From the NCBI RefSeq assembly GCF_014646355.1, contig NZ_BMNH01000032.1, positions 648-64,647 of the forward strand: DNA of 64,000 nt. The letters are read 5' to 3'. Origin of the DNA: Nonomuraea cavernae. GTDB taxonomy: Bacteria > Actinomycetota > Actinomycetes > Streptosporangiales > Streptosporangiaceae. Below, piece after piece: positions 1 through 64,000 of the stretch; the stretch's first letter is position 1, and the number at the start of each line of letters is the position of its first letter. The notes beneath the pieces are model-generated. The model had not been told where the DNA came from, did not search any database, and was given only the letters and a program-made list of their open reading frames with translations. The position numbers and the translations under genes were made by a program.

Positions 1-27
1 AGGACCGCCGCCGGCCTCTGACTCACG

Positions 28-915
28 TCAGCGGGCGAACGCCGCCTCGATGTCGGCGCGCGACGGCATCGAGGTGCTGGCCCCCTCCCGCTGGACGGAC
101 AGCGCCGCCGCCGCCGAGGCGAACCGCAGCGCCTCGGCCATCGGACGGCCCTCCACGCGGGCCACCGCGAGCGCGCCGGCGAACGTGTCACCGGCCGCCG
201 TGGTGTCGACCGCCTTCACCCGCACGGCGGGCACCCGCAGCCGGTCGCCCGAGCGCGAGCCGTACAGGGCGCCCTCGGCGCCGAGCGTGATCACCGCTTC
301 GGGAACCCGGTCGAGCAGCGCGTCCAGGGCCGCGTCGGGAGAGGACGCGCCGGTGAGATCGGCGGCCTCGTGCTCGTTGGGCACGATCAGCGCGACCGCG
401 TCCAGCAGCTCGGCCGGCAGCGGCCGCGACGGGGCGGGTGTGAGGATGGCGGGCACGCCCGCGTCCCTGGCCGCCCGCGCCGCGGCGACCACCGCCGGCA
501 TGGGGAGTTCGAGCTGGAGCAGCAGCGCCCGCGAGGCCGCGATCACTGCCTCGTCCTCCTTGCCGGGGCCGGTGACGGCGCCGTTCGCGCCGGGCACCAC
601 GACGATCGAGTTGCCGCCCTCGTCGTCGACCACGATGTGCGCGATGCCGCTCGGCCCCGGCACCCGCCGTAGCCGCTCGACGTTCACCCCGGCCACGGCC
701 AGCGTCTCGCGCAGCTCGGTGGCGAAGCCGTCGTCGCCCACCGCGCCGAGGAACGCCACCTCCGCGCCCGCCCGGGCCGCGGCGATCGCCTGGTTGGCGC
801 CCTTGCCGCCGGGCACGGTGCGGAACATCCGGCCGGTGACCGTCTCACCCCGCCGGGGAGCCCGCGACGCGTACGCGACCAGGTCCATGTTGGCACTGCC
901 GAAGACCGAGATCAT
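28..915 (-). CDS. rbsK: Ribokinase-type PfkB sugar kinase
   Basis: Cytoplasmic PfkB-family kinase expected to phosphorylate ribose (or a close relative) to the 5-phosphate with ATP. Its 295 residues are the normal ribokinase length. The N-terminal substrate signature GGKGANQ is at residues 36-42, and the C-terminal signature DTTAAGDTF at 237-245 contains the catalytic Asp243. Its ATG overlaps the TGA of the upstream glycohydrolase gene by 4 bp, so it is translationally coupled and is the last gene of a nine-gene leftward operon. From context I infer that it captures ribose released by the four glycohydrolases. Sequence alone does not exclude a nucleoside or other pentose kinase. Confidence 0.9.
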   Translation of the reverse strand: MISVFGSANMDLVAYASRAPRRGETVTGRMFRTVPGGKGANQAIAAARAGAEVAFLGAVGDDGFATELRETLAVAGVNVERLRRVPGPSGIAHIVVDDEGGNSIVVVPGANGAVTGPGKEDEAVIAASRALLLQLELPMPAVVAAARAARDAGVPAILTPAPSRPLPAELLDAVALIVPNEHEAADLTGASSPDAALDALLDRVPEAVITLGAEGALYGSRSGDRLRVPAVRVKAVDTTAAGDTFAGALAVARVEGRPMAEALRFASAAAALSVQREGASTSMPSRADIEAAFAR

Positions 916-2285
916 GCGCCCATCATCTCCTGCGTGCGGCGGGCCAGCTCCGCCAGGCCGATGCCGTCGAAACCGGTCAGGCTGGTCGCCAGGCTGTCAC
1001 GGGTGCGCCACCGCCGGGGCACCCCGCCGTTCAGCGCCCCGGCGAGCGAGCCCGCCGTCGCGCCGGCCGAGTCGGTGTCCCACCCGCCGGCGACCGCCCC
1101 GGCGATGGTCGCGGTCACGTCACCCTCGCCGTGGACCAGGGCGGCGGCGACGAGCGCGGCGTTGTTGACCGTGTGCACCCAGTGCAGGCCGCCGTGCCGC
1201 TCGTGCAGCCGGTCGACCACTGTCTCGAAGTCGCTCTCCCGCGCGGCGTCCTCGACCGCCTGCCGTACGGCCCGGTGCAGCCGCGAGCCCGGCGGGACGA
1301 CCGACAGCCCGGCGTTCACCACCTCCTCGGCCGAGGTCGCGACGAGCGACTGCGCGCACATGGCGGCGGCGAACATCGCGCCGTACACGCCGTTCGCCGT
1401 GTGCGTGAGCCGGGCGTCGCGCCACGCGTACTCGGCCGCGGTGGCGGGGTCGCCCGGGTTGACCCAGCCGTACACGTCGGTCCTGATCATCGCGCCGATC
1501 CACTCGCGGAACGGGTTGCGGAGCGTGGCCGTCTCCGGGGGCTCCACACCGGCCAGCAGATTGCGGTACGCGACGCGCTCCGCGGTGAACGTACGGCCCG
1601 CGGGCAGCTCGTCGAGCCACAGCCTGGCCACGTCGTCGGTGGTGAAGGCGCGGCCGTGGCGCTCCAGGACCGTCAGGGCGAGCAGCGGGTAGTTGAGGTC
1701 GTCGTCCTCGGGGACGCCGTCGATGTTCTCGGCCAGCGAGTTGACGGCGCTGCGCCGGTTCCACGGCCACCGTTCGGCGATCTCCGGCGGCAGGCCCCTG
1801 GCGGTGAACCAGCCCCGGATGGGCCAGTTGCCGGTCGCCTCGGCGATCGCCCTGATCCCCTCGCGCGGGATCTTCTCCACCGGCTTGCCCAGAACGCACC
1901 CGGCGACCCTGCCCTGCCAGGCCCCCAGCACCCGCGCGGGGTCGACCCGCCGCCCGCCCGGAACCCGGTCCAGGTCGGGCCGCCGCCCGCCCGGCACCCG
2001 GTCGCGGGCCGCGGGCCAGGCCGGGGTGGCGGCGATGATGGCCGCCAGGTCGGTCGGCTCGTCGAGCGGCGACGGGATCGCGGCCAGCTCGTCGAGCAGC
2101 CGCTCGGCCAGCGGCCGCAGCCTCGCCGCGCCGGGCTCGGAGGCGCCGGCGCGCGGCGGGGCGTCGTGCCCGCCGGCCGCGTGCCATCGGGCGGCGACGT
2201 CGCGCACGTCCCTGCCGTCCTCGGCGGCCTGCCGCAGCTCGTGCCCGACCAGGTCCTCGGGCTGCACCCAGGTGAGCCGGATCAC
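912..2285 (-). CDS. ADP-ribosylglycohydrolase family protein, paralogue 4
   Basis: A 457-residue member of the DraG/ARH fold, which uses a binuclear metal site to hydrolyse N- or O-glycosidic bonds to ADP-ribose or related ribosyl groups. Acidic metal-site elements are visible as EDDDLNY (193-199, in place of the usual TDDT) and WDTDS (402-406). An N-terminal extension of about 120 residues precedes the catalytic domain and includes a duplicated DRVPGGRR element (95-102, 107-114). I chose the GTG at 2285 because the same frame upstream runs through a 42-bp tandem repeat with no ATG or GTG. The 3' end overlaps rbsK by 4 bp. Substrate is unknown; it is the most divergent of the four paralogues. 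Confidence 0.82.
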   Translation of the reverse strand: MIRLTWVQPEDLVGHELRQAAEDGRDVRDVAARWHAAGGHDAPPRAGASEPGAARLRPLAERLLDELAAIPSPLDEPTDLAAIIAATPAWPAARDRVPGGRRPDLDRVPGGRRVDPARVLGAWQGRVAGCVLGKPVEKIPREGIRAIAEATGNWPIRGWFTARGLPPEIAERWPWNRRSAVNSLAENIDGVPEDDDLNYPLLALTVLERHGRAFTTDDVARLWLDELPAGRTFTAERVAYRNLLAGVEPPETATLRNPFREWIGAMIRTDVYGWVNPGDPATAAEYAWRDARLTHTANGVYGAMFAAAMCAQSLVATSAEEVVNAGLSVVPPGSRLHRAVRQAVEDAARESDFETVVDRLHERHGGLHWVHTVNNAALVAAALVHGEGDVTATIAGAVAGGWDTDSAGATAGSLAGALNGGVPRRWRTRDSLATSLTGFDGIGLAELARRTQEMMGA

Positions 2286-2298
2286 GCGCGCCCCGTCG

Positions 2299-2424
2299 TA
2301 CCGGGACAAAGCACCACGGATCGCGACACGACCACCGCCGTACCCGGACCGGGCACCACGGACCGCGACACAACCACCGCCGAACCCGAGCCGGGCACCA
2401 CGGACCGCGACACGACCACCGCCG
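2299..2424. repeat. Three 42-bp tandem repeats between two glycohydrolase genes
   Basis: Units at 2299-2340, 2341-2382 and 2383-2424 are near-identical, and a degraded fourth begins at 2425. They fill most of the 172-bp gap between the stop at 2458 and the GTG at 2285, the only long gap inside this otherwise tightly packed operon. The period is a multiple of three and the minus-strand frame is open, so it encodes a 14-residue repeat (FGGGRVAVRGAR-like) in frame with the downstream gene. No start codon other than TTG is available to include it. Confidence 0.85.
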
Positions 2425-2457
2425 AACGCGGAGCGGGCATCGCGCCCGAAGCGAGCC

Positions 2458-3630
2458 TCATCGGGGGCCGTCCGTGAGGAGGGTGGCGAAGGCGGACTCG
2501 TGGACGTGGCGGCGGGCGCGGTCGTCGGCGTGGACGCGGCGGGCCACCTGGGCGATGGCGCGGCCGGGCGCCAGCAGGTCGATGCGGCTGGCCTCGGCGA
2601 CCCCTTCGAGCCACTCGGCGGGAACGGCGGCGAGCCCGCCGAGCGCGCCCGCGATGGCGCCGCCCATGGAGGCGATCGAGTCGGCGTCACGGCCGTAGTT
2701 GACGCCGCCGAGCACCGTCTCCCGGAAGTCGCCCTTGGCCACGACGAGGAAGGCGAGCGCCAGCGGCAGCTCCTCGATGCTGTGCACGCGGCTCGGCCGG
2801 CGAGCACCGAGGCCCTGGTCGCGGTAGGTGTCGGCGACCGTGTCGTAGGGCCGGACGGCCGCCCGGAGCGCCGCGAACGAGCCGTCCCAGTGGCCGAGGC
2901 CGCGCGCGGTCTCGCAGACGGCGTCGATGGCGGCCCGGGTGCCGTCCTTGGCCAGCCGCAGGCAGGTCGCGACCACCGAGTCGACGCTCGCGCCCGGCCG
3001 CATGGCCTCGGCGACGGCGGCGGCCATCACCCCGGCCGCCTCTCTTCCGTAGCTCGACTGGTGGGCGCCGGCCAGGTCGACCGCCTCGGCGTAGGCGGCG
3101 TCGGGGTCGGCGGCGTTCACGACGCCGACGGGCGCCATGTACATCGCCGCGCCGCAGTTCACGATATTCCCGACGCCGGCCTCGCGGGGGTCCACGTGGC
3201 CGTAGTGCAGCCGGGCCACGATCCACTTCTCGGCCAGGAAGATCCGGTGCAGCGGCAGCGCCTCGGTCTCCAGCTCGGGGATCCACCGCCGCTCCCCCAT
3301 CAGCTCCGGCACCAGATGGTCGGCCATCGCGTAGGCCCCGAGGTGTCCCTGGACCTTCTCGTAGACGCGGATCAGCGCGTGCGTCATCAGGGTGTCGTCG
3401 GTGATGTGGCCGTCGCCCTTGTGATAGGGCGCGATGGGCCGGGCGTTGCGCCAGTCCTCGTTGTACGGGGGCACGATGCCCTGCACCTGGCCGCCGTACC
3501 TCTTCACGATCTGTTCGGGAGTCCAGCCCTCGGTCGCGCCGCCCAGCGCGTCACCGACCGCCGCCCCCGCCACGCAACCTGTGGCCTTGCTCGCGAGCAG
3601 GTCGGCAGGCTGGTCTTCAAGCGGCGTCAT
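2458..3630 (-). CDS. ADP-ribosylglycohydrolase family protein, paralogue 3
   Basis: A 390-residue DraG/ARH-fold protein. The N-terminal glycine-rich GCVAGAAVGDALGG segment (18-31), the metal-binding TDDT at 77-80 and the C-terminal DADS at 315-318 are all intact, so this paralogue should be catalytically competent. The ATG at 3630 overlaps the stop of the upstream paralogue (ATGA) and has GGAGG about 8 bp ahead. The family removes ADP-ribose or ribosyl groups from proteins, nucleic acids or small molecules. The ABC importer and ribokinase in the same operon point to a small imported substrate rather than a regulatory protein target, but that is inference. Confidence 0.88.
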   Translation of the reverse strand: MTPLEDQPADLLASKATGCVAGAAVGDALGGATEGWTPEQIVKRYGGQVQGIVPPYNEDWRNARPIAPYHKGDGHITDDTLMTHALIRVYEKVQGHLGAYAMADHLVPELMGERRWIPELETEALPLHRIFLAEKWIVARLHYGHVDPREAGVGNIVNCGAAMYMAPVGVVNAADPDAAYAEAVDLAGAHQSSYGREAAGVMAAAVAEAMRPGASVDSVVATCLRLAKDGTRAAIDAVCETARGLGHWDGSFAALRAAVRPYDTVADTYRDQGLGARRPSRVHSIEELPLALAFLVVAKGDFRETVLGGVNYGRDADSIASMGGAIAGALGGLAAVPAEWLEGVAEASRIDLLAPGRAIAQVARRVHADDRARRHVHESAFATLLTDGPR

Positions 3631-4589
3631 GCGAATTCCTCCGTGAGTTCCATCAGATCCTTCCCCGCCAGCGCCGGCACGCAGCAGCCGGCCAGCGTAC
3701 GGGCCGACGCGATCCACCCCTCCGGGATCGCGGCGAGCCCGCCACACGCGCCGGCCAGCGCTCCGGTGAGAGCGGGGGCCGAGTCGGCCAGCGCGGCCAG
3801 GCACGCGGCGGCCGGCACCGCCCGGTCGAGCGCGCCGCCCGACACCTCGGCCAGCGCCAGCGCGACGGGCACCGTCTGCGCCGCGCCCACCCCGTAGCTG
3901 TAGACGTGGTCGAGCAGGGCCGCGTCGAGCGCGGGCACGGCGGCGAACGGATCGCCCGCCGCGCGGGCCACCTCCAGCGCGAGCCGCGCGTTGTGGCCGA
4001 TGGCGGTGTCGCCGGGCAGTACGGTCAGCGCCGCCCGGACGGCCTCGGCCGCCGATCCCGACGCGACCGCCTCGGCCACGGCCAGCGCCATGGCTCGCGC
4101 CCCGAGCAGCCCGTCACCGGCGTTGGTGACCTGGGCGTCCTCGGCGGGGTCGCGGCCGAGCGCGCCGAAGGCGACCGCCCTGACGGCCGCGGCGTCGTCG
4201 AAGTGGTGCGGGTTGTCGTGGCCGCTGGCGGGTGGCTCGACGCCCCGGGCCAGGTTGCCGATCGCGGTCGCGACCGAGATGCGGGCCCGGATGTCCGGGC
4301 CGAGCGCGCGGAACGCCGCGGCGCGCGGCTCGTCGACGGTGAGCAGCGTCCAGGCGAGCCATTCGGCGTCGTCGGACGGGCCGACGGCCAGCGGTGCGAC
4401 CGGCTGGTTGAGCGCGAACGGCACCGGCAGCGTGGTGACCCGGTGCTCCTCGGCGAACGCGTCGAGCTCGCGGTGCAGCCGCCTGCTCCACGGCGCGTGC
4501 AGGGCCGCCCGGTGCCTGGCGGCGGGCCAGCCGGCCGCGTCGCCCACGGCCAGCCCGAGAAAGGCGCCCCTGATCCTGTCCCCCGACAT
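3627..4589 (-). CDS. Degenerate ADP-ribosylglycohydrolase family protein, paralogue 2
   Basis: A 320-residue DraG/ARH-fold protein, shorter than its neighbours. It starts MSGDRIRGAFLGLAVGDA, 5 bp after the upstream stop. The first metal motif is SDDA (72-75). The C-terminal motif that reads DADT or DADS in the neighbours is LADS (267-270), so the first of the paired aspartates is replaced by leucine. This predicts a weakened or absent second metal site, hence a pseudoenzyme, a substrate-binding partner or an altered specificity. Its 3' end overlaps the next paralogue by 4 bp, so it is still co-translated, which argues that it is retained for a purpose. Confidence 0.82.
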   Translation of the reverse strand: MSGDRIRGAFLGLAVGDAAGWPAARHRAALHAPWSRRLHRELDAFAEEHRVTTLPVPFALNQPVAPLAVGPSDDAEWLAWTLLTVDEPRAAAFRALGPDIRARISVATAIGNLARGVEPPASGHDNPHHFDDAAAVRAVAFGALGRDPAEDAQVTNAGDGLLGARAMALAVAEAVASGSAAEAVRAALTVLPGDTAIGHNARLALEVARAAGDPFAAVPALDAALLDHVYSYGVGAAQTVPVALALAEVSGGALDRAVPAAACLAALADSAPALTGALAGACGGLAAIPEGWIASARTLAGCCVPALAGKDLMELTEEFA

Positions 4590-4594
4590 GCGCT

Positions 4595-5698
4595 CTACCG
4601 CCCTCCCCCCGGCCCATCGGCCGTTCCGTCCGCCCAGGCCCCGAGTCCGCCCAAGTCCACCGGATCCACCGGATCCACCGGATCCACCGGGTCGGTCGGC
4701 AGGTGGGCGGCCAGTTCGTCGGCGACGTCGAGCACGTGCCTGCCCGCCACCACGGGCAGGCACTTTCCGGTCGCGGGGCCGATCCGACGGGCCCACCGCT
4801 CGGGCACGCCGCGCTCGCCCTGGCCCGCTCCGGCGACGGCGCCCGCGATGGCGCCGATGGTGTCGGCGTCCCGCCCCAGCCCGACGCCGAACGTCACCGA
4901 CGCTTCCACGTCGCCCTCACCCACCAGGTAGGCGGCCAGCGCGAGCGCCACCGCCTCGGGAGCCAGGTCCGTCCAGGGGTAGTGCCTGACCACGACGGCC
5001 GCGTGCAACGCCTCGACCAGCGCGTCCTGCGCCCCCGGCGCGCGGGCCGGCGCGTCACCGGAGCCGGCGGTGGGCGGCCGGTCGAGCACTTCGCACACCC
5101 GGGTGATGTTCCGGGCGGTCCAGGAGTCGGCCGGCAGCACCGACAGCGCGGCGCGTACCGTCTCCCGTGGTGAGGCCCCGGACATGGCGGCGGCCACGGC
5201 CCCCGCGACCGCGCGACCGCCGAGCACGCCCTCGCCCGACTGGCTCACCAGACCGTCCTGCTCGACCAGCCGCGCCGCCTCGGCCGGGTCGCCGGGGCAG
5301 AACACGCCGTACGGAGCGGCGCGCATGGCCAGGCCGTCCGACCAGCCGTGCAGGTGCGCCCGCCCGGTCAGCGGCGGCTCCAGCCCCCGGCGCAGCGCCT
5401 CGACCGTGCCGAGCTCGGAGAAGCCGGCCCCGCGCATCGGCCCCGTCACCAGCGGCACGATCTCCGCCCGGTAGGCGGCGGCCACGTCGGCCGAGGTCAG
5501 CGCGTGCCCGTGCCGCACCAGCAGGGAGGCGGCGAAGACGGCGTACTCGGTGTCGTCGGTGCCCCCGCCCTCGATCTCGGTGAGCCGTCCCCACCGCCGG
5601 CGGATCTCGGCCGGAGAGAGGTTCTCCGCCGGCGCCCCGAGGGCGTCTCCGGCCGCCAGGCCGAGCAGACACCCCCGGGCTCTGTCGCGAAAGGTCAC
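4595..5698 (-). CDS. ADP-ribosylglycohydrolase family protein, paralogue 1
   Basis: A 367-residue DraG/ARH-fold protein beginning VTFRDRARGCLLGLAAGDALG. The GTG at 5698 overlaps the TGA of the binding-protein gene by 4 bp. Both metal motifs are canonical: TDDT at 47-50 and DADT at 277-280. Near the C-terminus a run of DPV triplets is encoded by a 9-bp tandem repeat (4656-4691). This is the first catabolic gene after the transporter genes and the best conserved of the four glycohydrolases. The target bond and leaving group cannot be told from sequence. Confidence 0.88.
   Translation of the reverse strand: MTFRDRARGCLLGLAAGDALGAPAENLSPAEIRRRWGRLTEIEGGGTDDTEYAVFAASLLVRHGHALTSADVAAAYRAEIVPLVTGPMRGAGFSELGTVEALRRGLEPPLTGRAHLHGWSDGLAMRAAPYGVFCPGDPAEAARLVEQDGLVSQSGEGVLGGRAVAGAVAAAMSGASPRETVRAALSVLPADSWTARNITRVCEVLDRPPTAGSGDAPARAPGAQDALVEALHAAVVVRHYPWTDLAPEAVALALAAYLVGEGDVEASVTFGVGLGRDADTIGAIAGAVAGAGQGERGVPERWARRIGPATGKCLPVVAGRHVLDVADELAAHLPTDPVDPVDPVDPVDLGGLGAWADGTADGPGGGR
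4656..4691. repeat. Four 9-bp tandem repeats inside a coding region
   Basis: The unit TCCACCGGA is repeated four times (last copy TCCACCGGG). On the minus strand it encodes a DPVDPVDPVD tract close to the C-terminus of glycohydrolase paralogue 1. It is in frame, so copy-number change would only lengthen or shorten the tail. Confidence 0.85.
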
Positions 5699-6996
5699 CG
5701 CTGGTACCGCTCCAGCACCTTGTTGCCGTCGTCGACGAGCCTCTTGGCCGCCTCGTCGATGGTGATCTTGTTGGCGTAGAACTCCTGCAGCACCGGCGTC
5801 GCCACCTTGCTCTTCCACTCGTCGAACCCGTTCACCTTGAGGAACGGCGCCACCACGAGGTTCTTGCCCGAGGCGGTGGCCACGTCCCAGCCGTTCTCCT
5901 CGGTGGTGAGGACCGGGTCGGAGGCGGCCTTGACCGAGGTGGGCAGCAGCCAGTCACCCCTGGCGAGCTTGGCCTGGTTGGGGCCGTTCAGGAAGAACGA
6001 GATGAACGTGACGGCCTCGTCCGGGTGCTTGCTGTCAGCGGCGACCGACAGGGTCTGCGAGACCGCGCCCTGCTCGGCGCTGACGCCCTTGAGCGGCGGG
6101 AGCGTCACCCACTCGAAGCCGTCGGGCGCCTGCTCGGCGACCTGCTGGCGCAGGAAGACGCCGACCGGCAGCATCGCGTACTTGTCGGCGAAGAAGCCGG
6201 GCAGCGGGTCGGCGGTGCCCATGCCGAGCGCCGCCGTGTCGGCCGACTTGTCCTTGTAGAGCTGGTCGTGGATGCGCTGGAGGACCTCCTTCTCCTCCGC
6301 GCCGACCTTGACCGTGGTCTTGCCGCCGGTGGTCTGGAAGAACGTGCCGCCGAAGTTGAGCGCCAGGTTGAGCGTCTTGTTGACCGGCGACTTCATCGGC
6401 CAGGCCACGCCGTACGTGTCGCCCTTGGTGAGCTTCTTGCTGATGTCGGCGAACTCGTCCCACGTCCACGGCTCGCCGGAGGTGGGGATGCGCACCTTGG
6501 CCGCGTCGAGCAGCTTCTTGTTGGCGATGATGACGTGCGACTCCTGCAGGAACGGCACGCCGAACACCCCCTCGCCGCCCTTGCCGTCGCCGAAGGTGAC
6601 GGTGTCCCAGGCGGGCTGCGGGATGTCGCTCCTCAGCTCGGCGGGCACCTTGTCCTTCAGGTCCAGCAGGTAGCCCTTGGCGGCGAACCCCGACAGGGCG
6701 GGCGAGTCGTCGTGGATGACGTCCGGCGCGTCGCCGCCCTCGAACGACGTGACGAGCTGGTCGTTGACGGTGTCCCAGCTGCCCTGGACGTAGGTGACCT
6801 GGACGCCGGGGTTGGCCTTGTTCCACTCCTCGACGAGTTGCTTGTTGGCCTCCACCGACTCCTTCTGCCAGGCGAGGCTGAGGAAGTCGAGCTTGACCGG
6901 CTCGCCCGAGGAGGGCTCCTGCTCCGCACCTCCCCCACCGCACGCGGCGGTCAGCGCCACGATCGCGGCAGCCGCCAACGCGGACTTCAAACGCAT
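5695..6996 (-). CDS. Sugar ABC transporter substrate-binding lipoprotein
   Basis: A 433-residue family-1-type (MalE/UgpB-like) solute-binding protein. The signal peptide ends in a lipobox LTAAC with the lipidated Cys19, so the mature protein is anchored outside the membrane. Typical elements follow, including W-K-A-NPGV near residues 58-64 and the C-terminal YANKITIDEAAKRL segment. It lies 9 bp downstream of the MalG-type permease and overlaps glycohydrolase paralogue 1 by 4 bp. No ATPase gene is in the operon, so a shared MsiK-like ATPase elsewhere in the genome probably powers it, as is common in actinomycetes. The ligand is unknown; a ribosyl-containing compound is inferred from neighbours. 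Confidence 0.93.
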   Translation of the reverse strand: MRLKSALAAAAIVALTAACGGGGAEQEPSSGEPVKLDFLSLAWQKESVEANKQLVEEWNKANPGVQVTYVQGSWDTVNDQLVTSFEGGDAPDVIHDDSPALSGFAAKGYLLDLKDKVPAELRSDIPQPAWDTVTFGDGKGGEGVFGVPFLQESHVIIANKKLLDAAKVRIPTSGEPWTWDEFADISKKLTKGDTYGVAWPMKSPVNKTLNLALNFGGTFFQTTGGKTTVKVGAEEKEVLQRIHDQLYKDKSADTAALGMGTADPLPGFFADKYAMLPVGVFLRQQVAEQAPDGFEWVTLPPLKGVSAEQGAVSQTLSVAADSKHPDEAVTFISFFLNGPNQAKLARGDWLLPTSVKAASDPVLTTEENGWDVATASGKNLVVAPFLKVNGFDEWKSKVATPVLQEFYANKITIDEAAKRLVDDGNKVLERYQR

Positions 6997-7005
6997 GAGA
7001 GCCTC

Positions 7006-7824
7006 CTAGCCCTTGACAGCGCCGGCCATCAGACCGGACCTCAGCCGTCGCTGGATGATCGCGAAGAAGATCAGGCTCGGGATCGTCGCCATGAGCGACG
7101 CCGCGGCGAGCGGGCCGAGCCTGGACACCCCCTCGGGGCCGGTGAACCTCACCAGCGTGAGCGGAAGTGTCATCACCTCGGGGTCCTTGAGGACCACGAG
7201 TGCGAAGAGGAACTCGTTCCAGGACGAGATGAACGAGAACAGCAGTGTGGCCACCACTCCGGGCGCGAGGAGCGGCGCGACGACGCTGACGATCGAGCGG
7301 ATCCGGCCCGCGCCGTCGACGGCCGCGGCCTCCTCCAGCTCGCGCGGCACCGACCGCACGTAGCCCTGCAGCATCCACAGCGCGAACGGCAGCGTGAACG
7401 TCACGTGCACCACCACGAGCCCGGTCAGCGTGTTCACCAGGTCGAGCCGCCGCAGCACCATGAACAGCGGGATGATGATCAGGATGAACGGGAAGACCTG
7501 GCTGACCAGCACCCAGCCGAGCGTGACCTGCTTGAGCAGCCCTCGGTAGCGGGCCAGCGCGTAGGCCGCCGGCAACGCCACGGCGACCGTCAGCAGCGAG
7601 CTCGCCAGGGCCACGACCAGGCTGCGGGCGCCCGCGCCCACGAGGTCCTGCTCGCCGAACGCGTCGCCGAAGTTGGCCAGCGTGGGGTCGCGCGGGATCC
7701 AGGCGGGGTCGAGGGCGGCCATCTCCTGCGGCGTCTTCAACGCCGTGGACAGCAGCCAGACCAGCGGAAACGCCAGGAAGACGAGGTACGCCAGCAGCGC
7801 GGCGTACTGCGGGACCCTTCTCAC
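7006..7824 (-). CDS. Sugar ABC transporter permease, MalG type
   Basis: A 272-residue inner-membrane permease with about six hydrophobic segments. The EAA loop that contacts the ATPase is recognisable as LEEAAAVDGAG in the second half. The chosen GTG at 7824 overlaps the stop of the MalF-type gene by 4 bp (GTGA), and the protein then starts VRRVPQYAALLAYLVFLAFP, a normal beginning for this family. It should form the membrane channel with the upstream permease and accept substrate from the lipoprotein encoded 9 bp downstream. Confidence 0.93.
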   Translation of the reverse strand: MRRVPQYAALLAYLVFLAFPLVWLLSTALKTPQEMAALDPAWIPRDPTLANFGDAFGEQDLVGAGARSLVVALASSLLTVAVALPAAYALARYRGLLKQVTLGWVLVSQVFPFILIIIPLFMVLRRLDLVNTLTGLVVVHVTFTLPFALWMLQGYVRSVPRELEEAAAVDGAGRIRSIVSVVAPLLAPGVVATLLFSFISSWNEFLFALVVLKDPEVMTLPLTLVRFTGPEGVSRLGPLAAASLMATIPSLIFFAIIQRRLRSGLMAGAVKG

Positions 7825-8732
7825 GAAACCTCCCGCAGCTGCCGCCACAGATAGAACCCGAGCAGGGCGAGCACGACGATCACGATGGTCAGCCCGAGGG
7901 TCGCCGCGTAGCCGAAGAAGCCGTAGCGGAACGCCTCCTCGTAGGCGAAGAGCATGGGCAGCCGGGTCCGGCCGCCGGGCCCGCCCTGGGTGAGCACGTA
8001 GACGAGGCTGAACTGGTTGACGTTCCACACGAAGTCGAGCGAGGTGATGGTGACGATGATGGGGCGCAGCTGGGGCAGGGTGATGTTCCAGAACCTGCGC
8101 CAGGTGCCCGCGCCGTCGACCTCGACCGCCTCGTACAGCTCCCTGGGCACGCCCTGCAGGCCGGCCAGCAGCACGACCGTGGTCTGCGGCATGCCGCTCC
8201 AGACGCCCATGACGATGACGGCGGGCAGGGCCCAGGTGAAGTCGGCGAGCCAGTTGACGTCGGTGCCGAGCGTGCTGTTCAGGATGCCCGCGTCGGGGTG
8301 GTAGACCAGGCGCCACATCAGGCCGATGACCACGGGCGGCATCGCCCACGGCACCACGGCCAGCACCCGGGCCAGGCCCCGGAACCACAGCCTCTGGTTG
8401 AGCAGCAGCGCCAGGCCCAGCGAGGCGAGAAACTGCAGCACGGTCACGGACACGGCCCAGACCAGGCCGATCCTGATCGACGACCAGAACTCGTCGTCGG
8501 CCAGCAGGTCGCCGAAGTTGGCCAGGCCGACGAAGCTCGTGACGTGGTTGCGGCCGGCCTCCGCGTCGGTGAACGCCAGGCCGATGCCGTACAGGAGGGG
8601 GCCGACGCTGAACAGCAGGACCGGCACGAGGGCGGGCAGCATGAGCACCCACATCTCGCGGTCGCGCCGCGAGCCACCGCCGTGCCCGGCCTGCCGCCTG
8701 GGCGGCGCGGGCCGCGTCACGGTCGCCGTCAC
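7821..8732 (-). CDS. Sugar ABC transporter permease, MalF type
   Basis: A 303-residue permease with a short basic cytoplasmic N-terminus, then six predicted membrane segments and an EAA-type loop (YEAVEVDGAGTWRRF). The GTG start at 8732 overlaps the stop of the LacI-family gene (GTGA), so repressor and transporter are one transcription and translation unit. It pairs with the MalG-type permease, which it overlaps by 4 bp at the 3' end. Confidence 0.93.
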   Translation of the reverse strand: MTATVTRPAPPRRQAGHGGGSRRDREMWVLMLPALVPVLLFSVGPLLYGIGLAFTDAEAGRNHVTSFVGLANFGDLLADDEFWSSIRIGLVWAVSVTVLQFLASLGLALLLNQRLWFRGLARVLAVVPWAMPPVVIGLMWRLVYHPDAGILNSTLGTDVNWLADFTWALPAVIVMGVWSGMPQTTVVLLAGLQGVPRELYEAVEVDGAGTWRRFWNITLPQLRPIIVTITSLDFVWNVNQFSLVYVLTQGGPGGRTRLPMLFAYEEAFRYGFFGYAATLGLTIVIVVLALLGFYLWRQLREVS

Positions 8733-9763
8733 GGGGCGTCCCCCCGCGGCTCCTCCGCGCCCGCCCGGCCGGTGGAGGCGCGCACCACGAGGTGGGGCGG
8801 CACCGTGACCAGGCGGGGCTCGCGCTCGCCGTGCCGCAACCGGTCGAGGAGCAGCTCGGCCGCGGCTCGGCCACGTTCGGCGGAGCCCAGGGAGACGCTG
8901 CTGAGCGACGGCCAGGACGCGGCGGCGAGGTCGGTGTCGTCCATGCCGACCACCGCCACGTCCCGCGGCACCCGCCGGCCGGCGGCGCGCAGCACGTCGA
9001 GCGCGCCCAGCGCGATCAGGTCGTTGGCGCACATCAGCGCGTCGAGGTCGGGCACCCGGTCGAGCAGCGTCGCCACCGCGCGGCCCCCCTCCGCGCGGTA
9101 GAAGTCTCCGATCTCCACCAGCTCCTCGTCGTACGGCAGGCCGAGCGCGCCGAGCGCCTCCCGGTAGGCGGCGCCGCGGGCCGCGCCCGGCACGGTGTCG
9201 AGCGGGCCGTTGACCAGTCCGATGCGGCGGCGGCCGAGCGCGTGCAGATGGTCGAGGGCGAGCCGGACACCGGTGCGCGAGTCGGCGCGCACGTTGTCGA
9301 CGGGCGTGCCCTCGGGCACCGAACCGATGATCACCACAGGGGCTCGGGCGGAGGCGAGCATCGCCAGGTGCGCCTCCGTGACCCGCAGCGGCACCATGAT
9401 GAGCCCGTCCACGTATCTCTCGCCGAGGCTGTGCAGCACCTCGATCTCGTCGGCCACGACGGCGTCGGTGGAGTGCAGCACGAGCCGGTAGCCGGCCGCC
9501 TTGAGCACCGGCTGGATCTCCCGCAGCATGGCCAGGTAGGCCGGGTTGCCGACGTCGGCCATGGCGAACGCGACCTGGTGGGTGCGGCGCGACTTGAGCG
9601 ATCTGGCCACGGCGTTGCGCACGTAGCCGAGCTCCTCGGCGGCGGCCAGCACCTTGCGCTCGGTCTCCTGCCGGGTCGGCAGTCCGTTGAGCACCCGTGA
9701 GACCGACGCGATGGAGACGCCCGCGCGCTGGGCGATCGTGGTGATCGTGGGTCCCTGGCCCAA
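8729..9763 (-). CDS. LacI-family transcriptional regulator of the ribosyl-sugar operon
   Basis: A 344-residue LacI/GalR-family repressor. The N-terminal helix-turn-helix (ITTIAQRAGVSIASVSRVLN, about residues 7-26) is followed by a hinge helix and a periplasmic-binding-protein-like effector domain carrying motifs such as VGMDDTDLAAASWPSLSSV. It is the promoter-proximal gene of the operon. Two GTAAACGTTT operators lie 18-53 bp upstream of its start, so autoregulation of the whole operon is very likely. The effector is unknown; the imported sugar or a ribosyl breakdown product is the natural guess. Confidence 0.95.
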   Translation of the reverse strand: MGQGPTITTIAQRAGVSIASVSRVLNGLPTRQETERKVLAAAEELGYVRNAVARSLKSRRTHQVAFAMADVGNPAYLAMLREIQPVLKAAGYRLVLHSTDAVVADEIEVLHSLGERYVDGLIMVPLRVTEAHLAMLASARAPVVIIGSVPEGTPVDNVRADSRTGVRLALDHLHALGRRRIGLVNGPLDTVPGAARGAAYREALGALGLPYDEELVEIGDFYRAEGGRAVATLLDRVPDLDALMCANDLIALGALDVLRAAGRRVPRDVAVVGMDDTDLAAASWPSLSSVSLGSAERGRAAAELLLDRLRHGEREPRLVTVPPHLVVRASTGRAGAEEPRGDAP

Positions 9764-9781
9764 AGCTGTCCTCCTGTGGAC

Positions 9782-9816
9782 GTAAACGTTTCCAGCGCGT
9801 TGCTGTAAACGTTTAC
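9782..9816. promoter_or_regulatory. Tandem LacI-type operators
   Basis: GTAAACGTTTAC at 9805-9816 is a perfect 12-bp palindrome. GTAAACGTTTCC at 9782-9793 is a one-mismatch second copy, centred 23 bp away, about two helical turns. Both match the AAACGTTT core typical of LacI/GalR operators and sit directly upstream of the LacI-family gene, where a bound dimer or tetramer would block the promoter. Confidence 0.9.
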
Positions 9817-9913
9817 CGTGTTTCGGACATGAAACCGGCAGCCGACCGCGAGGTCAAGTCACGATCGCATAACGCCAGGTCAGGGTAGGTGTCGGTGAGG
9901 AGGTGGTTCGACG

Positions 9914-11401
9914 ATGGCCCGATGTCTTGTCACGGGAGCGACCGGCTACATCGGCGGGCGGCTGGCCCCCGAGCTGCTGGCCGCCGGTCATCAGGTGCGG
10001 TGCATGGTGCGCACCACCCGCAAGCTGCGCGACCTGCCGTGGTCGGAGCGCGTCGAGCCGGCCGAGGCCGACGCGCTCGACCCGGAGGCGACCCGGCGGG
10101 CGCTGGACGGGATCGAGGTGGCCTACTACCTGATCCACACCATGGGCGCGCGCCGGGACTTCGCCGCGGCCGACCGGCAGGCGGCCGCCGTGTTCGCCGA
10201 GGCGGCGCGGGCGGCCGGCGTGCGCAGGATCGTCTACCTGGGCGGGCTCGCCTCCGGCGAGGCCCTGTCGCCGCACATGCGCTCGCGCGCCGAGGTGGCC
10301 GACACACTGCTGGCCTCCGGAGTCCCGGCCGTGGTGCTGCGGGCCGCGGTGATCATCGGGTCCGGGTCGGCCTCCTTCGAGATGCTGCGCTACCTGACCG
10401 AGCGGCTGCCGGTGATGACGACGCCGCGCTGGGTGCGGACCCGGACGCAGCCCATCGCGGTGCGCGACGTGCTGCGCTACCTGGTCGCCTGGGCGTCCGT
10501 GCCGGACCGCGTCGACCGCGCCTTCGACATCGGCGGCCCCGACGTGCTGACCTACGCCGACATGATGCGCGGGTACGCCGCCGTGGCCGGCCTGCCGCCA
10601 CGGCTGATCATTCCGGTGCCCCTGCTCAGCCCATGGCTGTCGGCCCACTGGGTCGGCCTGATCACACCGGTGCCGGCCGGCATCGCCCGCCCGCTGGTGG
10701 AGTCCCTGCGCAACGAGACCGTGTGCCGCGAACACGACATCGCCCGCTACGTCCCCGACCCGCCGGAGGGCCTGACCGGCTTTTCCCGGGCCGTGTCGCT
10801 GGCGCTGAAGAAGATCAAGGAGGCCGACGTGGAAACGCGCTGGACCTCGGCCTCCGTCCCGGGCGCGCCCAGCGACCCGCTGCCCACCGATCCCCACTGG
10901 ACGGGCGGCAGCCTGTACGTCGACCGGCGCACCCAGGTGGTCGACGCCGATCCGGCCACGCTCTGGCGGATGATCGAGGGCATCGGCGGCGAGAACGGCT
11001 GGTACTCCCTGCCCGTCGCCTGGCACCTGCGCGGAGCGATCGACCGCGCCCTCGGCGGGGTGGGGCTGCGCCGGGGCCGCCGCGATCCGGCGCGGCTCAG
11101 GGCGGGCGACGCGCTCGACTTCTGGCGGGTGGAGGAGGTCGAGCGCGGCCACCTGCTGCGGCTGCGGGCCGAGATGCGGCTGCCCGGTCTGGCCTGGCTG
11201 GAGCTGAGCGTGTCGCGCGAGGACGGCCGCACCGTCTACCACCAGCGGGCGATCTTCCATCCGCGCGGGCTGCTGGGGCATCTCTACTGGTGGACGATCT
11301 CGCCCTTCCACGAGCTGATCTTCGGCCGGATGTCCCGCAACCTGGCCGCCGCCGCGTCCGCGGCCGAGCCGCGTCCCGGCGAGCCGGCCGCGCGGGTGTG
11401 A
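9914..11401 (+). CDS. NAD(P)-binding SDR protein with C-terminal DUF2867 domain
   Basis: A 495-residue two-domain protein. The N-terminal atypical short-chain-dehydrogenase domain opens with the dinucleotide motif TGATGYIGG (residues 7-15) and carries a YYLIHTMG stretch. From about residue 330 the sequence matches the DUF2867/SRPBCC-like family, with DRRTQVVDADPATLWRMIEG as a marker. AGGAGGT lies about 8 bp upstream of the ATG. Proteins of this build are widespread but have no assigned reaction; quinone- or lipid-related redox chemistry is sometimes assumed. It is transcribed away from the ribosyl-sugar operon. Confidence 0.85.
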   Translation: MARCLVTGATGYIGGRLAPELLAAGHQVRCMVRTTRKLRDLPWSERVEPAEADALDPEATRRALDGIEVAYYLIHTMGARRDFAAADRQAAAVFAEAARAAGVRRIVYLGGLASGEALSPHMRSRAEVADTLLASGVPAVVLRAAVIIGSGSASFEMLRYLTERLPVMTTPRWVRTRTQPIAVRDVLRYLVAWASVPDRVDRAFDIGGPDVLTYADMMRGYAAVAGLPPRLIIPVPLLSPWLSAHWVGLITPVPAGIARPLVESLRNETVCREHDIARYVPDPPEGLTGFSRAVSLALKKIKEADVETRWTSASVPGAPSDPLPTDPHWTGGSLYVDRRTQVVDADPATLWRMIEGIGGENGWYSLPVAWHLRGAIDRALGGVGLRRGRRDPARLRAGDALDFWRVEEVERGHLLRLRAEMRLPGLAWLELSVSREDGRTVYHQRAIFHPRGLLGHLYWWTISPFHELIFGRMSRNLAAAASAAEPRPGEPAARV

Positions 11402-11457
11402 CCGGCCGGGACGCCGCGCCCCACGATCTCCCCGCCCTTGGTTGCCCTACCGCTTCC

Positions 11458-11501
11458 CCTCCGGATATGAATAAGTTTTGACGAACTTATCTATCCGGAG
11501 G
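11458..11501 (+). promoter_or_regulatory. Compound inverted repeat enclosing the ribosome-binding site
   Basis: A 10-bp arm CCTCCGGATA (11458-11467) is complementary to TATCCGGAGG (11492-11501). Inside it a second 7-bp pair ATAAGTT/AACTTAT (11471-11477, 11484-11490) closes a six-base loop, with a small asymmetric bulge between the stems. The right arm contains the GGAGG of the next gene. Folded RNA would hide the ribosome-binding site; as DNA it could equally be an operator. Confidence 0.75.
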
Positions 11502-11509
11502 AGGCGGCG

Positions 11510-12469
11510 ATGAACGCGCTCCCCGCCATGGCCAGGCCCAGGGTGGCCGTCTCGGGCTGCCTGCTCGGCGAGCCGGTACGGTTCAACGGCGGCCACAGCC
11601 GCGACCGGTTCCTGACCGGCGCCCTCGACCCGCACGTCGACTGGGTGCCGATCTGCCCGGAGATGGAAGCCGGGCTCGGCACCCCGCGCGAGACGCTCCG
11701 CCTGGAGAGCTCCGGCGACGGGCCGCGCCTCATGACCCGCAAGACCCGCGTGGACCTCACCGACCGGATGACCGCCCTGGCCCGCGCCCGGGCCGCCGCG
11801 CTCGACGTGGACGGGTACGTGTTCAAGGCCAAGAGCCCGAGCTGCGGCGTCCACGGCATCCCCGTGCACCGGGAGTCCGGCCCTCCGGCCGACCGGCGCG
11901 GCCGGGGCGTCTACGCCGGGGTCGTCATCTCGGCCGACCCGCTGCTGCCGGTCGAGGACGAGGGGCGGCTGCACGACGCGCTGCTCCGCGAGACGTTCGT
12001 GGAACGGATCTTCGCCCACGCCCGGCTGCGCGAGTTGCTGACCGGCGACTGGCGCCCGCGCGACCTGGTCGCCTTCCACGCCCGGCACAAGATGCAGATC
12101 CTCGCCCACGATCCGGCGACCTACCGCCTCGCCGGGCGGGTGGTCGCCCAGGCGGGCGTCGGGTCGCGTGACCGGCTGGCCGCCGACTACGCCCGGGTGT
12201 TCCGCATGGCGCTGGCCAGGAAGGCCAGTGTCGGCCGCAACGTCAACGTCCTTCACCACTGCCTCGGCATGATCAGCGTCGATCCCGTCCAGCGGGCCGA
12301 CCTGGTGGAGGTCATCGCCTCCTACCAGGCGGGCCTGGTGCCGCTGAGCGTGCCCGCGACGCTCCTGCGCCACCACGCCCGCGGCGAGGACAGCGGTTAC
12401 GTCCTCGACCAGAGCTACTTCGCGCCGTACCCGGCGGACCTGGCCCTGCGCAACCACGTCCCCGCCTGA
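11510..12469 (+). CDS. DUF523 and DUF1722 domain protein
   Basis: A 319-residue protein. The N-terminal DUF523 domain has VSGCLLGEPVRFNGGHSRD (about 14-32), and CPEMEAGLGTPRE and KSPSCGV supply conserved cysteines. From about residue 185 the C-terminal DUF1722 (YbgA-like) domain contains RHKMQILAHDP. In other bacteria this fusion often neighbours photolyase or MerR-type genes and is thought to be linked to oxidative or light stress; the biochemical role is unknown. GGAGGAGG precedes the ATG by 5-6 bp and is part of a large hairpin. The second in-frame ATG (codon 7) is a less likely start. Confidence 0.85.
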   Translation: MNALPAMARPRVAVSGCLLGEPVRFNGGHSRDRFLTGALDPHVDWVPICPEMEAGLGTPRETLRLESSGDGPRLMTRKTRVDLTDRMTALARARAAALDVDGYVFKAKSPSCGVHGIPVHRESGPPADRRGRGVYAGVVISADPLLPVEDEGRLHDALLRETFVERIFAHARLRELLTGDWRPRDLVAFHARHKMQILAHDPATYRLAGRVVAQAGVGSRDRLAADYARVFRMALARKASVGRNVNVLHHCLGMISVDPVQRADLVEVIASYQAGLVPLSVPATLLRHHARGEDSGYVLDQSYFAPYPADLALRNHVPA

Positions 12470-12502
12470 CCATCTCGTGCGGCCGCCTGGACGCCCGGCG
12501 GG

Positions 12503-13744
12503 TCACTCGCGGGCGGACGCCTCGGCCGGTTCGGACTCCCCTGCCGCCGAAGAGGCGACCGGCAGGGCGCGGATGGCCGGGACGCCCGTGAGGGCGACGA
12601 CGGCGGCGAGGACGCCGGGCACGATCAGGGCGACGGGAAGCGACGACGCCTCCGCGATGTAGCCGAGCAGCGCGGGCCCGACCAGCAGCCCGCTGTAGCC
12701 GAACGCGGTCACCAGGGACAGCGCCCGGCCGACCCGCCCGCCGGCCGCGCCGACGGCGCTGAAGATGACCGGCACCACCGTGGCCAGCCCGACGCCGGCC
12801 AGCGCCCAGCCGGTCCAGGCGCAGACCACGCGCAGCGAGGCGCCGGTCAGCGGCGCGGCCAGCACCAGGCCGTATCCGCAGGTGGCGATGATCCCGGCGA
12901 GCCGGATCGTGTTGACGGAGCCGAGCCGGGCCCGGATGGGGTCGCCGAGCAGCCGGATGGTCGTCATGGCCACGGCGAAGATCGTGTAGGCGAGCGGCGC
13001 GGCGGCGGCGTCGGTGTCGAGGACCCAGCGGGCGTGCAGGGCGGCCCAGTCGATGGCCGCCCCCTCGCTCAGGTGCCCGGCGAACGCGGCCACCCCGAGC
13101 AGCGCGATCAGCCCCCAGCGCAGCCCGCCTCCCGTGCCCCCACCGGCGGCTTCCTTCCCCGGCTCGGGATGCGCGGGCGGCGCGGGCAGCAACAGCGGAG
13201 CCAGCGGCACGTACAGGAACGGCACCACGATCGCGGCCGCGATGAGCAGCGTCTGCGCGTCCAGGTCGGCGCGCAGCACGATGGCGGTCAGCGCGCCGCC
13301 CGCCGCGCCGCCGAGGCTCCACGTGCCGTGGAAGGCCGAGATGATCGGCCGCGCGTAGGCGCGTTCGACCTCGACGGAGTGGGCGTTCATGGCGACTTCG
13401 GTCACGCCCAGCCCGAGGCCGAAGACCACCGCCAGGCCCGCCAGCGCCGGGTACGACGGCGCGAGCGCGGGGCCGAGCAGCACCACGGCCGACAGCGGGC
13501 CGCCGACCCAGCACACGACCCTGCTCGACCATCTGTCCACCAGCGGCCCGGCCACCAGCATCGACACCAGCGCGCCGGCCGAGATCAGCAGCAGCACGCT
13601 GCCGATCCTGCCGGCGCCCAGGTCCAGCCGCTCCTCGAGCGAGGGGAGGCCCGAGGCCCACAACCCCATCACGAACCCCGCCAGGAAGAAGTAGCCGAAC
13701 ACCCCGATGCGGGCGCGCCGGGCGTCCGCGAGACTTATGTTCAT
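12503..13744 (-). CDS. Major facilitator superfamily transporter
   Basis: A 413-residue integral membrane protein with about twelve hydrophobic helices, starting MNISLADARRARIGVFGYFF. The loop between helices 2 and 3 has GPLVDRWSSRVV, a variant of the MFS signature. It is divergent from a ROK-family regulator with only 35 bp between the starts, a common arrangement in which the regulator controls the exporter or sugar transporter. The substrate cannot be predicted; sequence flavour is closest to the FucP/YbjJ-like group. Confidence 0.88.
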   Translation of the reverse strand: MNISLADARRARIGVFGYFFLAGFVMGLWASGLPSLEERLDLGAGRIGSVLLLISAGALVSMLVAGPLVDRWSSRVVCWVGGPLSAVVLLGPALAPSYPALAGLAVVFGLGLGVTEVAMNAHSVEVERAYARPIISAFHGTWSLGGAAGGALTAIVLRADLDAQTLLIAAAIVVPFLYVPLAPLLLPAPPAHPEPGKEAAGGGTGGGLRWGLIALLGVAAFAGHLSEGAAIDWAALHARWVLDTDAAAAPLAYTIFAVAMTTIRLLGDPIRARLGSVNTIRLAGIIATCGYGLVLAAPLTGASLRVVCAWTGWALAGVGLATVVPVIFSAVGAAGGRVGRALSLVTAFGYSGLLVGPALLGYIAEASSLPVALIVPGVLAAVVALTGVPAIRALPVASSAAGESEPAEASARE

Positions 13745-13756
13745 GGCTAGAGCATA

Positions 13757-13767
13757 ATGAGTATCAT
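13757..13767. promoter_or_regulatory. Small inverted repeat in the MFS/ROK divergent spacer
   Basis: ATGA-GTA-TCAT forms an 11-bp interrupted palindrome in the 35-bp A/T-rich gap between divergent start codons. The position suits a binding site for the ROK regulator, but the element is short and could be chance. Confidence 0.35.
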
Positions 13768-13779
13768 GAGGCGTACACA

Positions 13780-14967
13780 ATGAGCGGGGCGACGACCAGC
13801 GTCGAACTGCGCGCGCACAACCGGGTCCGGCTGCTGCGCGCCGTGCACGACTGCGGCGCCACGCGCACCCGCTCGCAGCTGACCCGCGACCTCGGTCTGG
13901 CGAGGGGCACCGCGTCGGTGCTGGCCGCCGAGCTGGCCGGCGACCGGCTGGCGCACGAGGCGCCCGCGCCCGAGCACGGCCGGGGCCGCCCCACCCAGGT
14001 GCCGGGCCCGCACCCGGACGGCCCGCTCGCGCTGGCCGTCGACCTGCGCGAGGACGGCTGGGAGGTCGCCGCCTGCGAGCTGGGCGGCCATCCGACGCCC
14101 CTCGGCTCCGCCGGCCACGACGGCACCCCGGCGGACGCGCTCGGCCCGCTGGGCGAGGCGCTGCGGGGCCACCTGGCACGGCTCGGCCACCGGGTGGTCG
14201 GCGTGGGCGTGGCCGTGGCGGGCCCGGTGCGCGCCGGAGGGCTGGTCGACGTGGCGCATCTGCGCTGGCGCTCGGTCGACGTCCCCGCTCTGCTCGGACT
14301 CGGCGCCACGGTGCCGAAGGTGGGCAACGACACGGCGTTCGCGGGGCTGGCCGAGGCTCGCCGGGGCCTGCTGCGCGACGCCCGCGTGGGGCTGCACCTG
14401 CACGTCGACTTCGACGTCGGCGGGGTGCTGGTGGTGGACGGCCGGCCGCTGGGCGGCGCGGGCGGGATGGGCGCCGAGTTCGGGCACATGCCGCTCACCG
14501 GCGGGAGCGCGCCGTGCATGTGCGGGGCGCACGGCTGCTGGGGGATGGACGTGGGGGCCAACGCCCTGCTGCGTCACCTCGGGCTCGCCTACGGCGGCGG
14601 GAGGGGCCGCGCGCGGGCCGAACAGATCCTCGCCCGAGCCGCCCCGGCCGCCGCCGCGAGCGCGGAGGCGCGGGCGGTGCGCGCCTGCGCCCAGGCCCTC
14701 GGCCGGGGCGTCGCCGCTCTGACGAACGCGCACGACCCGGAGGTGGTGACGCTGTCGGGGCTCGGCGCCGACCTGTACGAGCGGGCCCTGCCCGCGCTCG
14801 TGGAGCCGTTCGAGACCGGTCTCATGACGATCCGCCGGGAGCGGCCGCCCCGGCTGGCCGCCTCCGCCCTCGGCTGGCGCGGTCCCCTGATCGGGGCCAT
14901 GGAGTCGGTCTTCGACGACTTCCTCACCGTCCGGGGCGTCGAGGCCTGGCGCCGGCTTCACACCTGA
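13780..14967 (+). CDS. ROK-family transcriptional regulator
   Basis: A 395-residue NagC/Mlc-type protein. The N-terminal winged helix (RSQLTRDLGLARGTASVLAAEL) is followed by a ROK sugar-kinase-like domain. The ROK zinc signature is visible as GAEFGHMPL followed by CMCGAHGCWG (around residues 247-256), with three cysteines plus the preceding histidine. The catalytic-type aspartate region is present, but this subgroup usually acts as sugar-responsive regulators. It is divergent from the MFS transporter gene, which it probably controls. Confidence 0.9.
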   Translation: MSGATTSVELRAHNRVRLLRAVHDCGATRTRSQLTRDLGLARGTASVLAAELAGDRLAHEAPAPEHGRGRPTQVPGPHPDGPLALAVDLREDGWEVAACELGGHPTPLGSAGHDGTPADALGPLGEALRGHLARLGHRVVGVGVAVAGPVRAGGLVDVAHLRWRSVDVPALLGLGATVPKVGNDTAFAGLAEARRGLLRDARVGLHLHVDFDVGGVLVVDGRPLGGAGGMGAEFGHMPLTGGSAPCMCGAHGCWGMDVGANALLRHLGLAYGGGRGRARAEQILARAAPAAAASAEARAVRACAQALGRGVAALTNAHDPEVVTLSGLGADLYERALPALVEPFETGLMTIRRERPPRLAASALGWRGPLIGAMESVFDDFLTVRGVEAWRRLHT

Positions 14968-15146
14968 GAAACCCCTGCGACACGCCCGGAATTCGGAATG
15001 TGATGGATACCACGCGGGAGGGCGGAAAGCACCCACAGGTCGCCGGCGCGCGGCACCGTACACGATCTTGCGGAGCCGCCCGCCCGGCGGTACGGATGGA
15101 GGCGGACGATGGGTGCGGCGGCAGGTTCCTGAGGGGAAGAGAACAC

Positions 15147-15551
15147 GTGGACCTTGAACTGGCGCTACGCGTGTGCGAGGCGGCGTTGAAGCAGGCGGCA
15201 CGCGAAGGCGCGCTGATCTCCGTGGCGGTGGTCGACGCGGGCGGCCATCTGGTGACGTTCCAGCGTATGGAGGGGGCGCGGCTCGCGGGGCCGGTGCTGG
15301 CCCCGGGCAAGGCCTACACCTCGGTGGCCCACGGCAGGCCCACCGCCGACCTGGCGGAGCTGGCCCGCCCGGGAGGCGAGCTCTACGGCCTGGCCGGTGA
15401 TCGTTTCGTCTGTTTCGGGGGCGGCGTCCCGCTGTGGGCGGACTACGGTGAGGGCGAACGGGTGATGGGCGGCGTAGGGGTCAGCGGAGGCACCATCGCG
15501 CAGGACGTGGCGTGCGCCGAAGCGGCCGCCTCGGTCTGGCACACCCGCTGA
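15147..15551 (+). CDS. HbpS/GlcG-like haem-binding protein (DUF336)
   Basis: A 134-residue protein beginning VDLELALRVCEAALKQAARE at a GTG preceded by GAGGGGA. The family fold (HbpS, GlcG, PduO C-terminal domain) is supported by SVAVVDAGGHLVTFQRMEGA, the PGKAYTSVAHGRPT segment and the C-terminal GGVGVSGGTIAQDVACAEAA. Members bind haem or corrinoid and form octamers; HbpS in Streptomyces senses haem and redox stress. No secretion signal is visible at this start. The longer upstream frame lacks coding character, so I did not use it. Confidence 0.85.
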   Translation: MDLELALRVCEAALKQAAREGALISVAVVDAGGHLVTFQRMEGARLAGPVLAPGKAYTSVAHGRPTADLAELARPGGELYGLAGDRFVCFGGGVPLWADYGEGERVMGGVGVSGGTIAQDVACAEAAASVWHTR

Positions 15552-15655
15552 GCGGTGACTTTCCGCACGGGGAATGGCAGGGATCCGCCATGATTAGCCC
15601 CTGCACGACGGGTAACAGGAAACCCCGAACGTCAATCCCCGAGGAGAGATCCGAG

Positions 15656-15961
15656 ATGGCACTTCCCACGCTCACCCCCGAGCAGCGCAAGGCGGCTCTG
15701 GAGAAGGCCGCCGAGGCGCGCGCGGCCCGCACCGCCCTGCTGGCCAAGGTCAAGGCAGGCGAGCTGTCCTTCGCCCAGCTGCTGGAGCGCGATGACGACA
15801 TCGCCAAGAAGATCAAGGTTTCGCAGGCCCTGCGCGCGGTCAAGGGCGTCGGCCCCGCCAAGGCCACCGCGCTGATGGAGGAGGCGGGCGTCGACGAGAA
15901 GCGCCGTCTCGGGGGCCTGGGCGCCCAGCAGCGCAAGAAGCTGGTCGACGCGCTCGGCTGA
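15656..15961 (+). CDS. mihF: Integration host factor, actinobacterial type
   Basis: A 101-residue nucleoid-associated protein. The N-terminal helix MALPTLTPEQRKAALEKAAE and the helix-two-turn-helix region with VKGVGPAKATALMEEAGVDE match actinobacterial IHF, which binds and bends DNA without strong sequence preference and supports phage integration, supercoiling and transcription. GAGGAGAG lies about 7 bp ahead of the ATG. The KVSQALRAVKGVG core differs from the SALLESLPGVG type that I recall for Streptomyces sIHF, so this may be a second paralogue. Confidence 0.88.
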   Translation: MALPTLTPEQRKAALEKAAEARAARTALLAKVKAGELSFAQLLERDDDIAKKIKVSQALRAVKGVGPAKATALMEEAGVDEKRRLGGLGAQQRKKLVDALG

Positions 15962-15974
15962 CACCGGGCGGCCG

Positions 15975-16002
15975 GGTCCGCGCGGAACCGACCGCGCGGA
16001 CC
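15975..16002. terminator. Bidirectional hairpin terminator between convergent genes
   Basis: GGTCCGCGCGG (15975-15985) and CCGCGCGGACC (15992-16002) form a perfect 11-bp stem with a six-base loop. It lies 13 bp after the mIHF stop and 46 bp from the end of the convergent response-regulator gene. There is no strong T-run, which is normal for actinomycete terminators. Confidence 0.75.
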
Positions 16003-16047
16003 GGCCGGCGTTCCGGGCCGGACCGCCCGGACCGTTCCCGAAGGGCG

Positions 16048-16695
16048 TCAGGACCGCAGGTAGGTCAGCACGGCGAGGACCCTGCGGTGCTGGTCGCTGT
16101 CGTCGGCGTACAGGCCGAGCTTGCTGAAGATGCTCCGGATGTGCTTCTCCACCGCCCCGTCGCTGATCACCAGCTGCCTGCCGATGGCCGGGTTGGACCT
16201 GCCCTCGGCCATCAGCCCCAGCACCTCCCGCTCGCGCGGGGTCAGCTGGGCCAGCGGATCATCCCTGCGCCTGCGCACCATCAACTGCGACACCACCTGC
16301 GGATCGAACACGGTCCCGCCCGCGGCGACCCGCCGCAGCCCCTCCAGGAACTCGTCGACGTCGACCACCCGGTCCTTCAGCAGGTAGCCCACCGCGCCCC
16401 TGGCGTCGGCCAGCAGGTCGTCGGCGTAGGAGACCTCGACGTACTGCGACAGGATGAGCACGGGCGCGCCCGGCACCCGGCTGCGGGCCTCGACCGCCGC
16501 CCGGAGCCCCTCGTCGGTGAACGACGGCGGCATCCGCACGTCCACCACCGACACGTCCGGCCGGTGCTCGGCCACGGCCGAGACGAGGCCGTCGCCGTCG
16601 CCGACGGCCGCCACCACCTCGCAGCCGAACTCTTCGAGCAGCCTGACCAGGCCCTCCCTGATCAGAACCGCGTCATCGGCCACGACTACGCGCAC
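16048..16695 (-). CDS. NarL/LuxR-type response regulator
   Basis: A 215-residue two-domain response regulator. The receiver domain has the acidic pocket VVADDA (Asp7, Asp8), the phospho-acceptor Asp52 in VVDVRMPPS and the conserved Lys in YLLKDRV. The C-terminal LuxR helix-turn-helix is clear (LTPREREVLGLMAEGRSNPA). Its ATG lies inside the 3' end of the sensor kinase gene (10-bp overlap), so the pair is co-translated. Target genes are unknown; the divergent membrane acyltransferase is a nearby candidate. Confidence 0.95.
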   Translation of the reverse strand: MRVVVADDAVLIREGLVRLLEEFGCEVVAAVGDGDGLVSAVAEHRPDVSVVDVRMPPSFTDEGLRAAVEARSRVPGAPVLILSQYVEVSYADDLLADARGAVGYLLKDRVVDVDEFLEGLRRVAAGGTVFDPQVVSQLMVRRRRDDPLAQLTPREREVLGLMAEGRSNPAIGRQLVISDGAVEKHIRSIFSKLGLYADDSDQHRRVLAVLTYLRS

Positions 16696-17933
16696 GGCAC
16701 CTCCGCCACGATCACTGTCGGCCCGCCGTCCGGCGACCGGACCGTGAGCTCCCCGTCGACCGCGCGGAGCCGGTCGGCGAGGCCGGCGAGACCGTGTCCC
16801 TTGGCGACGTGTGCGCCGCCGACCCCATCATCGCCGATCGTCAGCATGAGGACGCCGGCGGCCCGGGTCAGCTGGACGGTGCAGACGGTGGCGCGGCTGT
16901 GCTTGGCGACGTTCGTCAGCGTCTCGGCGACCACGTAGTAGACGGCGTTCTCCACACTGGCCTGGTAGCGCTCGGAGACCTGCACGTCGAGGTCGACGGG
17001 GACGGTGCAGCGGCCGGCCAGCGCGGCGAGGGCGGGAGCGAGCCCGCGGTCCGACAGGATGGGCGGCGCGATGCCGCGCGACAGGGCGCGCAGCTCGTCG
17101 AGCGTCTCCCGGGTGGCCGTGATGGCCGAGTCGATCGTGGCCTGGGCGGCCTGGGGGTCCTTGTTCATCTGGCGCTGCGCCCGGGACAGCTCCATGGCGA
17201 GCGAGACGAGGCGCTGCTGCGGGCCGTCATGGATGTCGCGCTCCAGCTTGCGCAGCGCGTTGGCCTCGGCCGATACGGCGGCGGCCCGGCCCTCGGCCAG
17301 GTCGTCGATGCGTTCGTGCAGCTCGGCGACGCCGGTCAGCAGCGCCCGGCCGAGACCCGCCCGCAGCAGCGCGGACCCGCGCACCAGGAACGGCAGGAGC
17401 AGCGCGCTCACCAGCCCGAGGCTCACGTAGAACAGCACGTTGGTCCAGTAGCCCGCGCCGAAGCCGAGGAGCTGGGGCAGCTCCGTGTTGCCCGGGATGC
17501 GTGAGGTGACGATGCCGTAGATCGGGTAGGTCAGGCCGGCCAGCGGCAGCGCCCAGAAGACCACGGTGACCACGAACGAGACGATCGAGATCGGGAAGTT
17601 CAGCAGGCCGTGGAGCAGATCGAGCCATGACTGCCCGCTGGTCAGCGGGTTGACCAGCCTGCGGAAGCGGCCGGCCCCGGCGGGAGCGGGCTTGTAGCGG
17701 GGGCGCACGGGCGGGCGCTCCAGCACGTCGGCCAGCCAGGCTCGCTCCGCGTCGGCGAAACCGCGAGCGACCATGAGGGTGCCGACCAGGATCGGCACCC
17801 CGATCCAGACGACCACCGTGCCGACCCCCGCGGCGAACCCGGCCACCAGGAGCACGAAGGCGATGACGGCCGTGGGAAAGCCGACGAGCGTGTAGCGCGT
17901 GTCCAGCAGGACACGCCTCTTCAGGGAGCGCAT
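16686..17933 (-). CDS. DesK-type sensor histidine kinase
   Basis: A 415-residue membrane kinase. Two hydrophobic pairs (about residues 18-55 and 112-185) frame a DUF1707/sensor-like region. The HisKA_3 dimerisation motif ERDIHDGPQQRL places the phospho-acceptor at His235. The HATPase domain has TNVAKHSRA (N box) and GDDGVGG (G1 box). This class pairs with NarL-type regulators, and the cognate regulator overlaps its 3' end. Such kinases often sense membrane state or envelope-active antibiotics, but no specific signal is visible here. Confidence 0.95.
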   Translation of the reverse strand: MRSLKRRVLLDTRYTLVGFPTAVIAFVLLVAGFAAGVGTVVVWIGVPILVGTLMVARGFADAERAWLADVLERPPVRPRYKPAPAGAGRFRRLVNPLTSGQSWLDLLHGLLNFPISIVSFVVTVVFWALPLAGLTYPIYGIVTSRIPGNTELPQLLGFGAGYWTNVLFYVSLGLVSALLLPFLVRGSALLRAGLGRALLTGVAELHERIDDLAEGRAAAVSAEANALRKLERDIHDGPQQRLVSLAMELSRAQRQMNKDPQAAQATIDSAITATRETLDELRALSRGIAPPILSDRGLAPALAALAGRCTVPVDLDVQVSERYQASVENAVYYVVAETLTNVAKHSRATVCTVQLTRAAGVLMLTIGDDGVGGAHVAKGHGLAGLADRLRAVDGELTVRSPDGGPTVIVAEVPCA

Positions 17934-18116
17934 GGCCTACACGCTATGACTCCCGCCATCCGGCGGCGATCCGGTGTGCGGGCGTCCGGTGGTAGGGCCA
18001 GCCCTACCCGGCGTGGGGGTGTGATCTCGACCCGGACAGGGTGGCTCGCGGCAATGTGCGGGGCCGGGTCCGGCGGGAGCCTTGGATGACCCGTTGACGA
18101 GGAATCGAGGCCCCGA

Positions 18117-19397
18117 ATGACCGTCCTGCTCGACCGTCCGCTCCCCCGAGCGGGCGCCGTCGCACCGGACCGACCGGCGCCTGCGCGACCGGCCGCCAGG
18201 GACCCGTTCCTCGACCTCCTGCGGGTGTTCGCCATCGCGCTCGTGGTGCTGCAGCACTGGACGATCCCGGTCCTGTCCTTCGACGGCGTCCGGCTCAGCA
18301 CGGGCAACGCGCTGGCCACGCCGGGCGTGTGGGCGGTCACGTGGATCAGCCAGGTGATGCCGCTGGTGTTCTTCGCGGGCGGCGCGGCCAACGCGATCAG
18401 CCTCGGCCGCGCCGCGCATGACGCGCCGCGGTGGCTGTTCGCCCGGCTGCGCCGGCTGGCCTGGCCGCTGCTGCCGCTGGCCGCGGTCTGGATCCCGCTC
18501 CCCCAGGTGCTGGCCGCGCTCGGCGTGCCCGAGCAGCCGCTGGACGTGGGGGCGCGGCTGACCGGCCAGTTGCTGTGGTTCCTCGCCGTCTACCTGATCG
18601 CCGTCGTCGCCACCCCCTGGCTGCTGGGGCTGCACCGCAGGCACGGCGCGTGGGTTCCCGTGGTCCTCACCGCCGGCGCGGCGCTGACCGACCTGCTGCG
18701 CTTCTCGACGGGCCTGGACGCGCTGGGCTACCTCAACATCGTGTTCGTCTGGCTCGCGGTGCACCAGCTCGGTCTCCGGTACGCCGACGGGCGGCTGAGC
18801 CGGCCGTGGGCGCTGGCCGCCGGCGGGTTCGGGGCCGCGGCGCTGCTGGTGTGGGCCGGGCCGTACCCGGGCAGCATGATCGGCCTGCCCGGCGCCGAGG
18901 TGTCGAACATGGCCCCGCCGACGCTGGCCATGCTGGCCGTGGCGTTCGGGCAGATCGGGCTGGCCGTGACGCTGCGGCCGTGGCTCGCGCGGTTGCCGGT
19001 CGGCCGCCTGCTCGCCTGGGCCGGGCCGCGCGTCATGACCGCCTACCTGTGGCACATGCCCGCCCTGTTCGCCGTCACGGGCGTGGTCGTGGTGGGCCTC
19101 GGACTGGACACCCCGGCTCCCGGCGGCCTCGGCTGGTTCGCCGGATGGCCGCTCTGGCTCGGGGCGCTGTGCCTGGTCATGTGGCCGCTGCTGAGCTGGT
19201 TCCGGCGCTTCGAGGAGCCGCCCGCGCTGCCGTACGGGGAGGCGACCTGGCGTGGGGCGCTCACCTCGGCCGCGCTGGTCGGCGGCGGGCTGCTGACGCT
19301 GACCGTGGCGGGGTTCGCGCCCGGCGGCGCCCCGTTCCTGGCGATCCTGGCCATCCTCGGCGGCCTGCTCATCACGGGGCCGCGCGCCCAGAGCTGA
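18117..19397 (+). CDS. Integral-membrane acyltransferase (Acyl_transf_3)
   Basis: A 426-residue polytopic membrane protein. After a proline- and arginine-rich cytoplasmic start, LLRVFAIALVVLQHW (about 34-48) is the family's first helix, with the catalytic-type histidine. Ten or so further hydrophobic helices follow. Acyltransferase-3 proteins transfer acetyl or other acyl groups to exported sugars, lipids or antibiotics. The 183-bp gap to the divergent sensor kinase gene must hold promoters for both. A regulatory link to that two-component system is only inference. Confidence 0.88.
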   Translation: MTVLLDRPLPRAGAVAPDRPAPARPAARDPFLDLLRVFAIALVVLQHWTIPVLSFDGVRLSTGNALATPGVWAVTWISQVMPLVFFAGGAANAISLGRAAHDAPRWLFARLRRLAWPLLPLAAVWIPLPQVLAALGVPEQPLDVGARLTGQLLWFLAVYLIAVVATPWLLGLHRRHGAWVPVVLTAGAALTDLLRFSTGLDALGYLNIVFVWLAVHQLGLRYADGRLSRPWALAAGGFGAAALLVWAGPYPGSMIGLPGAEVSNMAPPTLAMLAVAFGQIGLAVTLRPWLARLPVGRLLAWAGPRVMTAYLWHMPALFAVTGVVVVGLGLDTPAPGGLGWFAGWPLWLGALCLVMWPLLSWFRRFEEPPALPYGEATWRGALTSAALVGGGLLTLTVAGFAPGGAPFLAILAILGGLLITGPRAQS

Positions 19398-19454
19398 GCG
19401 GCCCGGCCGGGCCGGCCGGTCCGACCATGGCGCGGACTTCGGCAGGATAGAGGG

Positions 19455-21953
19455 GTGAGCCTTCTCGTAGACCGCCTGCCCGAAGAGATCGACGCCGAGC
19501 CCGACGCCATCTTCGACGCCTTCGTCGCCTGGAACTCCGAACGGGGGCTCACGCTCTATCCCGCCCAGGAGGAGGCCCTGATCGAGGTCGTCTCCGGGAG
19601 CAACGTGATCCTGGCGACCCCCACCGGATCAGGCAAGAGCCTGGTCGCCGCCGGCGCCCACTTCGCCGCGCTGACCCGCGACCTCCGCACCTTCTACACC
19701 GCGCCGATCAAGGCGCTGGTGTCGGAGAAGTTCTTCGACCTGTGCGCGCTGTTCGGCACCGACAACGTCGGCATGATGACCGGCGACGCGAGCGTCAACC
19801 CGGGCGCGCCGATCATCTGCTGCACCGCCGAGATCCTGGCCAACGTGGCGCTGCGCGACGCCGCCGCCGCCGACATCGGCCAGGTGGTGATGGACGAGTT
19901 CCACTTCTACGCCGAGCCCGACCGGGGCTGGGCCTGGCAGGTTCCGCTGCTGGAGCTGCCCCGGGCGCAGTTCGTGCTGATGTCGGCGACGCTCGGCGAC
20001 GTCTCGATGTTCGAACGCGACCTGACCCGGCGCACCGGGCGGCCGACGGCGGTGGTCAAGCACGCCGAACGGCCCGTCCCGTTGATCTACTCCTACCGGA
20101 TGACCCCGCTGCACGAGTCGCTGGAGGAGATGCTCAGCACCGGCCAGGCGCCGGTCTACGTGGTGCACTTCACGCAGGCCGCCGCGATGGAGCGGGCCCA
20201 GGCGCTGATGTCGATCAACATGTCGACGAAGGCCGAGAAAGAGGCGATCGCCGCGATGATCGGCGGTTTCCGGTTCACCACCCGCTTCGGCCGGGCCCTG
20301 TCGCGGCTGGTGCGCCACGGCATCGGCGTGCACCACGCCGGGATGCTGCCGAAATACCGGCGGCTGGTGGAGCGGCTGGCCCAGGCCGGGCTGCTCAAGG
20401 TCATCTGCGGCACCGACACGCTCGGCGTCGGCGTCAACGTGCCGATCCGCACGGTCCTGTTCACCGCGCTGTCCAAGTACGACGGCAACAAGGTGCGCCG
20501 CCTGCGGGCCCGCGAGTTCCACCAGATCGCGGGCCGCGCCGGGCGGGCCGGCTTCGACACGATCGGCTACGTTGCCTGCCAGGCGCCCGAGCACGACATC
20601 GAGAACGCCAAGGCGCTCGCCAAGATCGGCGACGACCCCAAGCGGCGCCGGGGCTACGCCCGCAAGAAGCCGCCGGAGGGGTTCGTCGGCTGGAGCGAGG
20701 ACACGTTCGAGAAGCTGCAGACCGCCGAGCCGGAGCCGCTCAACTCCCGGTTCAAGGTGAGCAACGCGATGCTGCTCGCGGTGATCAACCGGCCGGGCGA
20801 CTGCTTCCAGGCGATGAAGCACCTGCTGACCGACAACCACGAGGACCGCAAGTGGCAGCGGCGGCACATCAGCCAGGCCATCGCCATCTACCGGTCACTG
20901 CTCGCCGGCGGCATCGTGGAGCAGCTCAAGGAGCCCGACGAGCAGGGCAGGCGGGCCAGGCTCACCATCGAGCTGCAGGAGGACTTCGCGCTCAACCAGG
21001 CGCTGTCGACGTTCGCGCTGGCCGCGTTCGAGCTGCTCGACCGCGAGGCGCCCGGCTACGCGCTCGACATGGTGTCGATCGTCGAGTCCATCCTCGACGA
21101 TCCGCGCCAGATCCTGTCGGCCCAGCTGAAGAAGGCCAGGGGCGAGGCCGTGGCGCAGATGAAGGCCGACGGCATCGAGTACGAAGAGCGGATGGAGGCG
21201 CTGGCCGAGGTGATGTACCCGATGCCGCTCGACGACCTGCTCCTCGGCGCCTACGAGACCTACCGGCGGGGGCATCCGTGGGTGGGCGACTACACGGTCA
21301 GCCCCAAGTCCGTGGTGCGTGACATGTACGAGCGGGCGATGACGTTCGGCGACTACATCCAGTTCTACGAGCTGGCCAGGTCCGAGGGCACGGTGCTGCG
21401 CTACCTGGCCGACGCCTACCGCACGCTGTCGCGCACGGTGCCCGAGCATCTGAAGACCGAGGACCTGGTCGACCTGATCGAATGGCTCGGCGAGCTGGTG
21501 CGGCAGGTCGACTCCTCCCTGATCGACGAGTGGGAGAAGCTGGCCAACCCCGAGGAGGCACTGGAGCGGCAGGAGCAGCTGGAGGCCAAGGTCCGCCCGG
21601 TCACCGCCAACCCGCGGGCCTTCCGGGTGCTGGTGCGCAACGCGATGTTCCGGCTGATCGAGCTCTGCGCCCTGGAGAAGGAGGACGAGCTGGAGGAGCT
21701 GGCCCCCGACGTCGACTGGGGCGCGGCGCTCGACGCCTACTACGACGACCACGAGGAGATCCTCACCGGCGCCGACGCGCGGGGGCCCGCGCTGCTGCGC
21801 ATCGAGGAGGAGAGCGGGCTGTGGAAGGTCCGCCAGACCGTCAAGGACCCCGCGGGCGACGGTGACTGGGGCATCGACGCGCAGGTCGACCTGGCCGCCT
21901 CCGACGAGGAGGGCCGCGCGGTGCTGCACGTCGTGGGGCTCAACCGGCTCTGA
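19455..21953 (+). CDS. Ski2-like DEAD/DEAH-box helicase with DUF3516
   Basis: An 832-residue superfamily-2 helicase. Walker A is ATPTGSGKS (54-62), Walker B is DEFH (147-150), motif III is LMSATLGD and motif VI is HQIAGRAGRAGFD. The C-terminal half matches DUF3516, found in actinobacterial relatives of Ski2/Mtr4, so an RNA remodelling or degradation role is likely. The GTG start lies 57 bp after the acyltransferase stop with GAGGGG just upstream. A strong hairpin follows the gene. Confidence 0.93.
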   Translation: MSLLVDRLPEEIDAEPDAIFDAFVAWNSERGLTLYPAQEEALIEVVSGSNVILATPTGSGKSLVAAGAHFAALTRDLRTFYTAPIKALVSEKFFDLCALFGTDNVGMMTGDASVNPGAPIICCTAEILANVALRDAAAADIGQVVMDEFHFYAEPDRGWAWQVPLLELPRAQFVLMSATLGDVSMFERDLTRRTGRPTAVVKHAERPVPLIYSYRMTPLHESLEEMLSTGQAPVYVVHFTQAAAMERAQALMSINMSTKAEKEAIAAMIGGFRFTTRFGRALSRLVRHGIGVHHAGMLPKYRRLVERLAQAGLLKVICGTDTLGVGVNVPIRTVLFTALSKYDGNKVRRLRAREFHQIAGRAGRAGFDTIGYVACQAPEHDIENAKALAKIGDDPKRRRGYARKKPPEGFVGWSEDTFEKLQTAEPEPLNSRFKVSNAMLLAVINRPGDCFQAMKHLLTDNHEDRKWQRRHISQAIAIYRSLLAGGIVEQLKEPDEQGRRARLTIELQEDFALNQALSTFALAAFELLDREAPGYALDMVSIVESILDDPRQILSAQLKKARGEAVAQMKADGIEYEERMEALAEVMYPMPLDDLLLGAYETYRRGHPWVGDYTVSPKSVVRDMYERAMTFGDYIQFYELARSEGTVLRYLADAYRTLSRTVPEHLKTEDLVDLIEWLGELVRQVDSSLIDEWEKLANPEEALERQEQLEAKVRPVTANPRAFRVLVRNAMFRLIELCALEKEDELEELAPDVDWGAALDAYYDDHEEILTGADARGPALLRIEEESGLWKVRQTVKDPAGDGDWGIDAQVDLAASDEEGRAVLHVVGLNRL

Positions 21954-21967
21954 GGCGGGAGCGTAGG

Positions 21968-22007
21968 CGTGTGCCGGGACGGACTGGCAAGGGCGCCCCG
22001 GCACACG
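21968..22007 (+). terminator. Hairpin terminator after the helicase gene
   Basis: CGTGTGCCGGG (21968-21978) pairs perfectly over 11 bp with CCCGGCACACG (21997-22007), 14 bp after the helicase stop codon. A weakly T-rich stretch follows. It is well placed to end helicase transcription. Confidence 0.7.
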
Positions 22008-22046
22008 TCTGTACCTCTTAGTCTCCGGCAGAAAAGTTCGTCATCG

Positions 22047-22077
22047 TGTCATGACAATGTCCCAAGATCGGGACATT
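22047..22077. promoter_or_regulatory. Adjoining palindromes upstream of the prenyltransferase-like gene
   Basis: TGTCATGACA (22047-22056) is a perfect 10-bp palindrome. It runs directly into AATGTCCC (22056-22063), which pairs with GGGACATT (22070-22077) across a six-base spacer. The double element lies 114-144 bp before the next start codon, in the only A/T-richer part of a 237-bp spacer, which suggests an operator. I do not recognise the regulator. Confidence 0.5.
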
Positions 22078-22190
22078 CAACACAAGGCGCGGATGCGGTA
22101 TGTGCCGGCCGCCGTACGCGGATCCTCCACGAGCAGGTGACGGCCGGAACGTACAAGACTCCGGTCGCGAGGCCGGGGCAGGATCGGCGT

Positions 22191-23078
22191 ATGGAGCTCG
22201 ATCTCGACGCGGCCGCCGACTTCATGGCGACCCACGCCCGCATACTGGACCGGCACCGCTTCCACCTGCTGCAGGGCGGAGCCGATCCGACGGCCGCCCT
22301 GGCGGCCGTCGGCGCCTACCGCAACCCCGACGGCGGCTACGGATGGGGCCTGGAGCCCGATCTGCGCTCGCCCGAGAGCCAGCCGGGAGCGGCGTTGCAC
22401 GCCTTCGAGGTCTTCGAGGACGTCGCCCCGGCCGTCGCGCCGCAGGCCGCGGCCCTGTGCGACTGGCTGCAGTCGATCAGCCTCCCCGACGGAGGGCTGC
22501 CGTTCGCGCTGCCGGTCACGTCCACCGCGGGCAACGCCCCCTGGTGGGCGGACTCCGACCCCACGGCCTCCTCCCTGCAGATGACCGCCTGCGTCACGGC
22601 GGTCGCGCTGCGCGTCGCCGCCCACGACCCGGCCGTCGCCGCGCACCCGTGGCTGGAGCGGGCCACCCGCTACTGCCTCCGCGCGATCGAGGCGATCGAG
22701 GAGACGCCGCACGCCATGGTCCTGGCCTTCGCGATGCGTTTCCTGGACGCCGTGCACGCCACCCGTCCCGAGACGGCGGCCCTGGCCGAACGGCTGGGCC
22801 GGTTCATCCCCGCCGACGGCATGATGCCCGTCGCGGGCGGCACGGCGGACGAGAAGATGCGGCCGCTGGACTTCTCCGTGTTCCCGGACGGGCCCGTACG
22901 GGCGGTGTTCGCCCCGGACGTGATCGACGCCGAGCTGGACCGCCTGGCCGGGATGCAGCAGGACGACGGTGGCTGGACCGTGGACTACGCCAAGATCTCG
23001 CCGGCCGGCGTCCTCGACTGGCGCGGCCACGCGACCGTCCACGCGATCACCGTCCTCCGCCTCAACGGCGGACTCTGA
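22191..23078 (+). CDS. Prenyltransferase/terpenoid-cyclase-fold protein of unknown function
   Basis: A 295-residue protein starting MELDLDAAADFMATHARILD. Repeated motifs such as YRNPDGGYGWGLEPDL, QSISLPDGGLPFALP and MQQDDGGWTVDY are of the QW/alpha-alpha barrel type seen in squalene-hopene cyclases and prenyltransferases. At under 300 residues, and without an obvious DXDD acid motif, it is not a standard cyclase. Many actinomycetes carry such proteins without an assigned role. It has no signal peptide and stands alone downstream of a palindromic putative operator. Confidence 0.75.
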   Translation: MELDLDAAADFMATHARILDRHRFHLLQGGADPTAALAAVGAYRNPDGGYGWGLEPDLRSPESQPGAALHAFEVFEDVAPAVAPQAAALCDWLQSISLPDGGLPFALPVTSTAGNAPWWADSDPTASSLQMTACVTAVALRVAAHDPAVAAHPWLERATRYCLRAIEAIEETPHAMVLAFAMRFLDAVHATRPETAALAERLGRFIPADGMMPVAGGTADEKMRPLDFSVFPDGPVRAVFAPDVIDAELDRLAGMQQDDGGWTVDYAKISPAGVLDWRGHATVHAITVLRLNGGL

Positions 23079-23114
23079 CCCGCACCGGGGCTCGCTCCGG
23101 GAGGCCGGCCGTGG

Positions 23115-23522
23115 TCAGAGGCTCCTGACCGAGGTCACGGTGATGCGCATGGGCACGGAGTATTCGCCGTCGAACTCCTCGACGCTGCCGACGATCCGCT
23201 CCATCTCCGACTGGTATTTCGCGACGTACGCGGGATGGTCGACCGGGCTGCCGTCCAGGATCTCGGCATCACCGATCAGCACGAGCACCTCACCGCCCTT
23301 GGGCGTGCTGTTGAGGTTGAGCGAGACCCTGGGCCTGGCCTGGACGTGGCGGAGTCGCCTGGCATCCGGTCTGCTGAAGGTCAGCACGGAACCGTCGCCC
23401 TCCCACAGGAACCAGACCGGCTTCGGCTGCGGCGTGCCGTCGGCCGCCACGGTCGTCAGCCAGACCACCTCGTCCTCGGCCATCCGCCCGCGAAACGCCT
23501 CGGGAATCAGATCATCAGCCAT
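23115..23522 (-). CDS. F420-type pyridoxamine-phosphate-oxidase-fold enzyme
   Basis: A 135-residue split-barrel flavin/deazaflavin protein of the PPOX class (TIGR03667-like). The core has VVWLTTVAADGTPQPKPVWF, then SRPDARRLRHVQARPRVSL. Relatives use F420 or FMN in small redox reactions or bind the cofactor as chaperones. The ATG at 23522 gives MADDLIPEAFRGR; a GTG at 23540 would add six residues (VTYDQR), and neither has a good ribosome-binding site. It converges on the end of the prenyltransferase-like gene. Confidence 0.85.
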   Translation of the reverse strand: MADDLIPEAFRGRMAEDEVVWLTTVAADGTPQPKPVWFLWEGDGSVLTFSRPDARRLRHVQARPRVSLNLNSTPKGGEVLVLIGDAEILDGSPVDHPAYVAKYQSEMERIVGSVEEFDGEYSVPMRITVTSVRSL

Positions 23523-23615
23523 CCTCTGATCGTAGGTCACCCGTCGCGACGATCACGGACCCGCCCGCCGAGACCGGTCGCGGCGGGCGGGTCCCTGCCC
23601 GAAGGGCCCGGGCGC

Positions 23616-23650
23616 GACGAAGCCCCAGGCCGGTGGCCTGGGGCTTCGTC
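23616..23650 (-). terminator. Strong terminator of the leftward tRNA cluster
   Basis: A perfect 16-bp stem (23616-23631 with 23635-23650) has a three-base loop. It begins four bases beyond the CCA end of tRNA-Val on the minus strand, so it terminates the Gly-Cys-Val transcript. It also faces the F420-type gene promoter. Confidence 0.85.
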
Positions 23651-23656
23651 ATCTGG

Positions 23657-23728
23657 TGGACGATACTGGGATTGAACCAGTGACCTCTTCCGTGTCAGGG
23701 AAGCGCTCTCCCGCTGAGCTAATCGTCC
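23657..23728 (-). tRNA. tRNA-Val (GAC)
   Basis: A 72-nt cloverleaf with acceptor GGACGAT/ATCGTCC, anticodon GAC in loop CTGACAC, and T-arm ACTGG-TTCAATC-CCAGT. The 3' CCA is encoded (23654-23656). The copy at 51740-51811 is identical except for one compensatory pair in the T-stem. Confidence 0.97.
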
Positions 23729-23732
23729 TTGG

Positions 23733-23803
23733 AGGTGGAGACGGGATTTGAACCCGTGTGGACGGCTTTGCAGGCCGCTGCCTCGCCTCTCGGCCACTCC
23801 ACC
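23733..23803 (-). tRNA. tRNA-Cys (GCA)
   Basis: A 71-nt cloverleaf with acceptor GGTGGAG/CTCCACC, anticodon GCA in TTTGCAGG context (read on the plus strand), and discriminator U followed by encoded CCA. It lies four bases from tRNA-Val and is identical to the copy at 51508-51578. Confidence 0.97.
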
Positions 23804-23818
23804 GAGACAGAATCTCCG

Positions 23819-23890
23819 AGCGGAAGACGGGATTCGAACCCGCGACCCTCACCTTGGCAAGGTGATGCTCTACCACTGAGCCACTTCCGC
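23819..23890 (-). tRNA. tRNA-Gly (GCC)
   Basis: A 72-nt cloverleaf with acceptor GCGGAAG/CTTCCGC, anticodon GCC and a perfect T-arm. CCA is not encoded. It is the first gene of the leftward Gly-Cys-Val cluster. Two identical copies lie at 51419-51490 and 51634-51705. Confidence 0.97.
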
Positions 23891-23928
23891 GTTGCCCGAC
23901 TACTCTAGCGGGTTTTCGGACCAGATGC

Positions 23929-24564
23929 TCACTTGCGCAGTCGCCGCGCCACGCTCCGCTCGGTGGCGGGCAGGCTGAGGAAGATCTCAAGGATGCGCGC
24001 GAGCCGGTGAACCTCGGTGCGGTGGAAGGCCGGGCCCTCGGAGCGGGCCAGCAACAGGCTGAGCGCGAGCGGCGGCAGCGGAGCGTGGATGACGTGCAGA
24101 TCTCCGGCGAGCGTGCGGGCGACGGGGCGCGGCGGCGTCTCGGCCGGCAGCGTCACCTGCCGCGGCGCGCGCCAGCTCGCGTAGACGACGCCCTGCTCGG
24201 CACTCGTGGCGGCCCAGTCGGCGCTGAACAACACCGGCAGTGAGTCGACCAGCGTGGTCAGCCCCCGATCGCCGGCGGTGGTGATGTACTTGAGGATCTC
24301 CAGCTCCGGGTAGGTGCCCGGCGCCTCGCGGGTGGTCCAGACGCCCTCGACCGTCACCTCGGCGACGCCCTGCAGGCTCTTGGCCAGCGAATCCTTGGAG
24401 GTGCTCTCGGGACAGAAGACGGTGATGTCGTCGACCGCCCGGCCCGCGCCCCGGTCGAGCACGGTGACCTGGGTGATGTCGGCTCCGGCGGCGCCGAGCA
24501 CCCGGGTGACCTGCGCCAGCGACCCGGGCCGGTCGGGCAGCGCGACGCGCAGTCTCAGGAGCAT
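23929..24564 (-). CDS. ACT-domain regulatory protein
   Basis: A 211-residue protein with an N-terminal ACT domain (RLRVALPDRPGSLAQVTRVL, residues 3-22), a fold that binds amino acids or other small ligands. The rest has no enzyme domain that I recognise; a weak GAF-like region (EILKYITTAGDRGLTTLVDS) may be present. I chose the ATG at 24564 because GGGGAGGGG lies about 7 bp upstream; a longer frame to 24597 lacks such a site. Divergent from dusB and just upstream of the tRNA cluster, so a link to translation or amino-acid sensing is possible but unproven. Confidence 0.8.
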   Translation of the reverse strand: MLLRLRVALPDRPGSLAQVTRVLGAAGADITQVTVLDRGAGRAVDDITVFCPESTSKDSLAKSLQGVAEVTVEGVWTTREAPGTYPELEILKYITTAGDRGLTTLVDSLPVLFSADWAATSAEQGVVYASWRAPRQVTLPAETPPRPVARTLAGDLHVIHAPLPPLALSLLLARSEGPAFHRTEVHRLARILEIFLSLPATERSVARRLRK

Positions 24565-24648
24565 CCGGGCCCCCTCCCCACGTAGATGCCTGCTCACAGC
24601 CTATCGGCGAATACCGGTCATGGCCTGACCTGCGCTACAACTGACGGG

Positions 24649-25758
24649 GTGAAGATTGGGCCGATAGAGGTGTGGCCGCCGGTGGTGCTGGCGCCGATGG
24701 CGGGCATCACCAACGCGCCGTTCCGGGTGCTCTGCCGCGAGCAGGGGGCCGGGTTGTTCGTGTGCGAGATGATCACGACGCGGGCGCTGGTCGAGCGCAA
24801 TCCCAAGACGTTCCGGATGATCAGGTTCGCCGAGTCCGAGCAGCCCAGGAGCATCCAGCTCTACGGGGTCGACCCGGCCACCGTGGGCCGGGCGGTCAGG
24901 ATGATCGCCGACGAGGACCTGGCCGACCACATCGACCTCAACTTCGGCTGCCCGGTGCCCAAGGTGACCAGGCGCGGCGGCGGTTCGGCGCTGCCGTACA
25001 AACGGCGGTTGCTGCGGCGGATCCTGCGCGAGGCGGTGGCCGGCGCGGGCCCGCTGCCCGTGACGATGAAGATGCGCATGGGCATCGACGACGACCACCT
25101 GACCTACCTCGACGCGGGCCGCATCGCGGTCGAGGAGGGGGTCGCGGCGATCGCGCTGCACGCCCGCACGGCCAAGCAGCACTACGGCGGCGTCGCCGAC
25201 TGGGACGCGATCGCCCGGCTCAAGGAGGCCGTGCCGGAGATCCCGGTGCTCGGCAACGGCGACATCTGGTGCGCCGACGACGCCCTGCGGATGGTGGCCC
25301 GCACGGGGTGCGACGGCGTCGTGGTGGGGCGGGGGTGTCTGGGGCGGCCGTGGCTGTTCAGGGATCTCGGCAACGCGTTCAACGGGATCGCCGACCGGGT
25401 CCGGCCCACGCTGGGCGAGGTGGCCGCGGTGATGGCCCGGCACGCCGAGGGGCTGACGCACTGCTTCGACCAGGAGCGTTACGCGGTGGCCGACTTCCGC
25501 AAGCACGTGGGGTGGTATCTCAAGGGGTTCGCGGTGGGCGGCGAGCTGCGGCGCGAGCTGGCCACGGCCGAGTCGCTCGACGGGCTGCGCGCGGGGCTGG
25601 CCAGGCTCGATCACGACCAGCCGTGGCCGGCCAACACCGACACGCCGCGCGGCAAGTCGGGCGAGCGGGGCAAGGTGCAGTTGCCGGACGGCTGGCTGGA
25701 CGACCCGTGGGACTCCGTGGTGCCCGAGGACGCGGAGTCGGATATCTCCGGCGGCTGA
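24649..25758 (+). CDS. dusB: tRNA-dihydrouridine synthase
   Basis: A 369-residue FMN-dependent TIM-barrel enzyme that reduces uridine to dihydrouridine in tRNA D-loops. The opening VVLAPMAGITNAPFR binds FMN, and NFGCPVPKVTRRGGGSAL carries the catalytic Cys101. VLGNGDIW and GRGCLGRPWLF are the usual phosphate-binding and C-terminal signatures. GTG start with GACGGG upstream. It neighbours a tRNA cluster, but nothing indicates shared expression. Confidence 0.95.
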   Translation: MKIGPIEVWPPVVLAPMAGITNAPFRVLCREQGAGLFVCEMITTRALVERNPKTFRMIRFAESEQPRSIQLYGVDPATVGRAVRMIADEDLADHIDLNFGCPVPKVTRRGGGSALPYKRRLLRRILREAVAGAGPLPVTMKMRMGIDDDHLTYLDAGRIAVEEGVAAIALHARTAKQHYGGVADWDAIARLKEAVPEIPVLGNGDIWCADDALRMVARTGCDGVVVGRGCLGRPWLFRDLGNAFNGIADRVRPTLGEVAAVMARHAEGLTHCFDQERYAVADFRKHVGWYLKGFAVGGELRRELATAESLDGLRAGLARLDHDQPWPANTDTPRGKSGERGKVQLPDGWLDDPWDSVVPEDAESDISGG

Positions 25759-25908
25759 CCCCGGCATCATCCAGGACGGCCCGGTCCGGGACCGCCTGCC
25801 CGGCGCGGCTCGCGGGCAGCGCGGGCCGTCGGCACGGTGACGCGCCGGGGGCCTGGGTGTTGACAGTCACCATGGACAGCCTTGATCGCCTGAGTTAGGT
25901 TGCCCGGC

Positions 25909-26970
25909 ATGAAACGTGGATTAGCGTTCGGTGCCCTGACCGTCGCCTGCCTGCTCGCCGCTCCGCTTCCCGCCCACGCCGACGTCCCCGCGCTCGGCTG
26001 GGAGCTCACCGAGACCGGGGTGAGCGCGCGGCTGCGCGGACTGTCACCGGTGAGCCGCGACGTGGTGTGGGCCTCCGGGTCGGAGGGCACCGTGTTGCGC
26101 ACCGTGGACGGCGGGCGGAGCTGGCGTGACGTCTCGCCGCCCGGCACGGACACGCTGCAGTTCCGCGACGTGGAGGCGTTCGACGCCGACCGGGCCGTGG
26201 TGCTGTCCATCGGCGAGGGGGCCGACTCGCGGGTCTACCGGACCGACGACGGGGGCCGCACCTGGACCGAGACCTTCAGGAACGACGAGCCGCGCGCCTT
26301 CTACGACTGCATGGCGTTCTTCGACCGGCGTCACGGGCTGGCGATGAGCGACCCGGTGGACGGCAGGTTCCGGATCCTCGCCACCGATGACGGCGGGCGC
26401 AGCTGGCGGGTGCTGCCGCCCGACGGCATGCCCGAGGCGCTGCCCGGTGAGGCGGGGTTCGCGGCGAGCGGCCAGTGCCTGGTCACGGCGGGTGGGCGAG
26501 ACGTCTGGCTGGCCAGCGGCGGGGCCGCCCGGTCGCGGGTGTTCCACTCCGGCGACCGGGGCCGCACCTGGACCGTGGCCGACACGCCGATCCCGGCGGC
26601 CGAGCCGGCGCGCGGCGTCTTCGCCCTGGCCTTCCGCGACCCTCATCGCGGCATCGCCGTGGGCGGCGACTACCGGCCCGGCGAGCCGTCGCCCCAGGCC
26701 GGAGCCTTCACCCGCGACGGGGGCACCACCTGGCGGGCCGCCGCCGCGCCGCCCCCGGCCTACCGGTCAGGGGTCACCTGGCTTCCCCATCTCCCCTTCG
26801 CCGCGATCGCCGTCGGGCCGTCAGGCAGTGACGTGACCCTGACCGGCGGGCAGGCGTGGCGGACCTTCGACGGCGGCTCGTTCGACACGGTGTCGTGCAC
26901 CAAGGATTTGTCCTGCTGGGCGTCGGGCGAGCAGGGCCGCCTCGCCCGCCTCACCGTCAGGCTCCGCTGA
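25909..26970 (+). CDS. Secreted BNR/Asp-box beta-propeller protein
   Basis: A 353-residue exported protein. The signal peptide is MKRGLAFGALTVACLLAAPL ending in PAHA-D. Five Asp-box-like motifs of the form S/T-x-D-x-G-x-T/S-W (TVDGGRSW, TDDGGRTW, TDDGGRSW, SGDRGRTW, TRDGGTTW) mark blades of a sialidase/YCF48-like propeller. No sialidase catalytic arginine triad or FRIP motif is evident, so binding or assembly is more likely than hydrolysis. A pair of cysteines near the C-terminus may form a disulfide. The 3' end, including the stop, is duplicated downstream. Confidence 0.88.
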   Translation: MKRGLAFGALTVACLLAAPLPAHADVPALGWELTETGVSARLRGLSPVSRDVVWASGSEGTVLRTVDGGRSWRDVSPPGTDTLQFRDVEAFDADRAVVLSIGEGADSRVYRTDDGGRTWTETFRNDEPRAFYDCMAFFDRRHGLAMSDPVDGRFRILATDDGGRSWRVLPPDGMPEALPGEAGFAASGQCLVTAGGRDVWLASGGAARSRVFHSGDRGRTWTVADTPIPAAEPARGVFALAFRDPHRGIAVGGDYRPGEPSPQAGAFTRDGGTTWRAAAAPPPAYRSGVTWLPHLPFAAIAVGPSGSDVTLTGGQAWRTFDGGSFDTVSCTKDLSCWASGEQGRLARLTVRLR

Positions 26971-27041
26971 TCCGGCGGTGGGCGTCGGGCTAGATGGGCC
27001 GCCTGGCCCGCCTCACCATCAGGCTCCGCTGATCCGCGGCG
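26918..27041. repeat. 62-bp tandem duplication of a gene 3' end
   Basis: The sequence from 26918 (GGGCGTCGGGC) through the stop codon and TGATCCG recurs with a few mismatches from 26980, giving a second, untranslated copy of the last 17 or so codons plus stop of the Asp-box gene. The second copy fills the spacer up to the convergent methyltransferase gene. Confidence 0.85.
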
Positions 27042-27869
27042 TCAGGTCTGGCCGGGCCGGGCGCCGATGACGACGGTGGCGTTCAGCTCCTCACACCTGG
27101 CCACGCGCGCGACCAGGCCGTGGCGGGCGACCGTCCGCGCCGTCGCCGTCGCCTGGCGCTCGCTGGTCTCGACCAGCAGGTGACCGCGCGGCGACAGCCA
27201 CGCGGGTGCCGCCTCGGTCACCCGCCGCACGATGTCCAGCCCGTCGGCGCCGCCGTCGAGCGCCACCCTCGGCTCGTGGACGCGCGCCTCGGCGGGCAGC
27301 AGCCCGATCTCCTCCGTCGGTACGTACGGGGCGCTCGCGACCAGGACGTCGACGCGCCCGCGCAACGAGGCGGGCAGCGGCTCGTACAGGTCGCCCTCGT
27401 GCACCTGGGCGGCGGCGAGGTTGCGGCGGGCGCACCGCACCGCGGCGGGGTCGATGTCGACCGCGTGCAGCGTGATCTCGTCGAGCGCCGCGATCACCGC
27501 GGCGCCCACCGCCCCGGACCCGCAGCAGAGATCGACGACCACGGCCCCCGCGCCGGCGGAGCCGTCCCGAGCCGGGGTGGTGAGCCGGCGGGCGAGGGTG
27601 AGGGTCTGGGCGACGAGGAACTCGGTGCGGCGGCGTGGCACGAAGACACCGGGGTCGACGGACACCCGGAGGCCGGAGAACTCCGCCCAGCCGACGACGT
27701 GTTCGAGGGGAAGGCCGGCCACTCGTCGTTCGACCATGGCGGCGAGTTCGTCGGGGGTGCGGGCGGCGGAGACGAGCATCGCGGCCTCGTCCTCGGCGAA
27801 CACGCAGCCGGCCGCCCGGAGTGTGCTGACGATGGCGGCGGGAGGAAGAAAAGGGGGAGGAACCGACAC
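27042..27869 (-). CDS. PrmC-like protein N5-glutamine methyltransferase homologue
   Basis: A 275-residue class-I SAM methyltransferase related to HemK/PrmC, which methylates the GGQ glutamine of release factors. The PrmC-type N-terminal helical region includes GLPLEHVVGWAEF, motif I is VVDLCCGSGAVG (112-122), and AVDIDPAAVRCARRN is motif II. The substrate-binding NPPY motif reads SAPY (179-182), a departure from true PrmC and typical of an uncharacterised PrmC-related group. I chose the GTG at 27869 (AAAGG 6 bp upstream); the longer frame runs through a structured leader. Confidence 0.85.
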   Translation of the reverse strand: MSVPPPFLPPAAIVSTLRAAGCVFAEDEAAMLVSAARTPDELAAMVERRVAGLPLEHVVGWAEFSGLRVSVDPGVFVPRRRTEFLVAQTLTLARRLTTPARDGSAGAGAVVVDLCCGSGAVGAAVIAALDEITLHAVDIDPAAVRCARRNLAAAQVHEGDLYEPLPASLRGRVDVLVASAPYVPTEEIGLLPAEARVHEPRVALDGGADGLDIVRRVTEAAPAWLSPRGHLLVETSERQATATARTVARHGLVARVARCEELNATVVIGARPGQT

Positions 27870-27870
27870 G

Positions 27871-27990
27871 GGAGAGCCTTTCGGAATGCCGAGGGGCGCT
27901 CTCCTCCGGTCGCCTACGACGGGCGAACCGTGCGGCCGCGAGATGAGAGCACCCGGCCTGATATGGCGTTGATGGGTCTCACCTCCTAGG
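27871..27990 (-). promoter_or_regulatory. Candidate translational leader of the PrmC-like gene
   Basis: On the minus strand a strong AGGAGG (27983-27988) is followed 8 bases later by an ATC codon (27973), in frame with a short ORF ending at TAG (27914). A GTG at 27982 in the same frame would give 22 codons but overlaps the AGGAGG. Downstream, GGAGAGC (27898-27904) pairs with GCTCTCC (27871-27877), and the stem borders the AAAGG of the methyltransferase gene. This resembles leader-peptide-controlled translation. No protein homology supports the small ORF. Confidence 0.4.
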
Positions 27991-28125
27991 ACATTCGCTA
28001 CTGAGAACGGCAACTTTAGCGCATCCGGCAACCGCCCATGATCCGGACGGCCCGCCGCCGCCCTTCACGGGCGGACCTGCCGTCCGATGGTAGCCCCGCG
28101 CCCGTCCGGGCGGTGGGATCGCGGG

Positions 28126-28755
28126 TCAGCGCACGCCGCGCGGGCGGAACTGGACGCTGATCCGCGGCCCGGTGGGGCGGGACGTCTTGGGCACCGCGTG
28201 CTCCCAGGTGCGCTGGCAACTGCCGCCCATCACGATGAGGTCGCCGTGGCCCAGGTCGTGGCGGATCGAGTGGCCGCCGCCGCGCGGCCGGAGCAGCAGC
28301 GGACGCGGCGCGCCGACCGAGATGATCGCGACCATGGTGTCCTCGGCGGCGCCCCGGCCGAGGGTGTCGCCGTGCCAGGCGACGCTGTCGCGGCCGTCGC
28401 GGTAGAAGCACAGGCCGGCCGTGCGGAACGGCTCGCCCAGCTCGTCGCCGTAGTGGGCGTCGAGCGCCCGCCTGGCGTCGTCGAGCACGGCGTCGGGCAG
28501 CGGCTCGTCCTCGTCGTAGAACTTCAGCAGCCGGGGCACGTCGACGACCCGGTCGTACATCCGCCGCCGCTCGGCGTGCCACGGCACCGACTCCGCCAGC
28601 CGCTCGAACAGCGTGTCGGCGCCGGTCACCCAGCCGGGTCTGACGTCGATCCAGGCCCCGCGGCCGAGGATCGTCCTGCGCACCGTCGCCCCCAGCGGGC
28701 CGAGGCCGATGTCCTCGTCGAGGCCGAGCAGAGAAGCTTGGAAAACAGCCTTCAT
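28126..28755 (-). CDS. AlkB-like 2-oxoglutarate/Fe(II) dioxygenase
   Basis: A 209-residue AlkB-family enzyme, which in relatives oxidatively removes alkyl groups from damaged DNA or RNA bases. The iron triad is visible as His128 and Asp130 in WHGDTL and His186 in WEHAVPK. The 2-oxoglutarate-binding arginines lie in RISVQFRPRG (Arg198, Arg204). RLLKFYDEDE and SVGAPRPLLLRPRGGG are further family marks. The ATG at 28755 begins MKAVFQASLLGLDEDIG. It lies downstream of a separate promoter region and transcribes toward the PrmC-like gene. Confidence 0.9.
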   Translation of the reverse strand: MKAVFQASLLGLDEDIGLGPLGATVRRTILGRGAWIDVRPGWVTGADTLFERLAESVPWHAERRRMYDRVVDVPRLLKFYDEDEPLPDAVLDDARRALDAHYGDELGEPFRTAGLCFYRDGRDSVAWHGDTLGRGAAEDTMVAIISVGAPRPLLLRPRGGGHSIRHDLGHGDLIVMGGSCQRTWEHAVPKTSRPTGPRISVQFRPRGVR

Positions 28756-28864
28756 ATGGCCGATACTATGCCACGATTCAAACACCCATTCGACTGGTGC
28801 CGGATCGGCGGCGGGCCGCTCGCCCGGCCCGCACGGCACGCGGTCCGTACGGGCCGGGCGAAGA

Positions 28865-29833
28865 TCAGCCGCCGCAGGCGGCGAAGACGTAGCTGTCCTT
28901 CGGCACCGAGTAGGCGTCCCTGGTCGTGACCGTGCCGGTGCCGGTGTCGATCTGGACGATCGTCATCCGGTCCGCCTTGCCCTCGCGCTCCCGCAGGAGG
29001 TGCAGCGTCACCTGCGACTCACCGGTCCAGTCGATCATCTCGACCGACCCGGCGGGCAGCCTGACCCTGGTGCGGCCGACCACCTCGTCGGTCTCCATGT
29101 CGTACAGGACCAGCTCGGGCTCGCGGGACCTGACCACGTTCGCCACGGTCCGGCCGTCGGCGGAGAGGGCCTGCGGGCCGGTCGACACGACGACCTGGGG
29201 CGGCGTGACACGCCGCAGCGGCTCGCCGGCGTCGCTGTAGACGGCCAGGTCGGTGACCGACTCGTCGGCGTCCACACTGGTCAGCACCTCGCCGCCGTCG
29301 CCGCTGAAGCCCATCATCCGCTCGGCGCCCGGAAGGGTGCCGAGCAGGGCGCCGGTGGCCGTGTCGAAGACGCGGGTGCCTTTGCGCATGTTGTTGTCGA
29401 GGACGGCGAGCCGGCCGCCGTCGTCGGACAGCTTGAACGCCAGCTCGTACTGGGCCACGCGCGGCAGCGCGTCCTTGGCCAGCAGCTTCACGCCGCCGCC
29501 GAGAGTCCGTACGGCGAGCCGCCCCGACGTGGTGATGTAGGCCAGCCGCTGACCGTCGCCGCTGACCGCGATGGGCGCGACCCCGGTGACCGACGACTTG
29601 CCATTGGCCTTCAGGGCGACGGTCCGGGCGTCGGGCAGGGCGCGCCGCGAACCGTCGTGCATCACCAGCCGCCAGGCGCCGCACGGCCGGGGGCCGGCGT
29701 CCTTCGTCTCGCACCCCTTGACGGAGACGTACCGCACGCTGTCGTGCCCGTGGTGCGGGTCGGCCTGCGCCGGGGCGGGCGAGGTCAGCAGGGCCAGCCC
29801 TGCCGCGACGGCCACCGCGATCCTGATCCTCAT
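28865..29833 (-). CDS. Secreted WD40/TolB-like propeller protein, copy 2
   Basis: A 322-residue exported protein. The signal peptide is MRIRIAVAVAAGLALLTSPA ending at AQA. Blade-like repeats (VSGDGQRLAYITTSGRLAV, LSDDGGRLAVLDNNMR, LSADGRTVANVV) have the spacing of a TolB/WD40-type propeller. A mature N-terminal KGCETKD...PCGAWRL pattern is shared with the upstream gene, so the two are tandem paralogues. An alternative GTG three codons upstream would overlap the previous stop by 4 bp. Function unknown. Confidence 0.82.
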   Translation of the reverse strand: MRIRIAVAVAAGLALLTSPAPAQADPHHGHDSVRYVSVKGCETKDAGPRPCGAWRLVMHDGSRRALPDARTVALKANGKSSVTGVAPIAVSGDGQRLAYITTSGRLAVRTLGGGVKLLAKDALPRVAQYELAFKLSDDGGRLAVLDNNMRKGTRVFDTATGALLGTLPGAERMMGFSGDGGEVLTSVDADESVTDLAVYSDAGEPLRRVTPPQVVVSTGPQALSADGRTVANVVRSREPELVLYDMETDEVVGRTRVRLPAGSVEMIDWTGESQVTLHLLREREGKADRMTIVQIDTGTGTVTTRDAYSVPKDSYVFAACGG

Positions 29834-29838
29834 GGTCG

Positions 29839-30840
29839 TCACTCCCCCGCCTTCGTGGACTCGTAGCCGGTCTTGCTGATCGAGTAGTGGTCCGTCCGCG
29901 TGACGTCGCCGGTCTCGGTGTCGACGGTGAGCACCCGCACCCTCTCGGGCTCGCCGTCCTCCTGTGACACGACGGTCGCCACGAGCCGGCCGTCGACGGT
30001 CCACCGGGCGACGTACGGGGTGGCGTCGGGCTTGAGCGCCAGGTCGACCCCGGCCGACAGCTCGCCGGTCTCCAGGTCGTACAGCCGCAGCCGGGGCGGC
30101 TTCCCACGGTCGGCGTCGCCCGAGACGAACACGGCGACGGTCCTGCCGTCGGCCGCCAGGGCGGTGGCGGCGGCGTTGGCCACGACCTGCGGCGGCGTGC
30201 GCCTGATGGAGGCGCCGCCGAGCCGGTGGGCGACCAGCGCGGTCGTGTTGTCCCGCGCGCCGCGCGTCGCGAGGACCTCGTCGCCGTCGGCGCTGAAGCC
30301 CTGGACGCTGTCGCGGGCGGGCAGCTCGACGGTCCGGCCGGTGGCGACGGTGACGACCCTCGTGGGCTGCCTCTCGGCGTCGTCCAGGTACTCGACCAGC
30401 ACCTTGTCGCCCGACGGCGACACGTACAGGAGCAGGTCGTCGGTGCCGATCCCCTTCGGCACGAGCGACGCGGGCAGCTCCTTGACCGGCCCGCCGGCGA
30501 CCCGCCGGACGACGAGGCGGTGGTCGCGGGCCCGCTCGTACGCGACGACGCGGCCGTCACCGCTGATGGCCAGCCTGCCCGGCTCGTGCACCACGGCTCC
30601 CGTCGCGTGGCGCCTCGTGGCCGCGGCGTCGGGGAGGGCGAGGCCGCCGCCGTCCCGCGTGATCAGCCGCCAGTGCCCGCAGGGGGCGTCGACGTCCTTC
30701 TTCCTGTCGTGGCAGGACTTGATCCAGGCCGCGCGGGCCACGGCTGGCCCCTCCTGGGCCGCCGCGGTGGCGGGTGTGGCCGCCGCCCCGCCGATGACCG
30801 CCGCGACCAGGAGCGCGGCGGACACTGTGGTGTGCCTCAT
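29839..30840 (-). CDS. Secreted WD40/TolB-like propeller protein, copy 1
   Basis: A 333-residue exported protein with the signal peptide MRHTTVSAALLVAAVIGGAA and a cleavage region ATAAA. Propeller-type repeats include ISGDGRVVAYERA, VSPSGDKVLVEYL and LAADGRTVAVFVSG. The conserved N-terminal KSCHDRKKD...PCGHWRL suggests a disulfide and matches the downstream paralogue. The two genes are separated by 5 bp or overlap, so they are co-expressed. No catalytic motif seen. Confidence 0.82.
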   Translation of the reverse strand: MRHTTVSAALLVAAVIGGAAATPATAAAQEGPAVARAAWIKSCHDRKKDVDAPCGHWRLITRDGGGLALPDAAATRRHATGAVVHEPGRLAISGDGRVVAYERARDHRLVVRRVAGGPVKELPASLVPKGIGTDDLLLYVSPSGDKVLVEYLDDAERQPTRVVTVATGRTVELPARDSVQGFSADGDEVLATRGARDNTTALVAHRLGGASIRRTPPQVVANAAATALAADGRTVAVFVSGDADRGKPPRLRLYDLETGELSAGVDLALKPDATPYVARWTVDGRLVATVVSQEDGEPERVRVLTVDTETGDVTRTDHYSISKTGYESTKAGE

Positions 30841-30925
30841 AGCTGTGATCCCTTCGTTGCCCGGTTAGACAACCCCCGGGCGGGACCGGTTGGTCACAGC
30901 TCAGCCACGACCACGGCCGTTCTCC

Positions 30926-31288
30926 TCAGGTGAGTGGGCGGCGGCCGGCGAAGCCGAGCTCGGTGCGGTGATACCAGGCCAGACCGGGCTCACCCTCGAT
31001 CCAGCACAGCCGCACGGACTCTCCGTCGAGCAGCGACGGGAAGTCGATCAGGACCGGGGCCAGGCCCTTCACCTCGATGCCCTGGTCGGTCCAGCCGCTC
31101 AGGATCTCCTCGATGCGGGCCTCCAGCGCCTTCAGCTCGGCGATGCCGCCCAGCGCCGAGGAGCCGGTGGTCCTCCGGTCGAGCGCGATCTCGGCGAGGT
31201 CGGCGCGCGCGGCGACCAGCTCGCGGGCCTCGTCGAGGATCGACGGCATCAGCGAGCGGGCCTCGTCGAGGGTGAACAACCTGTCCAT
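30926..31288 (-). CDS. DUF2203 family protein
   Basis: A 120-residue cytoplasmic protein. It opens RLFTLDEARSLMPSILDEAR, contains the IEVKGLAPVLIDFPSLLDG core, and ends VRLCWIEGEPGLAWYHRTEL, the hallmarks of DUF2203. Function is unknown across bacteria. It lies 9 bp downstream of the GntR-family gene and may share its transcript. Confidence 0.88.
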   Translation of the reverse strand: MDRLFTLDEARSLMPSILDEARELVAARADLAEIALDRRTTGSSALGGIAELKALEARIEEILSGWTDQGIEVKGLAPVLIDFPSLLDGESVRLCWIEGEPGLAWYHRTELGFAGRRPLT

Positions 31289-31297
31289 GCGCGAACG

Positions 31298-31978
31298 TTA
31301 GCGGTTGGGCTCGTAGGCGCGGATGAGGAGCTGCTCGGCCTCGTCGAGGTAGCCGTCGAGGAAGGTCGCGGCCTCGTCCAGCCGGCCGTCCTGGAGCAGG
31401 TCGAACAGCCGCCGGTTGCGCTGGACGAACGGCTCGTGGAAGTCGCGCGGGTTGGCCATGACGTGGAAGACGAGCCGGAGCTCGGCCAGCAGCTGGCGCA
31501 TCGCCTCGTCGAGCCGCGGGCTCTGGTTGGCCGTCACGAGCGCCTGGTGGAACCGGATGTTGGCGGTGCCGACGGCCTGCCAGTCGTCGGCCGCGGCGGC
31601 CCGCTCGGCGTCGGCCACGGCCTCGGCGATCAGCTCCAGCGCCTGCTTCGACGGGGGGCGGCGGACGGCGGCGCCTTCGAGCACGCGGCGCACCCGGTAG
31701 AGGTCGGCCACGTCCTCGGCCGACAGGACCCGGACGAACACCCCGCGGTTGAGCCGGTGGTCGAGCAGTCGTTCGTGGCCGAGCAGCCGGAACGCCTCAC
31801 GCAGCGTGTTGCGCGACACGCCGAGCGCCTCGGAGATCGCCTCCTCCGACAGTCGCTGGCCCGGCTCGAAGAAGCCCTCGCTGATGCGGTCGCGCAGGAT
31901 GTCGGCCACGCGCTCGGCGGTGCTGCTGCGCCCCAGCCGGCCGCGGTCCTGAGCGAGATCAGCGACGGCGTCGTCCAC
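31298..31978 (-). CDS. GntR-family (FadR/FCD) transcriptional regulator
   Basis: A regulator of about 226 residues. The N-terminal winged helix has RVADILRDRISEGFFEPGQR and EALGVSRNTLREAFRLL. The C-terminal FCD domain has metal-type histidines (FHQALV, FHVMANPRDFHEPF). The start is uncertain: GTG at 31978 is given, while TTG codons at 32002, 32005 and 32023 in the same frame are possible, the last lying inside a putative operator. It is divergent from an MHS-family organic-acid transporter, which it most likely regulates. Confidence 0.87.
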   Translation of the reverse strand: MDDAVADLAQDRGRLGRSSTAERVADILRDRISEGFFEPGQRLSEEAISEALGVSRNTLREAFRLLGHERLLDHRLNRGVFVRVLSAEDVADLYRVRRVLEGAAVRRPPSKQALELIAEAVADAERAAAADDWQAVGTANIRFHQALVTANQSPRLDEAMRQLLAELRLVFHVMANPRDFHEPFVQRNRRLFDLLQDGRLDEAATFLDGYLDEAEQLLIRAYEPNR

Positions 31979-32018
31979 AGACGACAGATAATCATCCAAC
32001 AAACCTCTTGTCGAATTG

Positions 32019-32039
32019 TTCAACGATCCTTACGTTGAA
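32019..32039. promoter_or_regulatory. Inverted repeat between the GntR and transporter genes
   Basis: TTCAACG (32019-32025) and CGTTGAA (32033-32039) form a perfect 7-bp interrupted palindrome centred 41 bp before the transporter start. Nearby CTTGTCGAATTG adds a second partial dyad. This is the expected place for GntR-family binding. Confidence 0.6.
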
Positions 32040-32069
32040 AGGAACCCCCTGACCCTGAGGAGCGATGAG

Positions 32070-33377
32070 ATGTCAGGCTCCACCCCACAAACCCGGCGGG
32101 TGATCCTCGCCAGCCTGATCGGCACGTCGCTGGAGTGGTACGACTTCTTCCTCTACACGACGGCCGCCACCCTGGTCTTCGGCAAGCTGTTCTTCCCCAC
32201 CTTCGACCCCCTCAACGCGACCCTGCTGGCGCTGACCACCAACGCCGTCGCGTTCGTCGCCCGGCCGCTCGGCGGCATCGTCTTCGGGCACTTCGGCGAC
32301 CGGGCCGGGCGCAAGACCGTGCTGGTCGTGACGCTGCTGGTGATGGGCGTCGCGACGTTCCTCATCGGCGTGCTGCCCGGCTACGACGCCATCGGCGTCG
32401 CGGCCCCGATCCTGCTGGCCACGCTCCGGTTCGTGCAGGGTCTCGGGCTCGGCGGTGAGTGGGGCGGGGCGGTGATCATGTCGCTGGAGCACGGCGACGA
32501 CCGGCGCCGCGGCTTCAACGCCAGCTGGCCGCAGGTGGGCGTGCCGGCCGGCTACGTGCTGGCCACCGCGCTGCTGACGGTCATGTCGTTCACGCTGTCC
32601 GACGCGGCGTTCCTGGCGTGGGGCTGGCGGGTGCCGTTCCTGCTGTCGGGCGTGCTCGTGCTGGTCGGCCTCTGGGTGCGGGTGAAGGTGTCGGAGTCGC
32701 CGCTGTTCGCGGAGGTGGCGCGCACGGGGGCGAAGGCCAGGATGCCGCTGATCGAGGTGCTGCGCACGCACCCTCGCGCGCTGCTTTCGGCCTTCACCGC
32801 GCGCATCGGCGTGGACGTGGCGTTCTACACCTTCACCGCGTACATCCTCGTCTACCTGACCGGGTCGCTGGGGATGGAGCGTTCGGTGGGGCTGAACGCG
32901 GTGCTGATCGGGTCGGCGCTGCAACTGGTGCTGATCCCGCTGTTCGGCGCGCTGTCCGACCGCGTCGGCCGGCGGCCGGTCTACCTGGCCGGCGTGGTCG
33001 GGGCCGCGGTCTGGGTGTTCGCCTTCTTCCCGCTGCTCGACACAAGGTCGTTCCCGATGATCGCGCTCGCCGCGGTGGTCGCGCTGGTCACACACGCCGC
33101 GATGTACGGCCCGCAGGCGGCCTTCATCGCCGAGCTGTTCAGCACCCGGCTGCGCTACAGCGGCGCCTCGATGGGCTACCAGGTGGCCGGGATCGTCGGC
33201 GGCGGGATCGCCCCGATCATCGCGATCAAGCTGTTCGACGTGTACGGCACCACTCTGGCGGTGTCGATCTACGTGGTGGCCGCGCTGGCCGTCACCGCCG
33301 TGGGCCTGGCCATCGCGCCGGAGACCCGCGACCTCGACCTCACCTCCGACGACGGCCAGGTGCCGCAGCGGGCGTAG
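32070..33377 (+). CDS. MFS transporter of the metabolite:H+ symporter (MHS) type
   Basis: A 435-residue transporter with about twelve helices. SLIGTSLEWYDFFLYTTAA near the N-terminus, GHFGDRAGRKTVL between helices 2 and 3, and FVQGLGLGGEWGGAV are diagnostic of the MHS group (ProP, KgtP, ShiA), which import carboxylates, betaine or aromatic acids with protons. GAGGAG lies 9 bp upstream of the ATG. A divergent GntR/FCD regulator suggests induction by an organic acid, not identifiable here. Confidence 0.92.
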   Translation: MSGSTPQTRRVILASLIGTSLEWYDFFLYTTAATLVFGKLFFPTFDPLNATLLALTTNAVAFVARPLGGIVFGHFGDRAGRKTVLVVTLLVMGVATFLIGVLPGYDAIGVAAPILLATLRFVQGLGLGGEWGGAVIMSLEHGDDRRRGFNASWPQVGVPAGYVLATALLTVMSFTLSDAAFLAWGWRVPFLLSGVLVLVGLWVRVKVSESPLFAEVARTGAKARMPLIEVLRTHPRALLSAFTARIGVDVAFYTFTAYILVYLTGSLGMERSVGLNAVLIGSALQLVLIPLFGALSDRVGRRPVYLAGVVGAAVWVFAFFPLLDTRSFPMIALAAVVALVTHAAMYGPQAAFIAELFSTRLRYSGASMGYQVAGIVGGGIAPIIAIKLFDVYGTTLAVSIYVVAALAVTAVGLAIAPETRDLDLTSDDGQVPQRA

Positions 33378-33452
33378 GGGCCGAGCCTCCGAAATCCTGC
33401 CGCGAAAACCGCGGGCGGCGGCTGCCACCGCCGTCCGCGCGGGAGGTCCCCT

Positions 33453-33973
33453 GTGAGAATCTCCCTGCTCGTCCTCGCCGCGCTCGTCACGATCTCTCCG
33501 CTCGTCGGAGGCCTCGTCGGAGGCATCGCCGGTCTGGAGCGCACGGGAGGCGGCGAGGTCGCCGTGATCCGCGACGGCGGCCCGCTCGACGACAACAAGG
33601 TGCGCCAGGTCATCGACCCGGGCTCCGGCCTGACCTGGACCGGCCTGTGGTCCTCGACCCACCTCTATCCCGCCCAGCAGCGCTTCTGGGCGGCGACTTC
33701 CTCACCGGGCTGCGGTTCACCCTGGTCAAGGTGACGCTCCCGGCGGAGGTGCAGCGGGCGGTGGACCGGTCGCCGGCCGCGGGCGCGGCCGTCTCCGAGG
33801 CCCAGGCGAGGGTCGCCCAGGCCAAGGCGGAGGCGGACGCGAACCGGGCCCGGCAGGAGGGTTACGACAAGTGCCCCGCCTGCGCCGAGATCGAGAAACT
33901 CAAGTCGCTGCCGCAGGGCATCACCGTGTACGCGCCGGGCAACCCGCGGTCGGTGGTGGTGCCGGCCCGCTGA
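33453..33973 (+). pseudogene. SPFH/band-7-like gene with an internal deletion and frameshift
   Basis: The first frame starts at a GTG with GGGAGGT upstream and encodes a membrane-anchored N-terminus (MRISLLVLAALVTISPLVGG) through THLYPAQQRF at about 33690. There it jumps to a second frame that continues LGGDFLTGLRFTLVKVTLPA and ends with AKAEADANRARQEGYDKCPA and a C-terminal tail. Both halves look like the ends of one SPFH-domain protein of actinomycetes; the middle of the SPFH domain is missing. The total of 521 bp is not a multiple of three, as expected after an out-of-frame deletion. A sequencing error alone would not explain the lost middle. Confidence 0.75.
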
Positions 33974-33976
33974 CGG

Positions 33977-35263
33977 TCAGGCCGAGACCTTCGGCGTGCT
34001 CCGGCGCCAGTCGCCCTTGTAGACGAGCATCGAGAGCAGGAAGAGCGCCTGACCGCCCAGCGCCACGTACAGCCAGGCGCCCCAGCCACCGGACTCGACG
34101 ACCATCGGCGAGACCACCAGCAGCACCACGATCATGATCCGGACGACCATGCCCCAGATGCCCAGCGCGGCGCCCTGCAGACGCGACTCCACGTCCTCGG
34201 CGTCCTCGGAGAAGTTGGCCATCCACGGGACGTAGGCGATGCCCAGGCAGAGGAAGAGCGCCGCGTAGACCACGGTGATGTGACCGGCGGAGACGTCCTG
34301 CCCGATCAGGCTGATGTAGTAGGCGAGCACCGCGATGGTGAGCGCGGTGCCCACGGCGGTGAACGGCTTGCGCAGCCGCAGCCGGTCGGACACGCGGCCC
34401 ACCACGATGACGGCCACCGCGTTGACCACGATGCCCAGCGCCACGACGCCGTTGGCCGCGGCGGTCTCCATGCCGAACGCGCCGGCCAGGATCGTCTGCC
34501 CGAAGATCGCGAAAGTCCAGTAGAGCACCTGCCAGGCGGTGTTGCCGAACACGTGCGCCCACAGGTGGGGATGCCGGAACAGCTCCCTGACCTTGCCGGG
34601 GTCGATCTTCTCCTCGGCGGTCACCGCCGACTCGGCGTGCATGACCTGGGCCCGCAGCGCCGCGGACGGCTCGGCGATCTGCCAGATGATGACGCCGCAC
34701 AGGGTCAGCGAGACGATGCCCATGATGATCGCCTGCGACTGCCAGGCGTTGCCGAACAGCGGCAGCGTCAGGGAGGCCAGCGCGGAGGCCAGGAAGGCCG
34801 CCCCGACCGGGCCCCAGGTCCAGAAGCCGAACGCCTGCGCCCGGCCCAGCCGGGGCGAGAAGTCCCGGACCAGCGACGCGGTGATCGTGATGCCGGCGCC
34901 CTCGATGAACAGCATCAGGCACCGGATCGCGAACAGCTCGCCGACCGAGTCCACGGTGGCGAGCAGGAAGTTGCAGGCCGCGGTGATCGTGAGCGTCGGC
35001 ACCAGGATCGTGACGCGGCCCCAGCGGTCGGACAGGATGCCGCCGAACGCCGCCGACAGCCCGCCGACCAGCACGGAGGCGGCCGCGATCTGCCCGTAGA
35101 CCGTGAGCGACATGCTCAGGTCCTCCATCAGGAGCGGCAGGATCGTGGCGATCGTGGTCTCGAAGTTGGCCACCAGGCTCGCCAGCACGGCGATCGCCAG
35201 CAACCAGATGCGTCGCCGGCCCACCGGGTAGACGCTCAGCTCGCGGACATAGAACGGCTTCAT
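33977..35263 (-). CDS. MFS transporter
   Basis: A 428-residue transporter with about twelve helices; the loop after helix 2 reads GGILSDRWGRVTIL, the classic MFS signature. The cytoplasmic central loop (around residues 195-225) is rich in Glu and Ala. No catabolic or resistance genes adjoin it, so the substrate is open. Just upstream lies a 17-bp near-palindrome likely to be its operator. The gene converges on the SPFH pseudogene with a 3-bp gap. Confidence 0.88.
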   Translation of the reverse strand: MKPFYVRELSVYPVGRRRIWLLAIAVLASLVANFETTIATILPLLMEDLSMSLTVYGQIAAASVLVGGLSAAFGGILSDRWGRVTILVPTLTITAACNFLLATVDSVGELFAIRCLMLFIEGAGITITASLVRDFSPRLGRAQAFGFWTWGPVGAAFLASALASLTLPLFGNAWQSQAIIMGIVSLTLCGVIIWQIAEPSAALRAQVMHAESAVTAEEKIDPGKVRELFRHPHLWAHVFGNTAWQVLYWTFAIFGQTILAGAFGMETAAANGVVALGIVVNAVAVIVVGRVSDRLRLRKPFTAVGTALTIAVLAYYISLIGQDVSAGHITVVYAALFLCLGIAYVPWMANFSEDAEDVESRLQGAALGIWGMVVRIMIVVLLVVSPMVVESGGWGAWLYVALGGQALFLLSMLVYKGDWRRSTPKVSA

Positions 35264-35299
35264 TACCCATCCTTCTGGGGACGGAGCGTGACACTCGCT

Positions 35300-35316
35300 C
35301 TAGAACGCGTTTCTAG
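35300..35316. promoter_or_regulatory. Near-palindromic operator upstream of the MFS gene
   Basis: CTAGAACGCGTTTCTAG is a near-perfect dyad centred 45 bp before the MFS start codon. It has the look of a TetR- or LacI-type binding site. No regulator gene lies next to it. Confidence 0.5.
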
Positions 35317-35460
35317 TTGATGTTGAGTTTGCCGTTCCGCACCGATAAGTCAACGACTCGGGGCATCACGATGTGATCTCGGCCACACCGGGAGCGTTGT
35401 GATTGAATCTCTGCCGAATCCTGGAACAAGACACCCTCAATAGGCATAAACTGCGCGCCT

Positions 35461-36228
35461 GTGAGCCTGCCTGTACGCGAACGTTCCCCCCGGCCGGGCG
35501 GTGGCCGGCACCGCCGTCCCGTGCCCACGTCCCTGCCGCCGGACGCCCCCCTCCTCGTCCTCGCGGCGCCGGGCAGCGCCTCCGGCGTGGCCGCCGAGAT
35601 CGCGGCCGTCGTGCGCGTCGACAACCCGCATATCGAGGTGCGCCTGACCACGGTCGCCGACCTGGCCGACTCGCTGCCCGGCGACCGCGACGCCATCGTG
35701 GTGCCCCTGCTGACCTGGGATGATCCCGTCGTGCTGGCGGACATCGGCAAGGCCGTCGCCGCGAGCGGCTCCGGCGCCGTGGTCACCGAGGCGCTCGGCC
35801 CGCATCCCCTGCTCGCCGAGGCGCTGCACATCCGGCTGGCCGAACGCGGCCTGGCCCGGGCCGACCGGGTGCGCGTGCTCAACGTCGGCAGCCCGGTCGA
35901 CGCGGTCATCCTCGGCACCGTCGGCGGGGCGCGGGCCGTACAGGCCGTCCAGGCCACCGCCGTGCTGCTGGCCTCCAGACTCACCCTGCCCGTGGTCGCC
36001 GCCTCGCTGGACAGCGAGCCCGGCGTGCCGGTGGCCGCCCAGCGGCTGCGGGCGGCCGGCGCCGCCCGCCTGGCCATCGCCCCCTGCCTGATCGGGCACG
36101 AGGCCCCCGAGGACCTGGTCGAGCGGGCCGCCGCCGGGGTCGACGCGGGGCACGCCGCGCCGCTGGGCGCGCACAGCGCGATCGCCGAACTTGTCGCGCG
36201 AGCTTACGGGAGTCAACTCGCGACTTGA
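35461..36228 (+). CDS. CbiX/sirohydrochlorin-chelatase-like protein, probably non-catalytic
   Basis: A 255-residue protein of two CbiX-like repeats, recognisable by LLVLAAPGSASGVAAEIAAV, AIVVPLLTWDDPVVLADI, RLPVVAASLDSEP-like and LAIAPCLIGHE segments. In metal chelatases of this fold the first repeat has a histidine right after the first strand (AHGS); here the site reads APGS, and the second-repeat histidine is displaced (IGHE). Loss of the first metal ligand argues against normal chelatase activity. GTG start. A second, better preserved relative lies in the urease operon (54635-55381). Confidence 0.72.
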   Translation: MSLPVRERSPRPGGGRHRRPVPTSLPPDAPLLVLAAPGSASGVAAEIAAVVRVDNPHIEVRLTTVADLADSLPGDRDAIVVPLLTWDDPVVLADIGKAVAASGSGAVVTEALGPHPLLAEALHIRLAERGLARADRVRVLNVGSPVDAVILGTVGGARAVQAVQATAVLLASRLTLPVVAASLDSEPGVPVAAQRLRAAGAARLAIAPCLIGHEAPEDLVERAAAGVDAGHAAPLGAHSAIAELVARAYGSQLAT

Positions 36229-36271
36229 CAAGGGGTTGTAGAGATCACAAAAGTCGCGTTTACTTCTGCGC

Positions 36272-36820
36272 ATGCGTCTCGTGCGGTGCGATGGTGTGCG
36301 GCTGGGACTGCGTGACGTCTCGGAGGCCGACGTGGCGGCACTGCACGCCATCTACGGCGATCCGGCGGCCACGCGGTACATGCCGTTCGAGCCGCTGACA
36401 CCCGCTGAGGTCACGGCGCTGGTCGAGGAGGCCGGGCGCGCCGCCGCCGCCGAGCCGCGCCTGCTGTACGTGCTCGCGGTGGTCGACGCCGACCACCGCG
36501 ACGTGATCGGGGTGGCCCGCCTGCACATCGAGGCCGACCAGCCGCACAGCGCCGAGATCGGCCTCGGCCTGCGGCCCGACCAGTGGGGCCGGGGCATGGG
36601 CACCGACCTGATCAAGCTGCTGCTGTCGTTCGGGTTCAAGCAGCTGGGGCTGCGCCGCATCTGGGGCGCCCGTGCGCCCGCCAACCTGCCCGCCCAGCTG
36701 GCCATGCTGACGGCGGGCATGATCGAGGAGGGGCTCGTCCCACGCCAGGTGCTCACGCCTGAGGGCTGGCGCGACTCCGTCGTCCACGCCGCCCTGAAGG
36801 ACAGGTGGATCGACCGCTAG
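36272..36820 (+). CDS. GNAT-family N-acetyltransferase
   Basis: A 182-residue RimJ/RimL-like acetyltransferase. RDVSEADVAALHAIYGDPAA is the N-terminal marker, and the acetyl-CoA-binding region is LRPDQWGRGMGTDLIKLLL, followed by LGLRRIWGARAPANLPAQLA and GMIEEG. Relatives acetylate protein N-termini, antibiotics or small amines; the acceptor cannot be predicted. It starts 43 bp after the CbiX-like gene and may be co-transcribed. Confidence 0.92.
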   Translation: MRLVRCDGVRLGLRDVSEADVAALHAIYGDPAATRYMPFEPLTPAEVTALVEEAGRAAAAEPRLLYVLAVVDADHRDVIGVARLHIEADQPHSAEIGLGLRPDQWGRGMGTDLIKLLLSFGFKQLGLRRIWGARAPANLPAQLAMLTAGMIEEGLVPRQVLTPEGWRDSVVHAALKDRWIDR

Positions 36821-36857
36821 GGGCGCCGACGGCCCGGCCCGCTGGGAGCTCCGGGGC

Positions 36858-37145
36858 TCAGACCGGCGCGTAGGTCTTGCAGTCGGCCCTGTCGCTCACG
36901 TAGCCCACCTCGATGCCGGGCGCCTGGCATTCGAACTGGCTGTTGTGCCGGCAGTCGGCCACCTTGCACGCCCCGACCCGTCCGACGGTGGAGGGATCGC
37001 CGCCCTTGGCGGACGCCGTGAAGAACGTGTCACAGTGCGCCTGCTGCGGCGCGTCGCCGACGGTGATGGCCGAGGCGTGGCAGACGCGCTCACGGTTGTA
37101 GACGCAGGCTTCCGCCTCACACTGGTTCACGACGGGCATCTTCAT
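36858..37145 (-). CDS. Cysteine-rich DUF1540 protein
   Basis: A 95-residue protein with two copies of a C-x4-C-x6-C-like pattern: CEAEACVYNRERVCHASAIT then CDTF, and CKVADCRHNSQFECQAPGIE then CKTY. Eight cysteines in this spacing define DUF1540 and suggest metal or disulfide binding. AAGGAG lies 8 bp upstream of the ATG. No signal peptide. In other bacteria DUF1540 proteins are small and stress-associated, with no known activity. Confidence 0.88.
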   Translation of the reverse strand: MKMPVVNQCEAEACVYNRERVCHASAITVGDAPQQAHCDTFFTASAKGGDPSTVGRVGACKVADCRHNSQFECQAPGIEVGYVSDRADCKTYAPV

Positions 37146-37369
37146 CGCGGGTCTCCTTCCGCGAGTTGCCACGGGATCGACGGGCTCTCCGGCCGGCGTG
37201 GGCGCTCGCGCCTCTCTCATACCGTCTCCGATCAGACCGTTAAGCCCAAGAGAGTGCCAAAGCCTCACCGTCTCCGGCGGGGGCTCCCGCTTGACGACAC
37301 GGTCCGGAGTCCCGTGGGATTGTCGGTGCCGCGCCCTACGATGAGCCTCCTCACGGAGGGATCTGTCAC

Positions 37370-37825
37370 ATGCTCGACTCGCTGATCGTGCCGTTGTTCG
37401 TCACCACGGATCTGCCGCCCGGCGCCGACCTCGCCGGGTTCGGCGAGCTGCTCGCGGAGACGGCCCGCACGCTCGACCATGACGGCGTGAGCTACGAGGC
37501 GTTCCTGGCCGGCAAGGTGTTCTGGCTCGACCGGCCGGTGATCCCCCGGCAGCGGCCCGCGGCCGACGCCGAGCTGCGGTTCGCGGCCATGCTCGGCTAC
37601 CTCGCCGCCTCGGGGCCCGGCCACACGCCGGCCGGCGTGGTCGCCGACGTGCGACGAGCCGTCTCCGCCGCCGTCACCGCCCGCTACGGCGAGGTGGGCG
37701 CGGCCCCGGCGGTGTTCGCCATCCGCGACCGCGACGTCCGCGAGCGCACCCCCGGCGCCGCCCTCTACGTCGGCACCCGTGACGCCACCCCCGACCTGGT
37801 CACGGCCGCCCGCTCCTACCTGTGA
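37370..37825 (+). CDS. Conserved hypothetical protein
   Basis: A 151-residue cytoplasmic protein with no domain that I recognise. It starts MLDSLIVPLFVTTDLPPGAD with GGAGGGAT 7-10 bp upstream. Composition is ordinary for this genome, with alternating helix-like segments (ELLAETARTL, VADVRRAVSAAVTARY) and no membrane segment or signal peptide. It stands between a DUF1540 gene and an F420-type reductase gene, transcribed in the same direction as the latter. Confidence 0.7.
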   Translation: MLDSLIVPLFVTTDLPPGADLAGFGELLAETARTLDHDGVSYEAFLAGKVFWLDRPVIPRQRPAADAELRFAAMLGYLAASGPGHTPAGVVADVRRAVSAAVTARYGEVGAAPAVFAIRDRDVRERTPGAALYVGTRDATPDLVTAARSYL

Positions 37826-37919
37826 CCCCGCCCCGCCATCCGGCGGACACCTGGCCGGCCGCCGTGCGGAGCCCGGCGATGATCGTGACCTGACGCCGTC
37901 AGCGGGTAGCCTCTCCGGC

Positions 37920-38324
37920 ATGCTCTATGGCAAGGAACACGTCCAGCGTTACCAGCAGACCGACGGCCAGGAGGGGCACGACTGGAACAACACCACCGTC
38001 CTGCTCCTGACCACGAAGGGCCGCAACTCCGGCCGGTCCTACACCACGCCGCTCATCTACCAGCGGCACGGTGACGACCACGTCGTCGTGGCCTCCAAGG
38101 GTGGCGACCCCGACCACCCCGAGTGGTACAAGAACCTGCTGGCCGACCCCGAGGTCGAGGTGCAGGTGAAGGGCGAGAGGTTCACGGCCCGCGCCCGTAC
38201 GGCCGGCCCGGAGGAGCGGCCGGAGCTATGGCGGCTGATGAACGGCACCTGGCCCCACTACGACGCCTACCAGCAGAAGACCGATCGCGAGATCCCCGTC
38301 GTGGTGCTGGAGACCGTCGGCTGA
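37920..38324 (+). CDS. Deazaflavin (F420)-dependent nitroreductase-family protein
   Basis: A 134-residue split-barrel protein of the DDN family. The key segment is TTKGRNSGRSYTTPLIYQRH, followed by VVASKGGDPDHPEWYKNLLA, which in relatives contacts the F420 phosphate tail. Members reduce nitroaromatics, quinones or coumarins with F420H2. ATG at 37920 follows a weak ribosome-binding site. Its last codons and stop are repeated twice downstream (38335-38396). Confidence 0.93.
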   Translation: MLYGKEHVQRYQQTDGQEGHDWNNTTVLLLTTKGRNSGRSYTTPLIYQRHGDDHVVVASKGGDPDHPEWYKNLLADPEVEVQVKGERFTARARTAGPEERPELWRLMNGTWPHYDAYQQKTDREIPVVVLETVG

Positions 38325-38396
38325 CCACCGAACCGTGGTGCTGGAGACCGTCCGCTGACCACCGGGTCATGACGCTGGAGACCGTCCGCTGACCGG
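38301..38396. repeat. Three 34-bp tandem repeats of a gene 3' end
   Basis: Units 38301-38334, 38335-38368 and 38369-38396 (last one shorter) share GCTGGAGACCGTC-GCTGACC. The first unit is the end of the F420-type reductase, including its TGA; the other two are untranslated copies, each still holding the VLETV-stop sequence. Confidence 0.85.
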
Positions 38397-38471
38397 AGCC
38401 CCCGCCGAGCGAGCCCGCGCGGCGCGGACCCCCGGTGATCGCCACGGGTCGCGATGCCCCAGGATGGTGGC

Positions 38472-38942
38472 ATGAGCCGCGAACACCGCTATCACACCAC
38501 CGTCACCTGGACCGGCAACCTCGGCGAGGGCACCTCCGGCTACCGGACCTTCAGCCGTGACCACGAGGTGTCCGCCGAGGGCAAGCCGGCCGTGCACGGC
38601 TCCTCCGACCCGGCGTTCCGGGGCGACCCGGCCCGCTGGAACCCGGAGGAGTTGCTGGTCGCGTCAGTCTCGCAGTGCCACATGCTGTGGTATCTGCACC
38701 TGTGCGCGACCAACGGCATCGTGGTGACCTCCTACGTGGACGAGGCCGAGGGCACGATGGCCGAGGAGTCCGGCGGCGCCGGCCGCTTCACGTCGGTGAC
38801 GCTGCGGCCGACGGTCACGATCGCCGCGCCCGAGGTGCACGACAAGGCCGTCGAGCTGCACCACGAGGCCAACCGGATGTGCTTCGTCGCCAACTCGGTC
38901 AACTTCCCCGTGCGTCACGAGCCGCGGATCCTGCACGCCTGA
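38472..38942 (+). CDS. OsmC/Ohr-family protein
   Basis: A 156-residue OsmC-fold protein of the YhfA-like group. The first redox cysteine lies in ASVSQCHMLWYLHLCATNG, and the second in HHEANRMCFVANSVNFPVRH, the usual pair for thiol-dependent peroxide reduction. It should detoxify organic hydroperoxides in the cytoplasm with a dithiol donor. It follows the F420-type reductase in the same direction after the tandem-repeat spacer. Confidence 0.9.
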   Translation: MSREHRYHTTVTWTGNLGEGTSGYRTFSRDHEVSAEGKPAVHGSSDPAFRGDPARWNPEELLVASVSQCHMLWYLHLCATNGIVVTSYVDEAEGTMAEESGGAGRFTSVTLRPTVTIAAPEVHDKAVELHHEANRMCFVANSVNFPVRHEPRILHA

Positions 38943-38958
38943 GCGCCGGAACCGAACG

Positions 38959-40437
38959 CTAGAACGTCACCAGCGGGTCGCCGACGAAGTCCGCGATGAA
39001 GTTGACGAAGAAGAAGCCGAAGAACAGGAAGTTGAGGATCAGGATCACGTAGTGCCACGGGCGGGGCCGGGCCGGGCGCGGGAGCTTGCTGTTGAGGTAG
39101 ATGAGCAGGAAGGGGTAGACCAGCGCGCCCAGGTTCGACATGTTGGCCGACCACTCCACGAGCCCGACCGGCAGCGAGAAGTGGATGACGATCGAGATCA
39201 CGATCAGCAGGACGATCATGAACGGGTAGTAGAAGCGGCGCGGGTCGCCCTCCACCAGGGCGCGTAACCGGGGGCTGGTGGCGTGCGCGGCGTCGGTCGT
39301 CACCCTGACCATGGCCTCGAAGATGCCGAGCTGGGTGGAGAAGAGCACCAGCACGCCGAGGACGAGCGCCACGTAGAACATGACCTGGCCGTACTCGTCG
39401 CCGAGCGCGGCGGCCACGAAGGTGGGGACGTTGGCCCGCGTCGGCCGCTCCCCCGACATGGCCACGGCCTGCGACATGAGCAGCGTGGGCAGCAGCATGC
39501 CGAGGATCGCGCCGACGAAGAACACTCCCCACATGTCGACCATGAGCAGCCGATACCACCGGCGCCACATGCTCCGGTTGCGCTCGTCGTCCGGGAACGT
39601 CACTCCGCTGGCCAGGATCTCGGTGCGCTCGCCGCGCAGGCCCGAGATGTATCCGGCCCGGAAGCCCATGCCGTAGCCCTTGTCGCGGTAGTGGCCCATG
39701 ACGTACCAGTTGAGGCCGGAGGCCAGCGCGGTGAAGCCGGCCAGCCCGCCGAGCTGGGTGGCGGTGATCCCGCTCGGCGGCGCGGCCGGGGTGACGAACC
39801 CGCGGATGCCCTCCCACCATTGGCTGAGCGGCACCACGAACAGGCAGATGCCGAGCAGGGCGATCAGGATGGCGCCGACCATCACCCAGTTGGCCAGCTC
39901 CAGCGCCCGGCTGATCCGGCGCGCCGAGGCGGTGATCAGGAAGACCAGCACGAGCAGCGCGATGGCCCACAGCCGGGGCTCCTCGGCGCCCACGGGCGGG
40001 GGCTCGCCGTGGAACAGGGCATACACGCCCTGACCGGCGGAGGCGGCCCAGCCTCCCGCGATGAACGCGAAGATCACGACGAGCACCGAGAGCGGGATCC
40101 AGAGCTTCCACCCCGGGGGCACCCGTCCCCAGCCGACGACCGGCGTCTCGCCGGTGGCGAGCACGTAGCGGGAGCATTCCACGTTGTAGAACGTCTGGAG
40201 CAGGGCGGACACCAGGATGACCCAGCCGACCCCGACGAAGCCGTACTGGCCGACGCTGAGCGGGCCGAGCAGCCATTCGCCGCTGCCGATCGAGATGCCG
40301 AGCGCGATCAGGCTCGGGCCGACGGCGTACTTGAACAGCTCCTTGGGGCCGATCCTGGAGACCTTGAACACCTCTTCGGGTGAGGGCAGGTCGGTGACGG
40401 TGAGATCCGGGCGACTGACTCCGAGCGGATGCGACAT
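38959..40437 (-). CDS. Nramp-like membrane transporter
   Basis: A 492-residue protein with about eleven membrane helices. GPSLIALGISIGSGEWLLGP near the start corresponds to the first helix of the Nramp/APC fold, where metal transporters have DPGN; here the metal motif is replaced by SGEW. The MSQAVAMSG-like sixth helix of Nramp (MPH) is also changed. It is therefore a distant Nramp relative that may carry something other than Mn or Fe. It is divergent from a PH-domain gene and convergent with the OsmC gene. Confidence 0.8.
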   Translation of the reverse strand: MSHPLGVSRPDLTVTDLPSPEEVFKVSRIGPKELFKYAVGPSLIALGISIGSGEWLLGPLSVGQYGFVGVGWVILVSALLQTFYNVECSRYVLATGETPVVGWGRVPPGWKLWIPLSVLVVIFAFIAGGWAASAGQGVYALFHGEPPPVGAEEPRLWAIALLVLVFLITASARRISRALELANWVMVGAILIALLGICLFVVPLSQWWEGIRGFVTPAAPPSGITATQLGGLAGFTALASGLNWYVMGHYRDKGYGMGFRAGYISGLRGERTEILASGVTFPDDERNRSMWRRWYRLLMVDMWGVFFVGAILGMLLPTLLMSQAVAMSGERPTRANVPTFVAAALGDEYGQVMFYVALVLGVLVLFSTQLGIFEAMVRVTTDAAHATSPRLRALVEGDPRRFYYPFMIVLLIVISIVIHFSLPVGLVEWSANMSNLGALVYPFLLIYLNSKLPRPARPRPWHYVILILNFLFFGFFFVNFIADFVGDPLVTF

Positions 40438-40538
40438 CTCAGGCCTCCTGCCGTTCAGGGTGATCCCCTATCCAGTCGGCTACAAGACCCAAATGCCGCG
40501 TATGGAACGCCACGCCCCGTCCTGCTCGTTCTCCTGGC

Positions 40539-40907
40539 ATGGCTGACATCCCCTACGACCGGAAAGAACAGCTCAAGCAGATCGAGAGCGGGTTGCTCCA
40601 GGGCGAGCGGATCCTCGCCGTGTACGACGCGATCGGGGCGGGCACGGGCTTCCTCGGACTGACCGATCGACGGGTCATCGTGCAGGACAAGTCGTTCGTG
40701 GGCAAGCGGATCGCGCTCACCAGCATCCCCTACGGCAAGATCTCCGCGGTGAGCGTGGTGAGCAACAAGTCGTTCGCCGGCGGCTTCTTCTCGTCGGGTT
40801 CCATCGCCGTCCATGTCGGGACGCACACGTACGAGGTGGATTTCCGAGGCGACAACAAGGCCCACCACGTACATAACGTGATCCTTCACTACATTTCGCA
40901 GACCTAG
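40539..40907 (+). CDS. Bacterial PH-domain protein
   Basis: A 122-residue single-domain protein. LTDRRVIVQDKSF and IPYGKISAVSVVSNKSFAGG are typical of short bacterial pleckstrin-homology proteins, which form oligomeric rings or bind ligands of unknown nature. A C-terminal amphipathic helix (KAHHVHNVILHYIS) ends the domain. No signal or membrane segment. Confidence 0.85.
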   Translation: MADIPYDRKEQLKQIESGLLQGERILAVYDAIGAGTGFLGLTDRRVIVQDKSFVGKRIALTSIPYGKISAVSVVSNKSFAGGFFSSGSIAVHVGTHTYEVDFRGDNKAHHVHNVILHYISQT

Positions 40908-40971
40908 TGGATCTTCCGCCGACCTGAGCGGCAGAAGACGCCGGGGCCACGCTGGCCTATCGTGCGGGAGC

Positions 40972-42237
40972 ATGAGATCTCTCGGGGAGGCCGGCGGGCC
41001 GCGCGCGGCCGGAAGGCTGGGAGCGGCCACGGCCGTGATCGCGTTGGCGGCCGCCTGCGTCCAGCCGCCCGCGCGGACCCCGGCCGCATCCACGTCCCCG
41101 TCCACGCCGGGCATCTCGCCCACGGGGACCGTCGGATCGCTGACCCCCGTGCCCGTGCCGGGCCCGACGCTGCCGCCGCTCGCCGCCCGGCCGGCCCGCT
41201 GCGCCCAGCCACCGGCCCGCGCCGACCGGCTGCGCGCCAGGCCGGTCAGGACGACCTGGCGCGCGGTCTTCACCGACCGGGACCACGGCGGCTTCGGCGA
41301 CCTCGCCGTGGGCGGTGACGGCGCGGTCTGGACGACCCACTTCACCCAGCGCGCGAGCGGCGGGACCGTCGAGACGGCGTTCGCCGGGCTGCGCCGCTGG
41401 GACGGCGCCCGGTGGCGGGCCTACCCCCTGCCGGACGTGCGCGTGACCGCGCTGGGCGCGACCTCGGCCGAGCAGGCCTGGGTGTTCGGGCTGGCGGACG
41501 GCCAGGCCGGGCTGGTGGGCGGCTTCCAGCACGGCACGTTCGTCTCGTCGCCGCTCACCGGCCGGCCCGCCGGCACGATCGGCACCGGCGGCACCGCCGC
41601 CCGGGGCGCGTGGGCGGTCAACGGCACGGAGGCGCTGTCCTGGGACGGCTCCACCTGGCGGGCGCACGAGCTGCCCGCGCCGGCGGGCGCCGTGGGCGGT
41701 GAGGACACGGACGTGTGGACGGTCAGCGGCCCGCTGCGGGAGGCGGGCCCGGCCGCCCGGTGGAACGGCTCCGCCTGGCAGCGCGTCGGCGTGCCCGAGC
41801 TGGGCCTGCCGCCCGCGGCCGAGTCGCCCCGGATCCACCTCAATGACGTGGCCGTGCTCGGCCCGCGCGACGTGTGGGCGGTCGGCGGGGTGTCGTGGCT
41901 GGTGCCGGGCCGGTTCGACGAGCAGAACGAGCCGCTCGAACGCCACCGGCCGGTCGCCCTGCACTGGGACGGCCACGGGTGGCGGTGCGACTGGGGCTCG
42001 CTCGGCAGCACGTTCGCGCAGGCGGAGCCCGACGGCCGGGGCGGCCTGTGGGTGCTCGACTCGACGGGCTCACGGCTGCTGCGTCACTCCGGCGGCCGGT
42101 GGACCAGCCAGCGGCTGGCCGGCCAGGTCGCCGCGCTCGCCTGGCGCCCCGGCACCGCCGAGATCTACGCGGCCGGCGCCGTGGGGGGCGCCGTGGGGGG
42201 CGAGCTCACCCGGGCGACCCTGTGGCGGAGCCGGTGA
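40972..42237 (+). CDS. Lipoprotein with propeller-like repeats, function unknown
   Basis: A 421-residue exported protein. The signal peptide ends in ALAAAC, with the lipid-carrying cysteine at residue 29. A Pro/Ser/Thr-rich linker (about 30-75) precedes repeated W-D-G motifs (RRWDGARWRAY, LSWDGSTWRAH, ARWNGSAWQRV, LHWDGHGWRCDW), which resemble blades of a Kelch- or Asp-box-like propeller. Its last 32 bp overlap the convergent glgM gene. No enzyme motif is seen. Confidence 0.8.
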   Translation: MRSLGEAGGPRAAGRLGAATAVIALAAACVQPPARTPAASTSPSTPGISPTGTVGSLTPVPVPGPTLPPLAARPARCAQPPARADRLRARPVRTTWRAVFTDRDHGGFGDLAVGGDGAVWTTHFTQRASGGTVETAFAGLRRWDGARWRAYPLPDVRVTALGATSAEQAWVFGLADGQAGLVGGFQHGTFVSSPLTGRPAGTIGTGGTAARGAWAVNGTEALSWDGSTWRAHELPAPAGAVGGEDTDVWTVSGPLREAGPAARWNGSAWQRVGVPELGLPPAAESPRIHLNDVAVLGPRDVWAVGGVSWLVPGRFDEQNEPLERHRPVALHWDGHGWRCDWGSLGSTFAQAEPDGRGGLWVLDSTGSRLLRHSGGRWTSQRLAGQVAALAWRPGTAEIYAAGAVGGAVGGELTRATLWRSR

Positions 42238-43405
42238 GCGAGGTGTAGAGGTCGAGGGTGCGCCGCGCGATGCGCTCCCAGGAGAAGTGCTCGACGGCCC
42301 TGGCCCGGCCCGCCTCGCCCATGGCGCGGGCCCGCGCCGGGTCGCCCAGCAGGCTGTTGACCCGTTCGGCGAGGTCGGCGGCGAACCGGGCCGGATCGTG
42401 CGGGCTGCCGTCGGCTCCCTGGTCGATCGGCGCCAGCAGCCCCGTCTCGCCGTCGGCCACCACCTCGGGGATGCCGCCGGTCGCCGTGGCCACCACGGCC
42501 GTCTCGCAGGCCATCGCCTCCAGGTTGACGATGCCCATCGGCTCGTAGACCGACGGACACACGAACACCGTCGCGTGCGTGAGCAACTGGATCACCTCGG
42601 GCTTGGGCAGCATCTCGGAGATCCACACCACGCCCTCGCGCCGCTGCCCGAGGTCACGGACGAGCTCGGTCACCTCGGCCGCGATCTCCGGCGTGTCGGG
42701 CGCGCCGGCGCAGAGCACGAGCTGCGCGCCGGGGGCGAACTCCCGCGCCGCATGCAGGAGGTGGATCAGCCCCTTCTGCCGGGTGATCCGGCCGACGAAC
42801 ACGACGTACGGGACGCGCGGGTCGACGCCGTGTTTGTTCAGGACGTCGTCGCCCCGGTCGGGGGCGTATTCGGTGGTGTCGATGCCGTTGTGGATCACGC
42901 TCACCCGGCCGGGCGGGATCTCGGGGTAGGCGGCGAGCACGTCGCGCCGCATGCCCTCCGACACGGCGATCACCGCGTCGGCCGCGGCGAGCGCGGTGCG
43001 CTCGGCCCAGGACGAGAGCGTGTAGCCGCCGCCCAGCTGCTCGGCCTTCCACGGGCGCAGCGGTTCGAGGCTGTGCGTGGTGACGACGTGCGGGATGCCG
43101 TACAGCATCTTCGCGACATGTCCGGCGAAATTGGCGTACCAGGTGTGCGAGTGCACCAGGTCGGCGCCTTCGCAGGCGGCGGCCATCTCCAGGTCCACCC
43201 CGAGCACCTGCAGCGCGGCGTTGGCCGGCTCCAGCGCGGCGGGCACCCGGTAGGCGGCGACACCGGGCTCGTCGCGGTCGGCCCCGAAGCACCGCACCCG
43301 GACGTCGGCCAGCCGCCGCAACTCCCGGGCGAGGTACTCGAGATGGACGCCGGCCCCGCCGTACACCTCGGGTGGGTACTCCCGGCTGAGCAGATCAACA
43401 CGCAT
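42206..43405 (-). CDS. glgM: Actinobacterial GlgM/GlgA-type glycosyltransferase
   Basis: A 399-residue GT4-family enzyme. In actinobacteria this protein (Rv1212c-like) joins ADP-glucose to glucose-1-phosphate to make maltose-1-phosphate for the GlgE pathway, with some glycogen synthase activity. REYPPEVYGGAGVHLEYLAR is the characteristic start. The donor site shows VGRITRQKGLIHLL, and the C-terminal E-x7-E is seen in CPSVYEPMGIVNLEAMACET. It is divergent from glgC, which supplies ADP-glucose. Confidence 0.93.
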   Translation of the reverse strand: MRVDLLSREYPPEVYGGAGVHLEYLARELRRLADVRVRCFGADRDEPGVAAYRVPAALEPANAALQVLGVDLEMAAACEGADLVHSHTWYANFAGHVAKMLYGIPHVVTTHSLEPLRPWKAEQLGGGYTLSSWAERTALAAADAVIAVSEGMRRDVLAAYPEIPPGRVSVIHNGIDTTEYAPDRGDDVLNKHGVDPRVPYVVFVGRITRQKGLIHLLHAAREFAPGAQLVLCAGAPDTPEIAAEVTELVRDLGQRREGVVWISEMLPKPEVIQLLTHATVFVCPSVYEPMGIVNLEAMACETAVVATATGGIPEVVADGETGLLAPIDQGADGSPHDPARFAADLAERVNSLLGDPARARAMGEAGRARAVEHFSWERIARRTLDLYTSLTGSATGSPG

Positions 43406-43593
43406 GAGACGACCTTACGAGCTACCAGGGTGCCCAAGCACACCGACAAGCCGGTAAATATCCACCCCGCAGGACGGTGGAGCGGGACGCGTGGCCGCTC
43501 ACCAGGGCCGCCTGCCCGGAGCGGGACGCCCAAGAAGAGAGCCAGTGCGGGGTTTCGTCGATAGATCGGCGATTTGGGGGTAGCGTCCTGGAC

Positions 43594-44829
43594 ATGAGGT
43601 CCCGGAGGGTGCTTGCGGTCGTGCTGGCTGGTGGAGAGGGCAAGAGGCTCATGCCTCTCACGGCGGACCGGGCCAAACCGGCCGTGCCGTTCGGGGGGAT
43701 GTACCGGCTCATCGACTTCGTGCTGTCCAACCTCGCCAACGGCGGTTTCCTGCAGATCGTCGTGCTGACCCAGTACAAGAACCACAGCCTCGACCGGCAC
43801 GTCTCACGCACCTGGCGGCTGTCGGCGATGCTCGGCAACTATGTGACGCCGGTGCCCGCGCAGCAGCGCCTGGGCCCGCGCTGGTTCTCCGGCTCGGCCG
43901 ACGCCCTGTTCCAGAACCTCAACCTGATCTATGACGAGATGCCCGATCACGTGATCGTGTTCGGCGCCGACCACATCTACCGGATGGATCCCCGGCAGAT
44001 GCTCGAACAGCACGAGGACTCGGGCGCCGACGTGACGGTGGCCGCGATCAGGCAGCCGCTGTCGCTGGCCGACCAGTTCGGCGTGATCGAGACCGACCCG
44101 CAGGGGCGCCGCATCGTGGCGTTCCGGGAGAAGCCCAAGGACGCGGTCGGCCTCGCCGACTCCCCCGACGAGGTGTTCGCCTCGATGGGCAACTACGTGT
44201 TCAAGACCCAGTCCATGATCGACGCGTTGCGTGAGGACGCCCTCGACCCCACCAGCAAGCACGACCTGGGCGGCAACATCATCCCCATGCTGGTCAAGTC
44301 GGGCGGAGCCGACGTGTACGACTTCGCCCACAACGTGGTGCCCGGCTCGACCGAGCGCGACCGGGGCTACTGGCGCGACGTGGGCACGCTCGACGCCTAC
44401 TACGAGGCCCACATGGACCTCATCTCGGCGCACCCGATCTTCAACCTCTACAACGACAAGTGGCCGATCCACACCGGTCACGACCCGCTGCCGCCCGCCA
44501 AGTTCGTGCACAACGACGGCGACCGGGTGGGCCGGGCGATCGACTCCCTCGTCTCACCCGGCGTGATCGTCTCGGGCGGCACGGCGTTGCGGTCGATCCT
44601 GTCGCCGAAGGTAGTGCTGCACTCCCACTCGCTGGTCGAGGACTCGGTGCTGATGGAGAACGTCAAGATCGGCCGGGGCGCGGTGGTGCGCAAGGCCATC
44701 ATCGACAAGAACGTGGTGATCCCCGACGGCGCCCGCATCGGCTTCGACCTCGACTACGACCGCACCCGCTTCGCCGTGACCCGGGAGGGCGTCGTGGTCA
44801 TCGGGAAGAACGAGATCGTGGACCGCTGA
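43594..44829 (+). CDS. glgC: Glucose-1-phosphate adenylyltransferase
   Basis: A 411-residue enzyme making ADP-glucose from ATP and glucose-1-phosphate. [20 protein letters not shown] is the nucleotide-binding start, [19 protein letters not shown] and GSADALFQN are catalytic signatures, and the C-terminal left-handed beta-helix begins near [10 protein letters not shown]. The ATG at 43594 gives the family-typical [16 protein letters not shown]; the longer frame upstream has no homology. The 188-bp gap to glgM should hold both promoters. Confidence 0.96.
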
Positions 44830-44871
44830 CCGGCGGGCTGAGCCGTGCGCGTCGCCCAGGTGCGCCGAGGG

Positions 44872-44945
44872 TGCCGCCCCGGGGATTCGAACCCCGAACC
44901 TCCACATCCTGAATGTGGCGCCTCTGCCAGTTGGGCCAGAGCGGC
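44872..44945 (-). tRNA. tRNA with CAG (Leu) anticodon and a short variable loop
   Basis: A 74-nt cloverleaf. Acceptor GCCGCTC/GGGCGGC pairs fully, the anticodon stem CCACA/TGTGG closes loop TTCAGGA, giving CAG, and the T-arm is CGGGG-TTCGAAT-CCCCG. The variable loop is only five bases, whereas bacterial tRNA-Leu normally has a long variable arm. Discriminator is A, followed by CCC rather than CCA. The D-stem has three pairs plus a C-A mismatch. Confidence 0.88.
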
Positions 44946-45187
44946 GTGGGCCCCGGGCCGGCTGGCGTGGGCCGGACCCGGAACGAAGGACCGGATCCAG
45001 CCGGGGGGCGCCATTCCCGCCGGTCAGACCGTGGTCCGCGGCCTTGATCGCTCAGGGCCGTCATGCTGCATGTCCTCAACGGTAACCGGGTGATCATCGG
45101 CCACGCCACGCATTTAGCGCCGCGGCCGGGCCTCAGCCGAACGTGGCGGGACGGCTGGGCCACGGGACCCCGCGCGGGCACCCGCCG

Positions 45188-46147
45188 TCAGTGGCCGTTC
45201 CCGCAGCTCCCCCAGCACGTCGTGCCCGGCGTGTTGAGGAGGCCGAGATCGCGGAGCACCGCCTTGGTCCGGCCGACCTCGGAGCCGAGCCACACCTTGA
45301 AGTCGTCACCCGCCAGCGGGATGGAGCTCCATCCCCGGACGCGGCAGGTGGTCTGCCAGGCCGCCGAATCGGCGACCGTCTCGCACAGCTCGAGGGCCGA
45401 GGCGCGGCTCTCCTCGGTCATGCCGGTCGGCCCGACCGCCGCGCACCAGTCGGCGAAGTCGACGCGCACCCCCGACTCCAGCAGGCTCGGCGCGTCGATG
45501 CCCTCGACCCGGCGGGCGCTGGACACGGCCAGCGGCCTGACCAGCCCCATGCGGATGCTGCCGCGCCAGTCGGGGAGCGTGCCGGCGGCGGCCGCGGCCC
45601 GGCCGCCGAGCAGCGCGGTGGCCGCCCCGACGGCACTGGGATAGCCGGTGTAGTCGACCCGCCGGGTGTCGGCGCCCAGCCCCCGCGCGATCAACCCGAA
45701 CAGCAGGTGGTCGGGCTCTCCCTGAGGCCCGCCGGCGAGCAGCGTCTGCTCGGGCCGGGCCAGCAGGTGGGCGCCGAACTCGTCGAAGTCCTTGAACCGT
45801 GAGTTGGCGGGCACGACCACCACCTCGACGTCGCCGACCAGCCTGGCCAGCGGGGTCGTGGTGTCGAGCAGGCCGGGCCGGCCGTTCAGCTCGGCGGCTG
45901 CCAGGACGGACAGCCCGGTGACGGTGATCGGGGTGGCCGCTCCGGGCCCGCCCGGCCGGGCCGACACCGTGAATCCGGCCCGGCCGCCGGCCCGCACGAG
46001 CGCCTGGACGACGCCCTCCAGCCGGTCGGTGGCCGCCGTGACGGAGAACGGCTGCCGCGGCCTCGCGGGCACGCCGCGCTCGGTGCCGCACCCGGCCGCG
46101 CACGCCGCGACGCCGAGTCCCAGCGCGAAGAAGTGCCGTCGGCGCAT
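45188..46147 (-). CDS. Orphan TctC/Bug-type solute-binding lipoprotein
   Basis: A 319-residue exported protein. The Sec signal is MRRRHFFALGLGVAACAAGC, with the lipobox cysteine at residue 20. VVPANSRFKDFDEFGAHLLA, the DYTGYPSAVGAATALLGG stretch and the overall layout match the TctC family, which captures carboxylates such as citrate or nicotinate. No TctA or TctB membrane partner is nearby, so it either serves a distant transporter or acts as a sensor. GGGAGG lies 6-7 bp upstream of the ATG. Confidence 0.82.
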   Translation of the reverse strand: MRRRHFFALGLGVAACAAGCGTERGVPARPRQPFSVTAATDRLEGVVQALVRAGGRAGFTVSARPGGPGAATPITVTGLSVLAAAELNGRPGLLDTTTPLARLVGDVEVVVVPANSRFKDFDEFGAHLLARPEQTLLAGGPQGEPDHLLFGLIARGLGADTRRVDYTGYPSAVGAATALLGGRAAAAAGTLPDWRGSIRMGLVRPLAVSSARRVEGIDAPSLLESGVRVDFADWCAAVGPTGMTEESRASALELCETVADSAAWQTTCRVRGWSSIPLAGDDFKVWLGSEVGRTKAVLRDLGLLNTPGTTCWGSCGNGH

Positions 46148-46255
46148 GACGTGCCTCCCCGAGATGCGGCAAGACCTCCTCTTACTACAGGTTATTAACA
46201 CATCACGTACGGTCACACGCCGGGGTCGCCGCAACCCTGATCCCGAGAACCGGAC

Positions 46256-47023
46256 TTACCGCTTCGCGCCGACGCCGGCCAGGAGGTAGGACGACGTGGA
46301 CGGCTCGCCGACCAGCCTCGGCCGGTCCGGACGCCAGTCGGGGGCGTTCACCAGGCCCGGCTCGACCAGCGCGAAGTCACCGAAGAACGTCCTGATGCCG
46401 GCCGGGGTGCGGTCGGCCCCGGCGGCGGAGGGCCCACGCGAGATCACCTTGGCCGCGTCCTCGGGGCTCAGCCGCCCGACCGAGGTGGCGTGCGTGATCA
46501 CCAGATGGCTGCCGGGCGCCAGCGCGTCGCGCAGCCTGGCCACCATCCGCTGAGGATCGGCCGAGTCGGGGACGAAGTGCAGCACCGAGGCCAGCACCAC
46601 TCCGACCGGCCGGTCGAGGTCGAGGTAGGCGGAGGCGCGCTCCAGCACCTCGCCCGCGTCGAACAGGTCGGCCTGGACCAGGACGGCCCGGCCCGACTCC
46701 TCCAGCAGATCTCTGGCCCGGGTGGCCACGACCGGGTCGTGGTCCACGTAGACGACCCTGGCGCCGGGGGCCACCTCGTGCACGTGCCCTCCGGTGGGCA
46801 GGCCGCTGCCCAGGTCGAGGAACTGGCCGACCTCGGCCTGGGCGAGGTAGCGCACCGCCCGCTGCAGGAACTCCCGGTTGATCCGCGCGAGGGGAACGGC
46901 TTGCGGGAACAGGGCCGCAAGCCGGTCGGTCACCTCGCGGTCGACGGCGGTGTTGTCATCGCCGCCGAGCATGTAGTCGTACATTCGCGCAAGGTTGGGA
47001 GCCTGAGGATCGAACTCGACCAC
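46256..47023 (-). CDS. SAM-dependent methyltransferase (Methyltransf_19/DUF574)
   Basis: A 255-residue class-I methyltransferase of the actinomycete-specific DUF574 family. PNLARMYDYMLGGDDNTAVD is diagnostic, FLDLGSGLPTGGHVHEV is motif I, and VVYVDHDPVV is motif II. Streptomycetes carry many of these with unknown substrates. It stands alone, 72 bp downstream of the glmS stop in the minus direction and separated by an A/T-rich spacer. Confidence 0.92.
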   Translation of the reverse strand: MVEFDPQAPNLARMYDYMLGGDDNTAVDREVTDRLAALFPQAVPLARINREFLQRAVRYLAQAEVGQFLDLGSGLPTGGHVHEVAPGARVVYVDHDPVVATRARDLLEESGRAVLVQADLFDAGEVLERASAYLDLDRPVGVVLASVLHFVPDSADPQRMVARLRDALAPGSHLVITHATSVGRLSPEDAAKVISRGPSAAGADRTPAGIRTFFGDFALVEPGLVNAPDWRPDRPRLVGEPSTSSYLLAGVGAKR

Positions 47024-47095
47024 ACGAGGAGCTTAAGTCGCTATTCCAGGAATAACGAGAAGTTTGTCGGATTGTGGCCATCGTGCCATATGAAT

Positions 47096-48916
47096 TTATT
47101 CAACTGTGACACTCTTTGCCAGATTGCGCGGCTTGTCCACATCGCGGCCGAGGGCGACCGCCGCGTGATAGGCCAGCAGCTGCAGGGGGATCGTCAGCAG
47201 GATCGGGTCCAGCTCGATCTCGTTGCGGGGCACCACGATCACGTCGTCGGCCAGCTTCGCGTCGGGCTCGCGATGACCCACCATGAGCACCTGGCCGCCG
47301 CGGGCGCGGATCTCGCCGAGCGTGGTGAGGTTCTTGTCGAGCAGCTCGTCGTCGGGGACGATCGCGACCGTCGGCATCTCGGGGCCGATCAGCGCGAGCG
47401 GCCCGTGCTTGAGCTCGCTGGCCGGATAGGCCTCCGCGTGCACGTACGAGATCTCCTTGAGCTTCTGGGCGCCCTCACGGGCCACGGGGTAGCCCCGCAC
47501 CCGGCCGACGAACATCATGCTCGGATACTTCGCGTACTTCTGCGCCAGCTCGGCGATCTTGTCGCCCTGGGCCAGGATCTCCTCTATCTGCCCGGGCAGC
47601 CTGCGCAACCCCTCGCAGATGCGCCGACCGTCGGCCGGCGACAGGTCGTGCACCCGGCCGAAGTGCAGCGCGAGCAGCGCGAAGGCCAGCGACGTGGAGG
47701 TGAACGCCTTGGTGGAGGCGACCGACACCTCGGGCCCGGCGTGCAGGTAGACGCCGCCGTCGACCTCCCGGGCGATCGCGCTGCCGACCGCGTTGACGAT
47801 GCCGATGACCCGGCCGCCCTTGCGCTTCAGCTCCTGCACCGCGGCGAGCGTGTCGTAGGTCTCGCCCGACTGGCTGATCGCGACGTACAGGGTGTCGGGG
47901 TCGACGACCGGGTTGCGGTAGCGGAACTCGCTGGCGGGCTCGGCGTCGGCCGGGATGCGGGCCAGCTCCTCGATCAGCTGGGCGCCGATCTGACCCGAGT
48001 AGTAGGCCGAGCCACAGCCGATGATCTTCACCCGGCGGAAGGACCGGGTCTCGCGGGCGTCCATGTTGAGCCCGCCCAGGTGCGCGATGTGGAAGCGCTC
48101 GTCGAGGCGGCCGCGCATGGTGCGGGAGACCGTGTCGGGCTGCTCGGAGATCTCCTTGAGCAGGTAGTGCTCGTAACCGCCGGTGTCGTAGTGGCCGGCC
48201 TCCCAGTCGACGGTCAGCGGCTCCTTGGCCGTCTCGCGGGCGTCGCTGGCGAAGGTGTGGAAGCCGTCGGCCTTGAGCACGGCCAGCTCGCCGTCCTCCA
48301 GGTGCACGACCTGACGCGTGTAGCGGACCAGCGCGGCCACGTCGGACGCGGCGAACATCTCCTTCTCGCCGATGCCGAGCACGATCGGGCTGCCGTTGCG
48401 CGCCACCACGACCTCCCCCGGCCGCTGGGCGTCGATCACCGCGATGCCGTACGTGCCGACGATGCTCTTGAGCGCCTTCCTGACCGCCTCCTCCAGCGTC
48501 TCGGTCTCCTCGGCGGTGCGGGCGATCAGGTGGGCGAGCACCTCGGTGTCGGTCTCGGAGACGAACGCCACCCCGTCGGCGACCAGCTTGGCGCGCAGCT
48601 CGTCGGCGTTCTCGATGATGCCGTTGTGCACGACCGCGATGCGCTCGTCGGTCGACAGGTGCGGATGCGCGTTGAGGTCACTGGGGACGCCGTGGGTCGC
48701 CCAGCGCGTGTGACCGATGCCGAGGCCGCCCTTGAACCTGGCCGGCATCACCTTGGCCAGATCGGCCACCCTGCCCTTGACCTTGCGCAGCTTGAGGCCC
48801 TTGTTCGACACCACGACACCCGCCGAGTCGTAGCCGCGATACTCCAGCCGCTGCAGGCCCTCCAGCAGGATGGGCGCCGCGTCCTTCGATCCGACGTAGG
48901 CGACGATTCCGCACAT
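47096..48916 (-). CDS. glmS: Glutamine-fructose-6-phosphate aminotransferase (isomerizing)
   Basis: A 606-residue enzyme that makes glucosamine-6-phosphate for cell wall synthesis. Cys2 in MCGIVAYVGS is the glutaminase nucleophile. RWATHGVPSDLNAHPHLSTD and IENADELRAKL belong to the glutaminase half. The two SIS isomerase domains contain GCGSAYYSGQIG, AISQSGETYDTLAA and HGPLALIGPEMP, and the protein ends NLAKSVTVE. No glmS ribozyme is recognisable in the 20-bp gap upstream, which fits actinobacteria. A small conserved gene precedes it. Confidence 0.97.
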   Translation of the reverse strand: MCGIVAYVGSKDAAPILLEGLQRLEYRGYDSAGVVVSNKGLKLRKVKGRVADLAKVMPARFKGGLGIGHTRWATHGVPSDLNAHPHLSTDERIAVVHNGIIENADELRAKLVADGVAFVSETDTEVLAHLIARTAEETETLEEAVRKALKSIVGTYGIAVIDAQRPGEVVVARNGSPIVLGIGEKEMFAASDVAALVRYTRQVVHLEDGELAVLKADGFHTFASDARETAKEPLTVDWEAGHYDTGGYEHYLLKEISEQPDTVSRTMRGRLDERFHIAHLGGLNMDARETRSFRRVKIIGCGSAYYSGQIGAQLIEELARIPADAEPASEFRYRNPVVDPDTLYVAISQSGETYDTLAAVQELKRKGGRVIGIVNAVGSAIAREVDGGVYLHAGPEVSVASTKAFTSTSLAFALLALHFGRVHDLSPADGRRICEGLRRLPGQIEEILAQGDKIAELAQKYAKYPSMMFVGRVRGYPVAREGAQKLKEISYVHAEAYPASELKHGPLALIGPEMPTVAIVPDDELLDKNLTTLGEIRARGGQVLMVGHREPDAKLADDVIVVPRNEIELDPILLTIPLQLLAYHAAVALGRDVDKPRNLAKSVTVE

Positions 48917-48936
48917 CCGAGGTCTCCTCTGTCCGC

Positions 48937-49206
48937 TTATCCGTAGACGATCCGGCGCAGCTGCCGCAGAGACAGCTGGGGCGCCGCCACCGGGCGGCCC
49001 CGCAGCTCCGCGGCGACCCTGGGGAAGATCTCGTCGTTGGTGAAGCCGTGAGCCTTCAGCTCGGAATGACGCCGCCGTACGAACTCCTCGACCGGCTCGG
49101 AGAAGTACGCCAGCACGTCGGCCACCACGCGCGCCGCCTCGCCCGAGCCGAGCCCGCTGGTGCGGGCCAGATGGGCGATGAGGTCCTCATAGGGATGCCG
49201 TGCCAT
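48937..49206 (-). CDS. Small conserved protein upstream of glmS
   Basis: An 89-residue basic protein beginning MARHPYEDLIAHLARTSGLG. Its C-terminus (APQLSLRQLRRIVYG) ends 20 bp before glmS, so the two are probably co-transcribed. Helical throughout, with no signal peptide or membrane segment. I do not recognise a family. An upstream in-frame start at 49245 would add 13 residues without a better ribosome-binding site. Confidence 0.72.
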   Translation of the reverse strand: MARHPYEDLIAHLARTSGLGSGEAARVVADVLAYFSEPVEEFVRRRHSELKAHGFTNDEIFPRVAAELRGRPVAAPQLSLRQLRRIVYG

Positions 49207-49440
49207 GGACACAGACGAGGACACTACGCATGAGAGACGAGACATGCCAAGGTCCTGCCCGAAATCGGGCAGGATTACCGCCTAGTGGGCTCCCGAACGT
49301 GTCCAACCTTTCGCCAAGCACCGGCCCACGGCCGTCACCGTGGCCGGCCTCATCCGCATCATCCGTCACGTCTGACACATCCCTTTCTGGGAATGGTTAC
49401 GGCGGGTGATCGAGCAAAGCCGCTACGTGGGGGTATTTTC

Positions 49441-51321
49441 ATGCTGCACTGGGTCGTCGCCGGACTGGCCGCGAGCGCTCTGGCCGGGCCGAGCCAGCCC
49501 GGCAGGCAGGCCGAGTTCGCCGCGGCGGCCAGAGACTACGGCGTGCCGGTCAGCGTGCTGCTCGGCCTCTCCTACCTGGAGTCCCGCTGGGACGGCAACG
49601 CCGGCGAGCCGAGCGTGGGCGGCGGCTACGGGCCGATGCATCTCGTGGACACCGACGCCGCGCGAGCCGGCGGACACGCGGCGCCCCCGGCACCGCCGGC
49701 GCCCGCATCGCCCGCATCGCCCGCATCGCCCGCATCGCCAGCGGCGCCCGTCTCCCGGCAGGCGACGGTGCGGGAGGCGGCGCGGCTGACCGGGCTGCCC
49801 CCGGACAGGCTGCGCTCCGACCCGGCGGCCAACATCCGGGGCGGCGCCGCCGTCCTCGCCTCCTACCAGCCGCACCGCAGCGCCGACCCGGCCGACTGGC
49901 ACGACGCCGTCACCCGCTACTCGGGCTCCCGGGCCTTCGCCGACGAGGTGTTCGCGGTCATCCGGGAGGGCGCGGCCCGCCGTACGGACGACGGCTTCCG
50001 GATCCGGCTGGAGCCGGATCCCGATGCGCGCCCGGCGCCTCGGGCGGACCCGGACGCACGCCCGGCGCCGCGAGCGGACCCGGACGCGCGCCAGGCGCCG
50101 CGAGCGGACCCGGCCCAGGAGACGGAGTGCCCCGCCGCGCTGGCCTGCGAGTGGATGCCCGCCGCCTACCGGCGCACCGGCGGCGGTGGCTACGGCAACC
50201 ACGACCGGCTCGACCGCGCGCGGCGCGTCGACTACATCGTGATCCACGACACCGAGGGCGCCTACGCGGGCCTGCCGAAGCTCGTGCACGACCCCGAGTA
50301 CGTGAGCTGGCACTACACGGTCCGTTCCCGCGACGGGCACGTCGCCCAGCACGTGCGGACCGGGGACATCGCCTGGCACGCCGGCAACTGGGACGTCAAC
50401 ACCCGCTCGATCGGCATCGAGCACGAGGGCTACCTGGCCACGGGCGGCACCTGGTACACCGAGGCGATGTACCGGGCGTCGGCCAGGCTGGTGCGCTACC
50501 TCGCGGCCCGCTACGACATCCCGATCGACCGGGCGCACATCCTCGGCCACGACACCGTGCCCGGCACCACGCCCGAGGCCCTGCCGGGCATGCACGAGGA
50601 CCCCGGCCCCTACTGGGACTGGGCCCACTACTTCGACCTCATGGGTCACCCGATCGAGGGCTCCCGCCGCGGCACCTCGGTCGTCATCCGGCCCGACTAC
50701 GAGACCCACCGGCCCCGCTTCACCGGCTGCTCCAAGACCGGCTGCGAGCCCCACGGCGCCTCGACGGTGTGGCTGCGCACCGAACCCCGCGCCGACGCCC
50801 CGCTGATCGACGACATCGGCAAGCGGGTCGGCCAGCCCAGCACCCGCAGCGTGTACGACCACAGCGCGCGAGCCTCGACCGGCCAGCGGTTCGCCCTCGC
50901 CGGGACCCAGGACGACTGGACGGCCATCTGGTACCTCGGCCAGAAGGCGTGGTTCCGCAACCCGCCCGACCGGCCCACCGCCGTGCCCGCCAGGGGCCCG
51001 CTGGTCACCCCGATCGACGGGCGCGTCAGGGTCTACGGCCGCGCCTACCCCGAACGATCCGCCTACCGGGGCACGCGCGCCGCCTACCAGCAGGAGGTCG
51101 CCCTCCCGTACGTGATCCGCCCCGGCCAGTTCTACTCCCTCGGTCTGACCGTGGCCGGCTCCTACCAGGCGACCGGCTCCTTCGTCCCGGCCCGGCATGT
51201 CAGCGTCCAGGGCGACCAGCGCTTCCACCAGATCCAGCTCGGCCACCGCATCGCGTTCGTCATGGCCAAGGACGTCCGCGTGATCCGGTCGGCTGCTCGG
51301 TCCCACGCCGGATCACGCTGA
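49441..51321 (+). CDS. N-acetylmuramoyl-L-alanine amidase, secreted
   Basis: A 626-residue peptidoglycan hydrolase. A short signal-like start (MLHWVVAGLAASALAG) is followed by a lysozyme-like segment (AAARDYGVPVSVLLGLSYLE). A Pro/Ala/Ser linker and a DPDARPAPRA-repeat linker follow. The Amidase_2 domain (about 240-400) has the zinc ligands in DYIVIHDTEG, the second histidine region WHYTVRSRDGHV, and HILGHDTVPG. The C-terminal third looks like SH3-type wall-binding modules. It cleaves the amide bond between muramic acid and the stem peptide. Confidence 0.88.
   Translation: MLHWVVAGLAASALAGPSQPGRQAEFAAAARDYGVPVSVLLGLSYLESRWDGNAGEPSVGGGYGPMHLVDTDAARAGGHAAPPAPPAPASPASPASPASPAAPVSRQATVREAARLTGLPPDRLRSDPAANIRGGAAVLASYQPHRSADPADWHDAVTRYSGSRAFADEVFAVIREGAARRTDDGFRIRLEPDPDARPAPRADPDARPAPRADPDARQAPRADPAQETECPAALACEWMPAAYRRTGGGGYGNHDRLDRARRVDYIVIHDTEGAYAGLPKLVHDPEYVSWHYTVRSRDGHVAQHVRTGDIAWHAGNWDVNTRSIGIEHEGYLATGGTWYTEAMYRASARLVRYLAARYDIPIDRAHILGHDTVPGTTPEALPGMHEDPGPYWDWAHYFDLMGHPIEGSRRGTSVVIRPDYETHRPRFTGCSKTGCEPHGASTVWLRTEPRADAPLIDDIGKRVGQPSTRSVYDHSARASTGQRFALAGTQDDWTAIWYLGQKAWFRNPPDRPTAVPARGPLVTPIDGRVRVYGRAYPERSAYRGTRAAYQQEVALPYVIRPGQFYSLGLTVAGSYQATGSFVPARHVSVQGDQRFHQIQLGHRIAFVMAKDVRVIRSAARSHAGSR
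49702..49740. repeat. 9-bp tandem repeats in the amidase linker
   Basis: CCCGCATCG is repeated four times and encodes PASPASPASPAS. It is in frame within the Pro/Ala-rich linker, so slippage would only change linker length. Confidence 0.85.
50017..50106. repeat. Three 30-bp tandem repeats in the amidase linker
   Basis: Units at 50017-50046, 50047-50076 and 50077-50106 encode DPDARPAPRA twice and DPDARQAPRA once. They form a charged, flexible linker just before the amidase domain. Confidence 0.88.
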
Positions 51322-51418
51322 ATCACGCCGGAACCCGGCCATGTCGCGGGCGGGACGCGCCGGGCACTCCGCGAAGACGATATGGTTTTCCCGTGGACCG
51401 GCACCTCGCCGGAGACAC

Positions 51419-51490
51419 GCGGAAGTGGCTCAGTGGTAGAGCATCACCTTGCCAAGGTGAGGGTCGCGGGTTCGAATCCCGTCTTCCGCT
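51419..51490 (+). tRNA. tRNA-Gly (GCC), copy 1 of the rightward cluster
   Basis: Identical over all 72 nt to the tRNA-Gly at 23819-23890. Anticodon GCC, acceptor GCGGAAG/CTTCCGC, no encoded CCA. It is the first gene of a Gly-Cys-Gly-Val cluster. Confidence 0.97.
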
Positions 51491-51507
51491 CGGAGTTCAA
51501 CACTCCT

Positions 51508-51578
51508 GGTGGAGTGGCCGAGAGGCGAGGCAGCGGCCTGCAAAGCCGTCCACACGGGTTCAAATCCCGTCTCCACCT
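51508..51578 (+). tRNA. tRNA-Cys (GCA), second genomic copy
   Basis: A 71-nt gene identical to the tRNA-Cys at 23733-23803. Here the base after the discriminator is C-G rather than CCA, so the 3' CCA is not encoded, unlike the other copy. Confidence 0.97.
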
Positions 51579-51633
51579 CGGGCGGACGGCGGACCCTCCG
51601 GGATCCGCTAAGGTAAAGAGCAAGCAGCGCCAC

Positions 51634-51705
51634 GCGGAAGTGGCTCAGTGGTAGAGCATCACCTTGCCAAGGTGAGGGTCGCGGGTTCGAATCCCGTCTT
51701 CCGCT
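51634..51705 (+). tRNA. tRNA-Gly (GCC), copy 2 of the rightward cluster
   Basis: A second identical 72-nt tRNA-Gly within the same cluster, 144 bp from the first Gly gene. It is the gene absent from the leftward cluster. Confidence 0.97.
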
Positions 51706-51739
51706 CTGAGTGACAACTCAACATGTGACAACTCAACAC

Positions 51740-51811
51740 GGACGATTAGCTCAGCGGGAGAGCGCTTCCCTGACACGGAAGAGGTCACAGGTTCAATCCC
51801 TGTATCGTCCA
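51740..51811 (+). tRNA. tRNA-Val (GAC), T-stem variant
   Basis: A 72-nt gene equal to the tRNA-Val at 23657-23728 except that the third T-stem pair is A-T instead of T-A (ACAGG/CCTGT against ACTGG/CCAGT). CCA is not encoded (CCG follows). Confidence 0.97.
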
Positions 51812-51818
51812 CCGAGAA

Positions 51819-51857
51819 GAGCCCGGCACCCTTGTGGTGACCGGGCTCCTTTCTTTC
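51819..51857 (+). terminator. Terminator of the rightward tRNA cluster
   Basis: GAGCCCGG (51819-51826) pairs with CCGGGCTC (51841-51848), with an extra CACC/GGTG helix inside, followed by CTTTCTTTC. It starts seven bases after tRNA-Val and is also positioned to stop the convergent amt transcript. Confidence 0.9.
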
Positions 51858-51891
51858 GTGGTTCAAGGGCGTAGAGGTCCGGGGCCCGGGA

Positions 51892-53097
51892 TCAGCTCTC
51901 CGCGAAGTTGCGGTCCGCCCCCTGCTCCTGCTCCTCGTCCGTCATCCGCATGCGGAAGAGCCTGTCGATGACGTACCCGATGGCGTACGTGAGGACGAAC
52001 GAGTAGACGCCGACCACCACGATGGCGACCGCCTGTTTGCCGAGCACCGCGACCGAGCCGCCGTGGAAGAGGCCGGGCACTCCGCGCAACTCGCCGGTGG
52101 CGAAGAAGCCGAGTGACAGGAGGCCGACGATGCCGCCCACCCCGTGGATGCCGGTGACGTCCAGGGTGTCGTCGTAGCCGACGACGAACTTCATCTCCAC
52201 CGCGTACGTGCAGACGATGGCGGCGATGATCCCGATGAAGAACGCGCCGACGGGGTTGACGAAGGCGCACGAGGGGGTGATGGCCACGAGTCCGGCGAGC
52301 GCGCCGCTGGCGGAGCCCACCTTGGTCAGGTGCCGGAAGCGGATCCATTCCAGCAGCCGCCAGGTCAGCATCGCGGAGCAGCCGGCGATCATGGTGCTGA
52401 CGAAGGCCCTGGCGGCCGTGGCGCCGTCGGTCAGCGCCGAACCGGCGTTGAACCCGAACCAGCCGAACCACAGCAAACCCAAGCCAAGCATGACATAGGC
52501 GATGTTGCCCGGCCTGGGCCCTTCCTGGCGGCGGAAGGCGACGCCCCGGCCCAGCACGAGCGCCATGGCCAGCCCGGCGATGCCCGAGTTCAGCTCGACG
52601 ACCAGGCCGCCGGCGAAGTCCATGACCCCCCACTTGCTGAGCCACCCGGACTGGGCGAACACCCAGTGCGCGATCGGCGTGTAGACCAGGGTGATCCAGA
52701 CGACGACGAAGGCGATCCACGGCCCGAACCGGGCGCGTCCCGCGATCGAGCCGCTGATGAGCGCGACCGTGATGATGGCGAAGGTGGCCTGGAAGGCCGC
52801 GTAGACGTAGATGGGGATCCGTCCGAACACCTCCGTGGGAGCCATGCCGGGGAAGTTGCTCCAGCCGATGAGGCCCACCCCGCCGGCGTCCGTGCCGAAG
52901 GCGAGCCCGAAACCGTAGGCGAACCACACGACGGTCACCAGGCTGATGCAGATGAAGCTCATATAAAGCATCGTCAAAAGGTTTCTGGAGCGGACCATGC
53001 CGCCATAAAAAAAGGCCAGTCCAGGGGTCATCAGAAGCACCATCGCGGTGCTCACCAGCATCCAGGCAGAATCTCCGGTGTTCAGACCGGTCGGCAT
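51892..53097 (-). CDS. amt: Ammonium transporter with Glu in the first twin-His position
   Basis: A 401-residue Amt/Mep/Rh channel with eleven predicted helices. MPGLAFFYGGMVRSRNLL-like and WVFAQSGWLSKWGVMDFAGG segments are diagnostic. The pore normally has two facing histidines. Here the first is Glu168 (GGLVVELNSGIAGL), while the second, His318 (GIHGVGGIVG), is kept. The same His-to-Glu change is known in fungal Mep1-type transporters and alters proton coupling and pH range. ATG with GGGGAAG upstream. No glnK gene follows. It is divergent from the urea transporter/urease genes. Confidence 0.94.
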   Translation of the reverse strand: MPTGLNTGDSAWMLVSTAMVLLMTPGLAFFYGGMVRSRNLLTMLYMSFICISLVTVVWFAYGFGLAFGTDAGGVGLIGWSNFPGMAPTEVFGRIPIYVYAAFQATFAIITVALISGSIAGRARFGPWIAFVVVWITLVYTPIAHWVFAQSGWLSKWGVMDFAGGLVVELNSGIAGLAMALVLGRGVAFRRQEGPRPGNIAYVMLGLGLLWFGWFGFNAGSALTDGATAARAFVSTMIAGCSAMLTWRLLEWIRFRHLTKVGSASGALAGLVAITPSCAFVNPVGAFFIGIIAAIVCTYAVEMKFVVGYDDTLDVTGIHGVGGIVGLLSLGFFATGELRGVPGLFHGGSVAVLGKQAVAIVVVGVYSFVLTYAIGYVIDRLFRMRMTDEEQEQGADRNFAES

Positions 53098-53316
53098 TTC
53101 TTCCCCCTCGTTCGAGCTGCATTTTCGAATTGCGCTCACAGGCACATGACGAGGCCCTGCCCGCTGTCTTGACCTTGGCACCGAGGAGGCAAACGCGACG
53201 TTTCATTACTTTGCCCATCATTAACTCTCGTCTCTTTTCAGTGGACCGGGCCAGGGAAGTTAACGGTGCGACCCCCTCGATTCGTGTTTTTCCTGGCGGA
53301 ACGGAGATCTGCGCAC

Positions 53317-54300
53317 ATGAGCTCGGCGTCGCTACCGGGGGACAAACCTGGCGGGACCGGCTCGACAGGGGGCAATCGGCTGACCGACCTGCTGTTGACC
53401 GTTCCACGCGGCGTCGCGCAGGTCGACTTCCAGCCGAGCTACTGGACGGGGCTGCTGTTCATCGTCGCGCTGTTCGTCGGCGGCTGGCAGTTCGGCGTCT
53501 TCGGGCTGCTGGGAACGGTGGCCGCCACCGCCACCGCCTACCTGCTGGGCGTCACCTGGGATCGGGTCGGCCTCGGTCTCGAAGGTTTCTGCGGAACGCT
53601 GATCGGTGTCAGCCTCGTCCTCTACCTCGGTGTCAGCTGGATGACCGTCTTCCTGGTCATCGGGGGCGCGATCGCCGGAAGCGTGCTCACCTCGGCCATG
53701 GTCACGGTGCTCACGCCGTACAACCTGCCGACGTTCACCGCCCCGTTCTGCGTGATCACCACGGTGATGGTGATCGGCGCGCCGTCGTTCGCCCGCGTCT
53801 GGGCCGGGCACGTCAACACCAGCGCGCCGTCCGTGACCCACCCAGGCACGGCGGTCACCTGGACCGACGTCTGGCAGGGCACTTTCAACGGCGTCGGCCA
53901 GGTGTTCTTCCAGAACAAGTGGTACGTCGGCGTCATCTTCCTGCTGGGGCTGCTGGTCGCCGGCCGGCGGATCGCGCTGGTGGCCTTCCTGTCCAGCCTG
54001 CTCGGGCTGCTCGTGGGCTGGTCGTTCGGCGCCCAGGCGGCCGACCTCGGAGCCGGTCTGTACGGCTACAACTCGGTGCTGACCGGGATCGCGCTGGCCG
54101 GGACGTTCGTCGTGCTGACCCCGATCAGCGGGGTCTACGCGGCGATCGGCGCCGCCTCGGCGGCCGCGCTGACCGCCGGGATCGGCAACCTGTTCGCCGT
54201 GGTCGGCGGCCACACCCTGACCTGGCCGTTCGTACTGATCACCTGGGTCTTCCTGGCCGCCGTCCCGATGCTCGCCAAGATCCACCGGGTCGCCGACTGA
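53317..54300 (+). CDS. Urea transporter (UT family)
   Basis: A 327-residue membrane protein of the UT/SLC14 family, forming a urea channel. Two homologous halves are visible, each with a gating stretch (GFCGTLIGVSLVLYLGVSW; YNSVLTGIALAGTF) and a proline-rich turn (TPYNLPTFTAPFCVITTVM; HTLTWPFVLITW), corresponding to the LxxPxxT pore motif region. It starts 29 bp upstream of ureA and is the head of the urease operon. The ATG at 53317 follows ACGGAGA. Confidence 0.92.
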   Translation: MSSASLPGDKPGGTGSTGGNRLTDLLLTVPRGVAQVDFQPSYWTGLLFIVALFVGGWQFGVFGLLGTVAATATAYLLGVTWDRVGLGLEGFCGTLIGVSLVLYLGVSWMTVFLVIGGAIAGSVLTSAMVTVLTPYNLPTFTAPFCVITTVMVIGAPSFARVWAGHVNTSAPSVTHPGTAVTWTDVWQGTFNGVGQVFFQNKWYVGVIFLLGLLVAGRRIALVAFLSSLLGLLVGWSFGAQAADLGAGLYGYNSVLTGIALAGTFVVLTPISGVYAAIGAASAAALTAGIGNLFAVVGGHTLTWPFVLITWVFLAAVPMLAKIHRVAD

Positions 54301-54329
54301 GGCGCCGGGAGGAGAAAGAGAGAACCTGA

Positions 54330-54638
54330 ATGAACCTCACACCACGAGAGATCGACAAGCTGCTGATCTTCGTCGTCGCGGAGCTGGCGGACAAACGCAG
54401 GAAGCGCGGGCTGAAACTCAACTACGGCGAGTCGGTGGCACTGATCAGCTCCGCCATCGTGGAGGCGGCCCGTGACGGCAAGACCGTGGCCGAGTGCATG
54501 GAGCTGGGCAAGAACATCGTCGGCCCGGACGACGTCCTGCCCGGCGTGCGCGGGATGCTCAAGCTGCTACAGGTCGAGGCGGCGTTCGACGACGGCACCA
54601 AGCTGGTCTCCTGCCACGATCCCGTAGGCGGGAAATGA
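54330..54638 (+). CDS. ureA: Urease gamma subunit
   Basis: A 102-residue structural subunit of nickel urease. [40 protein letters not shown] and [19 protein letters not shown]-type residues match the family end to end. GGAGGAGAAAG lies upstream. Its stop overlaps the start of a CbiX-like gene by 4 bp (ATGA), so that gene, not ureB, is its translational partner. Confidence 0.97.
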
Positions 54639-55381
54639 CGATCCGGCCCCGCGACGTCCTGCTGGCCGCCGGGCACGAGAGTCTCGGCGGCCAGAGCCTG
54701 CGCGACCTGGCCGGGCCGGGCACCGAGGCGCACGCCGCCGGTCGCGACCTGGCCGCGGCCGTCCGCGACCACGCCCGGGCCGTGGTCGTGCCGATGACGC
54801 TGGGCCGCGACCCGGGCCTGTCCGCCACCGCCGCGCAGACCCTGGCCTGGGCGGCCCGCGACCGGACGCCCGGAGATCTGCTGCTCGCGCCGCCGCTGGG
54901 CTCGCCGGAGCACCTGGTCGGCTGGCTCAAGGCGGCGATCGGCAGGGACCTGCGCGCCGGGCCGCCGCCTCAGGCCGTGGTGCTGTCGGCCCCGTCCGCC
55001 GGGCCGGAGCAGGACGCGGAGCTGTTCAAGGTGGCGTACCTGGTGGGGCGGGGCCTGCCGGTCCGCTGGGTGGAGGTGGCGTTGACCGGCGGCAGGCCGG
55101 ACATGACGGAGAGCCTGGCCCGCTGCCACCTGCTCGGGGCCGTGGACGTGCTGCTCGTCCCCGCCTCCTTCGTCCCGGCGCCGGTCCTGGACGGCGTGCG
55201 GACAGGCGGACCGCTGCTCGGGCCGGCCGGGCTCGCGGCGCTGATCAGAGACCGCGTGGCCACGGCGGAGCGCCGGTGGCGCCTCGACGGCGACGACGGC
55301 CTGTCCGGCGAGAGGAGCGCGCACCACCACCACGACCACCACCACGACTCCCTAGAAAGGGCGACGTTCCATGTCGGATGA
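54635..55381 (+). CDS. CbiX-like protein with histidine-rich tail inside the urease operon
   Basis: A 248-residue protein of the CbiX/SirB/CfbA chelatase fold. [11 protein letters not shown] (9-19) keeps a histidine near the first-strand metal position, [20 protein letters not shown] (51-70) is a clear family signature, and a second half ([30 protein letters not shown]) repeats the fold. The C-terminus is HHHHDHHHD (230-238), seven histidines in nine residues, a classic nickel-binding tail. It overlaps ureA by 4 bp and ureB by 11 bp. No ureE is present, so I infer a nickel storage or delivery role; true chelatase activity is unproven. Confidence 0.8.
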
Positions 55382-55859
55382 CGATGTCTACATTTACGGC
55401 GAAGGAAAGATCGAGCTCAACGCGGGACAGCGAAGAGTGATGCTCACCGTGCACAACACCGGTGACCGGGCGATCCAGATCGGCTCTCATTTCCATTTCT
55501 TCGAGACCAACCGCGCCCTGAGCTTCGACCGGGAGAAGGCATTCGGGATGCGCCTCGACATTCCGTCGGGCACCGCGGTGCGTTTCGAGCCGGGTGACAC
55601 CAAGGACGTCCAGCTGGTGGAGTACGGCGGCGGTCTGAGAATCGTCGGATTCGGCGGGCTGCTCAACGGAAGCGTCCGCTCTCGCGAGGCCCGGCGGGAG
55701 GCGATCGTGAGAATGCGCGCCCGCGGCTACCGCGACGAGCCGGGCGCCCCGGAGAAACCGGCGAAACCCGAGAGGAGCGAGAAGCCCGAGAAGGCGGAGA
55801 AGGCTGAGAAGGGCGCTGCCAAGACGAAGCGCGCACCCCGTACAGGCAAGAAGGGCTGA
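55371..55859 (+). CDS. ureB: Urease beta subunit with a lysine-rich C-terminal extension
   Basis: A 162-residue subunit. The core (1-105) is canonical: [35 protein letters not shown] and [17 protein letters not shown]. About 45 residues follow that are unusual for UreB: a Lys/Glu/Pro repeat tract ([20 protein letters not shown]) ending in a basic tail. It is likely disordered. The start overlaps the CbiX-like gene by 11 bp, and ureC follows after 5 bp. Confidence 0.95.
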
Positions 55860-55864
55860 CCTCG

Positions 55865-57589
55865 ATGACCAGCATCGACCGCAAGCGGTATGCGAGCATG
55901 TACGGCCCCACCGTGGGCGACCGGATCCACCTGGGCGACACCAACCTGGTCGTCGAGGTGGAGAAGGACTACACCGAGGGCCACTACGGCGACGAGGTCC
56001 AGTACGGCGGCGGCAAGACCGCCCGAGACGGCATGTCCGCTGATCCGGGGTCGCAGAACGCCACGACCGCCCTCGACACGGTGATCACCAACGCCGTGAT
56101 CATCGACCCGGTGCTCGGCATCATCAAGGCCGACATCGGGATCAAGAACGGGCGGATCGCCGGCGTCGGCAAGTCCGGCAACCCGCACACGCAGAACGGC
56201 GTGGACCGGCGGCTGATCGTCGGCGCGGGCACCGAGGTGATCTCCGGCGAGAACCTCATCGCCACCGCGGGCGCCATCGACACCCACGTCCACTTCATCT
56301 CCCCGCTGCAGGCGGAGCACGCGCTGAGCAACGGGATCACCACCCTGCTCGGCGGCGGCACCGGGCCGGCCGACGGCACCCGGGGCACGACCTGCACGCC
56401 GGGCCCGTGGAACATCAGCCGCATCCTGCAGGCGTACGAGGAGATCCCGATCAACGTCGGGCTCCTCGGCAAGGGCAACAGCAGCCTGCCGAAACCGCTG
56501 GAGGAGCAGCTCCGCGCGGGCGCCTGCGGCCTGAAGGTGCACGAGGACTGGGGCACGACGCCCGCCGTCATCGACTGCGCGCTGTCGGTGGCCGACGCCT
56601 ACGACATCCAGATCAACATCCACACCGACACGCTGAACGAGGCCGGGTTCGTCGAGGACACCATCAGCGCGATCAACGGACGCGCGATCCACACCTACCA
56701 CTCCGAAGGCGCCGGCGGCGGCCACGCGCCGGACATCCTGCGGGTGATCGGTGAGCCCAACGTACTGCCCGCCTCCACCAACCCGACACTGCCCTACACG
56801 GCCAACTCGGTGGACGAACTGCTGGACATGACGATGGTCTGTCACCATCTCAGCTACGACGTCCCCGAGGACATCGCCTTCGCCGAGAGCCGGGTCCGCG
56901 CCGAGACCATCGCGGCGGAGACGGTGCTGCACGACCTGGGCATGATCAGCATCATCGGCTCCGACTCCCAGGCCATGGGCCGGGTCGGCGAGTCGGTCAC
57001 CCGGGCCTTCCAGATCGCCCACCACTGCAAGGAGCAGCGGGGCCCGCTGCCGGAGGACTCCGAGCGTAACGACAACTACCGGGTGCTGCGCTTCATGGCC
57101 AAGGTCACCATCAACCCGGCCCGCGTCAGCGGCATGGCGGACCTGATCGGCTCGCTCGAGGACGGCAAGCTGGCGGACATCGTGCTGTGGCCCGTGCACT
57201 CGTTCGCCGTCAAGCCGCTCATGGTCGTCAAGGGCGGGTTGATCAGCTGGGGTGAGATGGGCGATCCGAACGCGTCGCTGCCCACCCCGCAGCCGGTCTA
57301 CTTCCGGCCGATGTTCGGCGCCGTCGGCAAGGCGCTGCGCAAGACCTGCGTCACCTTCATGTCGGACGCGGGCATCCAGAACCAGGTGCCCGAGCGGCTC
57401 GGACTGGAACGGCTGGTCGCGCCGGTGCGGCAGTGCCGGACGGTCGACAAGCGGCACATGCTGTACAACTCGACGCTCGGCGACATCAGAGTCGACCCGG
57501 AAACCTACAAGGTCACGCTGAACGGCGAGCTGATGACCATCGAACCGGCCCGCAAGCTCCCGCTCAACCGGCTCTACTTCATCGCCTGA
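55865..57589 (+). CDS. ureC: Urease alpha (catalytic) subunit
   Basis: A 574-residue nickel amidohydrolase that splits urea to ammonia and carbamate. All active-site residues are present: His141 and His143 (DTHVH), the carbamylated Lys224 (GLKVHEDWG), His253 (NIHTDTLNE), His279 ([12 protein letters not shown]) and Asp367 (GSDSQAMGR), with the mobile-flap Cys326 and His327 (MVCHHL). It should be fully active once loaded with nickel by the UreD-UreF-UreG complex encoded directly downstream. Confidence 0.98.
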
Positions 57590-57602
57590 GCGAGGAGACG
57601 CG

Positions 57603-58319
57603 ATGAGGCTGTCTCGCGGTGGCCTGGAGCCGCTGTTCGCCCAGTTCCAGCTGACGGACTCGGGTTTTCCCAGCGGGCTGTACACGCTGTCGCACGGGCT
57701 GGAGGGATACGTCCAGGAGGGGCTGATCGGCTCCGGCGAGCTGGACGTCCCGCTGACGGACCTGCTGACGGACCTGCTGGAGAACGCGGTGGGCCCGGCG
57801 GACGCCACGGCCCTGGTGCTCGCGCACCGCGCGGTCCAGTCCGGCGACTGGGACCGGGTGGTGGAGGTGGATCAGCGCCTGCACGCCGTCAAACTCGCCC
57901 GCGAGCCGCGCGCGGCCTCGACGAGGACCGGCAGGCAGGTGCTGGCCACGGCCGTCTCGGCCCTCGGCTCGGCGGCCGCCGCCCGGCTCGCCGACCTGGT
58001 CGCGCGCGAGGTCACCCCCGGCAACCACGCGGTCGTCATCGGGGTGGTGCACGCGGGCGGCGGGGTGCCGGTGACCAACGCGGTCGCCGGTGACCTGCAC
58101 GCGTTCGCCGCGAGCTTCACGGCGGCGGCGGTGCGGCTGGGCCGTACCGACTTCCGCCGGGCGCAGGCGATCCTGCGCGAGGTCAGGCCGGTCCTCGTGC
58201 GGGTCGCCCGGGCGGCGCTGGACGCCACCGATCCGCGCGACGTGCACGGCTGCGTGCCCGTCGCCGACACCGTCTCCGCCGCCCACGAGCGGGCGCCGGC
58301 CCGGCTGTTCATCACCTGA
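57603..58319 (+). CDS. ureF: Urease accessory protein UreF
   Basis: A 238-residue all-helical accessory protein that bridges UreD and UreG during nickel insertion and controls UreG GTPase activity. [20 protein letters not shown] (18-37) is the family signature, and [20 protein letters not shown] and the C-terminal helical region fit. It starts 13 bp after ureC with GAGGAG upstream. Confidence 0.94.
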
Positions 58320-58342
58320 AGGGATCGACTGAAGGGAGTGAC

Positions 58343-58978
58343 ATGGAACTGGAAACGGTGTTCAAGGTCGGCGTCGGCGGGCCCGTCGGGTCGGGCAAGA
58401 CCGCGCTCATCGAGGCGCTCATCCCCATCCTCGTCGAGCACGGCCGCAGACCCGGTGTCATCACCAACGACATCTACACCCAGGAGGACGCCGACCACGT
58501 CCGCCGCGCGATGGCCGGCATCCTCGACCCGGAGCGGGTGGTCGGCGTCGAGACCGGGGCCTGCCCGCACACCGCGGTGCGCGACGACCCGACGATGAAC
58601 CTCGCCGCGGCGGCCGAGCTGCTCGACCGCTTCCCCGACATCGACCTGCTGCTCTTCGAGAGCGGCGGCGACAACCTGACGCTGACCTTCAGCCCGGTGC
58701 TGGCCGACGTGTACGTGTTCGTCCTGGACACCGCCGAGGGCGAGAAGATGCCGCGCAAGCGCGGCCCCGGCACGACGGACTCCGACCTGCTGGTCATCAA
58801 CAAGATCGACCTCGCGCCGTACGTGCGGACCGACCTCGCGGTCATGGAACGCGACGCGCACGCGGTGCGCGGGAGCGGGCCCGTCATCCTCACCGACTGC
58901 CTGACCGGCACCGGGGTCGGCGACGTCGCCGACTTCATCGAGGCTCGTCAGGGGGCGGAGTGGGTCTCGCAGAACTAG
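58343..58978 (+). CDS. ureG: Urease accessory GTPase UreG
   Basis: A 211-residue SIMIBI GTPase that delivers nickel to apo-urease. The P-loop is GGPVGSGKT (12-20), the metal-binding CPH motif is Cys74-Pro75-His76 (GACPHTAV), and [11 protein letters not shown] is the guanine-specificity motif. It has no histidine-rich N-terminus, so nickel storage must lie in another protein; the His-tailed CbiX-like protein is the obvious candidate. The end overlaps ureD by 19 bp. Confidence 0.97.
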
Positions 58979-59922
58979 CGCGCCGGCCCGGCGGCTCACC
59001 CGACCCGCTGGTCCCGGAGAGCTACACCGCGACCTGGCTGCCGCACCAGGTCGCCCGCCACGCCTCCGGCGTGGACATGCTGCCCGTCGGCAGCCCCGGC
59101 AAGGTCGGCATCCTCGACCTGGCCTTCGAGCGGATCGGCGACCGGACCGAGCTGACCGCCCTCTACCAGAAGGCGCCCCTGCACACCACGCGCCCGCTGT
59201 ACTACGACCCCGAGTGGCCCGGCCTGCCGTACGCGATGCTCCTGTCGTCCAGCGGCGGCGTCATCCAGGGCGACCGGTACCGCGTCGACGTGACCTGCGG
59301 CGCCGGTGCGGCGGTGCACCTGTCGACCGCGGCCGCCACACGCGTCTACCGGATGGACCAGGACTACGCCTCCCAGCTGGTGAACCTCACCGTCGGACCG
59401 GGCGGCTACCTGGAGTACCTGCCGGAGCACACGATCCCGTACGTGGACTCGCGCTACTACCAGCGGATCGGCGTCACCATGGCCCCGGACGCGACCGTCG
59501 TGCTGGGCGAGACCGTCATGGGCGGCCGGCTGGTTCGCGGCGAGCGGCACGCCTACGCCGCGTACTGCGCCGACCTGGAGGTGCGCGGCCCGGACGGGCG
59601 GCTGATCTTCGCCGATCCGATGCGCCTGGCGCCGGCCGAGCGAGCGGTGACCGGCCCGGCCGTGCTGGCCGGGTTCGACGTCGTGGCCTCCTTCTACGTC
59701 GTCACCGGTGACAGGCCGGCGCGGGAGCTCGCGGACGCGCTGCACGACGCGCTCTCGGGGACGGGGCTGCGGGCCGGCGCCGGCGTGCTGCCCGGGGAGC
59801 GGGGAGCGTGGGCCCGGATCCTCGGCGGCCGCTCCCCCGACGTGACGGCCGCCCGGCACCTGGCCTGGGACGTCGTCCGCAGGCTGCTGAGGGGCGTGCC
59901 GGCGCCGGACCGCCGGATCTGA
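58960..59922 (+). CDS. ureD: Urease accessory protein UreD (UreH)
   Basis: A 320-residue beta-helical scaffold that carries nickel through an internal tunnel to apo-urease. [53 protein letters not shown] and [13 protein letters not shown] are all family signatures. It starts at a GTG inside ureG, completing the ureA-cbiX-like-ureBCFGD set. The family signatures begin only after about 45 residues, so the exact start is open. Confidence 0.93.
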
Positions 59923-59945
59923 CCCACGAGGAGGGAGAGCCATCC

Positions 59946-60419
59946 ATGGAGAGCGATGAGCACCTGGGCCGGCGCGAGCGCGCCGAGGCCGTCTCGCTGC
60001 ACCCGCACGGCCCGCCGGCCTGGCAGCCGGGCGTGTTCCTGGACATCGCGATCGGGGGCGCCGTCGGCGCCCTCCTGCGTTATCTGCTGACCGCGGCGAT
60101 CCCCGCCTCGCCGACGGGTGTTCCCTGGGGCATCTTCACGGTGAACATGATCGGCTGCCTCCTCATGGGCCTGCTGACGTCGTACCTGCTGGTGACCAGG
60201 CCGCGGCCGTTCGTGCGCCCCTTCGCGGTGACCGGCTACCTGGGTGGTTTCACCACGTTCTCGCACCTCATCGACGGCGTCCACAGCCTGGGCGACGCGG
60301 GCAGATGGGGTCTCGGCGTCGGCTACGCGGTGGCCAGCGTGGTGATCGGCTGGATCGCCGTGGTGGCGGGCCTGATGCTCGGAAAGCACCTGCCGCACCA
60401 CAGAGACAGGACGGTGTGA
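59946..60419 (+). CDS. crcB: Fluoride channel CrcB (Fluc), subunit 1
   Basis: A 157-residue membrane protein with four helices and an N-terminal cytoplasmic extension of about 35 residues. Fluc signatures are GGAVGALLRY, FTVNMIGC and GYLGGFTTFS; the last carries the phenylalanine and threonine/serine of the fluoride track. Dual-topology dimers expel fluoride. It overlaps nothing but follows ureD by 23 bp and precedes its partner by 1 bp. Confidence 0.94.
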   Translation: MESDEHLGRRERAEAVSLHPHGPPAWQPGVFLDIAIGGAVGALLRYLLTAAIPASPTGVPWGIFTVNMIGCLLMGLLTSYLLVTRPRPFVRPFAVTGYLGGFTTFSHLIDGVHSLGDAGRWGLGVGYAVASVVIGWIAVVAGLMLGKHLPHHRDRTV

Positions 60420-60420
60420 G

Positions 60421-60780
60421 ATGGCGATCCTCATGGTGCTCATCGGCGGCGCGCTCGGCGCGATGTCCAGGTACGCCCTGGACCGCTACGTCAAGCAGCG
60501 AGCAGGCCGGGCCTTCCCCTGGGGCACGCTCACGGTCAACCTGCTGGGCTCGGGCTTCCTCGGCGCGCTGCACGGGGCCGGCACGGGCACCGAGGTGGAG
60601 GCGCTGCTCGGCACCGGCTTCTGCGGCGCGCTGACCACGTTCAGCACCTTCGAGCTCGACACCGTCCACCTGATCCAGGACGGCTCGTACGGCAAGGCCG
60701 CCGTGAACGCGGTCGGCAGCCTGATCCTCGGCTTCGTCGCCTTCGCCGTCTGCTTCGCCATCGTGCGCGCGCTCATCTGA
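60421..60780 (+). CDS. crcB: Fluoride channel CrcB (Fluc), subunit 2
   Basis: A 119-residue four-helix protein with GGALGAMSRY, LTVNLLGSG and GFCGALTTFSTF signatures. Paired crcB genes usually encode antiparallel heterodimers. It starts one base after the first crcB stop, so the two are co-translated. No fluoride riboswitch fits in the short upstream gaps. Confidence 0.94.
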   Translation: MAILMVLIGGALGAMSRYALDRYVKQRAGRAFPWGTLTVNLLGSGFLGALHGAGTGTEVEALLGTGFCGALTTFSTFELDTVHLIQDGSYGKAAVNAVGSLILGFVAFAVCFAIVRALI

Positions 60781-60903
60781 CCGCCGGCCGGACCGGCCCG
60801 CCGTCACAGGAGCCGGGTCCGATCCACCGGAAGGTCTTCCAGAACACGGCGAAAGGTCCGGCATGACCGTCAGGGAGCCGATCCGGCGCGCGAGGTGCCA
60901 GAG

Positions 60904-61581
60904 GTGAGCAGCGGCAACCTCGGCTGGCCCTTCTGGGGCGCTCTCACCGTCATCAGCGGGATGGTCGACGCGATCACCTACACGGCCCTCGGCCAGGTCT
61001 TCGCGGGCAACATGACGGGAAACCTGCTCATCATGGGGTTCGCCGCGGGCGGGGTGTCCCAGTTGTCGGTCGTCGCGACGCTCATCTCGCTGGTGAGCTT
61101 CGTCGTGGGGGCGGCGCTGGGAGGCCAGCTGACCGCGCGAGTGGGAGACGTCGGCCGTCGACTCAGGATCGCCTTTCCCGCCGAGTCGGCCCTGCACGTG
61201 ATCGCCGCCGTGGCCGCGTTCCAGCTGCCCGTCAAGACGGCCGCCGGCCAGTACGCGCTGATCGTCATCCTGGCGGTCACCATGGGCGCCCGCAACACCG
61301 TCGTCCGCCGGCTCAAGATCGCTGACATCAACACGACGGTGATCACCGGCACGTTGACCAACCTGGCGGCCGACTCGCCGTTCGGGACCGGCGCCAGCAC
61401 GCGGTCGGGCCGCCGCGCGGGCCAGATCGGGGCGCTCGTCGTCGGCGCCTTCGCGGGCACCGTCTGCCTGCTGAAGCTCGGACTGCCCTGGGCGCTGACG
61501 ATCATGGCCATCTTCAGCTGCCTGACAACGGCCGGACACATCGTGTTCGACGCGGTGCGTGCCCGGTCCGGGCCGAGGTAG
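60904..61581 (+). CDS. DUF1275 (YoaK-like) membrane protein
   Basis: A protein of about 225 residues with six predicted helices. GMVDAITYTALGQVFAGNMTGN is the DUF1275 hallmark, and GARNTVVRRLKIADINTTVITGTL is the second conserved block. Function is unknown; some are suspected transporters. GTG at 60904 has GAGG 7 bp upstream; GTG at 60895 is an alternative. It follows the crcB pair after 123 bp and may be a separate unit. Confidence 0.88.
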   Translation: MSSGNLGWPFWGALTVISGMVDAITYTALGQVFAGNMTGNLLIMGFAAGGVSQLSVVATLISLVSFVVGAALGGQLTARVGDVGRRLRIAFPAESALHVIAAVAAFQLPVKTAAGQYALIVILAVTMGARNTVVRRLKIADINTTVITGTLTNLAADSPFGTGASTRSGRRAGQIGALVVGAFAGTVCLLKLGLPWALTIMAIFSCLTTAGHIVFDAVRARSGPR

Positions 61582-61618
61582 CCTCCCCGACCTGCAAGAG
61601 CCTGCTCCGACGCGTCCT

Positions 61619-63970
61619 CTAGCTGGACGCGCGGCGGATCGGGCGGCGGCCGGGTGGCTGCGTGGGCTCCTTGGACGGATGCGTCGCCGGGATCGGGCGG
61701 CTGAGCGGCGTGCCGACGGAGAGCTTGCCCGGCCGTCCATGGTGCCGGATCCGGAGAGGGGCGCCGTCGAGCAACGTGTAGGTGGCGCTTTTCTGGTTCA
61801 TCTCGACCGTCAACCGGCGTCCCAGCATGGAGACGGTGAAGGAGAGCCGGGTGAGTCCCGAGGGCAGGCGCGGCGCGAAGCTCAGGACGCCGGCGCGCTG
61901 CCGCAGTCCGGCGAACCCGTCGACCAGCGCGATCCAGGCGCCGACCAGCGACGCGATGTGCAGCCCGTTCCTGGTGTTGTGCTCGACGTCGTCGAGGTCC
62001 ATCAGCGCCGCCTCGGCCAGGTAGTCGTAGGCGAGGTCCAGGTGACCGACCTCGGCGGCCACCACCGCCTGGGTGCAGGCCGAGAGCGAGGAGTCCCGTA
62101 CGGTGATCTGCTCGTAGTAGGCGAAGTCGCGTGCCTTCTCCTCCGGGCTGAAGGCGTCGCCGCGGCGGTGCAGCGCCAGGACGAGGTCGGCCTGCTTGAC
62201 GACCTGCTTGCGGTAGAGATCGAAGTAGGGGAAGTGCAGCATCAGCGGATACTGCTCCGGCCTGGTCGCGCCGAAGTCCCATCTCTGGTGGCTGGTGAAG
62301 CCCTCCGACTGCTGGTGGACGCCGAGCCTGTGGTCGTACGGCAGCGACATCGCCCGGGCGGCGTTGCGCCAGCCTGCCATCTCCTCCTCGCCGACCCCCA
62401 GCCTGCCAGCCCGATCGGAGTGGCGCTCGGCGGCCCGCGCGGCGGCGAGCAGGTTCTGCTGGGCCATCAGGTTGGTGTAGACGTTGTTGTCGGCGACCGC
62501 GCTGTACTCGTCGGGGCCGGTGACGCCGTCGATGCGGAAGGCGCCGTCGGCGTCATGGTGGCCGAGCGAGCGCCACAGCCGGGCGGTCTCGACGAGGAGC
62601 TCCATCCCGGCGTCGGCCTCGAAGGCGTCGTCGCCGGTGACGTCGAGGTAGCGGATGACGGCGTCGGAGATGGCGGCGTTGACGTGGAACGCGGCGGTGC
62701 CGGCCGGCCAGTAGCCCGAGCATTCCTCGCCGTGGATGGTCCGCCAGGGGAAGGCCGCCCCACCCAACCCGAGCTGCGCCGCCCTCGTGGTGGCCATCGG
62801 CAGGGTGGTGTGCCGCCAGCGCAGGGCATGGGCGACGGCGTCGGGCATCAGATAGGTCAGGACCGGGAGCACGAACGCCTCGCTGTCCCAGAAGACGTGC
62901 CCGTCGTAGCCGCGTCCGGTGAGGCCCTTGGCCGGAATGCCCCTGCCCTCGGCTCGGGCGGTGGCCTGCAGCATGTGGAACAGCCCGAACCGCACCGCCT
63001 GCTGGATCTCGGGGTCGCCGTCCACCTGGACGTCGGCCCGGCTCCAGAACTCGTCCAGGTAGCTCCGCTGGGCGGAGAGCAGCCCCTCCCAGCCGGTGTC
63101 GCGGGCCCCGGCGAGCGCGGCCTCGGCCTCGTCGCGTACCGCGGGGCGCGAGCGGGACCCCGACCAGGAGTGGGCGACGAACTTGACCAGCCGGAGAGTC
63201 TCCCCGGCGGCGAGCGACGCCGTCACCGTCACCCGGCCCAGGTCGGCCGAGCTCTCCGCGACGACGTGGGTGCCGGGCGGCCCGTCGACGAGATGGTCCA
63301 TCGCCACGGCCACGCGCAGGCCGCTGCGGCGGGTGCAGTGGACCAGCACCGAGCGGGCGTCCCCGGCGGAGTTCTCCTCGCCCACCAGCGGCGCGTCGAG
63401 CACCGCGGCGATCCGGGGATCGCCTCCCGGTTTCGGCAGCGGCTCGTTGGCGACGAGCTCCGACTGCACCACCACCCGCAGGGGCTCATCGAGCGGCGTC
63501 ACCTCGTAGCAGATCGCCGCGATCGCCCGCTGGGTCAGCGACACCAGCCGGACCGAGGTCACCCGCACGGCGGACCCGTCGGGCGACTCCCATTCGGCCC
63601 GCCGGCTCAGCACACCCGCCCGGAAGTCCAGTGCCTGCTCGTGATCGCGCAGCCGCCCGTAGCGGACGTCGAACGCCTCGTCGTCGACGAGCAGGCGGAT
63701 CACCTTGCCGTTGGTGATGTTGACGACGGTCTGCCCCGACTCGGGGAAGCCGTAGCCGGCCTCGGCGTACGGCAGCGGGTGCGACTCGTAGACGCCGGAC
63801 AGGTAGCTGCCGGGCAGGCCGTGCGGCTCGCCCTCGTCGAGGTTGCCGCGCCAGCCGAGGTGCCCGTTGGACAGCGCGAACAGCGACTCGGCCTGGGCTA
63901 GCACGTCCAGGTCGAGCCGGGTGCTCCGCAGCGCCCACGGCTCGCAGGTGAACGCCCCATGCGTGATCAC
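61619..63970 (-). CDS. GH65-family disaccharide phosphorylase or hydrolase
   Basis: A 783-residue glycoside hydrolase family 65 protein (trehalose, maltose or kojibiose phosphorylase, or trehalase). FALSNGHLGWRGNLDEGEPH is the N-terminal beta-sandwich signature. The (alpha/alpha)6 barrel has GHVFWDSEAFVLPVLTYLMP, and DGVTGPDEYSAVADNNVYTN carries the catalytic acid Glu488. Its GTG overlaps the stop of an upstream gene by 4 bp; phosphorylases of this family are often paired with beta-phosphoglucomutase. Exact substrate is undecided. Confidence 0.93.
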   Translation of the reverse strand: MITHGAFTCEPWALRSTRLDLDVLAQAESLFALSNGHLGWRGNLDEGEPHGLPGSYLSGVYESHPLPYAEAGYGFPESGQTVVNITNGKVIRLLVDDEAFDVRYGRLRDHEQALDFRAGVLSRRAEWESPDGSAVRVTSVRLVSLTQRAIAAICYEVTPLDEPLRVVVQSELVANEPLPKPGGDPRIAAVLDAPLVGEENSAGDARSVLVHCTRRSGLRVAVAMDHLVDGPPGTHVVAESSADLGRVTVTASLAAGETLRLVKFVAHSWSGSRSRPAVRDEAEAALAGARDTGWEGLLSAQRSYLDEFWSRADVQVDGDPEIQQAVRFGLFHMLQATARAEGRGIPAKGLTGRGYDGHVFWDSEAFVLPVLTYLMPDAVAHALRWRHTTLPMATTRAAQLGLGGAAFPWRTIHGEECSGYWPAGTAAFHVNAAISDAVIRYLDVTGDDAFEADAGMELLVETARLWRSLGHHDADGAFRIDGVTGPDEYSAVADNNVYTNLMAQQNLLAAARAAERHSDRAGRLGVGEEEMAGWRNAARAMSLPYDHRLGVHQQSEGFTSHQRWDFGATRPEQYPLMLHFPYFDLYRKQVVKQADLVLALHRRGDAFSPEEKARDFAYYEQITVRDSSLSACTQAVVAAEVGHLDLAYDYLAEAALMDLDDVEHNTRNGLHIASLVGAWIALVDGFAGLRQRAGVLSFAPRLPSGLTRLSFTVSMLGRRLTVEMNQKSATYTLLDGAPLRIRHHGRPGKLSVGTPLSRPIPATHPSKEPTQPPGRRPIRRASS

Positions 63971-64000
63971 GACTGGTCCAGCAGGTCGGCGAGGTCGGAC
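63967..64000 (-). CDS. C-terminal end of an upstream gene, likely HAD phosphomutase
   Basis: Only the last ten codons and TGA lie in the window (SDLADLLDQS then stop), overlapping the GH65 start by 4 bp. A DLA-LL ending and coupling to a GH65 gene are typical of beta-phosphoglucomutase-type HAD proteins, but so short a piece cannot settle it. Confidence 0.45.
   Translation of the reverse strand, partial: SDLADLLDQS

Follow-up and report, generated by a model that had tools for sequence, protein, structure and literature searches.

Why should a bacterial ammonium transporter carry glutamate where the first of its two pore histidines is expected, and what is it doing beside a set of urease genes? 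In the accessible parts of the literature, conservation of the histidine pair is described as wide, with fungal Mep1-like proteins as the exception (PMC7048316), Glu is given as the only common natural variant, occurring in fungi (PMC3647058), and the sole variation in natural sequences is ascribed to some fungal Mep proteins (eLife 2020, PMC7447429). No report of Glu168 in bacterial Amts was found in the literature searched, much of it available only in part and with most subscription journals outside the search. The gene considered here is located in a 64,000-nucleotide stretch of Nonomuraea cavernae DNA (the window), and its features are as follows.

51892..53097, minus strand: Amt-family ammonium transporter of 401 aa with E168 and H318 (PF00909 7.2e-114, TIGR00836, AlphaFold2, Foldseek)
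52594..52596, minus strand: GAG codon of Glu168, at the position of AmtB His168 (phmmer alignment)
52144..52146, minus strand: CAC codon of His318, equivalent to AmtB His318 (phmmer alignment)

The first-pass annotation, made from the bare letters, had the coordinates right; the strand is minus, and the gene is read from 53097 down to 51892 (401 amino acids and a stop codon). Judged by its sequence, the product is a true Amt-family transporter. It passes PF00909 (381 against a cut-off of 23.2) and TIGR00836 (396.6 bits against 343.3), and does not reach NF007947, the E. coli-type AmtB equivalog (303.8 against 657). The AlphaFold2 model, built from 19 sequences (pLDDT 88, pTM 0.90), has the Amt fold, with a TM-score of 0.92 to 2b2f, and a Foldseek search with this model returned A. 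fulgidus Amt-1 first, AmtB next and 2now sixth. Glu168 is contained in helix 164-182 of the model and His318 in helix 311-332.

The same annotation claimed that Glu168, in the motif VVELNSGIAGL, replaces the first pore histidine while His318 remains, and it considered that the true twin-His residue might lie elsewhere in the helix. The phmmer alignment of residues 5-397 to AmtB agrees with the claim: in the protein's own numbering, Glu168 stands opposite His168, and His318 opposite His318. The motif is aligned without a gap, which leaves no other place in the helix for the twin-His residue; the nearest gap, of one residue, falls ~10 residues upstream of D160. The best sequence match among the 31 PDB matches is 2now_A, the AmtB H168E mutant, whose motif VVEINAAIAGL has Glu at the same site. 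A sequencing error is unlikely, since relatives 87, 66, 67 and 63% identical to the window Amt share the Glu. The pore residues F107, F215, W212, S219, D160 and H318 are kept, and the other departures are Phe for W148, Ser for A171 and Leu for T165; the outer binding site and Phe gate thus retain F107, F215, D160 and S219, with Phe at 148. E. coli AmtB shares the Amt fold, ~41% identity and these pore residues, but has His168, Trp148, an adjacent glnK and a full C-terminal tail, in contrast to the Glu168, Phe148 and Ser171 of the window Amt, which has no adjacent glnK and a short tail.

The annotation had likened the protein to the fungal Mep1 type, and the likeness holds in part. As in Mep1/Mep3-type proteins, which are known to us here from papers, Glu stands at His1, His2 is kept, and the genome also has a His1 paralogue. 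The window system differs in being bacterial and in having several separate origins within Actinomycetota, and the available text of PMC9040831 describes for ScMep1 an additional Glu just before His2, where position 317 of the window Amt is Ile.

That Glu at this site alters pH dependence and substrate form in fungal Mep1-type proteins was also claimed, and the accessible portions of the papers on AmtB H168E and Mep2 H194E do report changed kinetics, selectivity and pH optimum (PMC9040831, PMC7048316, PMC3647058). The AmtB H168E current is 22.28 nA against 3.38 nA for AmtB, and its Km 12.87 mM against 0.8 mM; a K+-transport-deficient yeast expressing it grows on limited K+, and the authors attribute the altered behaviour to a wetter pore (PMC9040831). 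After 3 days on 1 mM ammonium, yeast growth had not been restored by AmtB H168E, a failure that they ascribe to toxic influx (PMC9040831). Transport is electrogenic in Mep1 and electroneutral in Mep2, and Mep2 H194E has a higher Vmax and a shifted pH optimum (PMC7048316). Restoring the histidine pair in Mep1 gives an inactive protein (PMC7048316), so that the Glu is probably accommodated by further residues.

The placement of the gene beside urease genes was correct; the rise in local ammonia and pH that the annotation expected there may bear on the Glu change, but this is conjecture. A urea transporter and ureA, ureB, ureC, ureF, ureG and ureD lie divergently from it:

53266..54300, plus strand: UT-type urea transporter ORF, divergent from the Amt gene (PF03253 5.5e-81; TIGR03441 186.6 bits, below the cut-off of 274.6)
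54330..54638, plus strand: ureA, urease gamma (PF00547 2.8e-41)
54635..55381, plus strand: CbiX-like protein, C-terminus rich in His, gene placed between ureA and ureB (Pfam CbiX 13.7 bits, below the cut-off of 22)
55371..55859, plus strand: ureB, urease beta (PF00699 2.7e-42)
55865..57589, plus strand: ureC, urease alpha (TIGR01792 903.4 bits, above the cut-off of 680)
57603..58319, plus strand: ureF (PF01730 8.6e-32)
58343..58978, plus strand: ureG (TIGR00101 255.4 bits, above the cut-off of 204.2)
58960..59922, plus strand: ureD (PF01774 4.2e-50)
59808..60419, plus strand: first CrcB (fluoride channel) ORF, true start probably further in (PF02537 6.2e-25)
60421..60780, plus strand: second CrcB (fluoride channel) (PF02537 8.2e-29)

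This gene set recurs in relatives, in varying order. Fourteen stretches with urease or UT genes were compared (the window, L119, L120, L121, L038, L039, L040, L133, L164, L165, L167, L168, L169 and L113); the L040 contig is short, and the L039 stretch gave no ureABC match. An Amt is present in 12 of the 14, with Glu in 11 and His in one (L113). The CrcB pair is found in 11 (the window, L119, L120, L121, L038, L039, L133, L164, L165, L168 and L113), and Pfam confirmed ten CrcB ORFs from five of the loci. The CbiX-like gene is present in eight, the window included, one of these being a weak partial match (L040). As in urease operons with UT, ureABC, ureFGD and UT share one block; the window block differs in adding the E168 Amt, usually the CrcB pair and in some cases the CbiX-like gene. 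In their accessible parts, neither PMC11139923 nor PMC4460590 reports a urease-crcB gene set. In Rhodococcus sp. CH91 (L113, 9899-11593), the urease/UT/CrcB/CbiX set is accompanied by a His168 Amt that is distant and has the motif DWAGGMVVHSSAG; urease linkage therefore does not require Glu. The window urease set looks accessory, since the own genome has a second urease alpha match (on C4) and such a match was obtained in 27 of 41 genomes (the own and 40 relatives).

Several smaller observations concern this block. Urease is inhibited by fluoride, and a protective role for the recurrent CrcB fluoride-channel pair is thus plausible; no fluoride riboswitch was found beside the CrcB genes in the four of seven sources searched. 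The His-tailed CbiX-like protein, which has relatives including that of Rhodococcus L113, is possibly a nickel chelatase or chaperone. It had no match in an NCBIfam search, and its relative at L119:6174-6917 scores 24.4 bits with Pfam CbiX (cut-off 22). An Rfam match to 5_ureB_sRNA lies antisense to ureC (56033-56320, minus strand, 74.3 bits, cut-off 40) and also occurs in L038 and L120; it may reflect coding conservation and not an RNA.

The window Amt belongs to a well-supported clade (99/97) of 13 sampled rows, all Glu and all lacking an adjacent glnK. The tree of this clade comprises 26 of the rows of an 82-row tree described below and seven new ones. Its members neighbour urease/UT genes at 11 loci and nitrile hydratase at two. 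The canonical C-terminal tail, ending in HAE-x-x-Y-D, is missing in 10 of the 13, namely those of the own genus and Streptosporangium (the window Amt ends in GADRNFAES), and a degenerate form of it is kept in the three rows of the Streptomyces branch. Among the 18 rows listed for them, other Glu clades, of Streptomyces type (beside GlnK) and Mycolicibacterium/Nocardia type, keep the canonical tail. Across 163 distinct loci, GlnK is a neighbour at 103 of 114 His loci and 22 of 49 Glu loci, and urease/UT genes at 1 of 114 and 8 of 49, respectively; many of the stretches are short, and because the window protein served as query in collecting most of the loci, these proportions are no census. Where at least 5 kb is available on both sides, GlnK is found at 63 of 71 His and 18 of 40 Glu loci, and urease/UT at 1 of 71 and 6 of 40. 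At 19 of the 49 Glu loci, neither urease nor GlnK occurs in the stretch covered. A Pfam scan took 93 ORFs from 13 of these 19 loci, out of 147 ORFs in all 19, and among the 25 families listed of 147 the only ammonia-releasing enzyme was dCTP deaminase (2 ORFs).

In its own genome, the window Amt is, by sequence comparison, the second of two paralogues. The other is a canonical His168 Amt of the same family and ~50% identity, which differs in having GlnK and GlnD beside it and a full tail ending in HAETGYD. Among 54 genomes of the genus, the His copy is present in all 54 and a Glu copy in eight (G567 has two). Full-length UT is found in the same eight genomes, and G018 has a partial UT with no Glu copy; Fisher's test gives p 1e-9 for this co-occurrence, or 9e-9 with the partial UT counted, treating as independent genomes that are not so.

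Two of the Glu copies in the genus have another kind of neighbour. In G566, the Glu copy (L163) lies apart from the urease block (L164), and it shares its neighbourhood, nitrile hydratase alpha and beta and CbtA, with the second copy of G567 (L166). At both loci the E168 Amt ends the nitrile hydratase/CbtA gene run (4220-10120 in L163), and both Amts nest inside the urease-linked clade. The product of nitrile hydratase is an amide, and no amidase was found among the L163 ORFs tested, so that ammonia release at this locus would need a further enzyme.

How common is Glu168? A degenerate motif pattern reading Glu, Asp, Gln or His at this position was run on 396 genomes drawn evenly from Actinomycetota. 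It matched in 135 genomes, with at least 150 matches; among the 150 listed, counted by eye, 21 have Glu, 129 His and none Asp or Gln. A genome without the exact motif is not thereby Amt-less. In the own class, all 60 matches in 38 genomes (the own included) were counted, and Glu occurs in 16 genomes, each of which also has a His copy. This two-paralogue pattern is not universal, since five of the 21 Glu genomes in the phylum-wide draw, all outside the class, have no His match to the pattern among the matches listed. In these five, G204, G053, G181, G385 and G299 (L143, L139, L140, L141 and L142), the Glu168 Amt lies beside GlnK, and they are possibly Glu-only species. With the same pattern, none of 54 listed matches in 121 Chloroflexota genomes has Glu (eye count). 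The pattern survey covered these two phyla. The annotation had framed the window gene as a single odd transporter, a view left without support by the recurrence of Glu168 across Actinomycetota. The E-type Amts of L048 and L051, recorded as Bifidobacterium breve MAGs, group with unclassified Actinobacteria, and those names look doubtful. We considered whether the mycobacterial E-type corresponds to M. smegmatis amt1 (PMC4222082, available in part) and rejected this: the neighbours at L087 include dCTP deaminase and UDP-glucose dehydrogenase, not the glutamine synthetase and amidotransferase genes given as neighbours of amt1, and the amt1 expression data therefore do not carry over to the E-type.

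The trees speak against a single origin of the Glu copies. Amt ORFs of at most 330 residues or at most 120 bits were excluded before alignment, 13 duplicate loci were removed before the 163-locus count and the larger tree, and one more row (identical or short) was dropped to give the 162 rows of that tree. In this tree (49 Glu rows), built with residue 168 masked, there are 10 His/Glu changes, at least eight of them forced by well-supported branches. For the 82-row tree (31 Glu), 14 rows, every one of them His and the urease-linked L113 among them, were first removed as long or distant; rows of the same label at least 80% alike were then dropped, with urease-linked rows kept. Free of long branches, it gives 11 changes (bootstrap range 10-12), again with at least eight forced, and a single-change topology appears in 0% of 200 bootstrap trees. 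A single clade of all Glu rows is rejected with a p-AU of 6e-45, a value that is indicative only because the Glu group was named after the sequences had been seen. Several diverse clades of the 82-row tree keep Glu throughout. Sister His/Glu pairs within one genome or record are found in Sinomonas (L116), Aurantimicrobium (L099), G030 (L124/L144) and the L109 MAG in the 82-row tree; the L109 pair is unresolved in the 162-row tree. The trees contain no fungal rows, and the counts do not separate gain from loss; since the rows outside the phylum are all His, we infer that His was ancestral at 168. In the sampled rows residue 168 is only His or Glu, whereas position 318 does not vary: all 176 aligned rows, with duplicates counted, have His there. 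Ser171 occurs with Glu168 across independent pairs (a mean of 5.5 of 8 together and 0.2 opposite, median p 0.0625), a suggestive association only, and it is a candidate for a residue that accommodates Glu. The Trp148-to-Phe change was also considered as a partner of Glu168 and discarded, having no association across independent pairs.

There is thus a bacterial class of Glu168 Amts with repeated origins, one clade of which is tied to ammonia-releasing genes. What might the window Amt do? From the AmtB and yeast mutant data, we suggest, at a little short of an even chance, that it is an ammonium permease of low affinity and high flux, free of GlnK gating, which recaptures ammonium from urea breakdown. 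Compared with AmtB, its pore would have a lower affinity for ammonium and pass a higher flux, and conduction would be electrogenic, since Glu168 would make the pore wetter and more cation-friendly while His318 would keep the deprotonation site. The outer binding site, with Phe148 in place of Trp, may be a further sign of this; W148L reportedly increases flux, going by the title of work by Fong in 2007. Lacking GlnK gating, the window Amt would stay open when urease action had brought ammonium into the millimolar range. The membrane potential, negative inside, from which the direction of transport is deduced, would drive the recapture of ammonium leaked out as NH3. The GlnK-gated His168 Amt would serve under scarcity. 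Against a strict link of urease and Glu stand L113, with the same gene set and His168, and G566, with its Glu copy not beside urease genes, and AmtB H168E may not predict the behaviour of a protein that evolved with Glu. The suggestion is also weakened by the failure of AmtB H168E to restore yeast growth, the 19 Glu loci with neither urease nor GlnK in the stretch covered, the absence of a ureABC match in L039, the five Glu genomes that gave no His match and the want of any association between Phe148 and Glu168.

It is also conceivable, though unlikely, that the Glu arose by neutral drift, being the only replacement tolerated in a second paralogue under relaxed constraint, and that the transporter behaves much like AmtB. 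Of 14 variants, H168E alone left AmtB effective in transporting methylamine (PMC3647058, in its accessible part), and the urease-linked copy is patchy, with Glu copies in eight of the 54 genus genomes. Drift does not sit well, however, with the at least eight forced changes confined to His and Glu, the invariance of His318 in all 176 rows, the maintenance of Glu through several diverse clades or the suggestive association of Ser171 with Glu168.

An overflow valve is rather improbable: a leaky pore would release cytosolic ammonium during fast urease action and so guard the cell against alkalinity and ammonium, and this would fit the recurrent partnership with urease and urea transporter and the lack of an adjoining GlnK. 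With a membrane potential negative inside, NH4+ is drawn into the cell, so that its export would need a very steep gradient, and NH3 passes through membranes without help. The chance that the protein is an ammonium sensor instead of a transporter is slight. Sensor Amts exist, and 6eu6 and 8qj3 are among the Foldseek matches, but Pfam finds no fused signalling domain, the C-terminus is short, and the pore residues are intact except at 168 and 148. Fungal Mep2 Glu variants, moreover, lose signalling and do not gain it, according to the available text of two papers (PMC7048316, PMC9040831).

A wider proposal we advance tentatively, with the balance somewhat against it. The fungal Mep2/Mep1 division of labour may have been re-invented in Actinobacteria several times and independently: a His168 Amt gated by GlnK would serve under scarcity, and a Glu168 paralogue, in many cases with Ser171, under abundance. 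One Glu168 clade would have lost the canonical tail and joined ammonia-releasing sets as a regular member (urease with UT and fluoride channels; nitrile hydratase). If true, this contradicts the printed view of the natural Glu variant as fungal only. Glu at His1 has so far been studied in yeast and by mutation of AmtB. The bacterial His/Glu changes, some of them between sister paralogues, offer natural replicate experiments on affinity, selectivity and proton coupling, and the urease gene set provides a physiological setting in which to test the Glu change.

The flanks of the gene gave some minor observations. Two tRNA clusters in the window (51419-51813 and 23654-23890) have the same Gly, Cys and Val anticodons, and one ends ~80 bases from the Amt stop codon. 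tRNA-linked integration was considered and rejected, as tRNAs flank the window Amt but none occurs in the stretches of eight relatives. A GlnR box upstream of the window Amt was likewise rejected: against the consensus, the best site matches at 7 of 9 bases, whereas the own H-type Amt has three upstream sites with 8 of 9. By eye only, the upstream region in G002 may have an element partly shared with that of the window Amt.
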